From Faecalicoccus pleomorphus DSM 20574 (GTDB lineage: Bacteria > Bacillota_I > Bacilli_A > Erysipelotrichales > Erysipelotrichaceae): DNA of 64,000 bases. The stretch lies in NCBI RefSeq assembly GCF_000420345.1, contig NZ_ATUT01000003.1, positions 1 to 64,000 on the forward strand. The letters are read 5' to 3'. Within the stretch, counting starts at the first letter, position 1. Each line of letters begins with the position of its first letter. Under the pieces are notes generated by a model. It saw nothing but the letters and a program-made list of their open reading frames with translations. It was not told where the DNA came from and ran no database searches. The translations under genes were made by a program, and so were the position numbers. Positions 1 through 64,000 of the stretch are shown here, piece after piece.

Positions 1-158
1 CTCTTGGCCAGTGTCACAAGCTGATCCATTACAGCACTTAATTCTTTGGCTTTCATTTCTGTTGTTTCGATCTGTCCGCTTTCAATCAAAGATGTTGCCA
101 TGTTTCTTAACAACGCTTTACGATGATCGGCGGTACGTCCTAATTTACGATTCCACAT
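1..158 (-). CDS. rplQ: 50S ribosomal protein L17 (N-terminal part, runs off the window)
   Basis: The first 52 codons on the minus strand read [17 protein letters not shown] onward, the conserved start of L17, a large-subunit protein near the exit tunnel. An AGGAG sequence precedes the ATG at 158. It follows rpoA by 14 bases, the standard end of the alpha operon. The C-terminal half is outside the window. Confidence 0.95.
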
Positions 159-172
159 ACTTTATCGTTCTC

Positions 173-1123
173 CTACTCATACGATTTAAAGAACAATCCT
201 AACTGGTACATTTTGTCTTTGACTTCTTTCAAAGACTTTTTACCTAAGTTCTTTACATGCATCATTTCATCTTCAGTTTTTTGCGTCAATTCATCAACTG
301 TCTGAATACCGGCACGTTTCAAACAGTTATAAGAACGTACGGAAAGATCCAGATCTTCGATCATCATCGTGTTGACTTTTTTCACATCTTCTTCATGTGG
401 CTGTTGTACCACAAAGCTTTCTTCCAAATGCAGATCCGCTAATGGGATCAATGCATCCAAATGATCGACCATAACGCCGGCAGCCTGGCTGATTGCCTGC
501 AGCGGGCTGATCGTTCCATTGGTTTCCACTTCGATATGAACCTTGTCGTATTTGGCATCCTGGCCTACACGAGCCGGTTCAGAAAGATACTGTGCACTGC
601 GTACCGGCGTAAACAAAGCATCCAGTGCAATCGTATCGGCATCCAATGCATAATCCTTTTCATTTTCTAATGCGCTTTTATAACCGAATCCATTTGTCAC
701 AAACAGATCCATTTCCAGAGAATTTCCCTTCTCCAGATTACAGATTACCTGTTCCGGATCTTTGATCGTTACTTCTTCCGGACAGATGATGTCAGCTGCC
801 TGTACCGTAGCCGGTCCTTTTTTGGAAATGTGTAAAGTAAACACACCTTCCTGCTGACAGTTTAATCGTAATTCTTTAATGCGTAAGGAAAGTGTTGTTA
901 CATCTTCTAAAAGACCCTCAACACTTGTCTTTTCTTCATTTAAACCTTCCACACGATAGCCGATGATGGCACATCCAGGAAGGTTAGACAACATGACGTT
1001 GCACAAGGTACTTCCTACTGTAGTACCAAACCCTCTTTCCAAAGGCTCGAATACATAAGAGCCTTTGTTGTTTTCTTCATCAACCGATTCCTTATGAAAT
1101 AAAGCTCTTTCAAATTCCTGCAT
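173..1123 (-). CDS. rpoA: DNA-directed RNA polymerase subunit alpha
   Basis: This 316-residue protein is the alpha subunit that nucleates RNA polymerase assembly. The N-terminal dimerisation domain covers about residues 1-230, with the family signature FGTTVGSTLCNVML. A linker leads to the C-terminal domain (about 250-316), whose helix-hairpin-helix segment LDLSVRSYNCLKRAGI contacts UP elements and activators. I chose the ATG at 1123 because AGAAAGGAAG lies just upstream. A start 15 codons earlier would overlap rpsK and add residues not seen in the family. It sits between rpsK and rplQ in the alpha operon. Confidence 0.97.
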   Translation of the reverse strand: MQEFERALFHKESVDEENNKGSYVFEPLERGFGTTVGSTLCNVMLSNLPGCAIIGYRVEGLNEEKTSVEGLLEDVTTLSLRIKELRLNCQQEGVFTLHISKKGPATVQAADIICPEEVTIKDPEQVICNLEKGNSLEMDLFVTNGFGYKSALENEKDYALDADTIALDALFTPVRSAQYLSEPARVGQDAKYDKVHIEVETNGTISPLQAISQAAGVMVDHLDALIPLADLHLEESFVVQQPHEEDVKKVNTMMIEDLDLSVRSYNCLKRAGIQTVDELTQKTEDEMMHVKNLGKKSLKEVKDKMYQLGLFFKSYE

Positions 1124-1137
1124 TCGACACTTCCTTT

Positions 1138-1527
1138 CTATCCACGAGGTCGTTTTGGCGGACGACATCCATTGTGTGGAATTGGGGTCACATCATTGAT
1201 CATCGTGATGCTCAGTCCGGCTACCTGCAAGGCTCTGACAGCTGCTTCACGTCCCGGCCCCGGTCCTTTCACTTCCACGCTGACCGTCTTCATTCCATGA
1301 TCCATTGCAGCCTTACCCGCTGCTTCTCCGGCTAGCTGTGCCGCATACGGTGTGCTCTTTCGGCTTCCCTTGAACCCTAAGGCCCCCGCACTGCTCCATG
1401 CTACCGCGTTTCCACTCTCATCTGTGATCGTTACGATCGTATTGTTGAAAGTCGAGTGGATATGTGCACATCCGCGTGCTATATTCTTCTTGACGCGGCG
1501 TTTTCCTCTTCTCTGTACCTTTGCCAT
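1138..1527 (-). CDS. rpsK: 30S ribosomal protein S11
   Basis: A 129-residue S11 of normal length. This platform protein helps form the mRNA exit region of the small subunit. The conserved central block ([15 protein letters not shown]) and the basic C-terminal tail ending [11 protein letters not shown] are intact. It lies 14 bases upstream of rpoA and 16 bases downstream of rpsM, in the usual order. Confidence 0.97.
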
Positions 1528-1543
1528 ACTCTACTCTTCCTTC

Positions 1544-1909
1544 CTACTTCTTCTTGTTGGCTACCGTCTTCGCTTTCCCTTTGCGTGTTCTCGCATTGGT
1601 CTTCGTTCTCTGTCCTCTGACCGGCAGTCCCTTTCTGTGTCGGATCCCTCTGTAGCATCCGATCTCCATCAGTCGCTTGATGTTCAACTGTACTTCTCTT
1701 CGCAGATCCCCTTCGACCTTGATCTTGTCGATGGCCTTTCGGATCGCGTTCATCTGTTCTTCACTTAGATCCTTTACACGGATGTTCTCATCGATTTTTG
1801 TCTCTTCCAATACTTTCTCGGACGTGCTCTTCCCGATCCCATAGATATAGGTTAAGGCGATCACCACACGCTTGTCGTTTGGAATATCTACTCCTGCAAT
1901 TCGTGCCAT
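1544..1909 (-). CDS. rpsM: 30S ribosomal protein S13
   Basis: A 121-residue S13, the head protein that bridges to the 50S subunit and touches the P-site tRNA. The start [15 protein letters not shown], the helix-two-turn-helix segment ([14 protein letters not shown]) and the basic tail rich in [11 protein letters not shown] are as expected. It lies between rpmJ and rpsK. Confidence 0.97.
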
Positions 1910-1922
1910 TGTTTCCTCCTAC

Positions 1923-2039
1923 TTAGTTTCCTTGTCTTTGTTTGTGTTTTGGGTTTTCACAAATTACCATGACGCGACCCTTGCGTCGTATTACTCGGCA
2001 TTTGTCGCACATCGGTTTTACGGATGGTCTTACTTTCAT
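1923..2039 (-). CDS. rpmJ: 50S ribosomal protein L36 (zinc-binding form)
   Basis: A 38-residue ORF starts [19 protein letters not shown]. It carries Cys11, Cys14, Cys27 and His33, the zinc ligands of L36. An AAAGGA box lies before the ATG at 2039. It is 13 bases upstream of rpsM. In many Bacillota infA and map come just before it. Here the next gene upstream is adk, 119 bases away. Confidence 0.95.
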
Positions 2040-2069
2040 TTGTCTAATCCTTTCTCTACGTATAATCCT

Positions 2070-2160
2070 GTTAAAATGCGTATAGTGCTATGCGGATTTT
2101 AACAGTAACGTAGTTTAAAAAATATAACGCAAGTAAATTGCGCATAAAGATGCGCAATTT
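2070..2160 (-). other. Two strong hairpins in the adk-rpmJ spacer
   Basis: The spacer holds two inverted repeats. One (arms 2135-2145 and 2150-2160, core TTGCGCAT/ATGCGCAA) overlaps the adk stop codon. In the direction of transcription a T-rich stretch follows about ten bases later, so it may be a weak terminator or a processing site. The other (arms 2070-2085 and 2088-2103, ends GTTAAAAT/ATTTTAAC) lies in the rpmJ leader. Both occupy the place where map and infA usually sit. Their function is unknown. Confidence 0.55.
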
Positions 2161-2806
2161 ATTTGCTTAAAGCTTCTTTTAAAACAGGCCAGATTTCTTC
2201 AATGCCAGCGGTCGCATCAATTCTCTTGACCATTCCTTTTTCTTCATAGTATGCGATAACAGGCTCTGTGTTTTTCGCATATTCCTCTAAACGAGTTTTT
2301 AGACTTTCTTCATTATCATCTTTTCTTTGTGATAATTCAGAACCACATTTATCACAAATCCCTTCCTTTACCGGCGGTTTTGAATAAATGTTGTAGATTT
2401 CTCCACAGTGTTTACAACTGCGACGTCCTGTTATGCGACGTGTCAATTCATCAAATGGAACATCCATCACAACAATTTCATCAACCATCAGATCGGTTCC
2501 TTCTGTCATCTTTTCAAAGGCTTTAGCCTGATCCAATGTTCTTGGATATCCATCTAATAAATATCCATTCTTTTTATCCGATAATTGGCTCAAGTACTCT
2601 TTAACCATGTTGTTGGTAATCTCATCCGGTACTAGCAGACCTTTTTCCGTATAGGCTTTTGCCTGCATACCTAATTCAGTGCCTCCGGCAATGTTTGCCC
2701 GGAAGATATCACCGGTACTGATATGATTCAAATCGAATTCTTCTTTGATACGGCTCGAGAATGTCCCTTTTCCGCTTCCAGGGGCACCCATGATAAAGAT
2801 GTTCAT
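2159..2806 (-). CDS. adk: Adenylate kinase (zinc-binding LID type)
   Basis: A 215-residue cytoplasmic enzyme that interconverts ATP plus AMP and two ADP. The P-loop GAPGSGKGT is at residues 7-15. The AMP-binding segment STGDIFR and the LLDGYPRT motif are present. The LID carries four cysteines (CKHCG and CDKCG), the structural zinc site typical of Gram-positive enzymes. It follows secY by 21 bases, the classic spc-operon arrangement. Confidence 0.97.
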   Translation of the reverse strand: MNIFIMGAPGSGKGTFSSRIKEEFDLNHISTGDIFRANIAGGTELGMQAKAYTEKGLLVPDEITNNMVKEYLSQLSDKKNGYLLDGYPRTLDQAKAFEKMTEGTDLMVDEIVVMDVPFDELTRRITGRRSCKHCGEIYNIYSKPPVKEGICDKCGSELSQRKDDNEESLKTRLEEYAKNTEPVIAYYEEKGMVKRIDATAGIEEIWPVLKEALSK

Positions 2807-2827
2807 ACTTCAGCTCCCTAGACGATT

Positions 2828-4123
2828 TTATTCGTCTTCAAAATAATTCTTATACGATTTCTGTGTAATCAAACCTTGTACTTGTCGTACAGTTTCGATG
2901 GCGACACCGACAACGATGATCATTCCCGTTCCACCGAGCGCCATTGATGTGTTCATTTCAGTCCAGATTAACGGCATTAAATGTGGAAGTACAGCTACCA
3001 GGGCTAGCGCAACAGAACCCAAAGTTGTCAATCGAGATAAAACACGATTCACATAGTTTTCTGTTTCTTTTCCCGGACGCACACTTGGAATGTAAGCACC
3101 AGATTTTCCTAAGTTCTCCGCAATCTTTTCCGGATTGACCTGCATCTTCGTATAGAAGAACGTAAAGAATAAGATCAATAGTACATAAATCACTAATGAA
3201 TACCAAGTTCTCATTCCCAGCCAATCAGTCATCACACTAGTGACTTTATTCGATGCAAAGAAACTGGCAATTTGTAAGGGTGCCATCATCAGCGATGAGG
3301 CAAAGATTACAGGGATTACACTGGCCGAATTCAGTTTCAACGGTAAATAGTTTGATTTACTCTGTTTCGATAAACTGATAGAACTTGACGTATATTGTAT
3401 AGGAATACGTCGTTCGGCCGTATTGATCAATGTTACGAAAATAATAATAATCAAATATACAACGATGTAACCGATAAATAAACCAATTCCCTGCCCCGTT
3501 GGATCATCTCCGATCAAAGAAGTCCATGCGGAACTAAACTGTCTTGGTAATCTTCCTACGATACCGGCCATGATGACCATAGAAATACCATTTCCAATCC
3601 CTTTGGTCGAGATTTGGTCACCGATCCATACAAGAAACATCGTTCCTGCTGTAAAGATCGTTGCGATATACAGAATCTTACTCATTGTGGCTCCGCCCTC
3701 AATCAGTCCTGTATAGGTACTTGAGAAACCATATACTAAGGAGAAGGATTGAACAAAGCCAAAGATCACAGCTAGATAACGTGTATATTTATCTAACTGC
3801 TTGCGTCCTTTAGCTCCAGACTTAGCCAATTCTGACAACGGCGGAATCACATCCATACTCAGTAACTGGATGATGATAGAAGCCGTGATATACGGTGTAA
3901 CACCTAAGGCAAAGATGGAGAACTGTTCAAGACCTCCACCTCCTAAAAGATTCAGCATGGCAAAGAGGGAATTATCCTCTAAACCGGCGACTAAATCGGT
4001 TGTATTTACATCCGGAACAGTAATTGCAGACCCTAAACGATATACAAGAAAGGCAAATAAAGTAAAGAGAATTCGATTACGAATATCTTTATTTTTAATT
4101 ATTGCCTTAAAGCTCGATATCAT
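2828..4123 (-). CDS. secY: Protein translocase channel SecY
   Basis: A 431-residue membrane protein with ten predicted transmembrane segments, the pore of the Sec translocon. Family landmarks include the N-terminal RNRILFTLFAFLVYRLG, the plug region with a LNLLGGGGLEQFSIFALG stretch, and the cytosolic loop VRPGKETENYVNRVL that contacts ribosomes and SecA. It starts one base after the rplO stop codon, so translation is probably coupled. Confidence 0.97.
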   Translation of the reverse strand: MISSFKAIIKNKDIRNRILFTLFAFLVYRLGSAITVPDVNTTDLVAGLEDNSLFAMLNLLGGGGLEQFSIFALGVTPYITASIIIQLLSMDVIPPLSELAKSGAKGRKQLDKYTRYLAVIFGFVQSFSLVYGFSSTYTGLIEGGATMSKILYIATIFTAGTMFLVWIGDQISTKGIGNGISMVIMAGIVGRLPRQFSSAWTSLIGDDPTGQGIGLFIGYIVVYLIIIIFVTLINTAERRIPIQYTSSSISLSKQSKSNYLPLKLNSASVIPVIFASSLMMAPLQIASFFASNKVTSVMTDWLGMRTWYSLVIYVLLILFFTFFYTKMQVNPEKIAENLGKSGAYIPSVRPGKETENYVNRVLSRLTTLGSVALALVAVLPHLMPLIWTEMNTSMALGGTGMIIVVGVAIETVRQVQGLITQKSYKNYFEDE

Positions 4124-4124
4124 T

Positions 4125-4562
4125 TTAGATCTCCTCGGCTGTTCCGCCTGCTTTTTCTATTGCTTCTTTAGCTGATGCAGAGAATTTGTTTGCTTTTACA
4201 ACTAATTTTTTAGTTAACTCTCCATCACCTAAAACTTTTAAACCAGCTAATTCTTTACGAATAATCTTCTTATCCAGCAGTAAAGCTGCATTGATTTCAG
4301 TACCTTCATCAAACTGATTCAGAGTTTCTACATTAACTATAGCATATTCTTTGCGATTAAAGTTTGTAAATCCTCTTTTTGGTAAACGTCTTGCCAATGG
4401 TGTCTGTCCACCTTCAAATCCAAGACGAACTCCTCCACCACTTCTGGCTTTTTGACCTTTTTGTCCGCGTCCGGAAGTTTTACCATTTCCGCTTCCAGGT
4501 CCACGACCTACGCGGTTTCTTGTTTTGGAAGCTTCCGTCTGTGTCATTTCATGTAATTTCAT
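4125..4562 (-). CDS. rplO: 50S ribosomal protein L15
   Basis: A 145-residue L15, a late-assembly protein of the large subunit. The Gly/Arg-rich N-terminus ([19 protein letters not shown]) and the C-terminal globular part are typical. It follows rpsE by only 15 bases, so rpmD (L30), which usually sits between these two genes, is absent here. Confidence 0.97.
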
Positions 4563-4577
4563 ACTTCAACCTCCTGC

Positions 4578-5087
4578 TTACCCGCGAATTTCTTCTGGTT
4601 TCTTTCCACGAAGACGAGCAACTTCTTCTAAAGTTGTCAGGGATTTCAATCCTTCAACGGTTGCACGAACAACGTTGATCTTCGTACGAGAACCTAAACA
4701 TTTTGTTAAGATATCGGAGATACCGGCCAATTCTAATACAGAACGGGCAGCACCACCGGCGATAACACCGGTACCTTCGCTGGCCGGACGCATAAATACG
4801 CTTCCTGCACCATAGTTACCGATTGTATCATGTGGAATAGTTGTTCCTACGATTGGAACGGTGAACAAGTTTTTCTTAGCATCTTCAACCGCTTTACGAA
4901 TTGCATCCGGTACTTCGTTTGCCTTTCCTGTTCCCATACCTACGCGACCTTTACGGTCACCGATAACTACAAGACAAGAGAAACGGAAACGACGTCCACC
5001 TTTAACAACTTTTGTTACACGGTTAATTGCAACAACTTGTTCTTCGAATTCTTTCTGCTCTCTTCTAGGTTGTTTTCTTTCTGCCAT
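4578..5087 (-). CDS. rpsE: 30S ribosomal protein S5
   Basis: A 169-residue S5, involved in decoding accuracy and in mRNA unwinding at the entry site. The N-terminal double-stranded RNA-binding fold ([18 protein letters not shown]) and the [17 protein letters not shown] segment are conserved. It is followed directly by rplO. Confidence 0.97.
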
Positions 5088-5099
5088 GTGTGCGACCTC

Positions 5100-5456
5100 C
5101 TAAAATTCCAAGCCAGCTTCACGAGCTGCATCGGCAAGAGCTTTTACACGTCCTGCGTAAATATATCCACCACGGTCGAATACAACCTTTGTGATGTTAG
5201 CTTCTTTAGCGCGTTTTGCGATTTCAGCACCCACTTGTTTAGCGGCTTCCACATTACCACCATTTTCAAGTTTCATTGCCAAGCTGCTGGCAGATGCCAA
5301 AGTCTTCATGTTTACATCATCAATAAGCTGAACATGAATGTGTGCGTTACTTCTAAATACACTCAAACGTGGGCATTCAGGAGTTCCGCTGATTTTTGTA
5401 CGTACACGAGCGTGACGACGAAGACGCTGTGCATTGCGTGATTGTTTTTTAATCAT
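5100..5456 (-). CDS. rplR: 50S ribosomal protein L18
   Basis: A 118-residue L18 that binds 5S rRNA in the central protuberance. The basic N-terminus ([20 protein letters not shown]) and the C-terminal [19 protein letters not shown] block are characteristic. It is placed between rplF and rpsE as usual. Confidence 0.97.
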
Positions 5457-5476
5457 ATCTTAAGATCTCCTTCCCA

Positions 5477-6022
5477 CTACTTCTTACCAGCTGTCTTACC
5501 TTCCTTACGACGGATATATTCACCTTTATAGCGAATACCTTTTCCTTTGTAAGGTTCTGGCTTACGAACAGCACGAACATTAGCAGCAAATTCACCAACA
5601 AGTTGTTTATCGATTCCAGATACACTGATTTCAGTAGCACTTGGACAAGTTACATCCAATCCTTCCGGAATCTGCATTTCTACCTGATGAGAATAACCAA
5701 CATTCATCGTTAAAGTATTTCCTTTTACAGCGGTACGGAAACCGATACCAACCAGTTCCAGTCCTTTCGTAAATCCTTCAGAAACTCCTACGACCATGTT
5801 ATGTAACAAAGCACGAGTCGTACCATGTAATTGTTTAGTGTGTTTTTCGTCATTTGGACGTACTACAGTGACCTCAGTTCCCTCAACGTTGATCTGCATC
5901 AAGTCAGAGAACTTACGAGATAAAGTTCCCTTAGGACCTTTTACAGTCACCTCATTACCTGCAGCGACTTCCACACTTACGCCAGCAGGAATGGTAATCA
6001 GTTTATTCCCGATACGTGACAT
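5477..6022 (-). CDS. rplF: 50S ribosomal protein L6
   Basis: A 181-residue L6 with two repeated alpha/beta domains. The C-terminal signature [21 protein letters not shown] is intact. It binds 23S rRNA near the sarcin-ricin loop. Spacing to rpsH and rplR is short, in the standard spc order. Confidence 0.97.
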
Positions 6023-6036
6023 TCTTTATCCTCCTA

Positions 6037-6435
6037 TTACCAGATATACGCAATGACTTCGCCACCTAAGTGGTTCTTTCTTGCGTTTTTATCGGTCATC
6101 ATACCATTACTTGTAGAGATAATGGCAATTCCTAAACCGTTTAATACACGAGGCAGATTTTCAACCTGTGCATAAACACGAAGGCCAGGTTTAGAGATAC
6201 GACGAAGACCAGAGATGATCTTCTTGTTATCTTCTGTGTACTTTAAAGTGATCGTCAGGTCTTTATGAACACCTTCACCTTCCACTTTATAGTCTGTAAT
6301 GTATCCTTCTTCTTTTAAGATTTCAGCAATAGCTTTCTTTTCTTTGCTGACAGGCATACTAACAGTTTCATGTTTTTGTTGCAATGCGTTGCGGATTCTT
6401 GTCAGCATGTCCGCAATTGGATCAGTCATAATCAT
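6037..6435 (-). CDS. rpsH: 30S ribosomal protein S8
   Basis: A 132-residue S8, a central-domain assembly protein of the small subunit. In other bacteria it also acts as the spc-operon repressor. The start [15 protein letters not shown] and the C-terminal [14 protein letters not shown] block are conserved. GGAGG lies nine bases before the ATG at 6435. A second in-frame ATG two codons later is possible. Confidence 0.97.
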
Positions 6436-6452
6436 TGTTATATGCCTCCTTC

Positions 6453-6650
<198 letters not shown>

Positions 6651-7190
6651 CTACTTCTTGAAAGGCATACCCATTTTTTCAAGCAGGGCTTTAGCCTCTT
6701 CATTTGTTTCTGCGGTTGTTACGATGACAACATCCATTCCGCGTGTACGGTTTACTTTATCAAAATCAATTTCAGGGAAAATGATCTGTTCTTTAATTCC
6801 TAATGTATAGTTTCCACGACCATCAAAGCTAGTGTCAGAAACTCCACGGAAGTCACGAACACGTGGCAAAGAAATGTTGAACAACTTATCTAAGAAGTCA
6901 TACATTTTTTCTTTACGCAATGTAACTTTACATCCGATTGACATACCTTCACGCAATTTGAAGTTGGCAATGGATTTCTTTGCTTTTGTGATTACCGGAG
7001 CCTGTCCAGTAATGGCTGCCAATTCCTCAACAGCTTCATCCAACAATTTCGCATTTTGGATGGCATCTCCAACACCGATATTTACGACCACTTTTTCGAT
7101 CTGCGGTACCTGCATTACGGATTTGTAGTTGAAGTCTTTCATAAGCTGAGGAATGACTTCGTTTTTATATTTTTCCTGTAAACGGTTCAT
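6651..7190 (-). CDS. rplE: 50S ribosomal protein L5
   Basis: A 179-residue L5, the 5S-rRNA-binding protein of the central protuberance that contacts the P-site tRNA. It has the typical start [15 protein letters not shown], the [19 protein letters not shown] motif and a C-terminal [17 protein letters not shown] block. Confidence 0.97.
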
Positions 7191-7202
7191 GTCTTATCCT
7201 CC

Positions 7203-7520
7203 TTATTTAACCTTAACTTCTTTTCCGCTTGTCTTATAGACACGCACCTTAGTTCCGTCTTCTTTTACTTCCATTTTGATACGGGAAGCTTTTTTGCTCT
7301 TTTCATCCCAAAGCATTACATTGGAAACGTGAATCTTAGCTTCTTTTTCAATAATTCCGCCATCTGGATTGGCCTGTGTCGGTTTCTGGTGTTTTTTCAC
7401 CATGTTTACACCTTCCACAATAACCTTATCTTCTTTTGGATATACAGAAGTTACTTCACCGATTGTGCCCTTGTAAGCACCAGTAATAACTTTGACTCTA
7501 TCACCTTTTTTAATTCTCAC
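7203..7520 (-). CDS. rplX: 50S ribosomal protein L24
   Basis: A 105-residue L24, an assembly initiator at the exit tunnel, with the KOW motif ([18 protein letters not shown]). I place the start at the GTG at 7520 because it gives the family N-terminus [16 protein letters not shown] lies eight bases upstream of it. An earlier GTG three codons upstream would overlap that ribosome binding site. Confidence 0.93.
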
Positions 7521-7532
7521 TTGGCACACCTC

Positions 7533-7901
7533 CTATAATACTTCCGGAGCCAGAGATACGATCTTCATGAAATCGTTATCACGTAATTCACGAGCAACAG
7601 GGCCGAAAATACGTGTTCCTCTAGGCGTCTTATCATCTTTGATCAATACAACGGCATTGTCATCAAAACGGATGTAAGTACCGTTTTCACGGCGGACACC
7701 ACGTCTTGTACGAACGATAACACCTTTGACTACATCACCTTTTTTAACGGTTCCACCAGGAGTGGCCTGTTTTACAGTACACACAACGATATCACCGATG
7801 TTTGCAAATTTTCTTACGCTTCCCCCTAAACAACGAATAACTAATACTTCTTTAGCTCCGGTGTTGTCAGCGACGCGTAAACGACTCTCGTTTTGAATCA
7901 T
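7533..7901 (-). CDS. rplN: 50S ribosomal protein L14
   Basis: A 122-residue L14, a five-stranded barrel protein at the intersubunit interface. The start [19 protein letters not shown] and the [15 protein letters not shown] segment match the family along their whole length. It lies between rpsQ and rplX. Confidence 0.97.
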
Positions 7902-7919
7902 TGTTTCGCCCTCCTAGTC

Positions 7920-8177
7920 CTATACACGCGCTTTCTCAATGATGCTTACCAAGCGGAAACGCTTTGTAGCAGACAATGGACGAGTTTCCATGATCTCTAC
8001 GCGATCTCCTACATGAGCTTCATTCTTTTCATCATGCGCTTTGAATTTCTTTGAATATTTAACACGTTTACCGTATAAAGGGTGTGTTTTCTTCGTTTCT
8101 ACTACAACCGTGATTGTTTTATCCATCGCATCACTTACGACAGTACCACGATATACTTTACGTACATTTCTTTCCAT
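7920..8177 (-). CDS. rpsQ: 30S ribosomal protein S17
   Basis: An 85-residue S17, an OB-fold primary binding protein of 16S rRNA. The sequence [20 protein letters not shown] is conserved. The ATG at 8177 is preferred over one two codons earlier because GGAGG lies only two bases before the earlier ATG but at normal spacing from this one. Confidence 0.94.
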
Positions 8178-8189
8178 CGTCATACCCTC

Positions 8190-8393
8190 CTACTCTTGAC
8201 CTTGCGCATTTTCACGCTCTGTCATAACTGTTTTGATACGGGCAATCGTCTTCTTAACAGTTTTTAAACGTGCCGTGTTTTCCAGCTGTCCTGTAGCCTG
8301 CTGGAAGCGGAGATTGAATAACTCTTCTTTTAAAGCATCGATCTGAGCAAGAAGTTCTTCATTTGTCTTTTCACGAATTTCTTTAGCTAACAT
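8190..8393 (-). CDS. rpmC: 50S ribosomal protein L29
   Basis: A 67-residue two-helix L29 at the tunnel exit, close to the binding site of SRP and trigger factor. The [20 protein letters not shown] motif is the family signature. Its ATG overlaps the rplP stop codon (TAATG), which suggests translational coupling. Confidence 0.96.
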
Positions 8394-8809
8394 TATTTCA
8401 CTTCTCCTTTTCTCGCAAAACGAGTCTTAACAGGAAGCTTGTGGCTGGCAAGACGAAGCGCTTCACGAGCTACTTCTTCACTTACTCCACCAACTTCGAA
8501 CATTACTCGTCCAGGCTGTACTACAGCAACCCATCCTTCTGGAGCACCTTTACCGGAACCCATACGTACTTCCAAAGGTTTTTTAGTTCTTGCCATGTGA
8601 GGGAAAATACGAATCCATACTTTACCTCCACGTTTCATATAACGTGTCATGGCAATACGGGCAGCTTCGATCTGACGGTTGCTAACATAGTTTCCACTTT
8701 CGGCAACCAAACCAAATTCACCAAAGTCAATAGAACGACCGGCTTTACTACGACCTTCGTAGCTTAAACGATGTGGACGTCTATACTTTGTACGCTTAGG
8801 CATCAACAT
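8393..8809 (-). CDS. rplP: 50S ribosomal protein L16
   Basis: A 138-residue L16, which shapes the A site of the peptidyl-transferase region. [19 protein letters not shown] and the central [17 protein letters not shown] are conserved. The ATG at 8809 is nine bases from GGAGG and overlaps the rpsC stop (TAATG). A second ATG two codons in is an alternative. Confidence 0.95.
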
Positions 8810-9660
8810 TATTCGTTACCTCCTTTGTTTTCAACAGGAGCCTGTTCCTTTGCAGGAGCCGCATTCTGCTGAGGAGCACGTCCGTTTGGACGACGATTAC
8901 GGTTGTTGCGGTTTCTTCCGCGCATTGGACGCTGTTTGGGAGCTTCTGGTTCTTTTACCATTTCTCCAGGCAGTACTTCACCACGACAGATCCATACTTT
9001 AACACCTAAACGTCCGTATGTTGTAGCCGCTTCTTCCCATGCATAATCAATGTCAGAACGCAATGTATGCAATGGTACGACACCTTCAGAATATCCTTCT
9101 GTACGAGCCATATCGGCACCACCTAAACGACCAGATACAGCTGTTTTGATACCCTTGGCACCAGCACGCATAGAGTTCTGGATTGCTTTTTTCTGTGTAG
9201 CACGGAAGCTCTTACGCTGTTCCAATTCATTAGCGATCCAACGGGCAACCAAACGAGCATCCAAGTTTGGATTGGCTACTTCGACAACGTTGATCTGGAT
9301 CGTCTTTTTGTTTTTAGAATCTTTTTTAACACCGGCATTAACCATTTTTTCCAGTTGTTTTTTCAGACCTTCGATAGATTTTCCATCCTGTCCGATCACA
9401 ACACCTGGATGAGCCGTACGAACGATGATCGTTACACGATTTTTAGTACGTTCGATTTCAATACGAGAGATCTGAGGATCCGCTTTTCTCTTATCCTGTG
9501 CTGCGTTCGACAATTTTTCATAATAGTTTTCGATGAATTCACGAATCTTAACATCTTCGATCAGAAGGGATCCGAATTCTTTATCGTCTGCGTACCATCT
9601 TGACTGCCAGTCACGAATGATACCAACACGCATCCCGATCGGGCTTACTTTCTGTCCCAT
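8809..9660 (-). CDS. rpsC: 30S ribosomal protein S3 with long C-terminal extension
   Basis: A 283-residue S3. The KH domain has the GxxG loop in [12 protein letters not shown], and the C-terminal domain begins near [19 protein letters not shown]3 lines the mRNA entry tunnel. The usual length is about 215-230 residues. Here the last 50 or so form a low-complexity tail rich in Arg, Asn, Pro, Ala and Gln, starting at [16 protein letters not shown]. The tail looks disordered and RNA-binding. Its role is not known. Confidence 0.96.
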
Positions 9661-9670
9661 GGCGAACCTC

Positions 9671-10006
9671 CTACTCTTTCTCAGCCACTACAACTGTGAT
9701 GTGGCTTGTACGTTTCATAATTGGGCTGGCACTACCTTTTGCACGAGGCATATAACGTTTTAAAGTAATACCTTCATTGGCCCAGCAAGCTTTAACATAA
9801 AGCTTTTCTTCATCTAAATCATTGTTGTTTACCGCATTGGCAATGGCAGAGTTCAAAACTTTTCCAACCAGATATCCACCTTTGTTGGGAGTGAACTTGC
9901 AAATTGCTTTTGCTTCTTCTACGTCTTTGCCGCGGATCAAGTCTAAGACAAGTCTTGCTTTACGAGGCTGAATACGTAGAGTTTTCGCTGTTGCTTTTAC
10001 TTCCAT
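9671..10006 (-). CDS. rplV: 50S ribosomal protein L22
   Basis: A 111-residue L22 whose extended hairpin lines the exit tunnel and is a known site of macrolide-resistance changes. The signature [21 protein letters not shown] is intact, with no obvious deletion or duplication in the loop. It lies between rpsS and rpsC. Confidence 0.97.
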
Positions 10007-10019
10007 GATATCCTCCTAA

Positions 10020-10295
10020 TTAACGTGATTTCTTGTCATCTGATCCATGACTTGCATATTTACGAGTTGGAACAAATTCACCTAATTTGTGACCAACCAT
10101 ATCTTCTGTTACATAAACTGGTACGTGTTCCTTACCGTTGTAAACCGCAAATGTGTGTTCAACAAACTGAGGGAAGATAGTAGAACGACGACTCCATGTT
10201 TTAATAACTTCTTTTTTGTTTGAGGCATTTAATGCTTCGACCTTTTTCATCAGATGTTCATCACAGAAAGGTCCTTTTTTCAAACTACGACTCAT
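10020..10295 (-). CDS. rpsS: 30S ribosomal protein S19
   Basis: A 91-residue S19 of the 30S head, which forms a bridge with the 50S subunit near the A site. [18 protein letters not shown] and the C-terminal [17 protein letters not shown] are highly conserved family blocks. Confidence 0.97.
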
Positions 10296-10312
10296 GTTCT
10301 TTCCTCCTTTTC

Positions 10313-11146
10313 CTATTTACCGTTACGACGGCGCACGATCAATTTAGTGCTGGCTTTCTTAGCACGACGTGTCTTAACACCCAGAGCTTTTTTACCCCAA
10401 GGAGTCATTGGAGATTTACGTCCGATTGGTGTACGACCTTCACCACCACCATGAGGGTGATCGTTAGGGTTCATAACAGAACCACGTACGGTAGGACGAA
10501 TACCTTTATGACGGTTACGTCCGGCTTTACCGATGTTTACTAAGCTGTAATCTTCGTTTCCGACGATACCAACTGTAGCACGGCAGTTTCCTAACACTTT
10601 ACGAACTTCTCCGGAAGTCAAACGCAAAGTAACGTATTTTTCTTCAATACCCAGAATCTGAGCAGAGCATCCGGCGCTACGAGCCATCTGTCCACCTTTA
10701 CCAGGTTTTAATTCAACGTTATGAACGAATGTACCTTCTGGCATATTCTTCAATTCCATAGCATTTCCCGTTTTGATATCTGCTTCAACACCGGAAATTA
10801 CGCTCATTCCTACCTGTAAATCCTTTGGTGCAAGAATGTAACGTTTTTCTCCATCGGCATATACTAACAAGGCAATGTTAGCACTGCGGTTTGGATCGTA
10901 TTCGATCGTTTTAACGCGAGCAGGGATGTTATCCTTGTTACGTTTGAAATCGATAATACGGTAGGCTCTCTTATGTCCAGAACCTTTATGACGTGTTGTG
11001 ATACGTCCTGTGTTATTACGTCCACCTTTAGACTTCAATGGAGCTAACAGACTTTTCTCTGGTTTTGAAGTTGTGATTTCTTCAAATGTCAAAGATGTCA
11101 TCCCACGACGTCCTGGTGTCGTTGGTTTATACGTCTTAATTGGCAT
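10313..11146 (-). CDS. rplB: 50S ribosomal protein L2
   Basis: A 277-residue L2, needed for subunit association and peptidyl-transferase activity. The conserved [18 protein letters not shown] motif contains the essential histidine, and the N-terminal [15 protein letters not shown] is standard. The spacer to rplW is longer than average (59 bases). Confidence 0.97.
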
Positions 11147-11205
11147 AAACTTTCTTTTTCCTCCTTATCGCAATATTTATTCAGGAAATAGCGTCTTCTC
11201 CCTGA

Positions 11206-11499
11206 TTATTCAGCCTCACCGAATAAATCGATTGACTGACCTTCTTTGATCTTAACGATTGCTTTATGAACTGCACTCGTTTTTCCTGTGTATCTTCCAA
11301 CACGTTTTGTCTTAGGCTTTGTGTTCTGCATGTTGACTTTTACAACTTCAACTTTGAACAAAGCTTCCACAGCCTGACGAACTAATACTTTATTTGCACC
11401 CTTGGCAACTTCAAATGTCACTTTGTTATCTTCTGCCATCATCTTCATTGTTTTTTCTGTGATGATCGGGCGAAGAATGATATCTCTGTAATCAGTCAT
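11206..11499 (-). CDS. rplW: 50S ribosomal protein L23
   Basis: A 97-residue L23, the docking site for trigger factor and SRP at the tunnel exit. The start YRDIILRPIITEKTMKMM and the C-terminal KTKRVGRYTGKTSAVHKA block match the family. It overlaps the rplD stop codon by one base. Confidence 0.97.
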   Translation of the reverse strand: MTDYRDIILRPIITEKTMKMMAEDNKVTFEVAKGANKVLVRQAVEALFKVEVVKVNMQNTKPKTKRVGRYTGKTSAVHKAIVKIKEGQSIDLFGEAE

Positions 11500-12128
11500 T
11501 ATGCAAGTGCCTCCTCAACTTCTTGTACTGCAGCGCTTGTCATAACGATCTTGTTGGCATGTACCAGATCAAATACGTTGATCAGATCACTTCTCATCAT
11601 TGTGCAACCTGGAACATTGCGGCTTGATAAGTAAGCATTCTGTACATCTTCGTTCTGTCCAACAACGAATAACGTTTTCTTAGGCGCCTGAATTGCTTCC
11701 ATGATAGAAACAAATGTCTTTGTCTTAGGTTCTGCAACTTCGAACTTATCTAATACGCTAAAGGCTGTTTCTGCCACTTTTTCACTCAAGGCAGATTTCA
11801 AAGCCAAGCGACGTACTTTTTTGTTGATACGGTAGCTGTAATTACGTGGTGTAGCTCCGAATACTGTTCCACCGCCACGGAACTGTGTAGCACGAATGGA
11901 ACCCTGACGAGCACGACCTGTACCCTTCTGACGGTATGGCTTACGTCCACCACCGCTGACTTCGCTGCGTCCTTTTGTGGAAGCCGTACCCTGACGACGA
12001 CCTGCCAACTGCATCTTTAACGCATCAAATAAAGCCTGCTGATTTGGTTCGATACCAAATACGGCATCATTCAGTTCAAGAGAAGAAACTACTTTTCCTT
12101 CCTGGTTGATCACATCAATCTTTGCCAT
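11499..12128 (-). CDS. rplD: 50S ribosomal protein L4
   Basis: A 209-residue L4 whose extended loop reaches the exit tunnel. The loop block GGGRKPYRQKGTGRARQG is intact. In gamma-proteobacteria L4 also represses the S10 operon. That role cannot be read from this sequence. Its ends overlap rplC and rplW by one base each. Confidence 0.97.
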   Translation of the reverse strand: MAKIDVINQEGKVVSSLELNDAVFGIEPNQQALFDALKMQLAGRRQGTASTKGRSEVSGGGRKPYRQKGTGRARQGSIRATQFRGGGTVFGATPRNYSYRINKKVRRLALKSALSEKVAETAFSVLDKFEVAEPKTKTFVSIMEAIQAPKKTLFVVGQNEDVQNAYLSSRNVPGCTMMRSDLINVFDLVHANKIVMTSAAVQEVEEALA

Positions 12129-12823
12129 TATTCCTGAACCTCCTTATTTGCACTATAGTCAACTAAAGTAACCGGCGCTTTATTTCCCTTAGAAGTCTTT
12201 GCGGTACGAACCATCACAAATCCTTTTTTAGGTCCTGGCACGTTTCCTTTAATCAACAAGTAGTTGTTTTCTTTATCTACTTTGATCACTGTCAGGTTCT
12301 GGTTTGTTGTTCTGTATCCACCTTCCTGACCAGCCATGATCGTACCTTTCATGATACGTCCCTGGCGAGATGTAATACCGTTTGTAGCTAAAGAACCGAT
12401 ATGGCGAATGTTCTTAGAACCACCGTGGCTCTTTGGACCCTGGTGCGCATTGTTACGAACGATCGTACCATTGTAACCTTTACCTTTGCTGGTACCGATC
12501 ACATCCACTGTTTCACCAGCTTCGAAGATCGTAACGTCAACCAAATCCCCAACGTTTACATCCAATTCACAGTCACGTACTTCCTGAATACTACGTTTCG
12601 GACTAGTGTTTGCTTTAGCACAATGTCCTACATTTGCCTTTGTTGTACGTTTTTCTTTGATTTCTTCAAATCCTAACTGAATCGCATTGTATCCGTCACT
12701 CTCCACTGTTTTCTTCTGAAGAACAACATTTGGAGTTGCTTCAACAACGGTTACCGGAATCAATACACCATCTTCGGTGAAGACCTGTGTCATTCCTAAT
12801 TTTCTTCCTAATAATCCTTTCAT
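12128..12823 (-). CDS. rplC: 50S ribosomal protein L3
   Basis: A 231-residue L3, an early assembly protein whose finger reaches the peptidyl-transferase centre. MKGLLGRKLGMTQVF at the start and the HQGPKSHGGSKNIRHIGS block are typical. The ATG at 12823 is chosen because GGAGGTGTCGAAG gives proper spacing. An ATG five codons earlier would place that box inside the gene. Confidence 0.95.
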   Translation of the reverse strand: MKGLLGRKLGMTQVFTEDGVLIPVTVVEATPNVVLQKKTVESDGYNAIQLGFEEIKEKRTTKANVGHCAKANTSPKRSIQEVRDCELDVNVGDLVDVTIFEAGETVDVIGTSKGKGYNGTIVRNNAHQGPKSHGGSKNIRHIGSLATNGITSRQGRIMKGTIMAGQEGGYRTTNQNLTVIKVDKENNYLLIKGNVPGPKKGFVMVRTAKTSKGNKAPVTLVDYSANKEVQE

Positions 12824-12837
12824 CTTCGACACCTCCA

Positions 12838-13149
12838 TTAAAGTTTAATTTCGATGTCTACACCACTAGGAAGTTCCAGTCTCTGTAAAGAATCCATCGT
12901 TTCCTTTGTCGGTGCAACAATCTCAATCAAACGCTTGTGCGTACGCATTTCAAACTGTTCACGAGAATCTTTATATTTGTGAACGGCACGTAGAATTGTT
13001 ACAACTTGTTTTTCCGTTGGCAACGGAACGGGACCAACAACTTTTTTAGCTCCGTGTTTCGTCACTGTTTCGACGATTTTCTTGGCACTGTCATCTAAGA
13101 TGCGGTGCTCATACGCTTTTAAGCGAATTCGAATTGTGTTTTTTGCCAT
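12838..13149 (-). CDS. rpsJ: 30S ribosomal protein S10 (NusE)
   Basis: A 103-residue S10, a 30S head protein that also links RNA polymerase to NusB in antitermination. The start [18 protein letters not shown] is conserved, and GGAG lies before the ATG at 13149. It is the first gene of the S10 superoperon, preceded by a promoter and a leader of about 110 bases. Confidence 0.97.
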
Positions 13150-13294
13150 GTTTAACTCCTTTCGTATATTCGAGATATACATGCTCCATGCGAATTCCCT
13201 GACGCCACCCATGACAACGCTTCTCAGTGGGTCAGCAACCTCGCACTTCTACGCAGTGCGCAATGATGATACCATAACTACACGATTCATTCAA
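13150..13294 (-). promoter_or_regulatory. S10 superoperon promoter and leader
   Basis: On the minus strand a -35 box TTGAAT (13289-13294) is followed after 17 bases by a TGG-extended -10 box TATCAT (13266-13271). Transcription would begin near 13259, giving a leader of about 110 bases before rpsJ. The rest of the gap up to 13413 holds the sdaA upstream region. No other gene is seen there. Confidence 0.75.
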
Positions 13295-13413
13295 GTGCTT
13301 TTTTCACTTTTTTCCTTATGGATTTTGCCGGTTCTTTACTATCCTTTTTTCGATGGTTATGCTACTCTTTTGTATGGATAAATAAGACCGTTTTGGTCAA
13401 GGAGATACACACT

Positions 13414-14628
13414 ATGCAAAGTATTCAAAATATTTATAAGATCGGTCCGGGTCCCAGCAGCTCTCATACCTTTGGCCCTATGCGCGCCAGTCAGGACATG
13501 CTGGAACATTACCCCGACGCCGATGAATTTAAAGTTACATTATTTGGCTCTCTGGCTTTGACCGGAAAAGGCCATCTCACTGATAAAATTATCGAAAAGA
13601 CCTTTTTTCCTACCCATTGTACGATCACCTTCGATCTAAAGACACAATGCGAGCATCCAAACACGATGACCATCGAAGCCTTTAAAGAACACGATACTTT
13701 AGGAAAACATATCTATATATCTATAGGCGGCGGTAAAATTTTAAAGGATCAGGAGCAGGAATCGGAAGAAACACATGTCTATCCACATAATTCTATGGAT
13801 GATATTCAAGGCTATTGTAAACAACATCATCTTCGCTTAGATAAGTATATCGATCAGTTTGAAGATGAATCGTTAAACAGCTATATGGATAAGATCTTTG
13901 ATGCGATGATCGAATGTGTTGACAAAGGATTAAATACGATCGGTAAGCTGCCAGGCTCCTTAGAAATCGACAGGGTAGCCAGTGCATTGTACCAGAGTGC
14001 TAACAGCTGTGATGATCTGATTGAAAGAAAAAGTCTTTTACTCTCCAGCTATGCTTATGCGGCCAGTGAACAAAACGCCAGCGGCGGTATGGTCGTTACC
14101 GCACCAACTATGGGCAGCTGCGGTGTATTGCCTAGTCTTCTCTATCATTTTTATAAAGATGAAAACTATCCCAAAGATACTCTGATCCAGGGCCTTAAAG
14201 TAGCCGGTCTGATCGGTAATCTCATTCAACATAACGCTACGATATCCGGAGCCAAGGCCGGTTGTCAGGCAGAAGTTGGTGCTGCCTGCAGTATGGGAGC
14301 CGCCTTTGTCAGCTCCTGTAACTTTGAAAATAACGCACAGATTGAATGTGCTGCTGAAATCGGACTGGAGCATCACTTAGGCTTGACCTGTGATCCGGTC
14401 GGCGGTTATGTCATGATTCCATGCATCGAAAGAAATGCCGTTGCCAGCCTTCGCAGTCTGGATGCTGCCCGTCTGGCAAAATATTTACGCAACGTTAAGA
14501 AAAACCGTGTCAGCTTTGATATGGTCGTCAAAACGATGAATCTGACCGGCAGCAAACTTCCCTTAGAATTAAAGGAAAGTGCCTTAGGCGGTTTAGCTGT
14601 CGTTGTGCCTACAAAAAAGAATGGCTAA
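13414..14628 (+). CDS. sdaA: L-serine dehydratase, single-chain iron-sulfur type
   Basis: A 404-residue cytoplasmic enzyme that converts L-serine to pyruvate and ammonia. The N-terminal beta domain contains GPGPSSSHTFGPMRAS and SLALTGKGHLTDK. The C-terminal alpha domain contains SEQNASGGMVVTAPT, with cysteines in GSCGVLP, TCDPVGG and IPCIERN that are the expected 4Fe-4S ligands. Both domains are in one chain, as in E. coli SdaA. Many Bacillota use two subunits. AAGGAG lies before the ATG at 13414. It converges on the AEC transporter gene and overlaps its stop codon. Confidence 0.95.
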   Translation: MQSIQNIYKIGPGPSSSHTFGPMRASQDMLEHYPDADEFKVTLFGSLALTGKGHLTDKIIEKTFFPTHCTITFDLKTQCEHPNTMTIEAFKEHDTLGKHIYISIGGGKILKDQEQESEETHVYPHNSMDDIQGYCKQHHLRLDKYIDQFEDESLNSYMDKIFDAMIECVDKGLNTIGKLPGSLEIDRVASALYQSANSCDDLIERKSLLLSSYAYAASEQNASGGMVVTAPTMGSCGVLPSLLYHFYKDENYPKDTLIQGLKVAGLIGNLIQHNATISGAKAGCQAEVGAACSMGAAFVSSCNFENNAQIECAAEIGLEHHLGLTCDPVGGYVMIPCIERNAVASLRSLDAARLAKYLRNVKKNRVSFDMVVKTMNLTGSKLPLELKESALGGLAVVVPTKKNG

Positions 14629-14636
14629 AGCCATTC
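14613..14636 (-). terminator. Terminator inside the convergent gene ends
   Basis: On the minus strand GAATGGC, a four-base loop, GCCATTC and a T run (14613-14618) form an intrinsic terminator for the AEC transporter gene. It lies within the last codons of both convergent genes, and the loop holds both stop codons. Confidence 0.75.
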
Positions 14637-15533
14637 CAGTAAAAGAAAAATCAATGGTAATGTCAACATACTCAATAAAGTTGATACGAAGATGATCCTG
14701 GATGCAAATTCAGGATCTTTTTCATAGCGCTGTGCCAACATAGCCGTCGTACTGGCAGCTGGCATAGCCGATAAAAGAACACAGACATTGCGAACCATAG
14801 ATTCAACCGGCAAGACTAAAAGAATCGCAAAGATCAAAAGCGGCAATACCAATAAACGCAGGGCACTATATAAAATAGAGATATGATCAAATATCTTTTC
14901 TTTTGGCACATCGCTTAAGATCCCGCCAATCACGATCATGCTTAAAGCTGTATTACAATCTCCGATTGCGTCAATCGTATCATCTATAAACTTTGGCAGG
15001 TGAATATCAAACATCCCCAGTACCATGAGCACGATTCCTATATAGATCGCCACAATACAAGGATTGGTGGCAACCTTTCGAATCACTTCCTGTCTTGTCC
15101 CTTTTTCATAAAGCGATACACCATAGCTCCACATACAAACTCTTTGCGGAATCAAAAAAATCGATGCATACAATAATCCCGTCGGACCAAACGCGCTTTG
15201 TGCTACCGGCATTCCCATAAACCCGGCATTGGAAACCATAGTTCCATATTGTAAAGAAGGTTTACGATCATCTTTGATTCCATTCCAACAGCTTTTACAA
15301 AAGATCAAATACAAAAGCTGAATGCCCACAGAAATCATAAAAACCAGGATCATGGATACAAGCAGCTGTTGATCAACCTTGATTTCAAAAGATTGGATCG
15401 TTGCACAAGGCAAGACCAGACATAAGACAATATTGGTCAACTGTTTTCGGGTCTGCTTGGAAAAATAGCCCAGCTTTGCTAAAACAAAACCAGCTAAGAT
15501 CAACAAAAAGATTTCCAGTTGTAAATCAAGCAT
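14625..15533 (-). CDS. AEC-family (auxin efflux carrier-like) transporter
   Basis: A 302-residue integral membrane protein with about ten hydrophobic segments. It matches the AEC family in layout, with LILAGFVLAKLGYFSK at the start and a repeated two-half structure. Bacterial members export or exchange malate, other carboxylates or amino acids. The substrate here is unknown. It converges with L-serine dehydratase. Confidence 0.85.
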   Translation of the reverse strand: MLDLQLEIFLLILAGFVLAKLGYFSKQTRKQLTNIVLCLVLPCATIQSFEIKVDQQLLVSMILVFMISVGIQLLYLIFCKSCWNGIKDDRKPSLQYGTMVSNAGFMGMPVAQSAFGPTGLLYASIFLIPQRVCMWSYGVSLYEKGTRQEVIRKVATNPCIVAIYIGIVLMVLGMFDIHLPKFIDDTIDAIGDCNTALSMIVIGGILSDVPKEKIFDHISILYSALRLLVLPLLIFAILLVLPVESMVRNVCVLLSAMPAASTTAMLAQRYEKDPEFASRIIFVSTLLSMLTLPLIFLLLEWL

Positions 15534-15550
15534 ATCTTTCGCTTCCCTTC

Positions 15551-15580
15551 AAAAAAAACTACAGAGAAATTCTCTGTAGT
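15551..15580 (-). terminator. Intrinsic terminator
   Basis: A perfect stem with arms ACTACAGAGAA/TTCTCTGTAGT (15559-15580) is followed on the minus strand by eight T residues. It ends the M18 aminopeptidase and membrane-protein transcript just before the AEC gene. Confidence 0.9.
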
Positions 15581-15584
15581 CATT

Positions 15585-16214
15585 CTAAACGGTCTTTAAA
15601 AAATTTTCAAACTTTCGCCTTTGTACATAATAAGCGATGACCAGGACAATAATCGAAACATCAAAAGCCGGAGGAAGCCACATCTTTAATAAAATGCACA
15701 TCACAAAGCTGGCAATATCCATGTACAGATAATCACGTACCGGTGTATAGCTTTTGATCAACCGCATTTTCATCTTCATATTCCGATAGAAGAAGACCAT
15801 CGCAATGGCTCCGACGATCGCATCTACACTGAAATTTACGACAAATTCCTGTGCCAGAATAGCTCGAAGAAAGAAAAGGATCAAAGTGCCGGTAATGACG
15901 ATCACGATACCCGACAGCTGAAACTTTGCCTTGTCTTCTTTTAAATACGTTTCCTTAAATTTCTTAAACGATTGTGATTTCGCCCAGGAACGAATTTCCT
16001 TGCCTAAATTTCCTTCATAGTGCAGGCTGCGTCCTTCTTCCTTTGCCTTCTGAAGCTGATCTAAATAATAATTGGCATATAGATTGCGCAATCCCAGATT
16101 GGATTCCTTTTTCTCAATTGCTTTTAAGATGTCTTGAAAGTCCTCTTGTTCCTCTAACGTTTCCGGTAAAGGAAGATGAGGTTTCAGCCAAGTATATTTT
16201 GTCAGATCGATCAT
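15585..16214 (-). CDS. Membrane protein of unknown function
   Basis: A 209-residue protein. It has a cytosolic N-terminal half of about 105 residues rich in Glu and Lys (LPETLEEQEDFQDILKAIEK onward). Three or four transmembrane segments follow, with a GIVIVITGTLILFFLRAIL stretch first. The C-terminus is short and basic. I do not recognise the family. Its ATG overlaps the stop codon of the M18 aminopeptidase (ATGA), so the two are co-translated. Confidence 0.8.
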   Translation of the reverse strand: MIDLTKYTWLKPHLPLPETLEEQEDFQDILKAIEKKESNLGLRNLYANYYLDQLQKAKEEGRSLHYEGNLGKEIRSWAKSQSFKKFKETYLKEDKAKFQLSGIVIVITGTLILFFLRAILAQEFVVNFSVDAIVGAIAMVFFYRNMKMKMRLIKSYTPVRDYLYMDIASFVMCILLKMWLPPAFDVSIIVLVIAYYVQRRKFENFLKTV

Positions 16215-17530
16215 TCAAAAACTACTTTCTGCGCCTCATCGATCTCTACATTTGTTCCAAAGTAAGCTTTTAATGCTTCAATCGCATAGCCTGTATCTTT
16301 GATACCGGCCGTTTCATAGCTGGAATGCATAGCCAGCTGCGGAAGTCCGATATCTACGGCATGTACACTTACTTGTGTATTGGACAAGTTTCCTAATGTA
16401 GATCCACCGACCACATCGCTACGGTTGGCAAAAGTCTGTACCGGTACACCGGCTTCTTTACAGATACAAGTAAATAAGGCACGGCTAAAGGCATCTGTCG
16501 TATATTTCTGGTTTGCACTTTCTTTGATGACCGGTCCTTTGTTCATCATCGAACAGTTGACCGCATCCGTTTTTTCCGGATGGTTTGGATGTACCGCATG
16601 CGCATTATCACAGCTTACCAGGAAGGACTTGCTGATGGCCTGATAATAATCTTCGGCATCCTTTCCCAAACCTAAGTTGATACGCTGTAATGTGTCATAT
16701 AAGAAAGTGGACATAGCTCCCTGCTTTGTATTCGATCCAACTTCTTCATTATCGAATACGCAGCAGACATTGATCGCATGTTTGTTTTCAGACTCAATAA
16801 ATGCTTTTAAAGAAACAAAGGCACATTGTAAGTCATCCAGTTTTGGTGTAGAAACAAATTCATTTTTGTAACCCCAGATCACCGGTTTTTGACGATTAAC
16901 TAAGAATAAGTCTTTAGCTAAGATCTGTTCGACTTCTACACCTAATTCATCCGCAACCATCTTATCAAAGTCACCCTTCTTCAACTCACCGGTTGAGAAT
17001 AGAGGACAAAGATCAACCTGACGATTATATTTATAACCATCGTTGATGTTGCGGTTGAAATGGATGGCTACATTAGGAATCAACAACAAGTCTTTATCAA
17101 TATATAATAAGCGACTTTCAATTTTGTTGCCTTCCTGTACCAATACACGTCCGGCAATCGTTAACGGACGATCAAACCATGTAGAATCGATCATACCGCC
17201 ATAAGCTTCTACATCTAAACGTAAATATTCATTTGGCCCTTCTAATTCCGGAACGCTCTTGATCTTATATGTTGGCGAATCGGAATGAGCTGCCGTCATC
17301 TGGAAATGATAATCATCTAACACGCTTCCCAATTTAAAGGCAATGATGCTGGAGTGATTACGAATCGTGTAATACCCTTCTCCTTTTTCCAGGTGCCATG
17401 GTTTACCTTCCGGTAAATATGTGAATCCAGCCTGCTCCAAATAATCACGCACGGTTTTTACCGAATGGAACATGCTTGGACTGCTTTGAATAAAATCCAT
17501 CAATTCATTTGAAATTTCAATATTGTTCAT
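16211..17530 (-). CDS. apeB: M18 family aminopeptidase
   Basis: A 439-residue metallo-aminopeptidase of the M18 family, which removes N-terminal residues (often acidic) from peptides in the cytoplasm. Visible metal and catalytic motifs are the AHSDSPTYKIK block, FDNEEVGSNTKQGA, SCDNAHAVHPN and the C-terminal LAMHSSYETAG. The family usually forms a large tetrahedral dodecamer. A GGAGG box lies before the ATG. It lies downstream of an amino-acid permease gene but is separated from it by a terminator. Confidence 0.93.
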   Translation of the reverse strand: MNNIEISNELMDFIQSSPSMFHSVKTVRDYLEQAGFTYLPEGKPWHLEKGEGYYTIRNHSSIIAFKLGSVLDDYHFQMTAAHSDSPTYKIKSVPELEGPNEYLRLDVEAYGGMIDSTWFDRPLTIAGRVLVQEGNKIESRLLYIDKDLLLIPNVAIHFNRNINDGYKYNRQVDLCPLFSTGELKKGDFDKMVADELGVEVEQILAKDLFLVNRQKPVIWGYKNEFVSTPKLDDLQCAFVSLKAFIESENKHAINVCCVFDNEEVGSNTKQGAMSTFLYDTLQRINLGLGKDAEDYYQAISKSFLVSCDNAHAVHPNHPEKTDAVNCSMMNKGPVIKESANQKYTTDAFSRALFTCICKEAGVPVQTFANRSDVVGGSTLGNLSNTQVSVHAVDIGLPQLAMHSSYETAGIKDTGYAIEALKAYFGTNVEIDEAQKVVFE

Positions 17531-17576
17531 AATAGTATCCTCCTTAGACTATTCTAAACTATAGACACTAAAAACT

Positions 17577-17607
17577 CAAAAGAAAACGACTCCCGAAGGA
17601 ATCGTTT
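17577..17607 (-). terminator. Intrinsic terminator after the APC permease gene
   Basis: On the minus strand an AACGATTCC/GGGAGTCGTT stem with a short TTC loop is followed by TTTTCTTTT. It separates the permease from the aminopeptidase gene. Confidence 0.85.
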
Positions 17608-17618
17608 CTCGATTTTCA

Positions 17619-19070
17619 TTAAGCGTTAGTTGTTCCGTCTCTTTCGTCCTGTTTTTTACGGATAACAGGGAAGATCAGACCTAACAATACCATGACAACT
17701 GGTGTGATGATGTTCAAGAACATTGTGAATGGATCTGGAGAGTACATACCCAATACAGAACATACCAATACAACTAAGAAACACCAAACACCAAATACTT
17801 TACCGATACCTCTGCTCTTAACGAATTTGTATTCACGAGGGAATTTTTCGTCTGCCACTTTACGAAGCATAATATAAGCAAAGAATACCCACAAGTAACG
17901 AAGTGGCATTGTTACAGAGTTCAACTTATTCAACTGAGCCAATACATTGGCAGCACCTGGAACAAATGTCTGCGCTAAGATAATAGCACCTGACAGAATA
18001 ACTACCATCCAGATACCATTGATGAAAGCACCGTATTTGTTCTTCTTCAACAATTGTTTTGGAACACTCTGGCTTGTGATAGGGTCTTCCAATAACATAC
18101 GCAAAGGAGCATCGATACTTACAACCAATGTAGAGAACTGTCCAATGGCATTACACAATGCATAGATGATCATCAATACATTACCTACACCATAGTATTC
18201 ACCTAATTTCTCAAAGGCGATATAAGCACCGTTGGCAATGTAAGAGTTTGTAGCTTCTTCGCTTGCGAATACAACATTTGGATCAAACATCATACCCATT
18301 GCAATCGTACCGAAGATAGCACAAACGATAACCATAACAGCCGCAAAGATCATACTCTTAGGGAATTCACGAGCAGGGTTTCCATCCATCTTATTTACAT
18401 ATGGAGAAATCTTTTCGATACCACCAACCGCAAATACTAAGATTGACAAGTTTGTGAAGTAGCTTACATCAAATGTAGGAATCAGGTTGTCCAAGCTGAA
18501 GTCCATGTTTACGAATCCACCGTTTGGATTGATTACCGGTGCCGCAAACATCATCAAGATGTACAGGATACTCATGACAAACATACTGGAACCAGCCAAT
18601 GTAGCCAGTTTCTTCAATGGGTTCAAACCACGGCTTGCAACCCAGCAGAAGAACAAGAATACAGCTAATGTAGCCAACTGTACATACAATGTAGGGAATG
18701 TGTCATACGTTTCCGCATTCTGGAATACCATCCAGCTCAACGCTTTTAAACCACCGGACCCTTTGGAAGCAATGTATGAAACGTGACATGCCCAATACGT
18801 CCAACCAGCATAGTAACCAACTTTAGAACCTGCTGTTTCCTGAACCCAAGAGGTAACACCTCCACCTAGATCTTTAAATGCAGAACCAAGTTCACCTACC
18901 ATCAATGCATATGGTACGAAGAACAAAGCGAACATCAAGATCCAAGAGAACATTACCTGGATTCCGTTGAAGTACATGAAACCGTTAACTACGTTACCAA
19001 ATCCCCATAATGTGGAGAAGCACATGAACGCCAACATGTACCACTTGATTTTCTTTTGAGAATTATCCAC
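17619..19070 (-). CDS. APC superfamily amino-acid permease (YjeM/GABA-glutamate antiporter-like)
   Basis: A 483-residue integral membrane protein with 12 or more hydrophobic segments. The first has the glycine-rich unwound-helix pattern FSTLWGFGNVVNGFMYF, and ELGSAFKDLGGGVTSWVQE follows. These features match the APC superfamily, closest by pattern to the YjeM and glutamate:GABA antiporter group. The substrate is probably an amino acid but cannot be fixed. A broken LysR gene lies directly upstream in the same direction and may once have controlled it. Confidence 0.88.
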   Translation of the reverse strand: MDNSQKKIKWYMLAFMCFSTLWGFGNVVNGFMYFNGIQVMFSWILMFALFFVPYALMVGELGSAFKDLGGGVTSWVQETAGSKVGYYAGWTYWACHVSYIASKGSGGLKALSWMVFQNAETYDTFPTLYVQLATLAVFLFFCWVASRGLNPLKKLATLAGSSMFVMSILYILMMFAAPVINPNGGFVNMDFSLDNLIPTFDVSYFTNLSILVFAVGGIEKISPYVNKMDGNPAREFPKSMIFAAVMVIVCAIFGTIAMGMMFDPNVVFASEEATNSYIANGAYIAFEKLGEYYGVGNVLMIIYALCNAIGQFSTLVVSIDAPLRMLLEDPITSQSVPKQLLKKNKYGAFINGIWMVVILSGAIILAQTFVPGAANVLAQLNKLNSVTMPLRYLWVFFAYIMLRKVADEKFPREYKFVKSRGIGKVFGVWCFLVVLVCSVLGMYSPDPFTMFLNIITPVVMVLLGLIFPVIRKKQDERDGTTNA

Positions 19071-19185
19071 TATTTACAACTCCTTTCCCAAAGCAAACAA
19101 GTACATATATAATCACATATTTTTGCGTAATTGTCAAAGAGGGTTTGACTTTTTCGCAATATATATACAATATTCCACCATTTTC

Positions 19186-20063
19186 TTAAAGAGAAGTTGC
19201 TTCGTTTTTTAATAGAGGCAACAAATATTTCATAAATTCCTGTACCGCCGGGGAAGGATTGGACTGCAGCGCAATACCGATTTCAATATATTCTTGAGGA
19301 TCCAGAGACTTATATAATATTCCTTCTTCCATACCCCAGGCTGATAAACGATTATCCATAGATATTCCTAACCCCTGCTTTACCATCGCAAAGCTGGCGT
19401 AGAGCTCCAAAGTAGAAAACTGACGATGTGGATATATTTTATGTTTCTGAAAAACTCGTTGATTATCCGTGTCTTCTCCGGGATAGGTAAAAATCACATT
19501 TTCTTTTTCAAATTCTTTGACAGATATTTTGTCTTCACTTGCTAATTTATGATTCTTGGGAATCCATGCCAACATCTCATCTTTTGTGATTGGTATCCAT
19601 TGACAATCTCCCAATTCTCGTTTGGATACAATACATAGATCCAATCGATGTTGTTTCAGCTCCTGCACCAGATAAGAACTGTATCCATGACGTATCTTTA
19701 AATCCACATCTGGATAAACCTTACTGAAATTCTTCATAGCCAAGGAAAATGTATCGTAATAATAGCGATGTGAAACACCGATTTCGATTTCACCAACGTA
19801 TAATTCATTGATATCAGATACTTTTTGGTCCAACAGTTGGTTTTGATATAAAAGCTCTCGTATGTCACTTAAAAGATGACTGCACTCATTGGTTGGAAAC
19901 ATACCATCATGATTTCTTCGCAACAAGGTAAATCCCATTTCTTTTTCTAAACTGGAAATCATTCGAGAAAGACCACTGGGTGTATAACCTAGTTTTTAAC
20001 TGCTTTGGATAGACTTTTCGTATCAATGACCTGTACCAGCGCTTTACATTTTTCTAAATCCAT
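19186..20063 (-). pseudogene. LysR-family regulator, frameshifted
   Basis: A start codon at 20063 follows GGGGGG and gives MDLEKCKALVQVIDTKSLSKAVKN, then a stop. In the next frame the sequence continues as KLGYTPSGLSRMISSLEKEMG and onward through a full substrate-binding domain to 19186. Together they make a normal LysR protein with an N-terminal winged helix. The frame is lost at a run of five A residues (19993-19997), where six would restore it. It is either a one-base deletion that breaks the HTH or a sequencing error. The neighbouring APC permease is a plausible target. Confidence 0.85.
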
Positions 20064-20077
20064 AATTCCCCCCTTAT

Positions 20078-20103
20078 TAAAAAAACCGCTGTTTCCAGCG
20101 GTT
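20078..20103 (-). terminator. Terminator of the str operon (after tuf)
   Basis: An ACCGCTG/CAGCGGT stem with a four-base loop, followed on the minus strand by seven T residues, lies 23 bases after the tuf stop codon. Confidence 0.95.
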
Positions 20104-20125
20104 TACAATCATTGTTTAATCGAAA

Positions 20126-21310
20126 TTATCCGATGATTTCAGTAACGTTTCCGGCACCTACAGTGTGTCCACCTTCACGAATAGAGAACTTAGTTCCGTT
20201 TTCGATAGCGATTGGGTGAATCAATTCTACAGACATTTCAACGTTGTCACCAGGCATTACCATGTCAGTTCCTTCTGGAAGAGTGATAACACCAGTTACG
20301 TCAGTTGTACGGAAGTAGAACTGAGGACGGTAGTTAGAAACGAATGGAGTGTGACGTCCACCTTCTTCTTTAGTCAGTACGTAAACCTGAGCCTTGAAAG
20401 TAGTGTGTGGGTGTACACTTCCTGGTTTAGCTAAAACCTGTCCACGCTGAATTTCATCACGTGCGATACCACGAAGCAAAGCACCGATGTTGTCACCAGC
20501 CTGAGCAACGTCCAACTGTTTGTGGAACATTTCCAAACCAGTTAATACTGTCTTACGAGTTTCTTTGATACCAACGATTTCAACTTCGTCGTTCAAGTGA
20601 GCCTGTCCACGTTCAACACGTCCTGTAGCAACAGTACCACGACCAGAAATAGTCATAACGTCTTCTACAGCCATCAAGAATGGTTTATCGATGTCACGTT
20701 CAGGATCTGGAATCCAGCTGTCAACAGCATCCATCAATTCGTTGATAGATTCAACATATTTTGGATCGCCTTCCAAAGCCTTCAATGCAGAACCACGGAT
20801 AACTGGTGTGTTGTCTCCATCGAATCCATATTCATTAAGAAGTTCACGAACTTCCATTTCTACTAAGTCGATCAATTCTTCGTCATCAACCATGTCGCAT
20901 TTGTTCAAGTAAACAACGATGTAAGGTACACCTACCTGACGAGCCAACAAGATGTGTTCACGAGTCTGAGGCATAGGTCCATCAGATGCAGCTACTACAA
21001 GGATAGCACCATCCATCTGAGCAGCACCAGTGATCATGTTCTTAACGTAGTCGGCGTGGCCTGGGCAGTCAACGTGTGCATAGTGACGTTTCTCAGTTTC
21101 ATATTCAACGTGAGCTGTGTTGATTGTGATTCCACGTTCTTTTTCTTCTGGAGCACCGTCGATCTGATCGTAAGCAGTTGCTTTGGCCTGACCTTTCTGA
21201 GCCAATACGTTCGTAATAGCAGCTGTTAATGTTGTTTTACCATGGTCAACATGACCGATTGTACCAATATTAACATGGGTTTTACTTCTGTCAAATTTTT
21301 CCTTTGCCAT
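20126..21310 (-). CDS. tuf: Elongation factor Tu
   Basis: A 394-residue GTPase that brings aminoacyl-tRNA to the ribosome. The G1 motif [29 protein letters not shown] (G3), NKCDMVD (G4) and the domain 2-3 blocks are all intact. It is the last gene of the str operon, 72 bases after fusA, and is followed by a strong terminator. Confidence 0.99.
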
Positions 21311-21382
21311 TTTAGTTTTCCTCCTAATTAAAAATTAAAATTCATGCAAAAACATTGTACTTTAGAACCAAGCGAAAAGCAA

Positions 21383-23482
21383 CTAGTTTTCGCTTGAATT
21401 CTCTTTAATGATCTTCTCTGCAATGCTCTTAGGAACTTCAGAGTAGTGATCAAATTTCATGGAGTAAGTTCCACGTCCCTGTGTAAAGCTACGCAAGTCA
21501 GTTACGTAACCAAACATTTCTGACAATGGAATGTGAGCACGTACGATTACGGCATTTCCGCGCTCTTCCTGTTCTGTGATAGAACCACGACGACTGGAAA
21601 CGTCACCCATAACGCTACCTAAGTATTCAGCCGGTGCTGTTACCTCAACAAACATGATTGGCTCCAACAATACCGGATTACACTTTTTGGCAGCTTCACG
21701 AAGTGCCATGCTGGCGGCAATCTTATAGGCCATTTCACTGGAATCGACATCATGGTAAGAACCATCGAACAGTGTAGCTTTGATATCGATAACCGGATAA
21801 CCGGCGATCATACCATTATTTAAGGCATCCTTCAAACCTTCTTCTGTTGGTTTGATGTACTCTCTTGGTACGGAACCACCAACGATCGCATCCACGAATT
21901 CAAATCCTTTACCTTCTTCATTTGGTTCGAATTTGATCCATACATGACCGTATTGTCCACGACCACCAGACTGACGAATGTATTTACCTTCACAGTCAGC
22001 AGCGGTACGAATTGTTTCACGGTAAGCAACCTGAGGCTGTCCTACGTTGGCTTCTACCTTAAATTCACGACGCAGACGGTCAACGATGATATCCAAGTGA
22101 AGTTCACCAACACCGGCAATGATCGTCTGTCCTGTTTCTTCGTTTGTATATGTTTTGAAAGTAGGGTCTTCTTCAGCCAATTTACTTAAAGCCAAGCCCA
22201 TTTTATCCTGGTCAGCTTTTGTTTTTGGTTCCAAAGACAATTCGATAACTGGTTCAGGGAATTCCATAGATTCCAGAATGATTGGATGTTTTTCATCACA
22301 CAGCGTATCCCCTGTTGTCGTAACCTTTAGACCTACGGCAGCAGCGATATCTCCGGCCCAAACCTGATCGATTTCTTTACGATGGTTGGCGTGCATCTGT
22401 ACGATACGTCCGAAACGTTCTTTCTTATCCTTTGTAGAGTTCAATACATAGCTTCCTGCAGTTGCAGTACCAGAGTACACACGGAAGAAACTTAATTTTC
22501 CTACAAATGGGTCTGTTGCGATCTTAAATGCCAATGCTGAGAATGGTTCATCATCGCTTGGATGACGTTCATCTTCTTCACCGTCCAAAGTTGTACCTTT
22601 GATAGCCGGTACATCTAATGGGCTAGGCAGATAATCTACAACTGCATCCAGAACCTGCTGAACACCTTTGTTTTTGTATGCGGAACCACACAATACCGGG
22701 AAGAAATCACCAGCACATACGGCAATACGCAATACACGTTTGATTTCACTGATTTCAGGTTCTTCACCTTCCAGAACCATCATCATGAAATCTTCATCAT
22801 AATCGGCTAAGTATTCTAATAATTTAGCACGATATTCTTCGACTAAATCCTGGCTTTCTTCAGGAATGGCAATTTCCGTAATGATACGTCCATAGTCACC
22901 ACTGAATGTATAAGCCTTACGTTCGATGATATCGATGATACCTTCGAAGTCACTTTCAGCACCGATTGGTAACTGAATTGGGCAGGACTTAGCTCCTAAA
23001 CGATCAATGATCGTGTTACAAGACATGATGAAGTCTGCACCTGTCGCATCCATTTTGTTGACAAATACGATACGAGGTACACCATATGTCGTCGCCTGAC
23101 GCCATACAGTTTCTGTCTGCGGTTCAACACCGGCTTTGGCATCCAGAACGGTTACAGCACCATCCAATACACGCAAAGAACGTTCAACTTCTACGGTGAA
23201 GTCAACGTGGCCTGGTGTATCGATGATATTGATACGGCATTCCGGTCCGGTTCCATCTAATTTTTTCCAGTGACAAGTTGTGGCAGCAGAAGTAATCGTG
23301 ATACCACGTTCCTGTTCCTGTTCCATCCAGTCCATTGTACTGGCACCTTCATGTGTTTCCCCAATTTTATGGTTAACACCAGAGTAATAAAGGATACGTT
23401 CAGTTGTTGTCGTTTTACCGGCATCGATGTGCGCCATGATACCAATGTTACGAGTATTTTCCAGACTATATTCTCTAGGCAT
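21383..23482 (-). CDS. fusA: Elongation factor G
   Basis: A 699-residue translocase GTPase. [19 protein letters not shown] (G1), [20 protein letters not shown] (G3) and [10 protein letters not shown] (G4) are clear, and domains II-V are full length, with the domain IV tip [13 protein letters not shown]. It moves tRNA and mRNA during elongation and helps ribosome recycling. It lies between rpsG and tuf. Confidence 0.99.
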
Positions 23483-23503
23483 AAACTAAACTTTTCTCCT
23501 TTC

Positions 23504-23974
23504 TTACCAGCGGTAGTGAGCAAAGGCTTTATTTGCTTCCGCCATTTTATGAGTGTCTTCACGTTTCTTAACGCTGGCACCCGTTCCGTTAGATGCATCA
23601 ATGATTTCTGCAGCTAAACGCTGTTCCATAGTTTTTTCATTTCTTAAACGTGCATAGTTAACGATCCAACGCAGACCTAATGTCAAACGACGTTCGTCAC
23701 TTACTTCTACTGGCACCTGATAGTTGGCACCACCAACACGTCTAACCTTCAGCTCTAACTGAGGCATAACGTTTTCCAATGCTTGTTCGAAAACTTCCAT
23801 TGGCTGTTTTCCTGTTTTTACTTCAACGATTTCAAACGCGTTGTACAGAATTGTCTGTGCAACCCCTCTTTTACCATCAATCATGATTTTATTGATCAGA
23901 CGAGTGACCAATTTGGAGTTATACATAGGGTCAACTAATACATCACGTTTGGCAATGTGTCCTTTTCTAGGCAT
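23504..23974 (-). CDS. rpsG: 30S ribosomal protein S7
   Basis: A 156-residue S7 that organises the 30S head and the E-site region. [16 protein letters not shown] and the hairpin block [19 protein letters not shown] are conserved. It is the second gene of the str operon. Confidence 0.98.
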
Positions 23975-23998
23975 TTAATTTCCTCCTTTCACGATTGA

Positions 23999-24412
23999 CT
24001 ACTTCTTCGGTTTCTTAGTTCCATATAAAGAACGAGATTGTTTACGGTCATTTACACCGGCACAGTCTAATGTTCCACGAACGATGTGGTAACGAACACC
24101 TGGTAAGTCCTTAACACGACCACCACGAATCAATACAACACTGTGCTCCTGCAAGTTGTGTCCGATACCTGGAATGTAAGCTGTAACTTCCATTCCGTTG
24201 CTCAAACGAACACGGGCATATTTACGAAGTGCTGAGTTTGGTTTCTTTGGTGTCATGGTACCAACACGTGTACATACTCCACGTTTCTGTGGGCTGGACA
24301 AGTTAGTTGGTCTTGACTTCAGTGAGTTGTACCCACGGTTCAAAGCTGGTGACTTTGAAACGTTCTGACTGGCCTTACGACCTTTACGAATCAACTGGTT
24401 GATTGTAGGCAT
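23999..24412 (-). CDS. rpsL: 30S ribosomal protein S12
   Basis: A 137-residue S12 at the decoding centre. The streptomycin-site segments read [17 protein letters not shown] and [13 protein letters not shown], with wild-type lysines at both classical resistance positions. It is the first gene of the str operon and has GGAGG before the ATG. Confidence 0.98.
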
Positions 24413-24546
24413 AAGTACCCTCCTTTCAAAAACTTCTTAACACACGTTTCCGGGTGTGTCTTTTTCATCCGTTTTATATGGGATTCTTTCGAATCCCTCA
24501 TTTACGCATGCACGAATAGATTACATTTTTTAAACTTCAATGTCAA
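24413..24546 (-). promoter_or_regulatory. str operon promoter and structured leader
   Basis: On the minus strand TTGACA (24541-24546) and TAATCT (24518-24523) are separated by 17 bases. The leader of about 100 bases holds two hairpins. One is GGGATTC/GAATCCC (24480-24497) and the other is ACACAC/GTGTGT (24440-24459), just before the rpsL ribosome binding site. The rest of the gap to 24635 is AT-rich, with no gene. Confidence 0.8.
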
Positions 24547-24635
24547 ATACTTTTTTAATTTTTTCATGAAAAATTTTGTTCTTTCGACAAATAAACTATT
24601 TTAGATTCTTTAAAAGACAATTTAGCGTCTGCACA

Positions 24636-25226
24636 TTAGTGAATTTCTTCATTAAAGGAAGCAATCAGTTTTTCAAAATATTCAACCTGACCAATAGAAA
24701 AATAACGATACCAGGCATCCAAGGTCTGTTCTGAATAAAGCTTTAAATTTTCCATGATGTATTTGATCCAAAGAAGTGAAACGGCAAAACTTGCGGTAAT
24801 CAAATTTTGATCTTGAACGGCAACCTTATCAATATAATAGGAATAACCTTTATAAGTATCGATGCTCTGTAAATAGAATAAAGCATTGCCTGTATGTTGA
24901 TACCTATTTAAAATCCCCTGTTTTGCCAACCCCAATGTAGCCCCATAAATAGCCGCTACCGTTTTACCAGCTTCCAGAAAAGAAACAGTTCTTTCCAAGA
25001 TCGGCTGATGTTGATCTTCCATCCATGTATCTGGCCCAATCAACAATAGTGCAGCAGCCTGTTCTTCATCCATTTCATTTATACAGATATCCGGAACGAT
25101 TTTTAATCCTCCCGCAGTTGTGACTGGCTCTTTCGATATCCCTACAGTAAAAAGTTCAAATGACGAAGTTTCTTTCATCTACTGTAATGGCAAACCTTGC
25201 AGTAAATACATATATATCTTTTTCAT
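24636..25226 (-). pseudogene. DJ-1/PfpI (YdeA-like) class I amidotransferase-fold protein, broken
   Basis: A good ribosome binding site (AAGGAA) precedes an ATG at 25226, giving MKKIYMYLLQGLPLQ and then an in-frame TAG (25179-25181). The same frame continues with a typical DJ-1-fold body of 180 residues (FELFTVGISKEPVTTAGGL onward). Relative to the family, about 15-20 residues after the first beta strand seem to be missing. The nucleophile position reads AAIYGAT where the family has AAICGA, so the catalytic Cys is Tyr. Three lesions point to a dead gene. A shortened 180-residue protein from 25178 could still be made, but no ribosome binding site is seen for it. Confidence 0.8.
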
Positions 25227-25252
25227 TCTATTTCCTTCCATTTTCTACTTTT

Positions 25253-26171
25253 TTAAAAATTGGCATCGCGCATTGTTTTAGCACTTCCTGTCTGCCCATT
25301 ATTCATCTGATCAAAAACCGTTTCATAAGCCTGTACCTGCTCTAAGGACAAAGCTTTATCCAAACGAACATACACTTTACCAAATACATAATTATATATA
25401 TTGATGATGATCGATGCTATTGACTTTATTTAAGCGATCATAGGCGGCTTGTTTCGATGCACAGATTTCGATCGTACCTCCGCTTAAATGTGCATTAGCT
25501 TTGGAAGACTTGCCCGCAATGGTTTGATCTTCAAAATAAGCTTTATCAACAACCTGCTCCAGCTCTTCATCGATTATAGTTGCCTGATCATAATAAAAGA
25601 CATCGGATATAGGCAGACCCTGCTCCTTTAAAAAATCGATCATTTGTTTGACGGATTCCAAATTTGAAAACTGTAATGTTGTATCTTCTTGAACTGGCTT
25701 TTCCACTGGTTCTTTCAATCCTTCTACCTCTGTTTTAAACGAAGTATTTACGGGATGAGTCCGATAATGTTTAGCTGATTCTTCATCATATCTTGCTTCG
25801 ACATAAACGGTTTGTCCATTCTTTAAATTTTCATTGGGTTTTACTGTATATTTGACTGTTGTGAAAAAATCATTATAATTCCCCGGGTCCATCATACATG
25901 CTACATCTGCTTTTCCTTTACCATTAGTACCATAAAAAGTTATCGTACAATCCTCTTCATCCATCAAGGACACATTTGCTTTCGCAAAGAAGAGAAAATA
26001 GCTTCCCCCTGTCAATACCCCCAGGATCAAAATTACCAACAAGAGAATCAGTATCTTCTTGGGCTTGGATTTCATATTGTTTTCTGGATTCTCTTCTGTT
26101 AATTCACAACCACATTTTACGCAATGTTTACCACTTTCATAGGATTTTCCACAAGATTTACAAACTTTCAT
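25253..26171 (-). pseudogene. Zinc-ribbon membrane protein, frameshifted near its end
   Basis: The N-terminus has a zinc ribbon (CKSCGKSYESGKHCVKCGC), then a basic linker, one transmembrane segment (residues about 40-63) and an extracellular domain of about 190 residues. The frame ends at 25392, but the next frame continues for 46 codons to a TAA at 25253, with normal codon use (VFGKVYVRLDKALSLEQ). The break is at a TATATATA run (25393-25401). One more TA unit would join the two parts. Such zinc-ribbon proteins are often of unknown envelope function. GGAG lies before the ATG at 26171. Confidence 0.75.
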
Positions 26172-26308
26172 TTCTCTCCTTTGATTTTATTATGCTCGAT
26201 TTAGATTTCAGTCACAAAGTATTTTCATCGTTTAAAAAGACAAAACATCATCCAAATTTATCTATTTTTTTATTATAATAGGTACGAGGACAGAAAAGAG
26301 GAATGAAT

Positions 26309-27118
26309 ATGAAACACAAAATTATTTTTCTTGATATGGACGGAACTTTGTATCAGACAGAAAATGATATCATACAAGATAACGCGTTGGATGCAATCCA
26401 AATGTTAAAAGATAAAGGATATAAGGTATGTGCCGCTACCGGAAGACCTTTAAATCAGATGAAGTTGATCTTGGAAAGAGTGCAGTTTGATGATTATGTG
26501 CTGATCAACGGAAGCTATATTCTTGATAAAGATTTCAATGAGATCGGTGCCTATCCTATTGAAAAAGAAACAGTAGAAGAACTGGTACAGCTTTGTAAGG
26601 ATCATAAATTCGGATTGATGTTTCATTTCGGTGATGCGACATATATCTACAACGATTTTTATCCGATGTATTATTTCTGTAAATATTGTAATGTACTGGA
26701 TTCTTTATTTTACGATCAGACACAGACTTTCCATAAACGTCACCGTGTCTTTAATGCCGTGATCATGACAAAAGATAAAACTAGTTTGGATGCTTTTATG
26801 AAGGAACATCCAAATCTTCGTTCTGATTTGATCAACGTTAAAACCGATGGCTTCTGTTTTGATATCTTTAATGCCGATAATGACAAATCCAAGGGAATCG
26901 ATCTGGTATTAAACAAAAACAACATGACATGGAAGGATACGATCTGTATTGGAGACAGCACGAATGATATTGGCATGTTAGAAAAAGCAGATATCGGAGT
27001 TGCGATGGGAAGTGCGTCCGATTATGTCAAAAGCTTTGCCAATTGGTCAACAACCAGTACCTATGAAAATGGTATCTTTAATGCCGTGGCAAAAATATTA
27101 AAGGAAGAGGACAACTAA
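26309..27118 (+). CDS. HAD-superfamily Cof-type phosphatase
   Basis: A 269-residue HAD hydrolase of the Cof (IIB) group. Motif I is FLDMDGTLY near the start, the C2B cap follows, and motif IV is CIGDSTNDIGMLEKADIGVAMG. These enzymes dephosphorylate sugar phosphates, flavins or cofactors. The substrate is unknown. I chose the ATG at 26309 because GAGG is seven bases away. An ATG two codons earlier is too close to it. The stop codon overlaps the convergent ABC ATPase stop. Confidence 0.92.
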   Translation: MKHKIIFLDMDGTLYQTENDIIQDNALDAIQMLKDKGYKVCAATGRPLNQMKLILERVQFDDYVLINGSYILDKDFNEIGAYPIEKETVEELVQLCKDHKFGLMFHFGDATYIYNDFYPMYYFCKYCNVLDSLFYDQTQTFHKRHRVFNAVIMTKDKTSLDAFMKEHPNLRSDLINVKTDGFCFDIFNADNDKSKGIDLVLNKNNMTWKDTICIGDSTNDIGMLEKADIGVAMGSASDYVKSFANWSTTSTYENGIFNAVAKILKEEDN

Positions 27119-27723
27119 TCCCCTTCCTTTTTAAATTCTATAAAGTTTTGACCCACCTTCCTGGCTTCTTGGGCATCATGCGTCACATATAATAAGGTAA
27201 ATTGTTTTGTTTCCTGTAGTTTGATCAAGGTATCGATCAATTCATATTTTGAGGTTTGATCCAAGGAATTCAAGCCTTCATCAATCAACAACAGATCCGG
27301 CTCTTTGATCAAGGCTCTTGCCAGAGAAATACGCTGTCTCTGTCCACCGGAGAGGGTTTTACACTTTTGTTCTAAAATTGAATCTACACCTACAAGCCTG
27401 GCGGCATGCTCTACCTTTCTTGCCAAATCGCTTTTGGAGAGGGTTCTTTGATCGATGCCATAGGCAATATTCTCTTTTACCGTAATCGCATCGAAGAGTC
27501 GGTCATTTTGAAACATAAACGATATCTTCAAAGATGGTGGTATTCGGATGTTTCCACTTGTGATGCTCTCTAAGCCGGCAATCATTCTTAATAGCGTTGT
27601 CTTTCCACAGCCGCTTGGCCCAAAAAACACTGTTCTCTGTTTCTCGGGAATCTGCATAGACATATCCCGCAGGGCCACTACACCGTTTTCATAAATTTTG
27701 CTCACATTACAAATTTCAATCAT
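27115..27723 (-). CDS. Orphan ABC transporter ATP-binding protein (NitT/TauT-like)
   Basis: A 202-residue ATPase with Walker A GPSGCGKTTLL, the signature LSGGQRQRISLARAL, Walker B LLLIDEG and the switch histidine in YVTHDAQEA. It resembles nitrate/sulfonate-type importers, but no permease or binding protein gene is adjacent. The ATG at 27723 gives the standard N-terminus MIEICNVSKIYENG. It has no Shine-Dalgarno sequence. A TGG-extended -10 box TACAAT ends six bases before it, so the mRNA may be leaderless. A start 12 codons earlier would overlap the ABC exporter gene. Confidence 0.85.
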   Translation of the reverse strand: MIEICNVSKIYENGVVALRDMSMQIPEKQRTVFFGPSGCGKTTLLRMIAGLESITSGNIRIPPSLKISFMFQNDRLFDAITVKENIAYGIDQRTLSKSDLARKVEHAARLVGVDSILEQKCKTLSGGQRQRISLARALIKEPDLLLIDEGLNSLDQTSKYELIDTLIKLQETKQFTLLYVTHDAQEARKVGQNFIEFKKEGD

Positions 27724-27751
27724 GCACTTATTGTACCAAACTCTACGATTT

Positions 27752-29503
27752 CTATCCATTCACAGACGATGAAAACTGGCTGTTGTAGAGCTGATAATAG
27801 AATCCTTTTTGTGATAATAGATCCTGATGTTTTCCCTGTTCTACGATCTTTCCTTCTTTCATCACCAGGATTCGATCGGCATTTTGAATAGTGGATAATC
27901 GATGGGCCACAATAAAACTTGTTCTTCCTTTCATCAGCGTTTCAAAAGCTTTTTGTACACGTAATTCGGTCATGGTATCGATAGAAGAAGTAGCTTCGTC
28001 TAAGATCAAGACCGATGGCGAACACAATAAAATTCGCGCAATGCACAATAACTGTTTTTGCCCCTGTGAAAGATTGCCTCCTCCTTCGGCCAGAATCGTG
28101 TCATAGCCCTCTGGCATCTGTAAGATAAAATTATGCGCATACGCTTTTTTAGCTGCCTCTATGATTTCTTCATCTGTGGCATCCGGCTTCCCATAGGCGA
28201 TATTCTCTTTGACCGTTGCCGCTTTTAACCATGTATCCTGTAAGACCATACCATAACTCGTACGCAAAGAATGACGCGTAATTTCACGAATGTCATGTCC
28301 ATCAAACCAGATGGTGCCTTTTTGCACATCGTAAAAGCGCATAAGAAGATTGATCAGTGTTGTTTTTCCACATCCAGTAGGTCCGACAATGGCAATGCGC
28401 TGTCCCGGTCTAACCGAAACGCTCAAATCCTGAATCAATGGTTTACTTGAACTATACGAAAAATCCACATGTTCCAGCACAACCTCTCCTTTTGGATCCA
28501 CCAAATTCAACGCTCCTTTTTTATCCGGAATTTCTGCCGGTTCATCAATGAGGGCAAAGACACGAGCCGCCGATGCGATCGAGTTTTGAAATTCGGTAAT
28601 AACACCGGTAATCTCATTAAAAGGCTTGGTGTATTGGTTGGTATAACTTAAAAAGCTGGACAGCTGACCGACACTGATCATAGAAGCTGTGCAAGCCAAG
28701 CTTCCCGCAATCGCCACACCGGCATAAATGGATGAATACATCAAACGGGTTGCCGGATTCGTAATAGAAGAATAAAAGGTGGCCTTTAAAGAATAAGTGG
28801 ATAATTTTTCATTGATCTGATCAAATTCTTTTTGTACTTCTTCCTGATGATTAAAGGCCTGCACCACTTTGATCCCGCCCAACATTTCATTGGTAAAAGC
28901 GGTTAACTGTCCTCTGGTCTGTGACTGATATGTAAACATCTGATATGATTTTTTCGCAATGAAATTTGCCAGTAAAAACGAAAGTGGACTTAATAACACA
29001 ACGATCAATGTGATCCAAATATTCAAACTGGCCATAAATAAGATTGTACCTACGATGGTCAAAACACCGGAAAAAAGCTGCGTAAACCCAAGCAATAAAC
29101 CATCTGAAAATTGATCGATATCCGTTATGATTCGACTGATTAAATCACCGGAAGCATGTTGATCTATATAAGATAAAGGCAATACCTGTAAATGATCAAA
29201 AGCCTGTACCCGCAAGTCTTTGACTACATGATACGTAATCTTATTATTGATGTGATTCATCAACCATTGTGCACAGGACGTCATTAAAATCGAAAGCGAA
29301 ATACCAAAAATGATGGCCATTAATCCAGAAAAATCGACCTGTCCGGCTCGTACGATCTTATCAACAGCCTTTCCGGTCATGATTGGCACATACAGGGTAA
29401 ATCCCACAACTATAATCGAAAGAAGAAAGGACAAGAATATCCACCAGCGATAAGGCTTTAAATATGTCAATATTCTTTGTAGCGTCTCTTTATTTTCACG
29501 CAT
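27752..29503 (-). CDS. Heterodimeric ABC exporter, subunit with canonical ATPase site
   Basis: A 583-residue half-transporter with six transmembrane helices followed by a nucleotide-binding domain. Walker A is GPTGCGKTT, the signature is LSQGQKQ, Walker B is VLILDEATSSID and the switch is VAHRLST, all canonical. With the next gene it forms a BmrCD/LmrCD-like exporter, probably for drugs or lipids. The ATG at 29503 follows AAAGGAG and begins one base after the partner's stop codon. Confidence 0.92.
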   Translation of the reverse strand: MRENKETLQRILTYLKPYRWWIFLSFLLSIIVVGFTLYVPIMTGKAVDKIVRAGQVDFSGLMAIIFGISLSILMTSCAQWLMNHINNKITYHVVKDLRVQAFDHLQVLPLSYIDQHASGDLISRIITDIDQFSDGLLLGFTQLFSGVLTIVGTILFMASLNIWITLIVVLLSPLSFLLANFIAKKSYQMFTYQSQTRGQLTAFTNEMLGGIKVVQAFNHQEEVQKEFDQINEKLSTYSLKATFYSSITNPATRLMYSSIYAGVAIAGSLACTASMISVGQLSSFLSYTNQYTKPFNEITGVITEFQNSIASAARVFALIDEPAEIPDKKGALNLVDPKGEVVLEHVDFSYSSSKPLIQDLSVSVRPGQRIAIVGPTGCGKTTLINLLMRFYDVQKGTIWFDGHDIREITRHSLRTSYGMVLQDTWLKAATVKENIAYGKPDATDEEIIEAAKKAYAHNFILQMPEGYDTILAEGGGNLSQGQKQLLCIARILLCSPSVLILDEATSSIDTMTELRVQKAFETLMKGRTSFIVAHRLSTIQNADRILVMKEGKIVEQGKHQDLLSQKGFYYQLYNSQFSSSVNG

Positions 29504-29504
29504 C

Positions 29505-31241
29505 CTAAGCCATCTCCTTTCCAAAGGATTGAGAAGCACATATTTCCTGATAAATCGAATTGTTTTGGATCAAATCTTGATGTTTTCCATAGCCAACAAG
29601 TTTTCCATCATCCATGACCAATATATGATCGGCATCATAAATGGCGGATACGCGCTGCGAAATAATAAAGACCGTTTGATTTTTCGTATTTGTTCGAATC
29701 GCATGGCGCAATCTGGCATCCGTCGCAAAGTCAAGTGCCGAAGCGCTGTCATCCAAGATCAGTATATCCGGATTTCCAACCAAAGCACGAGCGATGGTCA
29801 ATCTTTGTCTTTGACCACCGGAAAGATTGCTTCCTTTTTGAAGAATTTCCAGATCCAATCCTTCTTTCTTTTCCTCAACAAATTCTCTAGCCTGTGCAAT
29901 ATCTAAGGCCTCTAGTATTTCTTCATCTGTAGCATTTCTCTTTTTTAATTGCATATTCTTTCTTAGTGTTCCGGAAAATAATGTCGCCTTTTGTTCGACA
30001 AAGCCAATATGTTCACGAATCGAGAAAGGAGAAAGTGTACCGATTTCTTTTCCATATAAATAAATTTTTCCTTTGGTACGATCATAAAACCGGCACAAGA
30101 GATTGGCCAACGTGGACTTTCCGGCACCGGTAGCCCCAATGATTCCAATCGTTTCTCCCTGTTGTACTTGAAAGCTAATATCCTGCAACACTTCTTTTCC
30201 GGATTTCGCATATTGAAAACTGACATGTTCAAAAACAACTGCCGGAACATCTTTTATACAATTCAGATCTTCTAAATTCGAATCGGACTTCTCTAAAAAG
30301 GAAGGTACGTCAAAAATCGCATTGACACGTCCCAGACTCGCAAAGGCTCTGGATAAAAGAATGATCAGATTGGCCAGTTTGACAAGTTCTGTCAGAATTT
30401 GAAACATGTAATTGATCAAGGCAATAACTTCCCCTTGTGTCAATTCTCCCGCATTCACCTGCAGACCGCCAAAATATAGAATCGCAACAACGCCCAAATT
30501 AACGATCATATAGGTCAAAGGGTTTAATAATGCGGAAATCTTACCGACAAAGATTTGTTTTTGATACAGTGTATCTGTTTCCTGATGAAACTGTTCTTTT
30601 TCTTCGTCTTCTCTGGCAAAAGCACGCACTACACGAATACCGGTTAAATTCTCTCTTGTCTTCAACAAAACTTTATCCAATATCTGCTGCACCTTTTTAT
30701 ATAAAGGCATAGTCATCAACAAAATCGCAAAAACAACGATCATTAAAACCGGAATAACAACCACAAAAATCATGGCCGCCTTTACATTTACGCCAAAAGC
30801 CATAACCATAGCCCCAAATACAACAAAAGGAGAACGTAAAAATAGGCGCAAAAACATATTCAAGCCATTTTGTACCAGATTGATGTCATTGGTCATTCGG
30901 TTGATCAATGTCGATGTACCGATACGATCGATTTCCTGGAACGAAAATGTGTTGATATGAGCAAACAAATCTTTACGCATGGATTGCCCTAAGCTGACTG
31001 CCGATTTGGCGGCAAAGTATTGTGCCGTCAAAGAAAAGGCAAAACCGATGATTCCTAATAAAATCAGTAGCGCTGTCATCTTCCATAAAAAAATCGCATC
31101 CTTTTGGGCAATCCCCACATCAATCATCTGGGCAACAACCAGCGGAACAAACAGTTCAAAGGTTGCTTCTAACATCTTGAACAAAGGCGCTAAGATCGTG
31201 ATCAATGGATAGGCGCGTAAATAATGATATAATCGTTTCAT
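29505..31241 (-). CDS. Heterodimeric ABC exporter, subunit with degenerate ATPase site
   Basis: A 578-residue half-transporter with six transmembrane helices. The nucleotide-binding domain has Walker A GATGAGKST and signature LSGGQRQR. The catalytic glutamate after Walker B is Asp (LILDDSASALD), and the switch histidine is Gln (IISQRVSA). This is the known pattern of the degenerate partner in heterodimeric exporters. It is transcribed divergently from a LysR gene that may control it. Confidence 0.92.
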   Translation of the reverse strand: MKRLYHYLRAYPLITILAPLFKMLEATFELFVPLVVAQMIDVGIAQKDAIFLWKMTALLILLGIIGFAFSLTAQYFAAKSAVSLGQSMRKDLFAHINTFSFQEIDRIGTSTLINRMTNDINLVQNGLNMFLRLFLRSPFVVFGAMVMAFGVNVKAAMIFVVVIPVLMIVVFAILLMTMPLYKKVQQILDKVLLKTRENLTGIRVVRAFAREDEEKEQFHQETDTLYQKQIFVGKISALLNPLTYMIVNLGVVAILYFGGLQVNAGELTQGEVIALINYMFQILTELVKLANLIILLSRAFASLGRVNAIFDVPSFLEKSDSNLEDLNCIKDVPAVVFEHVSFQYAKSGKEVLQDISFQVQQGETIGIIGATGAGKSTLANLLCRFYDRTKGKIYLYGKEIGTLSPFSIREHIGFVEQKATLFSGTLRKNMQLKKRNATDEEILEALDIAQAREFVEEKKEGLDLEILQKGSNLSGGQRQRLTIARALVGNPDILILDDSASALDFATDARLRHAIRTNTKNQTVFIISQRVSAIYDADHILVMDDGKLVGYGKHQDLIQNNSIYQEICASQSFGKEMA

Positions 31242-31279
31242 ATTCCCGTTCCTTTCTATTCTACTTTAAAAGGTTCTGT

Positions 31280-31285
31280 TATAAT
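31280..31285 (+). promoter_or_regulatory. Extended -10 promoter of the LysR gene
   Basis: TGTTATAAT lies 27 bases before the LysR ATG and 38 bases from the divergent ABC exporter start. No clear -35 box is seen. The 70-base gap between the genes would hold any LysR operator. Confidence 0.6.
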
Positions 31286-31311
31286 GATTTCAAATCGAAA
31301 AGAGGCTTTTT

Positions 31312-32190
31312 ATGACTTTGGTTCAATTACACTATTTTAAAACCATCTGTAAATACAACAATTTAACACGAGCCGCCAAGGCTCTGCACATTTCCCAACC
31401 TACATTAACGCATGTGATTCATGACTTGGAGCAGGAATTTGGCATTACTTTATTTCTGCGCCAGAACAAGGGTTTGGTCTTAACTAAGCAGGGACAAGAT
31501 TTTTTAAATGAAGCCAATCTATTACTGGAACAGGCAGATGCCTTTTCCAATCGAATGAAGTTTTTAGGCCATACGCATCAAGCGGTGCAATTTGGCCTGT
31601 CCCCGGCCAGTTCCACCTTATATTTTCCTTTGATTGCGCAAGCTTTATATCAACAATATCCACAGATTCAAACGATTCTTGTGGAAAACGGAAGCATGTT
31701 GAACCGACAAAAAATCATTGATGGAAAACTAGATTTAGCCATCATTTCATCAAATGCTCCTATACCTTCTACATTAGGTTCCTACAAAATCGCAAACACC
31801 AGAGTTTGCCTGTTTGTTCATAAGGAACATCCTTTGGCCAAAAAGAATATGTTATCGATACAAGAAATCAAGGAGCAACCTTTGGTCATGTTGTCCGAAG
31901 AATCTTTTCTTACTACCGCAACCATCAGCCAATGCATGCACTATAAGATTGATCCCAATATCATTTTAACAACCAACCAGATTTCTATTATCAAACAGCT
32001 GGTGACCAACAAAATTGCCGCTACTCTCCTTTTTGAACATACTTTACCGGACGATCAAGAATATGTATCGATTCCGGTAACAGAGTTTCAAGCAATTCAG
32101 ATTTACTTGATCTGGAATCAGTATAAGCAGATGACACCTGCCATGCAGCATTTGATCGAAGTGACCAGGCAAGTGTATCCAAATAACTAA
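31312..32190 (+). CDS. LysR-family transcriptional regulator
   Basis: A 292-residue protein with an N-terminal winged helix (TRAAKALHISQPTLTHVIHDLE) and a C-terminal substrate-binding domain. AGAGG precedes the ATG. It is divergent from the ABC exporter pair and is the last host gene before the integrated island. The ligand is unknown. Confidence 0.93.
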   Translation: MTLVQLHYFKTICKYNNLTRAAKALHISQPTLTHVIHDLEQEFGITLFLRQNKGLVLTKQGQDFLNEANLLLEQADAFSNRMKFLGHTHQAVQFGLSPASSTLYFPLIAQALYQQYPQIQTILVENGSMLNRQKIIDGKLDLAIISSNAPIPSTLGSYKIANTRVCLFVHKEHPLAKKNMLSIQEIKEQPLVMLSEESFLTTATISQCMHYKIDPNIILTTNQISIIKQLVTNKIAATLLFEHTLPDDQEYVSIPVTEFQAIQIYLIWNQYKQMTPAMQHLIEVTRQVYPNN

Positions 32191-32311
32191 TTCGTTCCTT
32201 ATTGTAATCGTATTATTAAAAAAACACCAATACATATAAATTAGTGTGTCATAAATTTTATTTATGAACATTTCATATCTTATGCCAGAAAGAAAACAAC
32301 AAAATTAAAAA

Positions 32312-32419
32312 TTTTTAGTACCAAACGAGTATCACAAGCCAAAAAGAAAAGCCCTTATCTGCTTTAGATAAAGGCTTTTTCTTATATATTTTGTCTTCGT
32401 TAAATTACTTAACTTCAAC
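32312..32419. repeat. Left attachment repeat (rplL 3' end copy)
   Basis: It aligns without gaps to 40514-40621, with mismatches only at 32321, 32327, 32338, 32385 and 32388. It includes a second copy of the rplL terminator and the last five codons plus stop of rplL. Upstream of 32312 is host DNA after the LysR gene, and similarity stops at 32419. The gap from 32191 to 32534 holds this repeat and AT-rich DNA, with no gene. Confidence 0.9.
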
Positions 32420-32534
32420 TTCTTTGCGATTTATTTTTATTATTCCACCTATATATAAGGCATATTTAGTGCTTTTTATTCCTTATATTTTATATAAAGA
32501 ACAATGAAAATAGAATTTCAGTATCAAATTAGTA

Positions 32535-32951
32535 TCATTTAGGTAGATCAGAATAGAGCTTTTCATACTGCTCTACGGCCTCCCTTTTTAGTCTAAACCC
32601 CTCACCGGGTGTAATGTGCATAAAGCCCGATATTTTCTCTATATCCCAATGGTAAAGATAATACCCTTCGAGCATTTCACTATAAGGCTTTTCCATTTTT
32701 TCTATACGCTCTTTTATGAGCCACCATTTATTGTGCTTTGCCAATCCCGCCTCTGCTGTCTCACGTTCCAAAGAATCAATATAGATGAACTTCTTCAAGG
32801 TTGGATCACTGACCTTCTGATCATAGGGGATCTTGTCATACTGAACCGCCTTGACATCGTAAAACGTTGATTTCGCCTTTTTGAGCTTATCCATCATGTA
32901 CCACCATTCTTCTGTTAATATGGCCAATTCCTCAAAGTCGTTCATTTCCAT
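32535..32951 (-). CDS. ArpU/RinA-like phage late-gene regulator (probable)
   Basis: A 138-residue protein. The C-terminal part YYLYHWDIEKISGFMHITPG followed by FRLKREAVEQYEKLY looks like the sigma-region-4-like helix-turn-helix of the ArpU/DUF1492 family. Members of that family switch on phage packaging and lysis genes. The N-terminal half is rich in Trp, Lys and Glu. GGAGAG precedes the ATG at 32951. It lies just after the capsid-gene terminator and ends inside a GTATCA repeat near the island end. The family assignment is by pattern only. Confidence 0.55.
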   Translation of the reverse strand: MEMNDFEELAILTEEWWYMMDKLKKAKSTFYDVKAVQYDKIPYDQKVSDPTLKKFIYIDSLERETAEAGLAKHNKWWLIKERIEKMEKPYSEMLEGYYLYHWDIEKISGFMHITPGEGFRLKREAVEQYEKLYSDLPK

Positions 32952-32965
32952 TTTCTCTCCATTCT

Positions 32966-33004
32966 TTTAAAAAATAGGACACCCCGGGGGAGAGGTGCCC
33001 TATA
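32966..33004 (-). terminator. Terminator after the capsid gene
   Basis: On the minus strand a stem of ATAGGGCACC and GGTGTCCTAT with one mismatch is followed by six T residues. It lies about 70 bases after the capsid stop and only about 15 bases before the ArpU-like gene, so that gene needs read-through or its own promoter. Confidence 0.85.
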
Positions 33005-33074
33005 TGCAGTCTGTTATTACCTTTTCTTTGCTAAGCCACTTTTGCGAATAAGGAGTTAATACCTTTCTGTAAAT

Positions 33075-33914
33075 CTACTCCGCTGTTACAGCCTGGTAGT
33101 AGATAGCGTTCTTCTTATTCTCTAAAACAAAAGCGTCATATACAATTCGACCCTCTACAAGATCACCACTGATCCCAGGTGGGTCACTGTGCACCTTATA
33201 ATCTTCCAATTTGGCCGGTGCTACGGTAGCCACCTTATGGCATACCATAAAGCCAAATTGAGCCGGTAAACGCTTGGCCGGTACTTTCACTACTGAAAGA
33301 CCGTCAACCATAGCAATGACACCCTGTAGGCGCTGTTCCTGTGCCACATCACTGTCTAGTGTGATGTCCGGGCACTGTTTTAACAGTTTGTACGTTGTAG
33401 GGGTCACGATCAAGACACGGCCTGTGTCCGGGGCCTCTGCGTCGTCCAAAGCCTCAGTGGCCTTCAAGATCTCGTCATAGATATTTGTTTCTGTCAATTC
33501 AATGGCAGAAGGCGTATTTCCGGCCCCTGTGCACATTTTATTGAATACATAGGTATCTACTTCGGGGATAATGACTTCACGCTCCTGTCGGGCTAAAGCA
33601 CTTGCTCCGGCTAGCTGTTGTGCTGTTTCGTCTTTGTCCATTTTATCAATGGCAAAGGTGAAAGATCGATCCTTTGTCAATGTGAGTTCTTCTGTTGTTG
33701 CATTAAGGCTTGCAACGGTACCATATCTAGAATTACCTTCATTCGTTCCCTCACGGTCGTAGTCGTTCATGGTAGCAGTGCTGATCTTATAGACCTTGAC
33801 TGTATGAGCGCCTGTCCATGTGAAATCGTTATTCGTTACAAGGCTCTTCTTGGCCTCTGTCGTGAACATCTCATCAACGTAGGGCTCAAATTTTGTGACT
33901 AAATCAATAGCCAT
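33075..33914 (-). CDS. Phage major capsid protein (HK97-fold type)
   Basis: A 279-residue protein that reads like the major capsid proteins of Firmicutes siphophages: DLVTKFEPYVDEMF at the start, then SFTFAIDKMDKDETAQ and a C-terminal GRIVYDAFVLENKKNAIYYQ. It would assemble the shell with the scaffold encoded directly upstream. No delta domain is fused to it, which fits a separate scaffold. GGAG lies before the ATG at 33914. It is 18 bases after the scaffold gene. Confidence 0.85.
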   Translation of the reverse strand: MAIDLVTKFEPYVDEMFTTEAKKSLVTNNDFTWTGAHTVKVYKISTATMNDYDREGTNEGNSRYGTVASLNATTEELTLTKDRSFTFAIDKMDKDETAQQLAGASALARQEREVIIPEVDTYVFNKMCTGAGNTPSAIELTETNIYDEILKATEALDDAEAPDTGRVLIVTPTTYKLLKQCPDITLDSDVAQEQRLQGVIAMVDGLSVVKVPAKRLPAQFGFMVCHKVATVAPAKLEDYKVHSDPPGISGDLVEGRIVYDAFVLENKKNAIYYQAVTAE

Positions 33915-33932
33915 TGTTTATCACTCCTTTAT

Positions 33933-34448
33933 CTATTCTTTAGGAGCAAAAGCAGATTTTAAATTGTCATTGTTGCCTGTTTTGAATTTATCGCCATGAA
34001 TGGGCGGTTTCCCTTTTAGAAATGCTTTCTTGATCTCATATTCTTTATCATCTAAAACCTTTTTAAAGACATTCAATACATGAGTATAACTCTCTTCAAA
34101 TTCGTCTTTATTAGATAAATTCATGAGCGCGATCAATTCTGTAGGAAGTCCTTCTTTCAAAAGGCGTTCCCGACCTTCTGCTCTAAACTCCCTTTGTGTT
34201 ACTTCTCGTTCTCTTCGATCCAATTCCGTTTCTACCGGGTTTAGGATCTTTTCAAATTTTTTGTGCTGTTGTGCAAGTCTTCGCTTTACAATTCTTTCTA
34301 AGTCTTCCTCTGAAAACTTCTTGACCTTTTTAGGATCTTCTTCCTCGCTTTTTTCAGCACCTTCTGTCTGTTGTTCAGTAGTGACAGCCTCTACTTCTTC
34401 CGGGTTTTGTTCGTTTTGGATTCCCTCAACCATTTCTTCTTGTGGCAT
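33933..34448 (-). CDS. Phage scaffolding protein (DUF4355-like)
   Basis: A 171-residue, highly charged, helical protein. An acidic Glu/Gln-rich N-terminus is followed by a coiled-coil segment (SEEDLERIVKRRLAQQHKKFE and ELDRREREVTQREFRAEGRE) and a short basic C-terminus likely to bind capsid. This is the normal pattern of scaffolds that precede such capsid genes. I use the ATG at 34448, which has AGAGAGG upstream. A longer reading reaches into the hairpin region and gives an unlikely sequence. Confidence 0.82.
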   Translation of the reverse strand: MPQEEMVEGIQNEQNPEEVEAVTTEQQTEGAEKSEEEDPKKVKKFSEEDLERIVKRRLAQQHKKFEKILNPVETELDRREREVTQREFRAEGRERLLKEGLPTELIALMNLSNKDEFEESYTHVLNVFKKVLDDKEYEIKKAFLKGKPPIHGDKFKTGNNDNLKSAFAPKE

Positions 34449-34508
34449 GTATTGCCCTCTCTTTCTATGCCTTTTAAGCGCAAGGCCTAGCGCCTTTTGA
34501 GGTGTCGC

Positions 34509-34634
34509 GCCACGCTGAATAGAACCAAAAATAAAAGCGTGGCTCCTCGACCTTAAACAAGGGGATTCCCACGCTGAAAATATGAATAGAGGAATAAAAA
34601 AGCGTGGGATCATGAAAAACATACTTTCCCACGC
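34509..34634 (-). other. Duplicated stem-loop array upstream of the scaffold gene
   Basis: Two hairpins share sequence. One has arms GCCACGCT (34509-34516) and AGCGTGGC (34536-34543). The other has arms TCCCACGCT (34567-34575) and AGCGTGGGA (34601-34609). Both loops contain GAATAGA and an A-rich AATAAAA stretch, so the unit was duplicated. A third half-site TCCCACGC lies at 34627-34634. The array falls in the 5' leader of the scaffold-capsid transcript. The whole gap 34449-34872 has no convincing gene. Possible roles are a packaging or origin site, or an RNA control element. Confidence 0.7.
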
Positions 34635-34692
34635 CCGGAGTTAGGCTTACTTTGATAAAAGGGAAAACGTCAATTAAGAACCCTTTAATCAT

Positions 34693-34731
34693 TGCGGTAC
34701 TTATGGCTATATTATACCATGCCTTACCGCA
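34693..34731 (-). promoter_or_regulatory. Promoter inside a palindrome, for the scaffold-capsid genes
   Basis: On the minus strand a TGG-extended -10 box TATAAT (34711-34716) sits at the centre of an inverted repeat with arms TGCGGTA (34693-34699) and TACCGCA (34725-34731). No consensus -35 box is present, as expected for an activated or operator-controlled late promoter. Transcripts would run through the stem-loop array into the scaffold gene. Confidence 0.6.
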
Positions 34732-34872
34732 TTTATATACCTTATAATCAAGTGAAAAGCCCCTTATACAAGGAGCTCCACTTTTTACGCTTTTGTGTTT
34801 AGCTGAATAAGAATGATGTCAAATCCCATGCTTAGACTGTCCTCAGACTCGACTCAGCCCATAGGTATTATA

Positions 34873-35031
34873 TCACATTTCCGGCCAATCGGTTAGTTTG
34901 TCCGATTCTTCTTTTAATCTCTCGTATTCTTTATCAAGTTCTTCCGAAGAAAGGCCGGAGAAAATAATACCGTCATAATAGCCTAAAGTTTTTTCCTCTT
35001 TGTCCTTACCTTTTTTCTTCTTTTTAGCCAT
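34873..35031 (-). CDS. Small lysine-rich protein, unknown
   Basis: A 52-residue ORF that starts MAKKKKKGKDKEEKTLGYYDG and ends with a helical EELDKEYERLKEESDKLTDW segment. AGAGGTGA precedes the ATG at 35031. It follows the 121-residue acidic protein gene by 12 bases. Basic N-termini of this sort occur in small phage proteins, but no family is recognised. Confidence 0.65.
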   Translation of the reverse strand: MAKKKKKGKDKEEKTLGYYDGIIFSGLSSEELDKEYERLKEESDKLTDWPEM

Positions 35032-35043
35032 AATCGCTCACCT

Positions 35044-35409
35044 CTATATAGCACCTAATATTTCCTCTAGTCCCTCACGAAGTTGTTCTTCGTTTATACA
35101 GTATGGATCATGAGCTACAATTTCATCGCACGGATCATATCGATCTGCAAGTTCCCATATTCGTGACACGATAGTATTCTCGTCATTTCGATCATTAGGA
35201 TCAGCAGAGTACTCCAAATCTTCCTCATGATCCACCCAAAATTGATCAACATAGTTACAGTATTCCTTAGCTGTCATTGAGTTACCACTAAGAAAATCCT
35301 TTGTGTGATCAATAAAGCTATTATAGGGTGTCTTTGATCGGTCATATGTATCTATTTGTTTGCATAACTCTTCTAAGTCTAGTCTATCATCTACTATATA
35401 GCTATTCAT
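35044..35409 (-). CDS. Acidic small protein, unknown
   Basis: A 121-residue, strongly acidic protein (many Asp and Glu; for example VDHEEDLEYSADPNDRNDE) with no membrane segment. I use the ATG at 35409, which has GAGGGG upstream, rather than an upstream start with no ribosome binding site. The charge pattern would suit a DNA mimic or an antirestriction-like protein, but that is speculation. Confidence 0.65.
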   Translation of the reverse strand: MNSYIVDDRLDLEELCKQIDTYDRSKTPYNSFIDHTKDFLSGNSMTAKEYCNYVDQFWVDHEEDLEYSADPNDRNDENTIVSRIWELADRYDPCDEIVAHDPYCINEEQLREGLEEILGAI

Positions 35410-35488
35410 TGTTACCCCTCTAGTTACATTATACCCCATTTCCTCGCGTGCGCGCGTATATGTTGGCCTTTGTTGGTTAAGCCATTAA

Positions 35489-35511
35489 AAAGACGAGCCT
35501 TTCACTCGTCC
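35489..35511 (-). terminator. Terminator with a stop codon in its loop
   Basis: On the minus strand GACGAG and CTCGTC pair and are followed by TTTTT. The TGA of the 48-residue gene lies in the loop. It ends the primase-side transcript before the acidic-protein gene. Confidence 0.75.
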
Positions 35512-35648
35512 TTTAACATTACATAGGCTTTCTTGTATGGCCCTTCATTGTTCTTTGATCTCTTGACCTTCTTGATCTTGCCCTTGAATCGAGAAAGAAC
35601 CCTGTATAGCTCTTTCTCGTCTTCATAGCTTACTGTGAGCTTAATCAT
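35502..35648 (-). CDS. Very small basic protein, unknown
   Basis: A 48-residue ORF that begins MIKLTVSYEDEKELYRVLSR and continues with a lysine-rich KGKIKKVKRSK stretch. The short beta-alpha pattern resembles small phage proteins of the early region. Its ATG at 35648 overlaps the stop of the gene before it by eight bases, and a GGGG-rich sequence lies upstream. It ends in a terminator hairpin. Confidence 0.65.
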   Translation of the reverse strand: MIKLTVSYEDEKELYRVLSRFKGKIKKVKRSKNNEGPYKKAYVMLKDE

Positions 35649-35952
35649 ACTTATACCCCGTCAGCTCATACATCCACGCCTTAAAATCTTTGTATGAGGC
35701 GTTATCTGTGCCTTTCTTACGGAGATAATTCAGCACACTGTAGTACATGGCCATATGGTTATGGTCATACCGCTCTTTGTTGCTCTTTTGGCCGTTGTAA
35801 TAACCATATCTATAAATATCTGAAAGCCATTCGTCCATACTTTCTGCATTCATGATCAAGGCCTTACACTCTAGAATTGTTACATACCCCATACCTGGCA
35901 TATCTTGTACCTTTTCTCTAATTTGTTCGATCATATCTTCGGTGATAATCAT
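35641..35952 (-). CDS. Small protein, unknown
   Basis: A 103-residue protein rich in Tyr and Met (SDIYRYGYYNGQKSNKERY). It is probably helical and cytoplasmic. It sits between a 50-residue gene (19 bases upstream) and an overlapping 48-residue gene. The layout suggests one early operon that begins at the Cro-like gene. I do not recognise the family. Confidence 0.7.
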   Translation of the reverse strand: MIITEDMIEQIREKVQDMPGMGYVTILECKALIMNAESMDEWLSDIYRYGYYNGQKSNKERYDHNHMAMYYSVLNYLRKKGTDNASYKDFKAWMYELTGYKYD

Positions 35953-35971
35953 AGTTTTTTTCCTCTTCTTT

Positions 35972-36124
35972 CTAAAAACACTTTCTTTGTTTAATTACAT
36001 AGATTTCATACGATAAAACCGCTAAAATACACTCTTGCATTGTCAAATCCGGATTTTTCTTTTTAAGCTCTCTCGCCGTTTTTAAAACACTGCTTTCTAT
36101 AAAATTCACTGTCCAATCTGACAT
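35972..36124 (-). CDS. Small protein, unknown
   Basis: A 50-residue protein starting MSDWTVNFIESSVLKTARE. The ATG at 36124 follows AGAGAGG with good spacing. A longer reading from a TTG at 36223 lacks a ribosome binding site and would cover part of the repeat region after the primase gene. Function unknown. Confidence 0.6.
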   Translation of the reverse strand: MSDWTVNFIESSVLKTARELKKKNPDLTMQECILAVLSYEIYVIKQRKCF

Positions 36125-36189
36125 TGTTACGTCCTCTCTTTCTATATATGGTAGTCTTTTTATGTATCCATTCCCTATGATGTTGTGGT

Positions 36190-36330
36190 GAAGGGCAAGT
36201 TGAGTTAAGTTGTTATACTTCAAATCTCATATTGTCTATCTATTTGACTCAATTTGACCCAATAGGGCAATATGAGTAAGTATTGATTATATAAGGCTTT
36301 TTTCTCAATTTGTCCCTCTATCAATGGGTC
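36190..36330. other. Candidate replication origin after the primase gene
   Basis: This AT-rich stretch holds three copies of CTCAA(T/C)TTG: 36197-36205 (inverted), 36248-36256 and 36304-36312. It also holds an inverted pair CTCATATTG (36226-36234) and CAATATGAG (36268-36276), and a GACCCA/TGGGTC pair (36257-36262, 36325-36330). Iterons next to the primase-helicase gene are where phage-inducible islands keep their origin. No gene covers most of 36125-36329. Confidence 0.5.
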
Positions 36331-38150
36331 TATAGAAGTTTGTCCTCTTCGGGTAGCGAAATAAACCATTTTACGCCTTTTTTATCCCCTTTTCCCTCAC
36401 ACCTCATTTTGACCTTTTTGGACGAATTGAGTTCTTCTTTTGCGTTTCTAATGGTTTTGTCAGATATTCCGGCCTCTTTTAAGGCTGTATTTAAATCCTT
36501 GATATTCATTTCCCCTTGATCCTCAAGAAGGTCAAGTATCATCTGCTTTGCCTCATCTCTTGCCGGTGCACTTCGTTCAAGTTTCTTCTCATGCACAAAG
36601 TCCCAATCTTTCTTTTCGGTTGATCCTAAGAACTTAGGTACCTGGTCCACAAGCATATAGAGCACTGTCTTATTTAATGGCGCATAATTGCTTTTAGCAT
36701 GGTCAAGGTACAAGCTCCCGTTTTTGGTCTTACCCAAAAGGAAGGCACTTCTCGCGATGTCGAATATATCCGAGCTATCCGCAAAACGGCCTCTCCCGGA
36801 GCGATCACTCATCTTATTAGTGTGCATGACAATGATCATGGTTGTACCGGTCTCGGTGCCCAATGCTACTAAAGGATTAAGTGCGTCTCTCATCTGATTC
36901 CTGTAGCCCATATTTACATTAGGGGGCAAAAAGCTCTGTAAAGGGTCAAATATACATCCGTCCGGCCTATGCTCCAAAATTGTATTTTTGAGTGTTTCGC
37001 TATTGAATTTCATGTATTCAAAGTTGGGATCAGTATAAGGCACGCTTAGAATATTGCTCATGTTTGCCCCATTACTGATCAGACGTTCAGATAAGACCTC
37101 TTCCAATTCGTCCTCTGAGCTCAATACAAGAAACTTCATAGGCTTTCTTGGGTTACTACTGAACTCTATAGGATCTTCAAAGAAACAGGGCTTTCCGGCA
37201 CTCAGACAAGCCACTATATGGCACCAAAGAAATGTTTTACCCGTCCCACCATCAGCACCTATCAGCGTGATCTTCCCCTTTGGAATCCACCCCGGTATCA
37301 GCCATTCAATGGGTTTAGGTTGTACATCAGCCATTGAAACAAGGCTAACTTCTTTCGGTATGTCTTCTCTCTCGTACTCGTCAAAGTTATTTATAGACGG
37401 AAATACTTCACTCTCAAGCTCTTCCTCACTCAAGGGTGGTACACACTTATTTTCATTGATATTTCTGATCATAGCCTTTATGGCCTCATCATCCGCCATA
37501 TTTCCTTTAAAGGTGTGACGACCAATAGCTTTAACTAGATAGTCAGTTCGCCCACCTTCCGGCACCATAGCAAGATTCTGTGAGGATTGTGGTAGTGTTT
37601 CTTTTTTAGTCATGGCCTTAAACTGCATAAGTTCGAGCACGCTCTCATTTGCCTCTGCCGGCTCAATATCGTTAAGCCACTCGTAGTATTTTCCTCTATA
37701 TATAGAAGGTGGCGCTATAATACAATTCCTGTCACCTCGTGTATCAACTCCCGGCAAAATATTACTTCTTCCTTTTATGTGGATCTCTTGAGGCACCTTA
37801 AAATAATAATGACGGCCACCTGTAGTAGTCTTTGCCATACGAGTATTAGGAAAGGCTCCGTGCTCTGCTTGCCACTTTTCAATAGATTCAAAGCCATTTA
37901 CACCATTTCTCTTATGCTCCGGACTGTCAACATCAATAACACAAACATTATCCCTGTTCCCGTGACCAGTTCCAATGGCTATATTCCCCGACCAATTTTG
38001 TACCGGTGTTTTTCTAAGCTTTCCCGGCCAATCTTCACCGGCTAAGAAAATGACTTTTTTACTTCCATCTTCCTTTGTGCTAAGCTTTATAGGGGTGATA
38101 TAAAGGCCTTGCTTTATGTAGGAGTTGGCAAAGTCTTTAAGACTCATCAT
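36330..38150 (-). CDS. Primase-helicase (prim-pol domain plus RepA-like AAA domain)
   Basis: A 606-residue replication protein. The N-terminal prim-pol domain (about residues 1-190) shows the acidic motif VCVIDVDSPEH, then TTTGGRHYYFKV and GVDTRGDRNCIIAPPS. The central helicase domain has Walker A GADGGTGKTF and a Walker B-like CIFDPLQSF. The last 80 residues form a winged helix (GISDKTIRNAKEELN). It would start replication of the excised island. Its ATG overlaps the stop codon of the Xis-like gene, so the two are co-translated. Confidence 0.88.
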   Translation of the reverse strand: MMSLKDFANSYIKQGLYITPIKLSTKEDGSKKVIFLAGEDWPGKLRKTPVQNWSGNIAIGTGHGNRDNVCVIDVDSPEHKRNGVNGFESIEKWQAEHGAFPNTRMAKTTTGGRHYYFKVPQEIHIKGRSNILPGVDTRGDRNCIIAPPSIYRGKYYEWLNDIEPAEANESVLELMQFKAMTKKETLPQSSQNLAMVPEGGRTDYLVKAIGRHTFKGNMADDEAIKAMIRNINENKCVPPLSEEELESEVFPSINNFDEYEREDIPKEVSLVSMADVQPKPIEWLIPGWIPKGKITLIGADGGTGKTFLWCHIVACLSAGKPCFFEDPIEFSSNPRKPMKFLVLSSEDELEEVLSERLISNGANMSNILSVPYTDPNFEYMKFNSETLKNTILEHRPDGCIFDPLQSFLPPNVNMGYRNQMRDALNPLVALGTETGTTMIIVMHTNKMSDRSGRGRFADSSDIFDIARSAFLLGKTKNGSLYLDHAKSNYAPLNKTVLYMLVDQVPKFLGSTEKKDWDFVHEKKLERSAPARDEAKQMILDLLEDQGEMNIKDLNTALKEAGISDKTIRNAKEELNSSKKVKMRCEGKGDKKGVKWFISLPEEDKLL

Positions 38151-38368
38151 CTCATCACCCCACAGCGTTCCATAAAGTACTTACGTGGAACTCGTCCGGC
38201 TACTGTATAGTAGCCCTTTTTCTTTAGCTCTCCGTTCATGGATCGCATAAGCTCGTAGGCCTTACCTTTGGATACTTTGAGCATAGACATTACCTCATCT
38301 ACAAAGATGAAATATTGATCCTTGATCTCTTGGTACCCCTCTTTAAATTCTTCATGCATCTTAATCAC
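38147..38368 (-). CDS. Excisionase-like small helix-turn-helix protein
   Basis: A 73-residue protein with a winged-helix pattern (FVDEVMSMLKVSKGKAYELM, then a YYTVAGRVPRKYFMERCG wing), like the AlpA/Xis-type proteins of Gram-positive phages and islands. It probably steers the integrase toward excision or acts as a regulator. It overlaps its neighbours on both sides by four bases. Confidence 0.65.
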   Translation of the reverse strand: MIKMHEEFKEGYQEIKDQYFIFVDEVMSMLKVSKGKAYELMRSMNGELKKKGYYTVAGRVPRKYFMERCGVMR

Positions 38369-38571
38369 CTCTTTTCTAATAGATCTTCAAGTTTCATGCC
38401 TAATGCGTCCGCAATCTTCTTGCCTGTCTCATAGGTGCATGATCCGCCATTGCAGACTTTATTCAGCGTAAAACGAGCCACTTCTGATTTCTTAGCTAAT
38501 TCAATCTGTGTTATGTCACGATCATACAAGACACCTCTCAATAGCTTTGCGTCTATTCTCATCTTTCTCAC
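38365..38571 (-). CDS. Cro-like repressor (XRE helix-turn-helix)
   Basis: A 68-residue protein made almost wholly of an XRE domain (ITQIELAKKSEVARFTLNKV and a C-terminal ALGMKLEDLLEKR). It is divergent from the main repressor gene and is the first gene of the early operon, as Cro is in phages and Str in SaPI islands. It probably binds the same operators. Confidence 0.8.
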   Translation of the reverse strand: MRKMRIDAKLLRGVLYDRDITQIELAKKSEVARFTLNKVCNGGSCTYETGKKIADALGMKLEDLLEKR

Positions 38572-38591
38572 CTCGCTTTTTTAGGTTTCTT

Positions 38592-38684
38592 TTGCAACCT
38601 CAATCACATTATAATGGTTGCATTTGTAACTGTCAATAAGTAAAAATGTTTTCTTTTGCAACCTATAAAAATGTCTGTTATTAT
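38592..38684. promoter_or_regulatory. Divergent repressor/early promoters with three operator half-sites
   Basis: The leftward early promoter is consensus on the minus strand: TTGACA (38631-38636), 17 bases, TATAAT (38608-38613). The rightward repressor promoter is TTGCAA (38656-38661), 17 bases, TATTAT (38679-38684). A shared motif TTGCAACC occurs at 38592-38599 and 38656-38663, and inverted as GGTTGCA at 38616-38622. These copies overlap the spacer of the early promoter and the -35 box of the repressor promoter, as operators would. Confidence 0.82.
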
Positions 38685-38696
38685 ATAAACGGTGAT

Positions 38697-39314
38697 ATGA
38701 TGAAATTTGGTGAGAAAATAAAAGAGCTACGAGTCTCGAAAAAAATGACACAAAAAGAACTTGCTGAAAAAGCAAATGTTGGAATGTCTACGATCAAACA
38801 ATATGAGCTAGGATACAGAAAGCCAAAAATAGAAAATCTCGAAAAAATCGCAGAAGCTTTAGGTGTAAGTGTCTTTGAATTTTATAGTGACAGCATAAAA
38901 GATTTTAAAATAGCCTTATCTAGCAAATTAGAAAAATCTGAGCTAGATAAGTTAGCAAGTTACTTATATGTAGAGCTAGGTATGGAAATCGTACCTATAA
39001 ATAAAAATAAATACATGATAAAATTTGACGAATTAGACTCTTCTATAGAGCAGTTCAAGGCTCCTAAAGAACCTATATTAGTCAGCGAAAATTATTTATT
39101 AGATTTAAAAAGTAAAATCAATGATTGCTTATTACAAGAAATTAAGTCATTGATTAACTCAACTGAGGCACTAAATAAGATATTAAACAATCCGAATTTT
39201 GATTTTTTGAATTCCAAATTTGATAAACATTTAGATGAGGAATCAAAAAAGAAAATAGGAGACTTCTTAGATTGGTACATGGATAAGTATTGGAAAGGGA
39301 TATACAAAGATTAG
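38697..39314 (+). CDS. Island master repressor (XRE helix-turn-helix, no peptidase domain)
   Basis: A 205-residue protein with an N-terminal XRE domain (KMTQKELAEKANVGMSTIKQ, then YELGYRKPKIENLEKIAEAL). The C-terminal part is helical and shows no S24/LexA-type serine-lysine protease motif. It therefore should not cleave itself after DNA damage. Release by a helper-phage protein, as with Stl in SaPIs, is a fitting model. I start it at the ATG at 38697, after GGTG. The neighbouring ATG at 38700 is equally possible. Confidence 0.8.
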   Translation: MMKFGEKIKELRVSKKMTQKELAEKANVGMSTIKQYELGYRKPKIENLEKIAEALGVSVFEFYSDSIKDFKIALSSKLEKSELDKLASYLYVELGMEIVPINKNKYMIKFDELDSSIEQFKAPKEPILVSENYLLDLKSKINDCLLQEIKSLINSTEALNKILNNPNFDFLNSKFDKHLDEESKKKIGDFLDWYMDKYWKGIYKD

Positions 39315-39449
39315 ATAAAATAAAAAAGCCCCTCAGTGCGCCAACACTGAAGGGCCAGGACGTAAAAAAACTTCACTACCACATGAAAGACTTTTTACGT
39401 GCCTATTTTATCAAATTTCGATTAGAATTGAAAGGTAGGTAGAAACATT
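39315..39449 (+). terminator. Hairpins between the repressor and integrase genes
   Basis: Two stem-loops fill the gap. One pairs CCCCTCAGTG with CACTGAAGGG, and the next pairs ACGTAAAAA with TTTTTACGT. Neither has a strong T tail on the plus strand. They may end or attenuate repressor transcription so that the integrase is expressed less. Confidence 0.45.
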
Positions 39450-40511
39450 ATGCCCGTTTACAAAGATGAAAAAACTAACACATGGTACTGTAAGTTCTAC
39501 TATGAGGACTATACAGGAGCTAAAAAGCAAAAATTCAAGCGTGGTTTCAAGCTCAAGAAAGAGGCACAGGAGTATGAAAAACAATTTCTAGTGCTCCACA
39601 GTGAAGATAATACCATGCTTTTTAGCACCCTCATAAAGGACTATAAACGTGACATGTATACACGCTTTAAGCCTTCCACGATAGAAAGCCATGAGAATAT
39701 CATAAACAAGCATATAGCACCATTCTTTAATAATTTACCATTGAATCAGATCACCCCTAAAACTGTGAGGAAATGGCAAAACGAACTCTTAGAAAGCCCT
39801 AAAACGTATTCTCAAAGCTATCTGAATACGATCTACACCCAATTAGTGGCTATATTCAATTATGCAATCAAGTATCATGGACTTAAGCAAAATCCGGCCT
39901 CTCTCTGTGGCTCCATAGGCAAAGCCAGGGCTAAAAGAGACATGACCATATGGACTTTAGACGATTTCAAGCTATTTCTCACCTATGAAGATGATCCACT
40001 GTACTATTGTGCTTTTAACATTCTGTATTATACCGGTATGCGCATAGGTGAGCTTATGGCCTTAACATGGGATGATATCGACCTTGAAAAGAAAGAAATC
40101 CATATATCTAAATCCTTGCAACGCTTTAATGGCATAGAGCATATAACAGCCCCTAAGACCGCCAAAAGCGTTAGATCTATCGTGATTTTCGACCATTTAA
40201 TAGAAATACTCAAAGAATACAAAAAGCGCCTGTATGAGTCCAATACTGACCGATTATTCAATGTTACAAAGTCAAGTTTTGGAAGAGAGCTCAAGAGGAA
40301 AGCAAAACTAGCCGGACTTCCGGAAATACGTGTACATGATCTTAGACATAGCCATGCAAGCCTTTTAATTGAATTGGGTTTTAACCCTGTAGCCATAGCT
40401 GACAGACTAGGACATGAAAGTATCAAGATCACGCTAGATACATACAGCCATTTATACCCTAATAAACAGGATCAAATAGCCCAAAAGCTTGAAGAAATAA
40501 GTAAAAATTAA
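39450..40511 (+). CDS. int: Tyrosine-recombinase integrase
   Basis: A 353-residue phage-type integrase. An N-terminal arm-binding domain (YKDEKTNTWYCKFYYED) and a SAM-like core-binding domain precede the catalytic domain. Catalytic residues are visible: Arg in TGMRIGELMAL, His-Leu-Arg in VHDLRHSHASLL, His in RLGHESIKITLDTY, and the nucleophile Tyr in TYSHLYP. It lies next to the right attachment repeat, as expected for the enzyme that recombines at rplL. Confidence 0.95.
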   Translation: MPVYKDEKTNTWYCKFYYEDYTGAKKQKFKRGFKLKKEAQEYEKQFLVLHSEDNTMLFSTLIKDYKRDMYTRFKPSTIESHENIINKHIAPFFNNLPLNQITPKTVRKWQNELLESPKTYSQSYLNTIYTQLVAIFNYAIKYHGLKQNPASLCGSIGKARAKRDMTIWTLDDFKLFLTYEDDPLYYCAFNILYYTGMRIGELMALTWDDIDLEKKEIHISKSLQRFNGIEHITAPKTAKSVRSIVIFDHLIEILKEYKKRLYESNTDRLFNVTKSSFGRELKRKAKLAGLPEIRVHDLRHSHASLLIELGFNPVAIADRLGHESIKITLDTYSHLYPNKQDQIAQKLEEISKN

Positions 40512-40513
40512 TT

Positions 40514-40621
40514 TTTTTAGTATCAAACTAGTATCACAAACCAAAAAGAAAAGCCCTTATCTGCTTTAGATAAAGGCTTTTTCTTACATGTTTTGTCTTC
40601 GTTAAATTACTTAACTTCAAC
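40514..40621. repeat. Right attachment repeat (rplL 3' end)
   Basis: This copy of the 108-bp direct repeat is joined to the body of rplL. It supplies the gene's last five codons, stop and terminator. It begins three bases after the integrase stop. Its outer part contains AGTATCAAACTAGTATCA, a motif also found twice near the left end. Confidence 0.9.
40543..40585. terminator. Bidirectional terminator shared by rplL and int
   Basis: AAGCCCTTATCT and AGATAAAGGCTT form a stem flanked by A-rich and T-rich tracts on both sides, so it can end rplL on the minus strand and int on the plus strand. The same structure is duplicated in the left repeat at about 32341-32383. Confidence 0.9.
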
Positions 40622-40975
40622 AGTAGCACCAGCAGCAACCAATTTTTCTTTGATCTGTTCTGCTTCTTCTGGGCTAACGTTTTCTTTGATAGCAGCTGGA
40701 GCACCATCAACCAGTTTCTTAGCATCTACTAATCCTAAACCAGTGATTTCACGTACTGCTTTGATTACAGCAACTTTAGTTCCACCTACATCTGTCAAAG
40801 TTACAGTTACTTCGCTTGGTCCAGCAGCAGCTGCTTCTTCAACTGGAGCAGCAGCTACAGCAGCAGCTGCAACGACACCGAATTTTTCTTCGATTGCGCT
40901 TACTAAGTCATTCAGTTCTAAAATTGTAGCTTCTTCTAAGTAAGCAAGAATATCTTCCTGAGTTAATTTAGCCAT
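40607..40975 (-). CDS. rplL: 50S ribosomal protein L7/L12
   Basis: A 122-residue stalk protein that recruits translation GTPases. The N-terminal dimerisation part ([20 protein letters not shown]), an Ala-rich hinge ([17 protein letters not shown]) and the C-terminal domain ending [17 protein letters not shown] are intact. The island uses its 3' end as an integration site. The last codons now come from the attachment repeat without changing the protein. Confidence 0.98.
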
Positions 40976-41010
40976 TTTCTTTTTCCTCCTATGTTATTTT
41001 GTTAGGCAGC

Positions 41011-41583
41011 TTATGCAGCAGCCTCTGTTGCCTCTTCTGCCTGAGCAGGAGCGGCTTCTTCTTTTGCTTCTACCTCTTTTACTTCAAATGTACCATTTTC
41101 TTTAGCTTCAGCTACAGCCTTAACAGTCATAGCAAACTTGATCAATGGTGCATTCAGGCAAGAAGCGAACTTAGCCAACATACCTTCTTTGTTCGGTAAT
41201 GCAGACAATTTTTTGATCGTATCTGTATCGACCATGTCGCCATCAACGATACCTGTCTTTAATACAAGTGCTTCGTGTGTTTTGGCAAATTTAGCCAATA
41301 CACGAGCAGGAGCCACTGGATCTTTCCCAAAAGCTAAAGCGTTTGGTCCGATCAAGTCTTTTGCGAAATCATCGTAACCTAATTTTTCAGATGCACGACG
41401 AGCAATTGCGTTTTTATAAACTTTGAAATCTACTTCTTCTTTACGAAGATCTCTACGCAATTCATTGATTTCGGCAACAGTCAATCCACGGTATTCAACC
41501 AATACGATGGAGCTGGCATCCTTCATCTTGTCAGCTAAGGCGTTAACGTTGGCTTCCTTTTGAGCAAGGATTTGTTGATTCAT
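41011..41583 (-). CDS. rplJ: 50S ribosomal protein L10
   Basis: A 190-residue L10, the base of the L7/L12 stalk. Its C-terminal helix, ending in an Ala/Glu-rich tail, carries L12 dimers. I start at the ATG at 41583 (MNQQILAQKEANV), with AGAGGTGG before it. An upstream GTG lies inside that ribosome binding site. It is preceded by a long leader with an attenuator. Confidence 0.96.
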   Translation of the reverse strand: MNQQILAQKEANVNALADKMKDASSIVLVEYRGLTVAEINELRRDLRKEEVDFKVYKNAIARRASEKLGYDDFAKDLIGPNALAFGKDPVAPARVLAKFAKTHEALVLKTGIVDGDMVDTDTIKKLSALPNKEGMLAKFASCLNAPLIKFAMTVKAVAEAKENGTFEVKEVEAKEEAAPAQAEEATEAAA

Positions 41584-41773
41584 TCGTTCCACCTCTTTCT
41601 ATTTATTGTAACAATATCCAAAAGAAAACCCGCATACAAGACGCGGGTCAATGGAATGCATTTCAAAAACTACTAGCATCAACCCTCGGTAACAAATTAA
41701 GTTCAATGAACAGTTACTGTCTTTGGAATATTGATAACAATCTAAATTTTACTGATTCTGGTGTTTTTGTCAA
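41584..41773 (-). ncRNA. L10 leader with promoter and attenuator
   Basis: On the minus strand a promoter TTGACA (41768-41773), 16 bases, TAAAAT (41746-41751) drives a leader of about 150 bases before rplJ. Near its end ACCCGC (41628-41633) and GCGGGT (41643-41648) pair and are followed by TTTTCTTTT, an intrinsic terminator upstream of the gene. In Bacillota L10 or its complex with L12 is known to control rplJL through such a leader. Confidence 0.75.
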
Positions 41774-42460
41774 TTATCTTTCGATTGTAACATGGATACC
41801 AGGACCCATTGTTGTAGAAAGAACTAAGTTTTTCATGTAAGTTCCTTTTACAGTTGTTGGACGAGCTTTGGCGATCGTGTTGTAGATTGCACGGAAGTTT
41901 TCAATCAATTTATCATCTTCAAAGCTTACTTTTCCGATCATAACATTGATGTTTCCTTCTTTATCTACACGATATGTTACTTTACCTTTTTTAACTTCGT
42001 CCACAGCTTTGGCAACATCCATTGTTACCGTACCTGTCTTAGGGTTAGGCATTAAACCTTTAGGTCCTAATACACGACCTAAACGTCCTAACTGACCCAT
42101 CATATCTGGTGTAGCGATCAATACATCAAAATCCATCCAGCCTTTCTGGATCTTTTCGATGATATCAGCACCACCTACAAAATCAGCTCCGGCTTCCTGA
42201 GCTTCTTTTTCCTTGTCACCCTGTGCTACAACACATACCTTCTGTGTTTTACCGGTTCCGTTAGGCAGAACCATAGCACCACGAATCTGCTGATCCGCAT
42301 GACGAGGATCTACATTTAAGCGGAAGTTTACTTCCACACTAGCGTCAAATCCACATTTTCCAGTCTGTTTTGCCAAAGCAACAGCTTCTTCGATAGGATA
42401 CGTTTTGTTACGATCTACCAATTTGCTGACTTCAGCATAGCGTTTACTTACTTTTGCCAT
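41774..42460 (-). CDS. rplA: 50S ribosomal protein L1
   Basis: A 228-residue L1, the protein of the L1 stalk that helps release E-site tRNA. Conserved parts include [31 protein letters not shown], and the C-terminal [11 protein letters not shown]. It follows rplK by 14 bases. Confidence 0.98.
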
Positions 42461-42474
42461 AATTGATAAACCTC

Positions 42475-42894
42475 CTATTCAAATCCTTCGATTTTGATAC
42501 CCATGTTGCGAGCTGTACCGGCAACGATACGCATAGCGGCTTCTACATCGTTAGCGTTCAAATCCGGCATCTTGTATTCAGCAATTTCTTTTAACTGATC
42601 TACTGTGATCGTTCCAGCTACCTGTTTCTGGTCACCGCTGGCTTTCTGAATGTTTGCTGCTTTTTTCAACATAACGGCAGCAGGAGTCGTTTTCAAAATG
42701 AAATCAAAACTCTTGTCTTCGTACGCAGTGATCACAACTGGTACCAAGTCCCCTTTACGGTCTTTTGTTGCATCGTTGAATGCTGTACAGAACTGTGGCA
42801 TGTTGATACCGGCACTTGCCAAAGCAGGACCCGGTTTAGCTCCGCCAGCAGGGAATTGCAACTTACAAACCTTAGCAACTTTCTTTTTGCTCAT
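42475..42894 (-). CDS. rplK: 50S ribosomal protein L11
   Basis: A 139-residue L11 of the GTPase-associated centre, the thiostrepton-binding region. The proline-rich N-terminal [20 protein letters not shown] and the C-terminal [17 protein letters not shown] are conserved. I use the ATG at 42894, after GGAGG. The nusG and secE genes that often precede it are not here. Confidence 0.97.
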
Positions 42895-42973
42895 AAGACA
42901 ATACCTCCTAAATAGTTTGTTCTTATGCAGTGGTCCAACGAGTGGTTGCGCACTCTGCCACGCATGCTTACTT

Positions 42974-43002
42974 ATATTATAAAAAAAGAGCAAAAAGTGC
43001 AA
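42974..43002 (-). promoter_or_regulatory. rplK promoter
   Basis: TTGCAC (42997-43002) and TAATAT (42974-42979) are separated by 17 bases on the minus strand. The leader of about 70 bases contains CCACTCGTTGG-type inverted repeats before the rplK ribosome binding site. Confidence 0.75.
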
Positions 43003-43042
43003 GGACTTTTCACTCTTTTTCTAAATTTTTTCCTGTTTTTTT

Positions 43043-43504
43043 CTAATCCCAGAAATCATCGCCATCATCCCAGAAGCTATCACCATAGTTATAGTCATAA
43101 TTATAACTGTTGTTGAAAGCATTCTGCACGCTCCAGGAAAGCCTGGCTGCACTAAACAATAAGAATCCGGCGATTACCACCGAAATCGCCAATCCTACGA
43201 TGGAAACGATCATCGCCAGTATCTTTACTTTTGTGATATCAAAGGACAGCAGTGCCAAAACGACAGCCACTGCGCCTGCAATGATTGCCAAAATATTAAA
43301 GAAAAATGTAAATGGCGATAAAATCGTTAAAGCCATAGAACCTGCACCAAATACGATAGCCAACACCATCTTGATATCCATAGACGCATGACTTTCTGGT
43401 GGATTTACTTCACTTTTTTTCGATTTTGGAACCTGCGGATGCGGTTTTCTTTCTTCTTTTTGTTCTGCGATCGGGATCACAGGTGGAGTTTGCTTGTTTT
43501 CCAT
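43043..43504 (-). CDS. Membrane protein of unknown function
   Basis: A 153-residue protein. The cytosolic N-terminus is proline- and lysine-rich (about 50 residues). Three transmembrane segments follow, and the C-terminal tail is unusual, with repeats of Asn, Tyr and Asp and two FWDD motifs. The ATG at 43504 has GGAGG at proper spacing. The layout resembles small DUF4190-type membrane proteins, but this is not certain. Confidence 0.75.
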   Translation of the reverse strand: MENKQTPPVIPIAEQKEERKPHPQVPKSKKSEVNPPESHASMDIKMVLAIVFGAGSMALTILSPFTFFFNILAIIAGAVAVVLALLSFDITKVKILAMIVSIVGLAISVVIAGFLLFSAARLSWSVQNAFNNSYNYDYNYGDSFWDDGDDFWD

Positions 43505-43579
43505 AGTCATATCCTCCTTATTGATTGGTTCTATTTTATCACGTTTTGCATATAAATGAAATTTGAGTACAATGTACAT

Positions 43580-44425
43580 ATGCAAATCATCGATCAGACC
43601 ATACAAAATGTATTTCAGACCAAACAATATTCCCTTACAAAATTAGATAAAGGCATCAGCAATCATAATTATCTGCTGTGTGTTAATCAAAAAAAATATA
43701 TTGTTCGCGCCCCTAAAAGTGAGCACTCTGCCCTTCATCTTCAATTTGAAAAAGAAAAGGAAGTCCTCCTGCATGTAAAAAATCTAGATGTAGAAACTCT
43801 TTATTTTGATACGATCAACGGTATAAAGATCACCAACTTTGTTCCTCACATATCCGAGTTTCATGAAACCGCTGATCCAAAAAAGTATGCCAAAGCAGCT
43901 TTGTTGTTAAAAACGTTACATACAAAAAATGTAGAGGTTTCTTTTTTCTTCGATCCTTTTTTTAAACTGGAACAATATAAGAATGCTATTAAGTCCCCTA
44001 TTATTCATTTTGATCAAGAAGAAAAAATTTTAAATGCCGTCAAAGAAATCTATATTCCGGATACACTTTGTCATAATGATGTCGTACAAGGCAATATCCT
44101 TTTTAGCCCACAAAGAGAATACTTGATTGATTGGGAATATGGCGCCATGAACGACCGACGTTTTGATATTGCCAGTTTCTTTAGCGAAAACCAGATCATG
44201 GATCCAGAGTCAAGAAACCAATTTTATGAAGCCTATCATTTACCGATATCAAATACAGAAGTCTGCTTGTTTGAAGCTATGGCTGACATCTTATGGGGTT
44301 ATTGGGGCAATATGCTCTATGAAAAGCGAAAAGAGCTCATCTACAAACAAATCGCAACAGAGAAAATGGAACACTATCATCATTTCTCCCTGCATTCTCT
44401 TTCATCATTTATCCATACCCTATAA
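43580..44425 (+). CDS. Choline/ethanolamine kinase-like phosphotransferase (LicA-like)
   Basis: A 281-residue protein of the aminoglycoside phosphotransferase fold. The catalytic loop is LCHNDVVQGNILF, and the metal-binding motif is LIDWEYGAMNDRRFDIA, which match the choline kinase/LicA group. It may phosphorylate choline or a related alcohol for lipid or teichoic-acid decoration. The ATG at 43580 has no Shine-Dalgarno sequence. The -10 box TACAAT ends six bases before it, and TTGCAT is 16 bases further upstream, so the mRNA looks leaderless. Confidence 0.85.
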   Translation: MQIIDQTIQNVFQTKQYSLTKLDKGISNHNYLLCVNQKKYIVRAPKSEHSALHLQFEKEKEVLLHVKNLDVETLYFDTINGIKITNFVPHISEFHETADPKKYAKAALLLKTLHTKNVEVSFFFDPFFKLEQYKNAIKSPIIHFDQEEKILNAVKEIYIPDTLCHNDVVQGNILFSPQREYLIDWEYGAMNDRRFDIASFFSENQIMDPESRNQFYEAYHLPISNTEVCLFEAMADILWGYWGNMLYEKRKELIYKQIATEKMEHYHHFSLHSLSSFIHTL

Positions 44426-44460
44426 CAGAAATCAGTTCATGCTGATTTCTGTTTATTTTT
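44424..44460 (+). terminator. Intrinsic terminator after the kinase gene
   Basis: AACAGAAATCAG and CTGATTTCTGTT form a perfect 12-bp stem with a six-base loop, followed by TTATTTTT. Confidence 0.92.
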
Positions 44461-44472
44461 AGAGAATAAACA

Positions 44473-44497
44473 AAAAAAGCCCTTTTCAGGACTTACT
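44473..44497 (-). terminator. Terminator after tRNA-Glu
   Basis: On the minus strand AGTCCT pairs with AGGGCT and seven T residues follow, starting soon after the tRNA 3' end. Confidence 0.75.
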
Positions 44498-44504
44498 TAT
44501 CAAA

Positions 44505-44580
44505 TGGTGACGCGTACGGGATTCGAACCCGTGAATGCATGCGTGAAAGGCATGTGAGTTAACCGTTTCTCCAACGCGCC
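44505..44580 (-). tRNA. tRNA-Glu (UUC anticodon)
   Basis: The minus strand folds into a cloverleaf: acceptor GGCGCGT with ACGCGTC, an anticodon arm CATGC-CTTTCAC-GCATG giving anticodon TTC, and a T arm ACGGG-TTCGAAT-CCCGT. The 3' CCA is encoded. A promoter TTGCGC (44642-44647), 17 bases, TAATAT (44619-44624) lies upstream. A short leader with a 7-bp hairpin (44592-44610) precedes the tRNA. Confidence 0.97.
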
Positions 44581-44699
44581 ATGTATGTTAAACTTGCCTC
44601 TTTGGCAAGTGCTCACATATATTATCATGAGTTTTTTTAATGCGCAAGTACTTTTTTAAAAAAATTCTGGATTTTTATAGAAAAGAACAAGCTCCTACA

Positions 44700-45218
44700 T
44701 TAAGAGCTTGTTTCTTCTGTTTTTGTTAATAACATATAAGCTGCTTTTAGATCATCCATTTTCGTATTTGAATCTTCTAACATGGCATACACCAAAGACA
44801 TTCGTTTCAAATATTCAGGATCAGCATCTAATCTTTCTTTATTCGGATGGGTCACAAATTCAAACAACTTATCACGCAATAAGAAATATTGAAATTCTTC
44901 TTCCACTTCATCCATCAAATCTTTCAGTTTCCAGGAAATATTATTTTCCGTGCGCACCGCAACACGTCCAAGGCGAATCCCTTTTTCTTTCAACAGCTTG
45001 GCAAAAAGCTGAATTTTATCTTGTTGCATCGTATCCAGAAACAAGAAATCTTCATAAAGCTTATTTTCCACCGGCTCTTCATCGCTGGAAAACACTTTGG
45101 AGATAACCAAATCCAAATGATTGTCACCTACTTCTTTAAATTCTTCATTTAAATCTTTTAACACATGTTCCACAATTTCTTTTTGTTGTGAACCTTCTTT
45201 AAAATAAACCAAAATCAT
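44700..45218 (-). CDS. Conserved protein of unknown function (DUF3783-like)
   Basis: A 172-residue acidic, soluble protein. Its N-terminal ferredoxin-like half starts MILVYFKEGSQQKEIVEHVL. The C-terminal half is helical, with LLRDKLFEFVTHPNKERLD and a final LKAAYMLLTKTEE. It resembles DUF3783 proteins of Bacillota, whose function is unknown. GAGGAG precedes the ATG. A terminator stem AACAAGCTC/GAGCTTGTT overlaps the stop codon (44683-44714). Confidence 0.75.
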   Translation of the reverse strand: MILVYFKEGSQQKEIVEHVLKDLNEEFKEVGDNHLDLVISKVFSSDEEPVENKLYEDFLFLDTMQQDKIQLFAKLLKEKGIRLGRVAVRTENNISWKLKDLMDEVEEEFQYFLLRDKLFEFVTHPNKERLDADPEYLKRMSLVYAMLEDSNTKMDDLKAAYMLLTKTEETSS

Positions 45219-45233
45219 ATAAGAACTCCTCTT

Positions 45234-45262
45234 TTGACTTCACTCCTGAAAATATATACAAT
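45234..45262 (+). promoter_or_regulatory. Promoter of the lipoprotein gene
   Basis: TTGACT (45234-45239), 17 bases, TACAAT (45257-45262), located 24 bases before the lipoprotein ATG. The 67-base gap also serves the divergent DUF3783-like gene. Confidence 0.75.
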
Positions 45263-45285
45263 ACTGTCAACAGGAGGAAACTTCT

Positions 45286-45987
45286 ATGAAAAAGATTATA
45301 ACACTATTTATGACATTCTGTCTTTGTCTTGCCCTAACAGGATGCCAATCAAAGAACAATGAAGATATCCTTGCCTTTTTTTCCGCATTCCACAACACCT
45401 TAGATACAGAATCCGGTACGATCGAAGGAAGCATTGAAATGGCAAGCATTGAAAATTCAGTCATTGATTTACACATGCAATATCGCCAAGTCGATGATTT
45501 ACAACTAGCTTTGCGTGTGGATTTAGAATCCGGTGGAAACCGTCAGGATGATTTTTTATGTTTCTACATTCGTGACGGAAAGACATATCTCAATTCCATG
45601 GGTACTACTTCTCAAAGTGTAGCTTCCAACTTAGGAATCGATACCCATCAAAAAATATCGGTGAAAGATCCTTTTATGAACTTTACCGATGAAGAACTCA
45701 CATCCTTAATGGAATCCAGCAGTCGCTCCGGAAACACCTATTCCTATACGCTAGATTCTCAAATGATTTCCACGCTGTTAGATTCTTTTGGAACAGTTAC
45801 TTTAGAGGAAGCTACTTTAGAAGCAGTCATAGAAGATAACATTCTTCAAGAATTTACGTTACATATCGTCGGTAGTCAGAATATTGAATCCGATGCCGCG
45901 AATGTGGATTTTACGATTCATTGTCAAATCCGTGATTTTAATTCTTTGGATCAAGTCAATTTCCCGGATAATCTTACCGATTATTAA
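45286..45987 (+). CDS. Lipoprotein of unknown function
   Basis: A 233-residue exported protein. The signal peptide KKIITLFMTFCLCLALTGC ends in a lipobox with the lipidated Cys at position 20. The mature part has alternating beta segments with many Asp, Ser and Thr residues, like the large beta-rich lipoproteins of Bacillota. GGAGG precedes the ATG. A terminator follows one base after the stop. Confidence 0.85.
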   Translation: MKKIITLFMTFCLCLALTGCQSKNNEDILAFFSAFHNTLDTESGTIEGSIEMASIENSVIDLHMQYRQVDDLQLALRVDLESGGNRQDDFLCFYIRDGKTYLNSMGTTSQSVASNLGIDTHQKISVKDPFMNFTDEELTSLMESSSRSGNTYSYTLDSQMISTLLDSFGTVTLEEATLEAVIEDNILQEFTLHIVGSQNIESDAANVDFTIHCQIRDFNSLDQVNFPDNLTDY

Positions 45988-46017
45988 ATCGTATCGCATC
46001 AAGATACGATTTTTTTA
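45988..46017 (+). terminator. Intrinsic terminator after the lipoprotein gene
   Basis: ATCGTATC (45988-45995) and GATACGAT (46003-46010) pair and are followed by seven T residues. Confidence 0.95.
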
Positions 46018-46090
46018 ATACCAAGATATCTGAATCCCTCTTTCCTTATGTTATAATATGAATAGAAATGATAGGAAAGGTGGGATTGCA

Positions 46091-46396
46091 ATGGATGATC
46101 ATTTGATTTTAAATGGCGCTTTCTTTCTAAAAATTCTGTTAGTGGCTGTTTTATTAATTCTGTCTTTGCTAATAAAAAATATTTCGATGAAGAGAAATTG
46201 GCAGCACAAAAAACTACTTTTATTTCTAAATCCTCTTATATTTGGTTTTATGGCCTGTGATATCTTCAATTCCGGTATCGATAAAACAGAATTTTTCTCA
46301 TTTCAGTTTTATGGAGTCCTCACTATGATCATTTTATTAATTCCGGCTTTATGGATCGACTACAAATGGTTTAATTCTAAAAGTGAAGATTCTTAA
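46091..46396 (+). CDS. Small membrane protein, unknown
   Basis: A 101-residue protein with three hydrophobic segments (first FLKILLVAVLLILSLLI). The ATG at 46091 has AGGTGGG upstream. A consensus -10 box TATAAT lies about 35 bases before it. An earlier ATG at 46058 falls directly at this promoter and is rejected. It converges with the antiporter gene. Confidence 0.7.
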   Translation: MDDHLILNGAFFLKILLVAVLLILSLLIKNISMKRNWQHKKLLLFLNPLIFGFMACDIFNSGIDKTEFFSFQFYGVLTMIILLIPALWIDYKWFNSKSEDS

Positions 46397-46443
46397 AAAC
46401 ATGGATCCATTCAAGTTACAACATCTATTTTTATGTTAAAGCA

Positions 46444-48036
46444 CTAACTATGCTTTAACACGACAAGCTTATCATTTTCACAAATCATTGTATCTCCATT
46501 GGGTACAATGATTTCTTTTTGTCGTTTGATCATAACGATTAAATAAGGCATATTTTGTGGAAGTTGATGGATGTTCTTTTGACACCATTTATGATGCTCG
46601 TCGATATAAATTTCCTTCATCCGATAATTTTGTGTTTCTTCAAAGGCATGTGCGGCTAATACAAGTGTATCTCCCTTTTCTAAAAAAGTATCTCCGTTTG
46701 GCATAATCGTTTCCTCTTTTTTAAGCACCAACACCGCCAACATCTGCTCGGGCAATGCAATCTGTGAAATGGTCTTGTTGACATATGCATGATTTTCATC
46801 AAGATCAATTTGGATAAAACGAATTTCTTCTTCCTCCTGATAATCGTTAAATGTCTTTAAGATATTTCCTTGTGGATCCTTCATCTTCATCCACTCTGTA
46901 AATTTGGGAAGTAGAGAGCCTTGTATGATCAACGAAATCAACACAATGATAAAAACAATATTAAACAAGTTTAACGGATAGTTCACACCTTTGGTAACCG
47001 CCATGATTGCAAACACGATGGAGGCAACACCACGTAAACCAGCCATAGATATCACCGCAATACGATTCCATGAAAAACCTAGTGGTTTCAACAACAATGT
47101 ACAAACCAATGGTCTTGCGATCAAAATCATAAATAAGGAAATCCAAAAAGCATACATAAACTGGCTTGGTAACGAAGAAGGGGTAACCAATAACCCTAAC
47201 AAAAAGAAAATGATCATCTGGCAGTTTTCTGTCAATACATCAAAAAAATGAACCATATCTTTTTTATCCGGCACATAACTGTTTCCCATCATGATACCGC
47301 ATAAATAAACACTTAAATAACCGTTTCCTCCCAGTGCATATGCGAAAGCATACGATAACAATGAGGCCGCAAACAAAAGAATCGTTCGTTCTGCCGATGA
47401 AAGCTGATCCATTTGATGAAGAAGAAATAAAACACCTTTAGCTGTTAAAACTCCAACGAGTACACCAAAGCCTAATTGTTGGACCAACATCCATGGAATT
47501 TGAACGGATTCCTGCATACACAATGCGGAAAGAATCAATGTCAACATATAAGAGAAAGGATCATTCGAACCTGACTCCACTTCCAACAATGAATCTGTAT
47601 TCTGCTTCAATGCCAAATTTTTAGAACGCAACACATTAAAAACACTGGCTGCATCAGTAGAACAAAGCACAGCGCCCATCAAAAGACTGGCATATAAAGG
47701 AAGTCCAAACACAAAATAGACAAAACCACCGACTAAAAAAGCCATAAGGACGACACCTATACTAGACAATAAGATGGCTGGCGCTAGAATTTTCTTTGCC
47801 TGTCGAATATTGGTTCCAAACCCTCCATAAAACATAATAAAAACAAGGCAGATCGAACAAATAGTTTCCGATAATGTATAATCATCAAAAGATATTTGAA
47901 ACAAACCATCTACACCAAACAATACACCTAATCCTAAAAAAATCACCAGTGAAGGAATAGGCAATCTTGCCAATAAATGATTCAATAAAATACACAAAAT
48001 AAATACAACACCGATTCCCATCAAAAGAACACTCAA
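46444..48036 (-). CDS. CPA1-family cation/proton antiporter with TrkA-C domains (NhaP2-like)
   Basis: A 530-residue membrane protein with 12-13 transmembrane segments. The ion-binding region has the SNDP motif in EVESGSNDPFSYML. The last 130 residues form two TrkA-C-like ligand-binding lobes (MPNGDTFLEKGDTLVLAA and VPNGDTMICENDKLVVL). It probably exchanges K+ or Na+ for protons. I place the start at a TTG at 48036, seven bases after GGAGG, because no ATG fits this ribosome binding site in frame. Confidence 0.85.
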   Translation of the reverse strand: MSVLLMGIGVVFILCILLNHLLARLPIPSLVIFLGLGVLFGVDGLFQISFDDYTLSETICSICLVFIMFYGGFGTNIRQAKKILAPAILLSSIGVVLMAFLVGGFVYFVFGLPLYASLLMGAVLCSTDAASVFNVLRSKNLALKQNTDSLLEVESGSNDPFSYMLTLILSALCMQESVQIPWMLVQQLGFGVLVGVLTAKGVLFLLHQMDQLSSAERTILLFAASLLSYAFAYALGGNGYLSVYLCGIMMGNSYVPDKKDMVHFFDVLTENCQMIIFFLLGLLVTPSSLPSQFMYAFWISLFMILIARPLVCTLLLKPLGFSWNRIAVISMAGLRGVASIVFAIMAVTKGVNYPLNLFNIVFIIVLISLIIQGSLLPKFTEWMKMKDPQGNILKTFNDYQEEEEIRFIQIDLDENHAYVNKTISQIALPEQMLAVLVLKKEETIMPNGDTFLEKGDTLVLAAHAFEETQNYRMKEIYIDEHHKWCQKNIHQLPQNMPYLIVMIKRQKEIIVPNGDTMICENDKLVVLKHS

Positions 48037-48051
48037 AACATCACCTCCACA

Positions 48052-48077
48052 AAAAAAGAGCACGTCTCATGCTCTTA
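48052..48077 (-). terminator. metK terminator
   Basis: On the minus strand AGAGCA and TGCTCT pair across a short loop and seven T residues follow. The stem overlaps the metK stop region. Confidence 0.9.
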
Positions 48078-49166
48078 GTATAATATTTTTTTGATCTTTT
48101 CCCAAGTAAACTGTGGATCTCCAAAATGACCGTAACAGCTTGTCTTGTGATAAATCGGTTTTCTTAAATCCAATTCTTCTATGATATTGTTGACATCAAA
48201 GTTAAAATTCTTTTTGATCACATCCAACAGTTTTTCATCATCCATGATTCCAGTGCCAAATGTATCAACACATAAAGAAATCGGATCTGCTTTACCGATG
48301 GCATAGCTGACTTGTACTTCGGCTCTTCTGGCAAGTTTATTGGCTACTAAGCTTTTAGCTACATACCGACAATAATAAGCGGCACTGCGGTCAACTTTTG
48401 TCGGGTCTTTACTGGAGAAACAGCCTCCTCCAATACGTCCTCTTCCACCATAGGTATCGCAAACGATCTTACGGCCTGTCGTTCCGGAATCTCCAAAAGA
48501 ACCGCCTACGACAAAGCTTCCACTTGGATTGATGAAGTATTTTGTATTTTCGTCCAAAAACTTTTCATTGATACTTGGTTTAATGACCTCATTCATGATC
48601 AGCTCACGAATTTCTTCCTGTGTGGCACTGGCATCATGCTGAGTGGAAACAACGATCGTATCAATGCGTTTGATTTCATCGTTTTCGTATTCCACAGAAA
48701 CCTGTGTTTTTCCATCCGGCTTTAAGATCGGATTTTGACGGCGAACCTTTGTCAGCTGACGAGCCAGTTTATGCGCATAATAGATCGTCAACGGCATATA
48801 TTCACGACTTTCATCGCAGGCATAACCAAACATGATTCCCTGATCACCGGCACAGATTTCATCGCGATTGACCGCATTATGAATTTCTGGAGATTGTTGA
48901 TTGACAACAACATGAACCTTGTAATCTTCCGTATAACCAATACGGCGAATTTCCTTTAAAGCGATACCTTCATAATCTATATCAGCTTTGGTATTAGCTT
49001 CACCATAGATCAATACAAAATCATCTTTAATGGTACATTCCACTGCCATATTAGAATATGGATCTTGTTCTAATGCAGCATCCAGGATACGATCGGCAAT
49101 CTGATCACAAATCTTATCCGGATGTCCTTCTGTAACACTCTCACTGGTAAAGATATAGTTTTTCAT
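48075..49166 (-). CDS. metK: S-adenosylmethionine synthetase
   Basis: A 363-residue enzyme that makes SAM from methionine and ATP. Motifs are EGHPDKICDQIAD, the ATP-binding CAGDQGIMFGYACDE, and the P-loop-like GGGCFSSKDPTKVDRSAAY. It is a little shorter than the usual 380-400 residues because of shorter loops. All motifs are present. Expression is under a SAM-I riboswitch in its leader, so its product represses it. Confidence 0.96.
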   Translation of the reverse strand: MKNYIFTSESVTEGHPDKICDQIADRILDAALEQDPYSNMAVECTIKDDFVLIYGEANTKADIDYEGIALKEIRRIGYTEDYKVHVVVNQQSPEIHNAVNRDEICAGDQGIMFGYACDESREYMPLTIYYAHKLARQLTKVRRQNPILKPDGKTQVSVEYENDEIKRIDTIVVSTQHDASATQEEIRELIMNEVIKPSINEKFLDENTKYFINPSGSFVVGGSFGDSGTTGRKIVCDTYGGRGRIGGGCFSSKDPTKVDRSAAYYCRYVAKSLVANKLARRAEVQVSYAIGKADPISLCVDTFGTGIMDDEKLLDVIKKNFNFDVNNIIEELDLRKPIYHKTSCYGHFGDPQFTWEKIKKILY

Positions 49167-49179
49167 ACTGTTCCTCCAT

Positions 49180-49318
49180 AAAAAAACATACTTCCTAAGA
49201 AGTATGTCGAAATCAAGATACTTCTTATCGTTGTTAGCAGGACCACCTTAATATCTGCCGATATCAGGTTGGCGTGGGATCAACGAGCTAACTCTCTAAC
49301 CCATCTCTTGATAATGCA
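49180..49318 (-). ncRNA. SAM-I (S-box) riboswitch upstream of metK
   Basis: The aptamer (49221-49318) begins TTATCAAGAGATGGG, contains the core blocks CCACGCCAACCTG and AAGGTGGTCCTGC, and closes with GATAAGAAG, the S-box pattern. Downstream a terminator CATACTTC/GAAGTATG (49187-49206) is followed by seven T residues. GAAGTAT at the end of P1 can instead pair with ATACTTC and form the antiterminator. High SAM would therefore stop metK transcription. Confidence 0.92.
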
Positions 49319-49323
49319 TTACT

Positions 49324-49352
49324 ATTTAATCACAAAGGCTTCTCTTTGACAA
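49324..49352 (-). promoter_or_regulatory. metK riboswitch promoter
   Basis: TTGTCA (49347-49352), 17 bases, TTAAAT (49324-49329) on the minus strand, directly upstream of the aptamer. Confidence 0.7.
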
Positions 49353-49361
49353 CTAAAACCC

Positions 49362-49891
49362 TCATTTATTTTCCCGAATCACACGGCATGGGTTTCCGCA
49401 GGCAACACAATTCTACGGAATATCCTTTGTGACTACGCTGCCGGCTTTGATCACTACATTATCGCCGATATGCACCGGTGCCGTCTGTGTCTTACAAAAC
49501 GCAAACGAGCCATCTTCCTTTGGTTCACCAAAGCGATCTAAAGCGCTGGTCGGATGAAAAGCCGTATAAATCTGTACATTGGGTGCAATCAGGGCATTAT
49601 CACCAATATGGATTTCATTATCGTCCAAAAAAATACAATTCATATTCACTTCGCAATTATTGCCAAAATAGATATTCTCTCCATAGTCGACATAAAAAGG
49701 CGGTGTGATCCAAAGATTTTTCCCTTGCCTCCTAAAAGTTCTTTTAGAATTTGCCCCTTTTTGACGCTGTCATCGGAAACCGTCTGATTGTACTCACGCA
49801 CCAGATCCTTAGCTTTATGCCATTGTTTCAACAATGCAGGATCCCCACAATCATAAAGCTGCCCAGCCAGCATCTTTTCTTTTTCTGTCAT
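49362..49891 (-). pseudogene. Maltose/galactoside O-acetyltransferase-like gene (maa type), broken
   Basis: The N-terminal part (MTEKEKMLAGQLYDCGDP) runs into a frameshift at an A run (49717-49721). Five A residues are present where six would restore the frame to NLWITPPFYVDYGENIYFG. The left-handed beta-helix part then continues to VVTKDIP and meets an in-frame TAG (49413-49415). Beyond it NCVACGNPCRVIREN and a TGA complete the normal family C-terminus. With two lesions this hexapeptide-repeat acetyltransferase gene is probably dead. Confidence 0.85.
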
Positions 49892-49901
49892 CGTCTCATT
49901 C

Positions 49902-50204
49902 CTACTTTTTCTTCTGCCGCTTTTGAAATTCTATATAAAACCGACGTATAACACTGGTCGAAAGCAGCCATGCGAACCAGAAGATCATTGCGGTGGAAAA
50001 GAACCAGGAAGGATCCGTCTTTTGTACGATCAGAAAAACAGATACAATGAAAATACCAATCAATACAGCACTTTTATTCACAAAAGAACGAAACAACGCA
50101 ATCACATAGGATTCAATTTCCGAATAGAGAAATACATCCGTTTCTTCCTTTTCGGAAAGCGAATCATAGATGCCTCTGGCAAAATTTTCCAAGACTTTTT
50201 TCAT
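49902..50204 (-). CDS. Small membrane protein, unknown
   Basis: A 100-residue protein with a helical N-terminus of about 45 residues and two transmembrane segments (KSAVLIGIFIVSVFLIV and WFFSTAMIFWFAWLLS). The ending is very basic (RRFYIEFQKRQKKK). The ATG at 50204 has no Shine-Dalgarno sequence. A TGT-extended -10 box TACACT ends six bases before it, so the mRNA may be leaderless. The broken acetyltransferase gene follows after 10 bases. Confidence 0.7.
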   Translation of the reverse strand: MKKVLENFARGIYDSLSEKEETDVFLYSEIESYVIALFRSFVNKSAVLIGIFIVSVFLIVQKTDPSWFFSTAMIFWFAWLLSTSVIRRFYIEFQKRQKKK

Positions 50205-50220
50205 AGCTTTAGTGTAACAC

Positions 50221-50262
50221 AAAAAAAGATACAGTTGGCATCAAGCCTCTGTATCTTCATCC
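50221..50262 (-). terminator. Terminator after the metG-linked small gene
   Basis: On the minus strand AAGATACAG and CTGTATCTT pair around a loop that includes the stop codon region, and seven T residues follow. Confidence 0.85.
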
Positions 50263-50441
50263 TGTTCCAGTTTTTTCAACAGTTTCCAAAAGGAGTAATA
50301 TCTAACAATTCCCAGAATCAATACGATGATCCCAATGATGCGAAATGCCTGATGATCGGCCACGATACCGCCAATCAAAATCACAAGCCCCAAGATCACC
50401 AGCTGCAGCTGTCGAAACAAAACCTTTTGTCGATCACTCAT
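50241..50441 (-). CDS. Small two-helix membrane protein, unknown
   Basis: A 66-residue protein with two transmembrane segments (LVILGLVILIGGIVA and IIGIIVLILGIVRYY) and a charged C-terminal tail. Its ATG at 50441 is one base after the metG stop, so it is probably translated by coupling. A TTG four codons upstream is another possible start. Confidence 0.7.
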   Translation of the reverse strand: MSDRQKVLFRQLQLVILGLVILIGGIVADHQAFRIIGIIVLILGIVRYYSFWKLLKKLEQDEDTEA

Positions 50442-50442
50442 A

Positions 50443-52377
50443 TTAACGTACAACAGTACCGTTTGGCATTTCTGTTACCGGACTGATTATTGACAATCCT
50501 TTTTCAGAACTTGCACAAAGAATCATTCCGTTGCTGTCTACACCACGAAGTTTAACCGGCTTTAAGTTGGTTACGACAATAACTTGTTTACCGATCAGCT
50601 CTTCCGGTTTATACGTATCAGCAATACCGCTGACCACTTGACGAATCTCTTCACCCATGTCAATCTTTTCCACCAGAAGACGATCGGCTTTAGGATGTTT
50701 TTCACATTCAATGATCGTACCAACCTTTAATTCCACTTTGGAGAAATCATCGATTGTGATTTCTTCTTTAATTTCTTCTTTCTTTAGTTTTTCTTCTTTT
50801 TGGGCTTCCAATTCTTTATTCAGTTCTTCCATAAATTTCTTTTCATCAATACGGGCAAACAGAACTTCCGGTTTCTTTTCTACCTGGATGCCTGTTTCTA
50901 ACTGTCCGAAAGTCTGAATCGAATCAAAATCACGTTGGTTCGTATGTAATGTATCTAAGATCTTATCCGCTGTTTCCGGCAGGAAGCTCTTCAATAAAAC
51001 AGCACTGATACGAATGGATTCCAATAAATTATACAATACGGTTGCCAAACGATCTTTTTTATCTTCTTCCTTAGCCAGCGCCCAAGGCATCGTCTGATCA
51101 ATGTATTTATTGGAACGTCGCAGCAGCGTAAAGATTTCATCTAACGCATCCCCCACGCGCAGTTCTTCCATTTTAGCTTCCACTTTAGATAACGTGTTCT
51201 CTGCCAGTTCAATCAATTCTTTATCGACGTCTTCTTCGACATGTGGATTCAAAATCTGTCCATCAAAATATTTATTAGACATTGCTACAGTACGAGAAAC
51301 CAGATTTCCCAAAATATTAGCCAGATCGGAATTGATTCTTTCTACGACCAACTCCCATGTGATCGTTCCATCTTGTGCAAACGGCATTTCATGCAGACAA
51401 TAGTAACGTACCGCATCGACACCGAAATGACGCACCAGATCCTCCGCATAAATAACATTTCCTTTGGATTTGGACATTTTCCCATCTCCAATCAACAGCC
51501 ATGGATGCCCAAAGACTTTCTTTGGCAATGGTTCACCCAAAGCCATTAGGATAATTGGCCAGTAGATCGTATGGAAACGCAAAATATCTTTTCCAATAAT
51601 GTGTGTAGCCGGCCAGTATTTTTTATACTTTGGATCACTGTTGCCATAGGCATCATAGCCTAAAGAGGTGATATAGTTAGATAACGCATCGATCCAAACA
51701 TAAACAATATGACCTTCATCAAAATCAACCGGGATGCCCCATTTAAAGGAAGTTCTGGATACACATAGATCTTGTAATCCCGGACGTAAGAAGTTATTCA
51801 ACATCTCGTTTTTACGAGATTCCGGCTGAATAAAATCCGGATGCTCTTCAATGTATTGAATTAAACGATCGGCATATTTCTGTAAATTTAAGAAGTAAGC
51901 TTCTTCTTTGGCTTTTTGTACCGGTCTTCCACAATCCGGACATTTACCATCTACTAACTGCGATTCTGTCCAAAAGGATTCACATGGTGTACAATACCAG
52001 CCTTCATACACCCCTTTATAAATATCGCCCTGTTCATACAGCTTGCGGAAGATCTTCTGTACACGTTTCATATGATCTTCATCCGTGGTACGGATAAAGT
52101 AGTCATAGCTGGTATTCATCAAATCCCAATTCGAACGAATCTTTGCCGAAATGGAATCGACAAATTCCTGGCAGGATACACCGGCTTCCTTGGCCTTTTC
52201 TTCAATCTTGATGCCGTGTTCATCGGTTCCGGTCTGGAAGAACACATCGTATCCCTGTGCTCTTTTAAAGCGGGCAATCGCATCACTTAAAATGATCTCA
52301 TACGTATTTCCGATATGAGGTCTTCCGGATGTATAGGCGATTGCGGTTGTTAAATAAAAAGGTCCTTTATTTTCCAT
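50443..52377 (-). CDS. metG: Methionyl-tRNA synthetase with C-terminal tRNA-binding domain
   Basis: A 644-residue class I synthetase. The HIGH-type motif is SGRPHIGNTYE and the KMSKS loop is GDGKMSKSKGN. The zinc knuckle has CTPCESFW and CPDCG, and a tryptophan-rich anticodon domain follows. A C-terminal OB-fold EMAP/Trbp111 domain (about residues 540-644, FSKVELKVGTIIECEKHPKA) aids tRNA binding. A T-box controls it. Confidence 0.97.
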   Translation of the reverse strand: MENKGPFYLTTAIAYTSGRPHIGNTYEIILSDAIARFKRAQGYDVFFQTGTDEHGIKIEEKAKEAGVSCQEFVDSISAKIRSNWDLMNTSYDYFIRTTDEDHMKRVQKIFRKLYEQGDIYKGVYEGWYCTPCESFWTESQLVDGKCPDCGRPVQKAKEEAYFLNLQKYADRLIQYIEEHPDFIQPESRKNEMLNNFLRPGLQDLCVSRTSFKWGIPVDFDEGHIVYVWIDALSNYITSLGYDAYGNSDPKYKKYWPATHIIGKDILRFHTIYWPIILMALGEPLPKKVFGHPWLLIGDGKMSKSKGNVIYAEDLVRHFGVDAVRYYCLHEMPFAQDGTITWELVVERINSDLANILGNLVSRTVAMSNKYFDGQILNPHVEEDVDKELIELAENTLSKVEAKMEELRVGDALDEIFTLLRRSNKYIDQTMPWALAKEEDKKDRLATVLYNLLESIRISAVLLKSFLPETADKILDTLHTNQRDFDSIQTFGQLETGIQVEKKPEVLFARIDEKKFMEELNKELEAQKEEKLKKEEIKEEITIDDFSKVELKVGTIIECEKHPKADRLLVEKIDMGEEIRQVVSGIADTYKPEELIGKQVIVVTNLKPVKLRGVDSNGMILCASSEKGLSIISPVTEMPNGTVVR

Positions 52378-52384
52378 ATTGTCC

Positions 52385-52620
52385 TCCTATAAAATAAAAA
52401 AGCCTTCCTCCCAAGGACGAAAGCTTCGTGGTACCACCTTAGTTCGTGTCTGTGCAGACACCTCATTGGCCGTTAACGCCGGCTACGTTTCTTTCTACAT
52501 TGTTCAAAAGAACGGCTCCAAGTCCATGTTCCCATCTTTTCTGTCACAGAATTTCACCAAACTTCCGCTCTCTTTGCACAGTCCAAACGGTACTCTACTT
52601 TTCTTTGCCTTTTAATGCCT
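52385..52620 (-). ncRNA. T-box leader of metG
   Basis: The minus-strand leader contains the T-box core AAGGTGGTACCACG. After it GTCCTTGGGAGGAAGGCTTTTTT forms the competing terminator. Upstream is a long stem I region with an ATG in the GAAAAGATGGGAACATGG segment that could serve as the Met specifier. The gap 52378-52684 is filled by this leader and its promoter. Uncharged tRNA-Met would switch metG on. Confidence 0.9.
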
Positions 52621-52622
52621 GT

Positions 52623-52651
52623 ATTATACGATAGAAATTTTGTTTAAACAA
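52623..52651 (-). promoter_or_regulatory. metG promoter
   Basis: TTGTTT (52646-52651), 17 bases, TATAAT (52623-52628) on the minus strand, just before the T-box leader. A terminator stem (GAAGGTG/CGCCTTC with T tail, 52663-52687) of the RDD-PHP gene lies directly upstream. Confidence 0.75.
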
Positions 52652-52684
52652 GTACATAGAAAAAAGAAGGCGAAAACACCTTCT

Positions 52685-54181
52685 TTAAGCTGCTTTGGTT
52701 AAAATGCGAACCAACGGCAAAGCCTTGGCCGGACAATTGGTGATACCCAGATGACGATCCGGCTTTGTCGTTCCGTGATAATCGCTTCCACAGGAGATAA
52801 ACGCTTTATACTTCTGGGCGATTCGAATGGTGGAAGCCATTGTTTCTTCACGAATATCCGGACTGAAGCATTCGATACCATCCATACCTAAACGCATGAT
52901 TTCCTCGATCAGATCATCACTGATGGAATCCAGATGCCAGCTTGCCAAAATCGCGATACCACCGGCTTCATGAATAGCTTGAATGATCTCTTTAGCTGCC
53001 GGATAGGTACAATGCACGTAACAAGGGCCATTCTTACCAAACACATCCTTGCGGAAGCGACGCATGGCTTCTTTTGGTTCATAGGCATCTACGTATTTTT
53101 TTACCAACGGCATTGAACGCACCTGCGCATTATTAAACACCATGTTTGTGATATCCGTTGGTGTAATTGTCTGAAATCTTGAATTCTCCATAATGGATCT
53201 TGTATCGATCTTTACCTTTGCCAGTTTTTCAAAACGCTGTACACGTTCGATCGACATCTTCTTTTCCCGCATCAAGGATTCTCTTTCCAGATCGTCAAAG
53301 ATTTCATGAGACCAGTCGATGTAGTATCCCAAAATACGAATTCGAGTACTGCGATATTGTGCATCGATTTCCACACCCGGTATATACTGTATGCCATAAA
53401 GCGGTGCAAATCGACTGGCAGCCGCATTGGCTCTGGCACAGTTATGATCAGTGATCGATATTGTTTCCATGCCAAGCTGTTTGGCTTCTTTAAAGATTTC
53501 TTCGACATCATTTGATGCGTCATCGCTATAATTCGAGCGAATATGCAAATCAATTGGCGTTACATCGGCTTTGATTTCTTCTTTTACTTCCTGTTCAAAG
53601 CGAATATTGGTGATTGGTTCCCGTACGGTAACGGTATTAAAGAACAGATCGACCAATGTCTGTTGACAAGGCGTCAACAAAGCTATCAGGCCATTGACAA
53701 GCCACCATAATACGATACCAAAAGTCTGGAAGAAGAAACCGAAAACCATCAGCGGAATCCCAAAGCCAATCATCTGTCGAAAGATGACTTTTAAAGCTGA
53801 TGCTTCTTCTTTGTTTTTCTTTACCAGCTTTAAATCGGTAAAGACATATCCAATCGACTGCCCTTTACAGCGAGCCGAAAATATCGGCAACAATAACACG
53901 CTGACAACAAACAACAAGGCATACATGATATAAAACAAAAGATCAAAGAAATTAGGTGGAATCAATCCACAAAGAATCAATAAAAACTCAATGACCCATA
54001 TATATACCGGCAACAGGCATATATTGACATCCATTAAAAAGGCAAAAAAATGTGCCTGATAGTCTTCTAAATTACGCCTTAAATATTTGGCATGACGATA
54101 TCCGCCGGAACGATACAGCTGTGATTTTTTCTGAAAATAGGCTGTTGTCAGATCTTTTAAACTATACTCTTTGATGACCAT
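52685..54181 (-). CDS. RDD membrane domain fused to a PHP phosphoesterase domain
   Basis: A 498-residue protein. Residues about 40-190 form an RDD-type module with three or four transmembrane segments and a CKGQSIGYVFTDLKLV core. From about residue 215 a PHP domain follows (IDLHIRSNYSDDASNDVEEI, ISITDHNCARAN, IPGVEIDA, SCGSDYHGTT). The usual first-motif HxH is HxR here, and the AHP motif reads LASWHLDS, so metal binding may differ. A membrane-tethered nuclease or phosphoesterase is possible. Confidence 0.8.
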   Translation of the reverse strand: MVIKEYSLKDLTTAYFQKKSQLYRSGGYRHAKYLRRNLEDYQAHFFAFLMDVNICLLPVYIWVIEFLLILCGLIPPNFFDLLFYIMYALLFVVSVLLLPIFSARCKGQSIGYVFTDLKLVKKNKEEASALKVIFRQMIGFGIPLMVFGFFFQTFGIVLWWLVNGLIALLTPCQQTLVDLFFNTVTVREPITNIRFEQEVKEEIKADVTPIDLHIRSNYSDDASNDVEEIFKEAKQLGMETISITDHNCARANAAASRFAPLYGIQYIPGVEIDAQYRSTRIRILGYYIDWSHEIFDDLERESLMREKKMSIERVQRFEKLAKVKIDTRSIMENSRFQTITPTDITNMVFNNAQVRSMPLVKKYVDAYEPKEAMRRFRKDVFGKNGPCYVHCTYPAAKEIIQAIHEAGGIAILASWHLDSISDDLIEEIMRLGMDGIECFSPDIREETMASTIRIAQKYKAFISCGSDYHGTTKPDRHLGITNCPAKALPLVRILTKAA

Positions 54182-54268
54182 GGTTCTATCACAAACCTTT
54201 CTGTCTTCTATTATACAAAAATTCTCTATACAAAGAAAGGCAGAAAAAAAGATCGCTTAGGCGATCTC

Positions 54269-55513
54269 TTATACATTTTTTTCTCTCTTTCGTTTGATCA
54301 AAAAGCCAAATCCGACAGAGGATAAAGTCATCAAAATCCCATACAAGCCAAACCCACTGGAACTGGCTGTATCTACGACCGGTCTTTTTGTCAATGTAGT
54401 ACCTTGATTTTCAATGCGCTGGCACTGGTTGACCAAAGAGAAATATCTTTGGCTTCCATTCGCCAATAGATAAGAATTTAACTGCGATACCTTATCCGTC
54501 GATAAATCCGAATAGCCGGCCACCCCTGATAAAATCTGACGGTAGTTATACACCGTTACCGAAGTATAAAGGTTGCCGTTGGCATCCATCAAATAATTCC
54601 GGATGAAATTTTGTACATCCTGATCCAATGTGTTCAACTCTACAACATTGGACACTACCGGTTTTAGCGTTTCTGTTGTCTGTGAAACAACCGGTTTTAC
54701 CTCCTGAGCAGTCGGTGTCACCACTTGCGGTTCTACGCTTTGAGTAGCCGTCTGTACAGAACTCACCAATAAAGATTCTGCAGGGACTTCTGCCTTTGAT
54801 AAAAACATTGTCGGAACAATAACCGGCGCTTCAAGCGTATCCGAAGTTTCTTCCACAGGAGTCTCTATGGTTTCTTCATCCGGATTTACTTCCGTTTCAT
54901 CCTTTGTATTGTCCTCGACTTTTGATTCTGTATCTTCAACTGGTTTTGTTTCTTCGACTTTTTCTGTCTCTTTGTTATCTTCGGGTGTCGTCTGCGATTC
55001 TTGTGAAGAGGTAGATTCGTCGGTTACAGGCGGTTCCTCTTTATCCCCATCCTGTTCAGGTTTTGTGACTTCTTCGCTTTCTTCCACTTTTGCCTCTTCA
55101 CTTTGTTTCACTGTCTGTTGCATCAAAAGTGCTTCTTCATACAGTTTTCCATAATCTTTCTCCAGAGGCTTTTCTTCTTTATTCTTGGTATTCCATAAAA
55201 TCTCATTGATCGCTTTTTGTGTATCCTTATCTAGGGTATCATACACTTTTTTACCACTCAGGATTTGTTCATAGTTTTTTTCTGTTACAGTTTCATAGAC
55301 TGTATAAGTAATGATCTCCTGTTTCTTATTATCGATCGTTACTTTTTTTAAGGAACAGTACAGATCAACAAAATCCTGAGGATCCTTGATTTCCTTTGTC
55401 TGTACTACAGTCGTATGTGTGGATGTCGTTTGTGCATAAATCGGTATGCCGGAAAAACCAATGGCAGAAGCTGCCACCACAGAAGCAAGACTGTATGCGA
55501 TCCGTTTTTTCAT
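54269..55513 (-). CDS. Cell-surface protein with paired repeats and acidic linker
   Basis: A 414-residue protein with a signal peptide (VVAASAIGFSGIPIYAQ). Two related modules, NYEQILSGKKVYDTLDKDTQ near residue 95 and NYRQILSGVAGYSDLSTDK near residue 340, flank about 150 residues of Glu/Thr/Pro-rich linker. The C-terminus has a hydrophobic stretch and KRKREKNV, like sortase substrates, but no LPxTG motif is visible. GGAG precedes the ATG at 55513. A terminator (GATCGC/GCGATC with T tail, 54243-54272) overlaps its end. Confidence 0.8.
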   Translation of the reverse strand: MKKRIAYSLASVVAASAIGFSGIPIYAQTTSTHTTVVQTKEIKDPQDFVDLYCSLKKVTIDNKKQEIITYTVYETVTEKNYEQILSGKKVYDTLDKDTQKAINEILWNTKNKEEKPLEKDYGKLYEEALLMQQTVKQSEEAKVEESEEVTKPEQDGDKEEPPVTDESTSSQESQTTPEDNKETEKVEETKPVEDTESKVEDNTKDETEVNPDEETIETPVEETSDTLEAPVIVPTMFLSKAEVPAESLLVSSVQTATQSVEPQVVTPTAQEVKPVVSQTTETLKPVVSNVVELNTLDQDVQNFIRNYLMDANGNLYTSVTVYNYRQILSGVAGYSDLSTDKVSQLNSYLLANGSQRYFSLVNQCQRIENQGTTLTKRPVVDTASSSGFGLYGILMTLSSVGFGFLIKRKREKNV

Positions 55514-55565
55514 TGATCCATCACTCCTCACGTTTCTTATACCAACTTGTATTTTACCTTATTTT

Positions 55566-56714
55566 TTACTGGTTTTCCAGTCCCCAGTATCGAACGACAA
55601 ATTCTCGGGCTTCCTGATCCGTTCTTTCCAAATCTTCTAAAGTCGGATCCGCCACAAATGTAGCAGCTTCTACCGCTTTTTCAATACTTTCTTCAATTTG
55701 CAGGAAAGAGATCTTTTTGTCCAGAAACAACTCTACCGCTTTTTCATCCGCTCCGTTAAAACAAGCGCCCAAGTTGCCCTCTCTTTTTCCAACCTGATAC
55801 GCCAATTTCAACATAGGATACCGTTCATAATCCATTTCTTTAAAATCCAAGGTTAGCGTCTTTGTCATATCCAACGGATGCTCTTCTTTTAAATACGGAC
55901 GGTTTGGATACATTAAAGCATACTGTATCGGCAAGCGCATATCGGCCGAACCAAGCTGTGCCATGATGGCATTGTCATTATATTCCACCATGGAATGAAT
56001 CAAGCTTTGAGCATGTAAGACCGTATCTATTTTTTCATAAGGAAGATCAAACAAATAATGCGCTTCTATGACCTCAAAACCCTTATTGACCATGGTGGCA
56101 CTGTCGATCGTGATACGCTTGCCCATGTTCCAGTTTGGATGGGACAACGCTTGTTCCACGCTTACATCTTGAAGTTGTTCTCTGGTGCGATCACGAAAAC
56201 TTCCTCCTGATGCGGTAATGATCAAACGCCGCACTTCTTCTTTTTTTCCAGCCTGCAGACATTGAAAGATTGCCGAATGCTCAGAATCTATCGGATATAA
56301 TTTTGTGTTAGTCTTTTCCAACATCTTTTTAACCAAAACACCCCCGGCAACCAGGCTTTCCTTATTGGCCAATGCTACATCCTTTCCTTGACGTAACGAT
56401 TCTAAAGTAGGCTTTAATCCTCGAAAACCGACAACCGCATTCACCAGCAGATCATAGTCACAATGTTGAAGACATTGCACCATATTATCTTCCCCATAAA
56501 AGACATGATCACACAAAAAAGTAATGTCTTCCTTGTTTTCCGATAAGCCGATTACTTCCACCGATGGAAAAGCCTCAGCAATTTCCTTGAGTTCTTTTGC
56601 GTTATGTCCGGCACAAATTCCCACTAAAGAAAATTCATCCGGATGTTTGGAAAGTACATCCAGGGTCTGTCTTCCAATAGAACCTGTTGCCCCTAACAAT
56701 ACTATACGTTTCAT
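55566..56714 (-). CDS. dxr: 1-deoxy-D-xylulose 5-phosphate reductoisomerase
   Basis: A 382-residue enzyme of the MEP isoprenoid pathway that makes methylerythritol 4-phosphate. NADPH-binding LGATGSIGRQTLDVL, the metal-site IDSEHSAIFQCL, ASGGSFRD and WNMGKRITIDSATMVNKG are all present. The ATG at 56714 has GAGG upstream. The rseP/cdsA genes that often adjoin dxr are not here. A terminator lies upstream at 56744-56775. Confidence 0.97.
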   Translation of the reverse strand: MKRIVLLGATGSIGRQTLDVLSKHPDEFSLVGICAGHNAKELKEIAEAFPSVEVIGLSENKEDITFLCDHVFYGEDNMVQCLQHCDYDLLVNAVVGFRGLKPTLESLRQGKDVALANKESLVAGGVLVKKMLEKTNTKLYPIDSEHSAIFQCLQAGKKEEVRRLIITASGGSFRDRTREQLQDVSVEQALSHPNWNMGKRITIDSATMVNKGFEVIEAHYLFDLPYEKIDTVLHAQSLIHSMVEYNDNAIMAQLGSADMRLPIQYALMYPNRPYLKEEHPLDMTKTLTLDFKEMDYERYPMLKLAYQVGKREGNLGACFNGADEKAVELFLDKKISFLQIEESIEKAVEAATFVADPTLEDLERTDQEAREFVVRYWGLENQ

Positions 56715-56779
56715 ATTTTTCCTCATTTCTTAATCATACTATACAAAAAAAGTGAAGTTTTTCAACCTCACTTCTCATT

Positions 56780-59194
56780 TTACTTTTTAAAAGGAATCGG
56801 ATGAAGATCCCAGATTTCCTTTGCGTATTCACGAATCGTACGATCACTGGAGAAATAACCGCTCTGTGCAATATTGATCAACATCGTACGTGCCCAGCTT
56901 GTCTTATCCTGATAACGAGCTTCTACCTGACGCTGTGCATACACATAGGCATCAAAATCAGCCAGGACATAGAATTCATCATTTCGCAACAATAAGTCAT
57001 TGTAGATCAGTTGGAATTCATCCGGATTGGAGGACCAGGTTCCATTTTTCAAAGAATCAATCACACGGCGAACGCGATAGTTATTGTGATAGATATGCCA
57101 TGCGTTATAAGAGTTTTCTTTCTTTACTTCTTCGATGTCTTCCACACGCAAACCGAAGATTTCCGCATTTTCATAGCCGACACGTTCTACGATTTCCACA
57201 TTGGCTCCATCCAAAGTTCCTAAAGTGATGGCTCCATTCATCATGTATTTCATATTTCCCGTACCACTGGCTTCTTTTCCAGCCGTAGAAATCTGTTCAC
57301 TGACATCTGCGGCATTCAACAAAATTTCCGCTACGGAAACAGAATAATTAGGAATGAAGACCACTTTGATATACTGATTGATTTCCGGATCGTTGTTGAT
57401 CTTATCGGCCACCATATTGATCAACTTGATGATTTCTTTTGCCAGCATATAGCTTGGCGCTGCCTTGGCAGAGAAGAAGAAAGTACGTGGATAAATCCTA
57501 AAGCTTGGTTCTTCCTTCATCTTCAAATACAGATGCATGACATGGAAAATGTTCAACAACTGACGCTTGTAAGCATGTAAACGTTTAGCCTGACAGTCAA
57601 AAATGGAATGCACATCCACATCAATGCCTAACGTTTTCTTGACATAATCGGCAAGAATCTGTTTACGTTCCAGCTTCACATCCATAAAACGCTGCTGCAG
57701 GATTGGATCATCTACGTGTTCCATCAATTTTTCCAAATCTTCCGGATGCGTCTTAAAGGAATCTCCGATGGTTTCCTCCAACAATTTTGTCAGCTGTGGG
57801 TTCGAATACAACAACCAGCGACGATGCGTAATTCCATTCGTCTTATTGTTGAAATGACCTGGATATAGATCCGCAAAATCCTTCATGACATCATGAATCA
57901 AGATTTCGGTATGCAGCTTAGCTACCCCATTCACGCTGTGACTGCCGACAATGGCCAAATGCGCCATATGAACCTGACCTTCTTTTAAGATGGCTACATT
58001 GTTCCATACATGTCCCATCCCTTTATGATCCACTTCGTATTTAAAACGACGATCGATTTCTTCGATGATCATATAAATACGAGGCAATAAAGAACGCATC
58101 ATTTCCTGTGGCCATTTTTCCAAAGCCTCTGCCATGACCGTATGGTTGGTATAAGCAACCGTTTTTGTCACGATATCCCATGCGTGATCCCACTCATAAT
58201 CATAATCATCACACAATACACGCATCAATTCCGGAATGACTAATACCGGATGGGTATCGTTTAACTGAATTGCCACTTTTTCACCCAAATTATCCAAACT
58301 TGGATAAGCACGTAAATGAGAACGAATAATCTGATCAATACCGGCACACACGAAGAAATATTCCTGTTTCAAACGAAGCAGCTTTCCTTCTTCTGTAGAA
58401 TCATCCGGATACACGTTGGCTGTAATAGCCATAACGTCGTTCAAATATTTATTCAACTGTCCGGCCTGCACAAAGTCTTCATCGACTTCGGCATCCCATA
58501 AACGCAATGTATTGGTCGTTGTCGTATGATAACCGATAATCGGTTCATCATAAGGTACGGCGCGCACAACAAATTCTGGATGATAGTTGGAACGGAATTT
58601 TCCGTTTTGATCCATATAGGCATCCAATTGTCCGCCAAAAGGTACCTGCATCGCATGATGCGGTTTCCAAACTTCCCATACGTTACCATTCTTTAACCAA
58701 CAATCCGGTAATTCTACCTGTTCGTTATTAACGATCTTTTGTTTGAAAAGACCGTAGCGATAACGAATACAGTTTCCATGTCCGGCTAAATCCAGGGAAG
58801 CCAAAGAATCCATAAAGCAGGCTGCCAAGCGTCCTAAACCACCGTTTCCTAAACCGGCATCGCTTTCCATTTCTTCCATATCATTAAGATCCATGCCCAG
58901 ATCCTGTAATCCTTCTTTGACAAGATCGTAAATTCCCAAGTTCATCAGATTGCTTGTCAACAAGCGCCCCATCAAAAATTCCATTGAAAAATAATATAAC
59001 TGTTTTGACTGTGACTTTCGAATCGCATTTTTTGTTTCTTTCCAGTTGATTCCGACATAATCACGAATCATCTTTCCTAATACCTGATATCGTTCTGCCG
59101 GGAAAGTTTCTTCAAAATCTCGACCATATGTTTCAGAAACTTCCTGTTTATACCGCTCGATAAAAACTTCCTTTGAATCAAATCGATTTGACAT
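56780..59194 (-). CDS. glgP: Glycogen/maltodextrin phosphorylase
   Basis: An 804-residue enzyme that releases glucose 1-phosphate from alpha-1,4-glucans. The pyridoxal-phosphate region is EASGTGNMKYMMNGAITLG, with the cofactor-binding Lys. LGNGGLGRLAACFMDS near the start and LNDTHPVL are family landmarks. No other glycogen gene is nearby. It has its own promoter. Confidence 0.97.
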   Translation of the reverse strand: MSNRFDSKEVFIERYKQEVSETYGRDFEETFPAERYQVLGKMIRDYVGINWKETKNAIRKSQSKQLYYFSMEFLMGRLLTSNLMNLGIYDLVKEGLQDLGMDLNDMEEMESDAGLGNGGLGRLAACFMDSLASLDLAGHGNCIRYRYGLFKQKIVNNEQVELPDCWLKNGNVWEVWKPHHAMQVPFGGQLDAYMDQNGKFRSNYHPEFVVRAVPYDEPIIGYHTTTTNTLRLWDAEVDEDFVQAGQLNKYLNDVMAITANVYPDDSTEEGKLLRLKQEYFFVCAGIDQIIRSHLRAYPSLDNLGEKVAIQLNDTHPVLVIPELMRVLCDDYDYEWDHAWDIVTKTVAYTNHTVMAEALEKWPQEMMRSLLPRIYMIIEEIDRRFKYEVDHKGMGHVWNNVAILKEGQVHMAHLAIVGSHSVNGVAKLHTEILIHDVMKDFADLYPGHFNNKTNGITHRRWLLYSNPQLTKLLEETIGDSFKTHPEDLEKLMEHVDDPILQQRFMDVKLERKQILADYVKKTLGIDVDVHSIFDCQAKRLHAYKRQLLNIFHVMHLYLKMKEEPSFRIYPRTFFFSAKAAPSYMLAKEIIKLINMVADKINNDPEINQYIKVVFIPNYSVSVAEILLNAADVSEQISTAGKEASGTGNMKYMMNGAITLGTLDGANVEIVERVGYENAEIFGLRVEDIEEVKKENSYNAWHIYHNNYRVRRVIDSLKNGTWSSNPDEFQLIYNDLLLRNDEFYVLADFDAYVYAQRQVEARYQDKTSWARTMLINIAQSGYFSSDRTIREYAKEIWDLHPIPFKK

Positions 59195-59217
59195 AGTTTT
59201 CCCTCCACACTGTGTCT

Positions 59218-59246
59218 ATTATAACTATCTGTCGGTCGATTTTCAA
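59218..59246 (-). promoter_or_regulatory. glgP promoter
   Basis: TTGAAA (59241-59246), 17 bases, TATAAT (59218-59223) on the minus strand, 24 bases before the glgP ATG. Confidence 0.85.
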
Positions 59247-59268
59247 ATTCTTTCGCTTTTCAAGCGCC

Positions 59269-59793
59269 CTATTTATCGCTAGTTACGTCACTTGTCCACA
59301 TATATCCCACCATGGGAACCGTCAAAATGAGCGTTTTATTTTGAATGGCCTTACGAATCCGACGTATATGCACAGAAAGCGCATTGTCCTGCATCACTCG
59401 ATTTTTTCGTATCTCCAATAAATCGATCAATATATCTCTGGATAATACCTGATGCGGATGTTTTAAAAAATGCACCAGCAGATCAAAATCCGAGGGATTA
59501 AGCTTGACCATTTTATCCGCTACATAAACTCTATGCGTAAAAAGATCTACAGTAATATTTTGCGAGCAGTAATATCGATGCCTGACCAGTGTTTTGGTTT
59601 CGATCCAGAAGCCATGAAGTCCATACATCTTCTTATTTTGAAGAAAGCAGGCATTTTGCCGGGTGATGGTGCCTGGAATACAAATCGTATTGGAATGAAT
59701 ACGAGCCCGATTGGGCACTTCATGATACAGACACCATTCATTCCAAACATCATCTTCTACGTCTAAACAGATTTGAATTGTATCAGTTTTCAT
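59269..59793 (-). CDS. Orphan OmpR-type winged-helix regulator without receiver domain
   Basis: A 174-residue protein. The C-terminal 90 residues are an OmpR/PhoB winged helix (NPSDFDLLVHFLKHPHQVLS, then VHIRRIRKAI and VPMVGYMW). The N-terminal 80 residues do not look like a receiver: no conserved phospho-acceptor pattern is seen. GGAGG precedes the ATG. A promoter TTGTCA (59833-59838), 17 bases, TTATCT (59810-59815) lies upstream. The target is unknown; glgP directly downstream is a candidate. Confidence 0.75.
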   Translation of the reverse strand: MKTDTIQICLDVEDDVWNEWCLYHEVPNRARIHSNTICIPGTITRQNACFLQNKKMYGLHGFWIETKTLVRHRYYCSQNITVDLFTHRVYVADKMVKLNPSDFDLLVHFLKHPHQVLSRDILIDLLEIRKNRVMQDNALSVHIRRIRKAIQNKTLILTVPMVGYMWTSDVTSDK

Positions 59794-59885
59794 AATAACC
59801 TCCGCCTTCAGATAAACAGATTTTTATTGTGTTGACAAGAAAAGCGGTACAAGAGGACAAAGATCTGCACAACATGATCTTTTCG

Positions 59886-59923
59886 GCATGAAAAAAGTCA
59901 TCCCAATAGGCTTGAGATGACTG
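59886..59923 (-). terminator. Terminator after the DivIC-like gene
   Basis: On the minus strand AGTCATC and GATGACT pair around an internal inverted repeat and are followed by six T residues, directly after the stop codon. Confidence 0.85.
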
Positions 59924-59925
59924 TT

Positions 59926-60276
59926 TTACTCTTGTTTATCTGCGCTTGGAAAGATAAAGACCTGCTCTCCATCCTGGGTCACGTGATAGCGCCCCATGGC
60001 AAAATAGCGGGCATAATCCGGATTGCTTAGATTCTGATACGTCTTTTCCAAATCTTTCATTTCGTTTTCCAAATCCGCAATCTGATCTTTATTCTCCTGT
60101 ATGTTTAACCGAAGCTGTGCCGTTGTCTGTAGATCTTGTATGCCACTCCATGTCAAAAAGATGGTTCCCCCTAACAAGAACGCACAAAGAACAGCTTTTC
60201 GCATGGCTTTTCCTTTTGAGATCGGCACTTTTTTGACTTGTCTTTCGGTTCGTTTGACTTTATATGCTCTTTTCAT
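59926..60276 (-). CDS. Septum formation initiator (DivIC/FtsB-like)
   Basis: A 116-residue bitopic membrane protein: a basic cytosolic N-terminus, one transmembrane segment (about 30-48), then an outside coiled coil (LRLNIQENKDQIADLENEMK) and a short C-terminal domain with the NPDYARYFAMGRYHV pattern typical of the family. It would act in the divisome with FtsL and DivIB. It follows mnmG by 21 bases. Confidence 0.82.
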   Translation of the reverse strand: MKRAYKVKRTERQVKKVPISKGKAMRKAVLCAFLLGGTIFLTWSGIQDLQTTAQLRLNIQENKDQIADLENEMKDLEKTYQNLSNPDYARYFAMGRYHVTQDGEQVFIFPSADKQE

Positions 60277-60297
60277 ATGAATCCCCTTATTATTATA

Positions 60298-62157
60298 TCA
60301 TTTTTTATGTGGTTTTACACATAATGACAATATCGCAATATCACTGGGGTTGATACCGGAAATTCTGGAAGCCTGCCCTAACGTAGAAGGACGAATCTGA
60401 TCCAGCTTTTGTCGGGCTTCCAAACGCAAATTATCCATATGCAGATAATCTAAACCCTCTGGAAGCTTCTTTTGATCCATCGCCTGTAAATGACGTGCAT
60501 CGCGTTTTGCCTTTTCAATATACCCCGCATATTTCACTTCAATCTCGATCTGTCTGGCGACAGAAGCATCAATATTCTGTTCAATCCAGGACTGCAAGCC
60601 TTTGATCGTTACCTGTGGACGCTTTAACAGCTCCAAAGCACTGCATCCGTGCTGTAAAGGATCAAAGCCTAAAGAAGATAAATACGCATTGATGGATTCC
60701 GTTGGTTTGATATGCACTTCCTGTAACAATTCTTTCGTTTTTTGAATCGTCTCCATCTTTTTTTGAAACTGCTCATAGCGCTCTTTGGATACAACACCTA
60801 ACTGGTATCCCTTTTCCAACAACCGCTGATCGGCATTATCGTGTCGCAGTAACAGGCGATATTCGGCTCTGGAAGTCAACAGACGGTATGGTTCTTTGGT
60901 GCCTTTAGTACAAAGATCATCGATCATAACACCGATATAAGCTTCATCTCTTCGTAAAACAAACGGTTCTTTTCCATCAATTTTTAAAGCGGCATTGATT
61001 CCGGCCATCAAACCTTGTCCGGCTGCTTCTTCATAACCGCTGGTACCATTGACCTGCCCGGCCGTAAATAAATTTTCAATGACCTTGTTTTCCATGCTTG
61101 GTTTCATCTGTAAAGGGTCGATCGCATCGTATTCGATCGCATAAGCGTATTTTACAATCTTTGCGTTTTCCAGACCCGGCAGAGAATGAACCATTTGTTC
61201 CTGCACATCAATAGGCATAGAAGTGGAAAAACCCTGTAAATAAATGGTTTCCAGGCTTTTGGATTCCGGCTCCAGAAACAGCTGATGTCTTTCCTTATCC
61301 GCAAAGCGTACCAGCTTGTCTTCTATGCTGGGGCAGTAACGAGGGCCTACGCCTTTGACAAGACCGGAGTACATCGCCGAATCTTGTAAGTGCTCACGAA
61401 TGATTTCATGTGTTTTTGGTGTTGTATAGATCAAATGACAAATTTCCTGTCTGTCAAAAGATAAAACGTCTTCTGGTTTTGTGGTTTCACTAAAACTGAA
61501 AAACTCCGGTGTACCGGGTTGTTTTTCGGCTTTGGAAAAATCAATACTGTCACGTAAGATACGTGGCGGTGTTCCGGTCTTTAAGCGAAACAGACGCACT
61601 CCATGTTCCTGCAGACCGGCCGACAACGATTGAATCGTAGGTTGATCCTCCGGCCCGGATACCGTTGCGGTATGTCCGCGAAGGATCGTTGATGTCATAT
61701 AGGTTCCCGTTGTCAAAATGACAGCCCGGGCCAAAACATTGCCATGTGTCTTTAAATGCACACCGGTTACACGCTGGTTTTCAATCAACAAATTCGTACA
61801 CGCATCTTCGATCACCGTTAGTCCTTTGGTATTCTGTAAAATTGAAGCCATCTGTTTTTTATATTCTTCTTTATCACTTTGTACGCGCAAAGACCAAACA
61901 CCCGGACCTTTGGTCGTATTTAACATTTTAAACTGTAAAGCGGTCTGATCGGCAACGATGGGCATTAAACCACCTAAAGCATCGATCTCTCTTACAACAA
62001 TGCCCTTGGCCGGACCACCGACACTTGGATTACAGGGCATAGAGCCTGCCATTTGAATATCCAAGGTCACCAATGCCACTTTTTTATGCATTCGACAAGC
62101 TGCCATGGCCGCTTCAATACCGGCATGCCCAGCTCCTATTACAATGATATCGTACAT
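60298..62157 (-). CDS. mnmG: tRNA uridine-5-carboxymethylaminomethyl modification enzyme MnmG
   Basis: A 619-residue FAD protein that with MnmE modifies U34 of certain tRNAs. The FAD-binding motif IVIGAGHAGIEAAMAACRM is at the start. MPCNPSVGGPAKGIVVREID, KTGTPPRI, LFTAGQVNGTSGYEEAAGQG and the C-terminal helical domain are conserved. It lies three bases downstream of the flippase gene. Confidence 0.98.
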   Translation of the reverse strand: MYDIIVIGAGHAGIEAAMAACRMHKKVALVTLDIQMAGSMPCNPSVGGPAKGIVVREIDALGGLMPIVADQTALQFKMLNTTKGPGVWSLRVQSDKEEYKKQMASILQNTKGLTVIEDACTNLLIENQRVTGVHLKTHGNVLARAVILTTGTYMTSTILRGHTATVSGPEDQPTIQSLSAGLQEHGVRLFRLKTGTPPRILRDSIDFSKAEKQPGTPEFFSFSETTKPEDVLSFDRQEICHLIYTTPKTHEIIREHLQDSAMYSGLVKGVGPRYCPSIEDKLVRFADKERHQLFLEPESKSLETIYLQGFSTSMPIDVQEQMVHSLPGLENAKIVKYAYAIEYDAIDPLQMKPSMENKVIENLFTAGQVNGTSGYEEAAGQGLMAGINAALKIDGKEPFVLRRDEAYIGVMIDDLCTKGTKEPYRLLTSRAEYRLLLRHDNADQRLLEKGYQLGVVSKERYEQFQKKMETIQKTKELLQEVHIKPTESINAYLSSLGFDPLQHGCSALELLKRPQVTIKGLQSWIEQNIDASVARQIEIEVKYAGYIEKAKRDARHLQAMDQKKLPEGLDYLHMDNLRLEARQKLDQIRPSTLGQASRISGINPSDIAILSLCVKPHKK

Positions 62158-62160
62158 TGA

Positions 62161-63777
62161 CTATGCCCCTTTTCTACGTGGTAAATGAATACGAATGTGA
62201 AAAACAGCCTGCGGCAGATGCATAAAGCAGGCAACCGCAACACCAACTCCCAATGTCAAAAGACCATTAAAAGCCATCTTGATAAAGGCGATCCATTTTG
62301 AGCCATCAACTCCATTGAGGCCGATCCAGTTTAAAAGAGTACAAACGATAAACATCGATGCGATCACCAACAAAAGTCGGGATACGATCTGTAATGTTTT
62401 ATGAAAGCGAATCTGATACACAGAACGCACTTCTTTTAAGTTAAACAAGATCAAATACCCATCACCGACAATGGATGTCAATACACTGCCCGCAAAGCCA
62501 AAAATTGCGGTTAGAGGTACCATTAAAACACCTTTGATAATGGTTGATATCATCATCCGCCGTAAAGATGTTCGCTTTAAACCTAATGCCATCATCAGAT
62601 TGGTCGTTACCGGAGAAATCGTCCCCAAAAAGCCTTCGATAGAAAGCCAGGCCAGAACATAAGAACTCATATCCAAGTTTCCGGTGTAGAATAAAGTATA
62701 GTTGATCGGCCCTGCATATAAAAAGATACAGAAGGATACAGGAATACCGATAGTCAAAACGACATTTATACAATCCACGACATTTTTTCTTGTCTTAGCC
62801 CAGTCTTTTCGTGTCAAAGCCTCTGTGATATGCGGAATGATGGCCGCCGTAAAACCAGGTGCCAAAATCATCGGAATGGCCGTGATTTTTACCCCGACAT
62901 AATTGGTTGCCGAAATAATGGTTGAAATCGTGGCTTCATCGTATTGGTGCAGATGAAGACCAGTCGGCAATAAAATCGCATTAAAGATTTGTTGAGAATA
63001 ACCAAAAATTGCCGAGATCATATAAGGAATGGCCAAAATAAACATCTCTTTGGCAATTTTATTCTGTGAGATTCCTGTCTTTTTTTGTGTCTGACTTTCT
63101 AAAACAATTTCCTGTTTCTTGCGTTTGTCAAAAGCCAAAAACTGCGCAATGGCCGCAATGGCTGCCACGGATGTCGATAAAACAGAAACATACAATGCCC
63201 ATTTTCTCTCCAATCCTAGAACATAGACAAATAAACATGAAATCGATAATAAAAAGCCGACACGGAACACTTGTTCAAAAGCCTGCGAAAAGGCATATTG
63301 TTCCATCTCTTTACGTCCCTGATAAAAGCCGCGTAAAGCGGATAAAACAGGCACAAAGAAGATGGCCAGTGATAAGATTTGTAAAGAGCGGGCCATCACA
63401 TCACTGCTTTGGGCGACCATTAAAGGAGCCAGCACACCAGATAATCCAAACATCAGAAGCATGCCCGCAAAGCCCATCAATGCCAGCGCCACAAAAGCAA
63501 TCTTTCGAATCAATAAAACCGTATGTGCATCTTTTAGTACCGTATAGCGGGCTACCAATGTTGCAATCGCAAAAGGAAAGCCTGCCGTAAATACGCTTAG
63601 CACATAGGAATAAATATTATAAGCCTGACCGTAAATGCCCATATAGACATCCGATCCTAAAATGCTGGAAAAGGGAATGGCATAGACGATCCCAATCAGT
63701 TTGGCAATAAACATACCGCCGGTGCCTACCAAACCACTGAGTATGATCGACTTTTTGATCTTTGATGATTCCTGCAT
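62161..63777 (-). CDS. MOP-superfamily flippase (SpoVB/MurJ-like polysaccharide or lipid exporter)
   Basis: A 538-residue protein with 14 predicted transmembrane segments, starting KKSIILSGLVGTGGMFIAKLI, typical of the PST/SpoVB branch of the MOP superfamily. Such proteins flip lipid-linked precursors, including lipid II in some cases. The ATG at 63777 is seven bases after GGAGG. An ATG five codons earlier overlaps that box. It is the first gene of a transcript with mnmG and the DivIC-like gene. Confidence 0.85.
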   Translation of the reverse strand: MQESSKIKKSIILSGLVGTGGMFIAKLIGIVYAIPFSSILGSDVYMGIYGQAYNIYSYVLSVFTAGFPFAIATLVARYTVLKDAHTVLLIRKIAFVALALMGFAGMLLMFGLSGVLAPLMVAQSSDVMARSLQILSLAIFFVPVLSALRGFYQGRKEMEQYAFSQAFEQVFRVGFLLSISCLFVYVLGLERKWALYVSVLSTSVAAIAAIAQFLAFDKRKKQEIVLESQTQKKTGISQNKIAKEMFILAIPYMISAIFGYSQQIFNAILLPTGLHLHQYDEATISTIISATNYVGVKITAIPMILAPGFTAAIIPHITEALTRKDWAKTRKNVVDCINVVLTIGIPVSFCIFLYAGPINYTLFYTGNLDMSSYVLAWLSIEGFLGTISPVTTNLMMALGLKRTSLRRMMISTIIKGVLMVPLTAIFGFAGSVLTSIVGDGYLILFNLKEVRSVYQIRFHKTLQIVSRLLLVIASMFIVCTLLNWIGLNGVDGSKWIAFIKMAFNGLLTLGVGVAVACFMHLPQAVFHIRIHLPRRKGA

Positions 63778-63866
63778 TCCATGCACCTCCATCCCAATTA
63801 GAATTCATTATATCATACGCTTGAAAAATACAAGCTTTTTTTTCTCTTTTGCACTATACTAAAATT

Positions 63867-64000
63867 ATGAAAACAACTATCTGTACGGCTGCACAGGCTC
63901 GCCTGGCCGATAAAACAGCCATTCATGAACATAAGATACCTTCCTTGATCCTGATGGAACATGCGGCCTTAGGCTGTACAAAGATCATTCAAAAACATCT
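63867..64000 (+). CDS. nnrE: NAD(P)H-hydrate epimerase (N-terminal part, runs off the window)
   Basis: The first 44 codons read KTTICTAAQARLADKTAIHE and SLILMEHAALGC, the start of the YjeF_N domain, which repairs hydrated NAD(P)H. It may be fused to an ADP-dependent dehydratase beyond the window. No Shine-Dalgarno sequence precedes the ATG. A -10 box TATACT ends six bases before it, as in a leaderless transcript. Confidence 0.82.
   Translation, partial: MKTTICTAAQARLADKTAIHEHKIPSLILMEHAALGCTKIIQKH

Follow-up and report, generated by a model that had tools for sequence, protein, structure and literature searches.

A probable 8.2-kb phage satellite carrying scaffold and capsid genes at the 3' end of rplL in Faecalicoccus pleomorphus

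Background

The 3' end of rplL is a documented target of streptococcal integrative conjugative elements (ICEs) of the Tn5252 family, as the original prediction for this locus had noted; these elements use a tyrosine integrase and accrete in tandem at the site (PMC4701971, PMC7168690). Their rplL repeats hold the exact gene end only (PMC4701971), tandem elements at rplL have been described in S. suis (PMC7168690), and insertion of a newcomer beside a decayed or resident element (accretion) is likewise known (PMC5704250). SaPIbov5-type cos SaPIs with Ccm (PMC8569155) and PmCI172 (PMC6092414) are small satellites that carry a homologue of a phage capsid protein. The capsid-forming PICIs (PMC10690885, PMC10803314) encode shell proteins and obtain the rest from a helper. 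An attachment site that is not used by the temperate phages of the host is a listed trait of Gram-negative PICIs (PMC6092414).

Here we describe the element at 32312-40621 of a stretch of 64,000 nucleotides, referred to as a whole as the window. The reading that we favour, with fair confidence, is that it is an integrated phage satellite of about 8.2 kb, that its left repeat stems from an earlier element, and that its scaffold and capsid proteins would build a small shell to be completed by a helper. Like the streptococcal ICEs it has a tyrosine integrase at the rplL 3' end, but it carries no conjugation genes (no relaxase or conjugation module was found among its proteins) and its repeat runs well past the gene end. 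Ccm has its own delta domain and needs the capsid protein of the helper, whereas the element described here has a separate scaffold gene and a phrog_422 capsid protein. Capsid-forming PICIs add a protease, a portal, connectors, both terminase subunits and an HNH protein and average 14 kb, whereas our element has none of these genes and measures 8.2 kb. In Streptococcus phage Javan246 (MK448884), which has a homologous major capsid protein (49% identical) with a scaffold gene upstream, the two genes lie between terminase/portal and connector/tail genes, whereas in the satellite they stand alone. Integration at rplL is by itself ordinary; the interest lies in the shell-only gene set and in its spread. 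The island is probably a widespread "shell-only" variant between the Ccm-type PICIs and the capsid-forming PICIs. We found no description of a shell-only layout in the openly accessible literature, and its novelty is provisional.

Results and Discussion

The rplL repeats and the position of the crossover

The element is bounded by direct repeats at 32312-32419 and 40514-40621, whose starts lie 8202 bp apart and which, in an ungapped alignment, are identical at 103 of 108 positions, as had been claimed. Such a match at a distance of 8.2 kb is far beyond chance; the pair is the sole direct repeat of at least 40 bp within 20000-64000, and a search of the genome found no further match to the two copies. 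The right copy, attR (40514-40621, minus strand), extends from the last five codons and the stop of rplL through the core, a terminator hairpin and an arm site to the stop of int. The target gene rplL (L7/L12; 40607-40975, minus strand) is intact, and its protein is 94-95% identical in genus mates. The hairpin of the right copy folds in the sense of rplL (-18.6 kcal/mol, z -4.1) and in that of int (-15.3, z -3.5), and the left copy folds too (-18.3, z -3.5); an Rfam scan of 31000-41000 gave no match. The original prediction of site-specific integration at the rplL 3' end is supported by this anatomy, with the adjacent tyrosine integrase as the likely recombinase, and the details hold as well, in that the right copy restores the last five codons and the stop, leaves L7/L12 unchanged, and supplies a terminator that can serve both int and rplL.

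Empty rplL sites in relatives had been proposed as a check, and we compared two genus mates that are other species. One of them (G002) has an empty site with a single copy, in which rplL runs into an identical stretch of 28 bp (GTTGAAGTTAAGTAATTTAACGAAGACA) and then into its own terminator, related to but different from that of the window (82% identical to both copies over 79 bp). In the other (G001), 20 shared bases after rplL are followed by an unrelated terminator. The 28-bp core common to the G002 site (40594-40621, minus strand; identical in attL at 32392-32419, minus strand) contains the palindrome GTTAA-GTAAT-TTAAC. Since G002 shares these 28 bp only, and the palindrome lies within them, we place the crossover at the gene end and regard the terminator in attR as element-borne; these comparisons make a stretch of 28-31 bp at the end of rplL the most probable site of the crossover. 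The five mismatches between the repeats (32321, 32327, 32338, 32385 and 32388) leave 31 bp, 32389-32419, without a difference. The original prediction correctly placed the crossover in the identical stretch nearest the gene; its use of the mismatches as a marker of the crossover needs revising, since on the reading given below they would mainly reflect how old the left copy is and not only where the crossover lies. The tyrosine integrase would recombine this core of about 28-31 bp (the last five rplL codons and stop) with the same sequence in the element. Behind the core the element would supply a terminator and arm sites of its own, leaving rplL with an unaltered protein and a terminator. Only one of 36 integrase-centred loci, that of the window, adjoins rplL. 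A pattern scan of viral contigs for the core found none, and for the arm found two contigs, both lacking the satellite layout.

A putative scar of an earlier element

Arm-type sites of integrases normally lie inside both ends of an element. The motif AGTATCAAAyTAGTATCA, a putative arm-type site identified by motif scans, occurs on the int side (40519-40536, plus strand; AGTATCAAACTAGTATCA) and inside the far end (32520-32537, plus strand; AGTATCAAATTAGTATCA). It also occurs, decayed by two changes, outside the element (32317-32334, plus strand; AGTACCAAACGAGTATCA). The left repeat copy (32312-32419, minus strand) is made up of core, terminator and this decayed arm, and the arm and terminator of an int-side end thus sit outside attL. 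Because an arm site lies outside the element and comparable scars are found in three satellites at other loci, the left copy is best read as more than attB, namely as the remaining int-side end, or scar, of a related element that came before. This older element, recognising the same site, would already have occupied the locus; the present one would have inserted at its attR, on the rplL side, and the older body would have disappeared afterwards. The putative scar comprises about 80 bp (arm and terminator), and no body of an older element is visible beside the left copy. A candidate integrase remnant left of 32312 was rejected as too weak to use, the similarity being confined to about 20 AT-rich bases. 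If the scar is genuine, a terminator-plus-arm signature would show in a simple way, from sequence, that a site had once been occupied, and would make the turnover of elements measurable from genomes alone.

The related loci described below provide a comparison for the arm sites. Allowing up to four mismatches, the window-type arm occurs 20 times in 2.4 Mb of family loci (both strands) and not at all in shuffled sequences. With up to two mismatches, three elements (that of the window, L146 and L165) have it inside each end; copies beyond an element boundary are confined to the window and L184, the own arms of L184 being of another type. L116, L133 and L184 carry paired short direct repeats immediately inward of the outer repeat at either end. 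Outer flanks are homologous to the int-side interior in L146 (98 against a random maximum of 38) and in L150 (55 against 31), where the homology reaches the integrase gene itself. A short open reading frame beside the integrase of L146 (3290-3400) resembles a small membrane toxin gene, and a remnant of the same stretch lies beyond the far end. In L195 (12212-12380), two adjacent tRNA-like ends occur at the far boundary, making three tRNA-end copies in all, and perhaps represent a tRNA pair rather than a scar.

A single integration would require no scar if attP had captured about 108 bp of host sequence downstream of rplL, the left copy then being the native terminator region. This is in keeping with the likeness of the native G002 terminator to both copies and with the repeat of L184, which likewise spans gene end and terminator and indicates that element-borne terminator replicas occur. 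However, it does not account for the arm-type site in the left copy: the arm motif is absent from the stretch read downstream of rplL in both G001 and G002, and two of the five repeat mismatches coincide with differences between the left arm and the other two arm copies. We consider a single integration unlikely, and a 108-bp match between attP and attB fits less well than accretion because of the roughly 80 extra bp beyond the gene end, including an arm site outside the element. Next to the putative scar, between it and the native downstream gene, lie a LysR regulator and two ABC exporter genes (27752-32190). These could be cargo of the older element, left as a CIME-like remnant beside the present one, since they are absent downstream of rplL in G001, G002 and G024 and have no close copy in genus mates, and since accretion next to a decayed element has been described (PMC5704250). 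Against this, a search for a copy of the core near 27750, left of the LysR gene, found none, and the base composition of the stretch is ordinary (39.3% GC, compared with 40.1% to its left); we regard the cargo explanation as decidedly doubtful.

Gene content and the proposed role of the shell proteins

The integrase (353 aa; 39450-40511, plus strand), with Arm-DNA-bind_4 and SAM-like domains, and a CI-like repressor (HTH_3; 38646-39314, plus strand) were both assigned by Pfam and PHROGs. Divergent from the repressor, a small Cro-like HTH protein (38365-38571, minus strand) clusters with HTH regulators of the family, and it is followed by a Xis/AlpA-like protein (38147-38368, minus strand; phrog_989, 2.3e-21; 53.6 bits to the ICEBs1 excisionase model, below its cut-off of 100). 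A primase-polymerase of 606 aa with an AAA helicase domain comes next (36330-38150, minus strand; Pfam and PHROGs). The scaffold protein (33933-34448, minus strand; phrog_172, 2.8e-12) is likely 171 aa long, with a start chosen by ribosome site and relatives, the longest reading frame beginning at 34622. The major capsid protein (279 aa; 33075-33914, minus strand) matches phrog_422 (4.5e-64) and the capsid protein of PDB 8e16 (1.3e-10); its AlphaFold model was too poor to use (mean pLDDT 49). The last gene (138 aa; 32535-32951, minus strand) weakly resembles DUF1492 and sigma-70 region 4 (E 0.015 and 0.077, both matches below the cut-off) and is a possible late regulator. Small reading frames are also present. 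Upstream of the scaffold gene, the segment 34495-34645 contains two strong hairpins with the same CCACGC/GCGTGG stem (-43.5 kcal/mol, z -2.4), a candidate origin, packaging or control site.

In the broad sense the element resembles a PICI: it is a small island with an integrase, divergent regulators, its own replication gene and precise att repeats, and it lacks a complete set of phage structural or lysis genes. It differs from the capsid-forming PICIs in having a scaffold and a capsid protein only. Except for the integrase and the primase, no reading frame exceeds 300 aa, so the element can encode neither a large terminase (TerL) nor a portal of usual size. The original prediction of a small satellite-like island was right as to the satellite and undersold it, in that the island carries scaffold and major capsid genes and is a member of a recurrent satellite family. 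Judging from gene content, a helper phage would lift repression, whereupon the satellite would excise and replicate with its primase-polymerase/helicase. The expressed scaffold and major capsid protein would then form a small shell, with portal, terminase, connectors and tail for packaging supplied by the helper. A search of this genome for a helper prophage by six single families found none, which is compatible with a helper arriving from outside. One weak match to phrog_2 was discarded as a sign of a helper, the model being non-specific with matches in 11 of 14 controls.

Relatives in other genomes and evolution of the capsid protein

A scan of bacterial genome contigs with the capsid alignment returned 162 relatives, and the analysis continued with the best 80, whose identity is 61-72%; the satellites are inferred from genomes, many of them draft, and L072 and L136 are by sequence the same locus (Erysipelotrichaceae). 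Many gut bacteria carry relatives of the 8-kb satellite. The layout of integrase, repressor, replication gene, scaffold and capsid is common to those of the best 80 of 162 loci that have enough flank. By tblastn, a large terminase of the Javan type is absent from 78 of these 80 loci and present in L151 and L156, and not all members of the capsid clade are therefore shell-only. A profile test agreed with tblastn on the terminase, its portal profile being a single seed and insensitive, and in ten satellites (110 reading frames) the absence of portal and terminase is judged mainly from the sizes of the reading frames. One locus (L150) encodes a single minor head protein in addition. Where repeats of at least 39 bp mark the ends, the elements are 7.2-9.4 kb long and lie at tRNA ends and, in L146 and L184, at a gene ending TIEWE*, which we take to be guaA. 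The terminase-bearing L156 (1443-15323) measures 13.9 kb by a 25-bp repeat. It belongs to the same clade by its capsid protein, has genes for both the small and the large terminase after the capsid gene, and is possibly an intermediate towards capsid-forming satellites.

A tree of 84 capsid proteins places the genome loci, the two with a terminase among them, in one group (96/95), with the 15 phage capsid proteins apart from it (98/94); the sample consists of the closest matches only, and closer phages may exist outside it. Seven close pairs gave dN/dS ratios of 0.04-0.12, comparisons that involve the window being saturated, and the satellite capsid genes are under strong purifying selection.

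The conservation of these genes bears on whether the element is a satellite at all, since the integrase, repressor, replication gene, scaffold and capsid could be leftovers of a full phage, as might be supposed from the scaffold and capsid genes, which have homologues in Javan246 and share their order. Yet dozens of genomes show this reduced layout, with precise repeats and with replication genes and integration sites that differ, and the capsid genes form their own clade under purifying selection; we dropped the reading as a prophage remnant on these grounds and hold it to be very improbable. A closer contest concerns what the capsid protein does. Like Ccm of SaPIbov5, which occupies pentamers and forms no shells alone (PMC8569155), it could join the capsid protein of the helper and redirect shell size without building a shell of its own, and the lack of portal or connector genes would suit such a role. 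In most loci the capsid gene comes with a dedicated scaffold gene, which indirectly suggests self-assembly, and we hold the Ccm-like role to be possible though the less probable of the two. For the proposal in its general form, a widespread and so far unnamed lineage of satellites of about 8 kb in Clostridia and Erysipelotrichia whose members contribute just a self-sufficient shell made of scaffold and major capsid protein, often have a sigma-factor-like gene next to the shell genes, and rely on another virus for portal, terminase and tail, we see an even chance. If the shell genes work in this way, the capsid shell would be a unit that can be transferred independently of portal and packaging motor, and such satellites, spread across gut Firmicutes, would be intermediate between those that remodel a capsid and those that form a complete one.

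The genes near the capsid gene vary among the relatives. A sigma-70-like protein of 220-310 aa adjoins the capsid gene in about 26 family loci (cluster F4; for example L118, L119, L120, L147 and L184) and is perhaps a regulator of the late genes of the satellite. In other family loci, short sigma-like or DUF1492-like proteins lie beside the capsid gene. In L185 and L191 a second integrase and an AlpA-like gene are found 3-4 kb after the capsid gene, which suggests neighbouring or tandem elements.

Follow-up and report, generated by a model that had tools for sequence, protein, structure and literature searches.

What purpose is served by the long hairpins that lie before a phage scaffold gene in Faecalicoccus pleomorphus DSM 20574? 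The hairpin region is located on the minus strand of the window, the 64,000-nt stretch of DNA that was analyzed, with the scaffold gene on one side and a 52-aa ORF on the other. The gap it occupies spans 34449-34872 and measures 424 bases, as an earlier note had reported; that note offered a packaging site, an iteron cluster, or an RNA element controlling capsid expression as explanations. The reading favored here, at a probability of roughly 0.6, is that the region forms the scaffold-capsid transcript leader of a phage satellite, where it acts as a transcription attenuator.

The leader is part of a phage satellite island of 8248 bp (32339-40586, with no strand assigned) at the 3′ end of rplL. 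The island is bounded by 46-bp exact direct repeats (32339-32384 and 40541-40586), which are enclosed by a longer imperfect repeat that extends into the terminal part of the rplL ORF. It encodes a scaffold protein (gene 33933-34448, minus strand, protein 33936-34448; phrog_172 head scaffolding, E 7.9e-12), a major capsid protein (gene 33075-33914, minus strand, protein 33078-33914; phrog_422 major head protein, E 4.5e-64), a Prim-Pol/AAA protein (36333-38150), an integrase (39450-40511), and two HTH proteins. The Prim-Pol, integrase, and capsid genes are the only ORFs of at least 250 aa. Among the ten island proteins scanned, no portal or terminase was recognized, and scaffold and capsid are the only head or packaging proteins identified. 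Judged by its sequence, the integrated island is a satellite-type element. The cf-PICIs, as described in PMC10803314, are satellites that encode their own capsid proteins and average 14 kb. The window island shares the capsid proteins with them but differs from that description in its size of 8.2 kb and in carrying scaffold and capsid with no recognized portal or terminase; the module of own portal, protease, capsid, and terminase that characterizes cf-PICIs is not found in it.

Three GC-rich perfect stems are present in the hairpin region, termed d:e (34509-34543), b:c (34567-34609), and a:b (34602-34634). Hairpin d:e joins GCCACGCT to AGCGTGGC, and hairpin b:c joins TCCCACGCT to AGCGTGGGA, both on the minus strand. 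These are the two long hairpins with related stems of the earlier note, and they exceed chance by far. Between 34301 and 34900, four perfect 8-bp arm pairs with at least six G-C letters are found, which correspond to the three hairpins, one of them counted twice through a one-base shift. In 2000 dinucleotide shuffles, the mean was 0.0065 and the maximum 2 such pairs, and the whole 64-kb window holds five, four of them at the hairpin region. The overall folding of the 261-base stretch is only mildly better than that of its shuffles (z −1.82 for the minus strand, −2.64 for the plus strand).

The arrangement of the stems is explained by a tandem duplication. Positions 34576-34635 and 34517-34575 are diverged tandem copies, and a third copy starts at 34516; the alignment of the 60-nt with the 59-nt unit scores 11.5, which was matched by 2 of 2000 shuffles. 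In each copy, a loop separates a 5′ from a 3′ half-site, and a U-rich tail follows. The first copy holds P2, a terminator-like hairpin (34600-34636, minus strand) that is made of half-sites a and b, has a predicted energy of −17.8 kcal/mol, and is followed by a U-run (34596-34601). The second copy of this terminator half (34527-34575, minus strand) contains half-sites c (34567-34575) and d (34536-34543) and the tail UUUAUUUUU. A third, partial half-site e (34509-34516, minus strand) is recognized from the tandem-copy alignment and its perfect pairing with d. Because the unit is repeated in tandem, half-sites recur at a spacing of about 60 nt, and any two neighbors can pair, hence b:c and d:e. 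Taken alone, the stems amount to −17.8 (a:b), −15.5 (c:d), −13.3 (b:c), and −11.8 kcal/mol (d:e). A leader cut at the first U-run folds a:b, and one cut at the second folds a:b and c:d; in the fold of the whole leader, d:e takes the place of c:d. Hairpins b:c and d:e are thus out-of-register pairings across the two neighboring ~60-nt tandem copies of the P2 half. The duplicated P2 half is evidently a peculiarity of the window island: the conserved element described below has one P2 per copy, and the direct repeats of the window, two copies and a partial third, fall outside it, which leaves the iteron option unsupported. The third half-site of the earlier note is indeed present (34627-34634, pairing with 34602-34609) but is no leftover, as it forms the conserved hairpin a:b. 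The compensated stem ends reflect divergence of the copies within one island rather than changes of b:c and d:e from island to island.

Evidence for selection comes from related elements. Capsid searches returned many virus contigs and, within the order, two genomes (L003 and L043) whose capsid proteins are 66-68% identical. In the closer relatives, a common plan precedes the scaffold gene: an extended −10 element, AGUACC[CG]C, a hairpin P1, AGYC, a linker, P2 with a 5′ arm that mostly reads GGCRYGGGAA, and a U-run. Pattern scans of the viral_contigs collection that made no use of the capsid gene yielded 32 and 33 stretches. Nine of the 33 loci (L165-L168, L170-L172, L174, and L178) had no model match and were taken as chance; the scan with 32 stretches also included loci that no model matched, such as L131, L132, L134, and L138. 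A DNA search with the whole leader covered 315 genomes from the order; outside the window, it gave matches in 8 genomes that are all short and resemble chance, and the best of these (G041) sits inside an unrelated gene. A structure-blind MAFFT alignment (A3) holds 30 distinct elements, obtained from 34 by omitting L003, L050, L065, and L074. The model R1 was built on these 30 elements. Of the loci supplied to it, it matched 26 of 49 and 36 of 97; of the genomes, it matched 3 of 309 from the order and 1 of 392 sampled from the phylum, that one being the window's own; the filters of the genome search are stricter and may miss weak matches, as G065 went unreported though its L003 scores 40.8 bits. 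The total is 49 elements, 45 of which are distinct below 92% likeness. One leader copy is found in the window's own genome. L180 carries two element copies (5580-5650 and 5787-5857, minus strand) about 200 bases apart.

The window core is recognized by a model that had not seen it. R2, trained without the window and L043, scores it at 44.2 bits (E 1.7e-7), and it is the sole match in the 64 kb at E up to 10. The conserved core (34596-34701, minus strand) runs from AGUACC through P1, AGYC, and P2 to the U-run. P1 (34649-34695, minus strand) is supported by folding, by covariation in the 30 elements, and by G.U and C-G pairs like those of the relatives; some P1 pairs of the window fail in the alignment, which counts against the attenuator reading. 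Next to P1, a GCC segment (34644-34646, minus strand) can pair with the GGC at the foot of P2 (34633-34635). A possible leader peptide of 8 codons with a TTG start is located at 34673.

Upstream of the core, an extended −10 promoter element (34711-34719, minus strand; TGGTATAAT) predicts a transcript start at ~34700-34705. The sequence TGnTANNNT occurs at most 60 nt upstream of 40/45 elements, compared with 5.3 in shuffles and 1/44 and 3/44 in control stretches; the perfect TGnTATAAT is present in 28/45, compared with 0.46 in shuffles and none in control stretches. Without the six elements that were found through a TATAAT pattern, the counts are 34/39 and 22/39. Since the promoter-like sequence keeps a fixed place, transcription would start close to the start of the conserved element. 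A T-run closes 43 of the 45 elements. A promoter directly upstream, as an attenuator needs, is thus found by sequence, and a terminator hairpin with a U-run before the first gene is indicated by the covariation of P2 and by the T-runs. A point against the attenuator reading is that consensus scans of the window reported neither a −35 box nor a terminator; the terminator scan admits loops of 3-8 only, and that of P2 is longer.

In A3, 95.8% of the 448 cells of P1 and P2 are paired, compared with 78.3% after shuffling and 39-51% when the partners are slid, and double-sided changes occur in 81 cells where 28.6 are expected from shuffling. Near-invariant positions are AGUAC, the first two bases of AGYC, and the greater part of GGGAA in the P2 arm. 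The pairing and its double-sided changes argue that both hairpins are structures under selection, and these would most simply act in the RNA. The covariance analysis of homologous leaders that the earlier note had suggested therefore turned out positive for P1 and P2 (a:b). The stems for which conservation had been expected, b:c and d:e, fall outside the conserved alignment, and it is the overlapping a:b that is conserved.

An attenuator additionally requires an alternative helix that excludes the terminator. In the leader, three bases that follow P1 can pair with the triplet that forms the foot of the 5′ arm of P2. The post-P1 triplets are GCC, GUC, GCG, GCU, and GGC, and those at the P2 foot are GGC, GAC, CGC, AGC, and GCC. 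All 90 cells of this helix are paired in A3 (slid controls, 9-54%), and its covariation score is 0.443 versus 0.164 after shuffling. A rule-based test, with L057 and L058 assigned by hand and L074 scored as unpaired, found full pairing in 33/34 elements (permutation mean 21.9; 0 of 20,000 permutations as good). Among the 19 rows of the R2 alignment outside its training set, which include the window and L043 (both in A3) and one antisense match in L169, 18 are fully paired (permutation mean 15.4; 419 of 20,000 as good). The helix is absent from L084. As the bases at the P2 foot cannot serve both helices at once, the layout is that of an attenuator. With just three conserved pairs, the competing helix is far weaker than P2, and it would therefore need help from a factor or from kinetics.

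A closing helix, P0, may form between the 5′ end and the U-run with the bases beyond it. Across 34 elements, its mean duplex energy is −12.3 versus −9.2 (sd 0.48) kcal/mol, none of 5000 permutations was as good, and in 14 of the 34 at most 6 of 66 controls were as good. P0 is not supported in the window, where 37 of 66 mispaired controls are equally good. In L057, L071, L095, L150, L152, and L003, the 5′-terminal bases that precede AGUACC are complementary to the U-run together with the bases that come after it; this pairing, which was not seen in the window, would close a three-way junction in the readthrough RNA.

The genes behind the element suggest what it may control. According to tblastn, the 45 elements are followed by scaffold and/or capsid genes (32), terS (3, two of them with terL), portal-protease-capsid genes (2), a sigma factor only (3), or nothing recognized (5), within a downstream stretch of up to 5 kb that was often shorter. 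Capsid or packaging genes thus lie downstream on the same strand in 37/45. The share of 32 scaffold/capsid cases is biased because most of these 32 came from the capsid search, through which the terS and portal cases were not found. The terS, terL, and portal assignments were checked with PHROGs; terS of L140 has no PHROG match, and its assignment rests on likeness in place. Together with the covarying leader and the promoter-like sequence before it, the capsid genes behind it bear out the option of an RNA element that controls capsid expression. A sigma-70-type factor gene, an assignment supported by Pfam and NCBIfam for examples, is found downstream of 15/45 elements (e.g., L056, L062, L067, L177, and L182), and this factor might drive a later promoter. 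Tail genes lie near the element in L182, and their membership in an element-led operon is not supported. In L150 and L155, a gene for a cold-shock-domain protein comes first after the element (Pfam CSD for the L150 protein). A conserved protein of ~270 aa (MYCVIQ...) adjoins the element upstream or downstream in L152, L155, L169, and L176; that of L169 is phrog_32441, of unknown function. L069, a 7.4-kb contig, carries the element, scaffold, capsid, and a downstream terL-like match, so that cargo combinations vary among elements.

Some carriers of the element form a family of small satellites. Beside the window island (32339-40586), L050, L057, L062, L068, L070, L073, L086, L106, and L113 are assigned to a family that, by eye, seems to carry scaffold and major capsid protein without a portal- or terminase-like ORF; their large ORFs, part of which were scanned, are by eye mostly primase/helicase, integrase, capsid, and sigma factor. 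Terminal direct repeats of 46-127 bp occur in 9 of the 28 element-bearing contigs checked and correspond to circles of 7.6-10.4 kb. L072 (950-1028 and 9463-9541) repeats itself exactly, shifted by 8513 bases, throughout the 2945 bases that allow comparison, and is either a concatemer or a circular satellite as assembled.

The proposed mechanism would start with RNA polymerase initiating just upstream of AGUACC at the extended −10 element and transcribing P1. By default, P2 would then fold, and its stem together with the U-run would end transcription after ~105-110 nt, which would keep the capsid genes silent in the integrated island. Alternatively, the P2 foot could base-pair with the post-P1 segment (GCC in the window). 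If this helix prevails, or a factor that recognizes AGUACC/P1/AGC and GGGAA, polymerase would read through into the scaffold and capsid genes; an antitermination signal may favor the competing helix or modify the polymerase. In the window, the tandem duplication of the terminator half would place two terminators in series to guard the capsid genes. We infer that transcription ends at P2, that the short helix keeps it from ending there, and that readthrough is signaled on satellite or helper-phage induction. No regulator for the leader was identified, and this counts against the attenuator reading. A broader proposal is tentative and on the doubtful side: a new family of RNA switches would gate the structural genes of Bacillota phage satellites, with the same ~105-nt leader before scaffold-capsid, portal-protease-capsid, and terminase genes sensing a helper-phage or satellite factor via AGUACC/P1/AGC, so that capsid is made only on induction.

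The strong promoter-like sequence and the terminator-like hairpin around a conserved core would also suit a short terminated RNA of ~105 nt that ends at P2 and acts in trans as a satellite small RNA, the capsid genes being merely downstream. This is unlikely, as same-strand capsid or packaging genes follow 37/45 elements (most found via the capsid gene) and as the competing helix is what an attenuator requires.

A DNA packaging site (cos or pac) with incidental hairpins has a slim chance of being correct. Satellites need such a site, and the element is located at the border of early genes and head/terminase genes, where cos sites are often found. The element nevertheless conserves base pairs rather than strict sequence, begins at a promoter-like sequence and ends with a U-run on the coding strand, and is missing from the phage loci and regions covered. 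R1 was negative on 22 loci of phage or prophage-like type whose capsid genes are 44-57% identical; most of them come from Anoxybacillus and Geobacillus, and one (L028) is a degraded remnant. Ten phage regions, selected because they carry related terS, terL, portal, or capsid genes, gave no model match either (best 14.1 bits, E 0.71), and a blastn search of the phage collection with two elements returned short stray matches only; no sign of a phage that shares the leader was found. Contigs with terS/terL and portal genes were considered as helper phages and rejected: they are short (L140 6.5, L155 5.6, L158 6.3, L164 9.2, and L169 5.5 kb) and indistinguishable from satellites carrying such genes. 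The packaging option gained no support.

P2 could also be a plain, unregulated terminator that shields the capsid genes from transcripts arriving from upstream, the capsid promoter lying elsewhere. Terminators are common at operon borders of mobile elements, and the capsid loci of more distant phages show, by eye, a T-run before the scaffold gene without the AGUACC core. Such insulation would make the conserved core, the adjacent promoter-like sequence, and the covarying competing helix all superfluous and is quite improbable. That the stretch is coding, as a 72-aa ORF (34474-34692) or an N-terminal extension of the scaffold to 34622, can practically be discounted: both frames are open, but no Shine-Dalgarno-like sequence precedes 34692, the scaffold of the relatives begins after the element, and conservation tracks base pairs.

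The attenuator reading has several counterparts among known systems. The trp-type attenuators consist of three segments, the middle one of which pairs with either neighbor. The satellite leader has the same three-segment alternative pairing but differs in that no conserved leader peptide is seen and the competing helix has three conserved pairs. At lambda pR′-tR′, a promoter and an early terminator precede the late genes, and Q binds DNA at the late promoter. The satellite leader resembles this order of promoter, early terminator, and late genes, whereas its conserved features are RNA base pairs, and no Q-like protein was identified. Neither put of phage HK022 nor EAR of Bacillus subtilis eps, both named in PMC11658703, is known to have a terminator fused to it as in the satellite leader. 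By description, both are leader RNAs that let polymerase pass terminators. PMC11658703 also describes canT of Tn916, a cis-acting RNA that opens transfer genes kept behind terminators in a Gram-positive mobile element, and thus a precedent for such control. Compared by description, canT differs in that it targets terminators further downstream in a conjugative element, whereas core and terminator form one unit before the capsid genes here.

No Rfam 15 family at gathering score falls on the element within 31000-42000 of the window, where the L10 leader was found as a positive control, or on the elements of eight relatives, L155, and L069. An identity with GP20-a or GP20-b was rejected, as no such family matched. 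The ribosomal protein L10 leader itself (RF00557, 63.8 bits) is located at 41614-41744 (minus strand), as expected before rplJ. The literature search returned no paper on the element; PMC8040213, a catalog of candidate RNAs from human microbiomes, might include it. The leader would thus be an attenuator-type RNA without an Rfam family, not a new category, and would differ from canT, put, and EAR as these are described.

As long as it is integrated, a satellite must keep its capsid genes silent, and it has to turn them on once a helper appears. If the reading is true, a conserved attenuator before the capsid genes would provide a testable handle on this switch, a sequence signature for finding satellites with packaging genes, and possibly an RNA-level regulatory part. 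The puzzling repeat of the window would be explained as a duplicated terminator.
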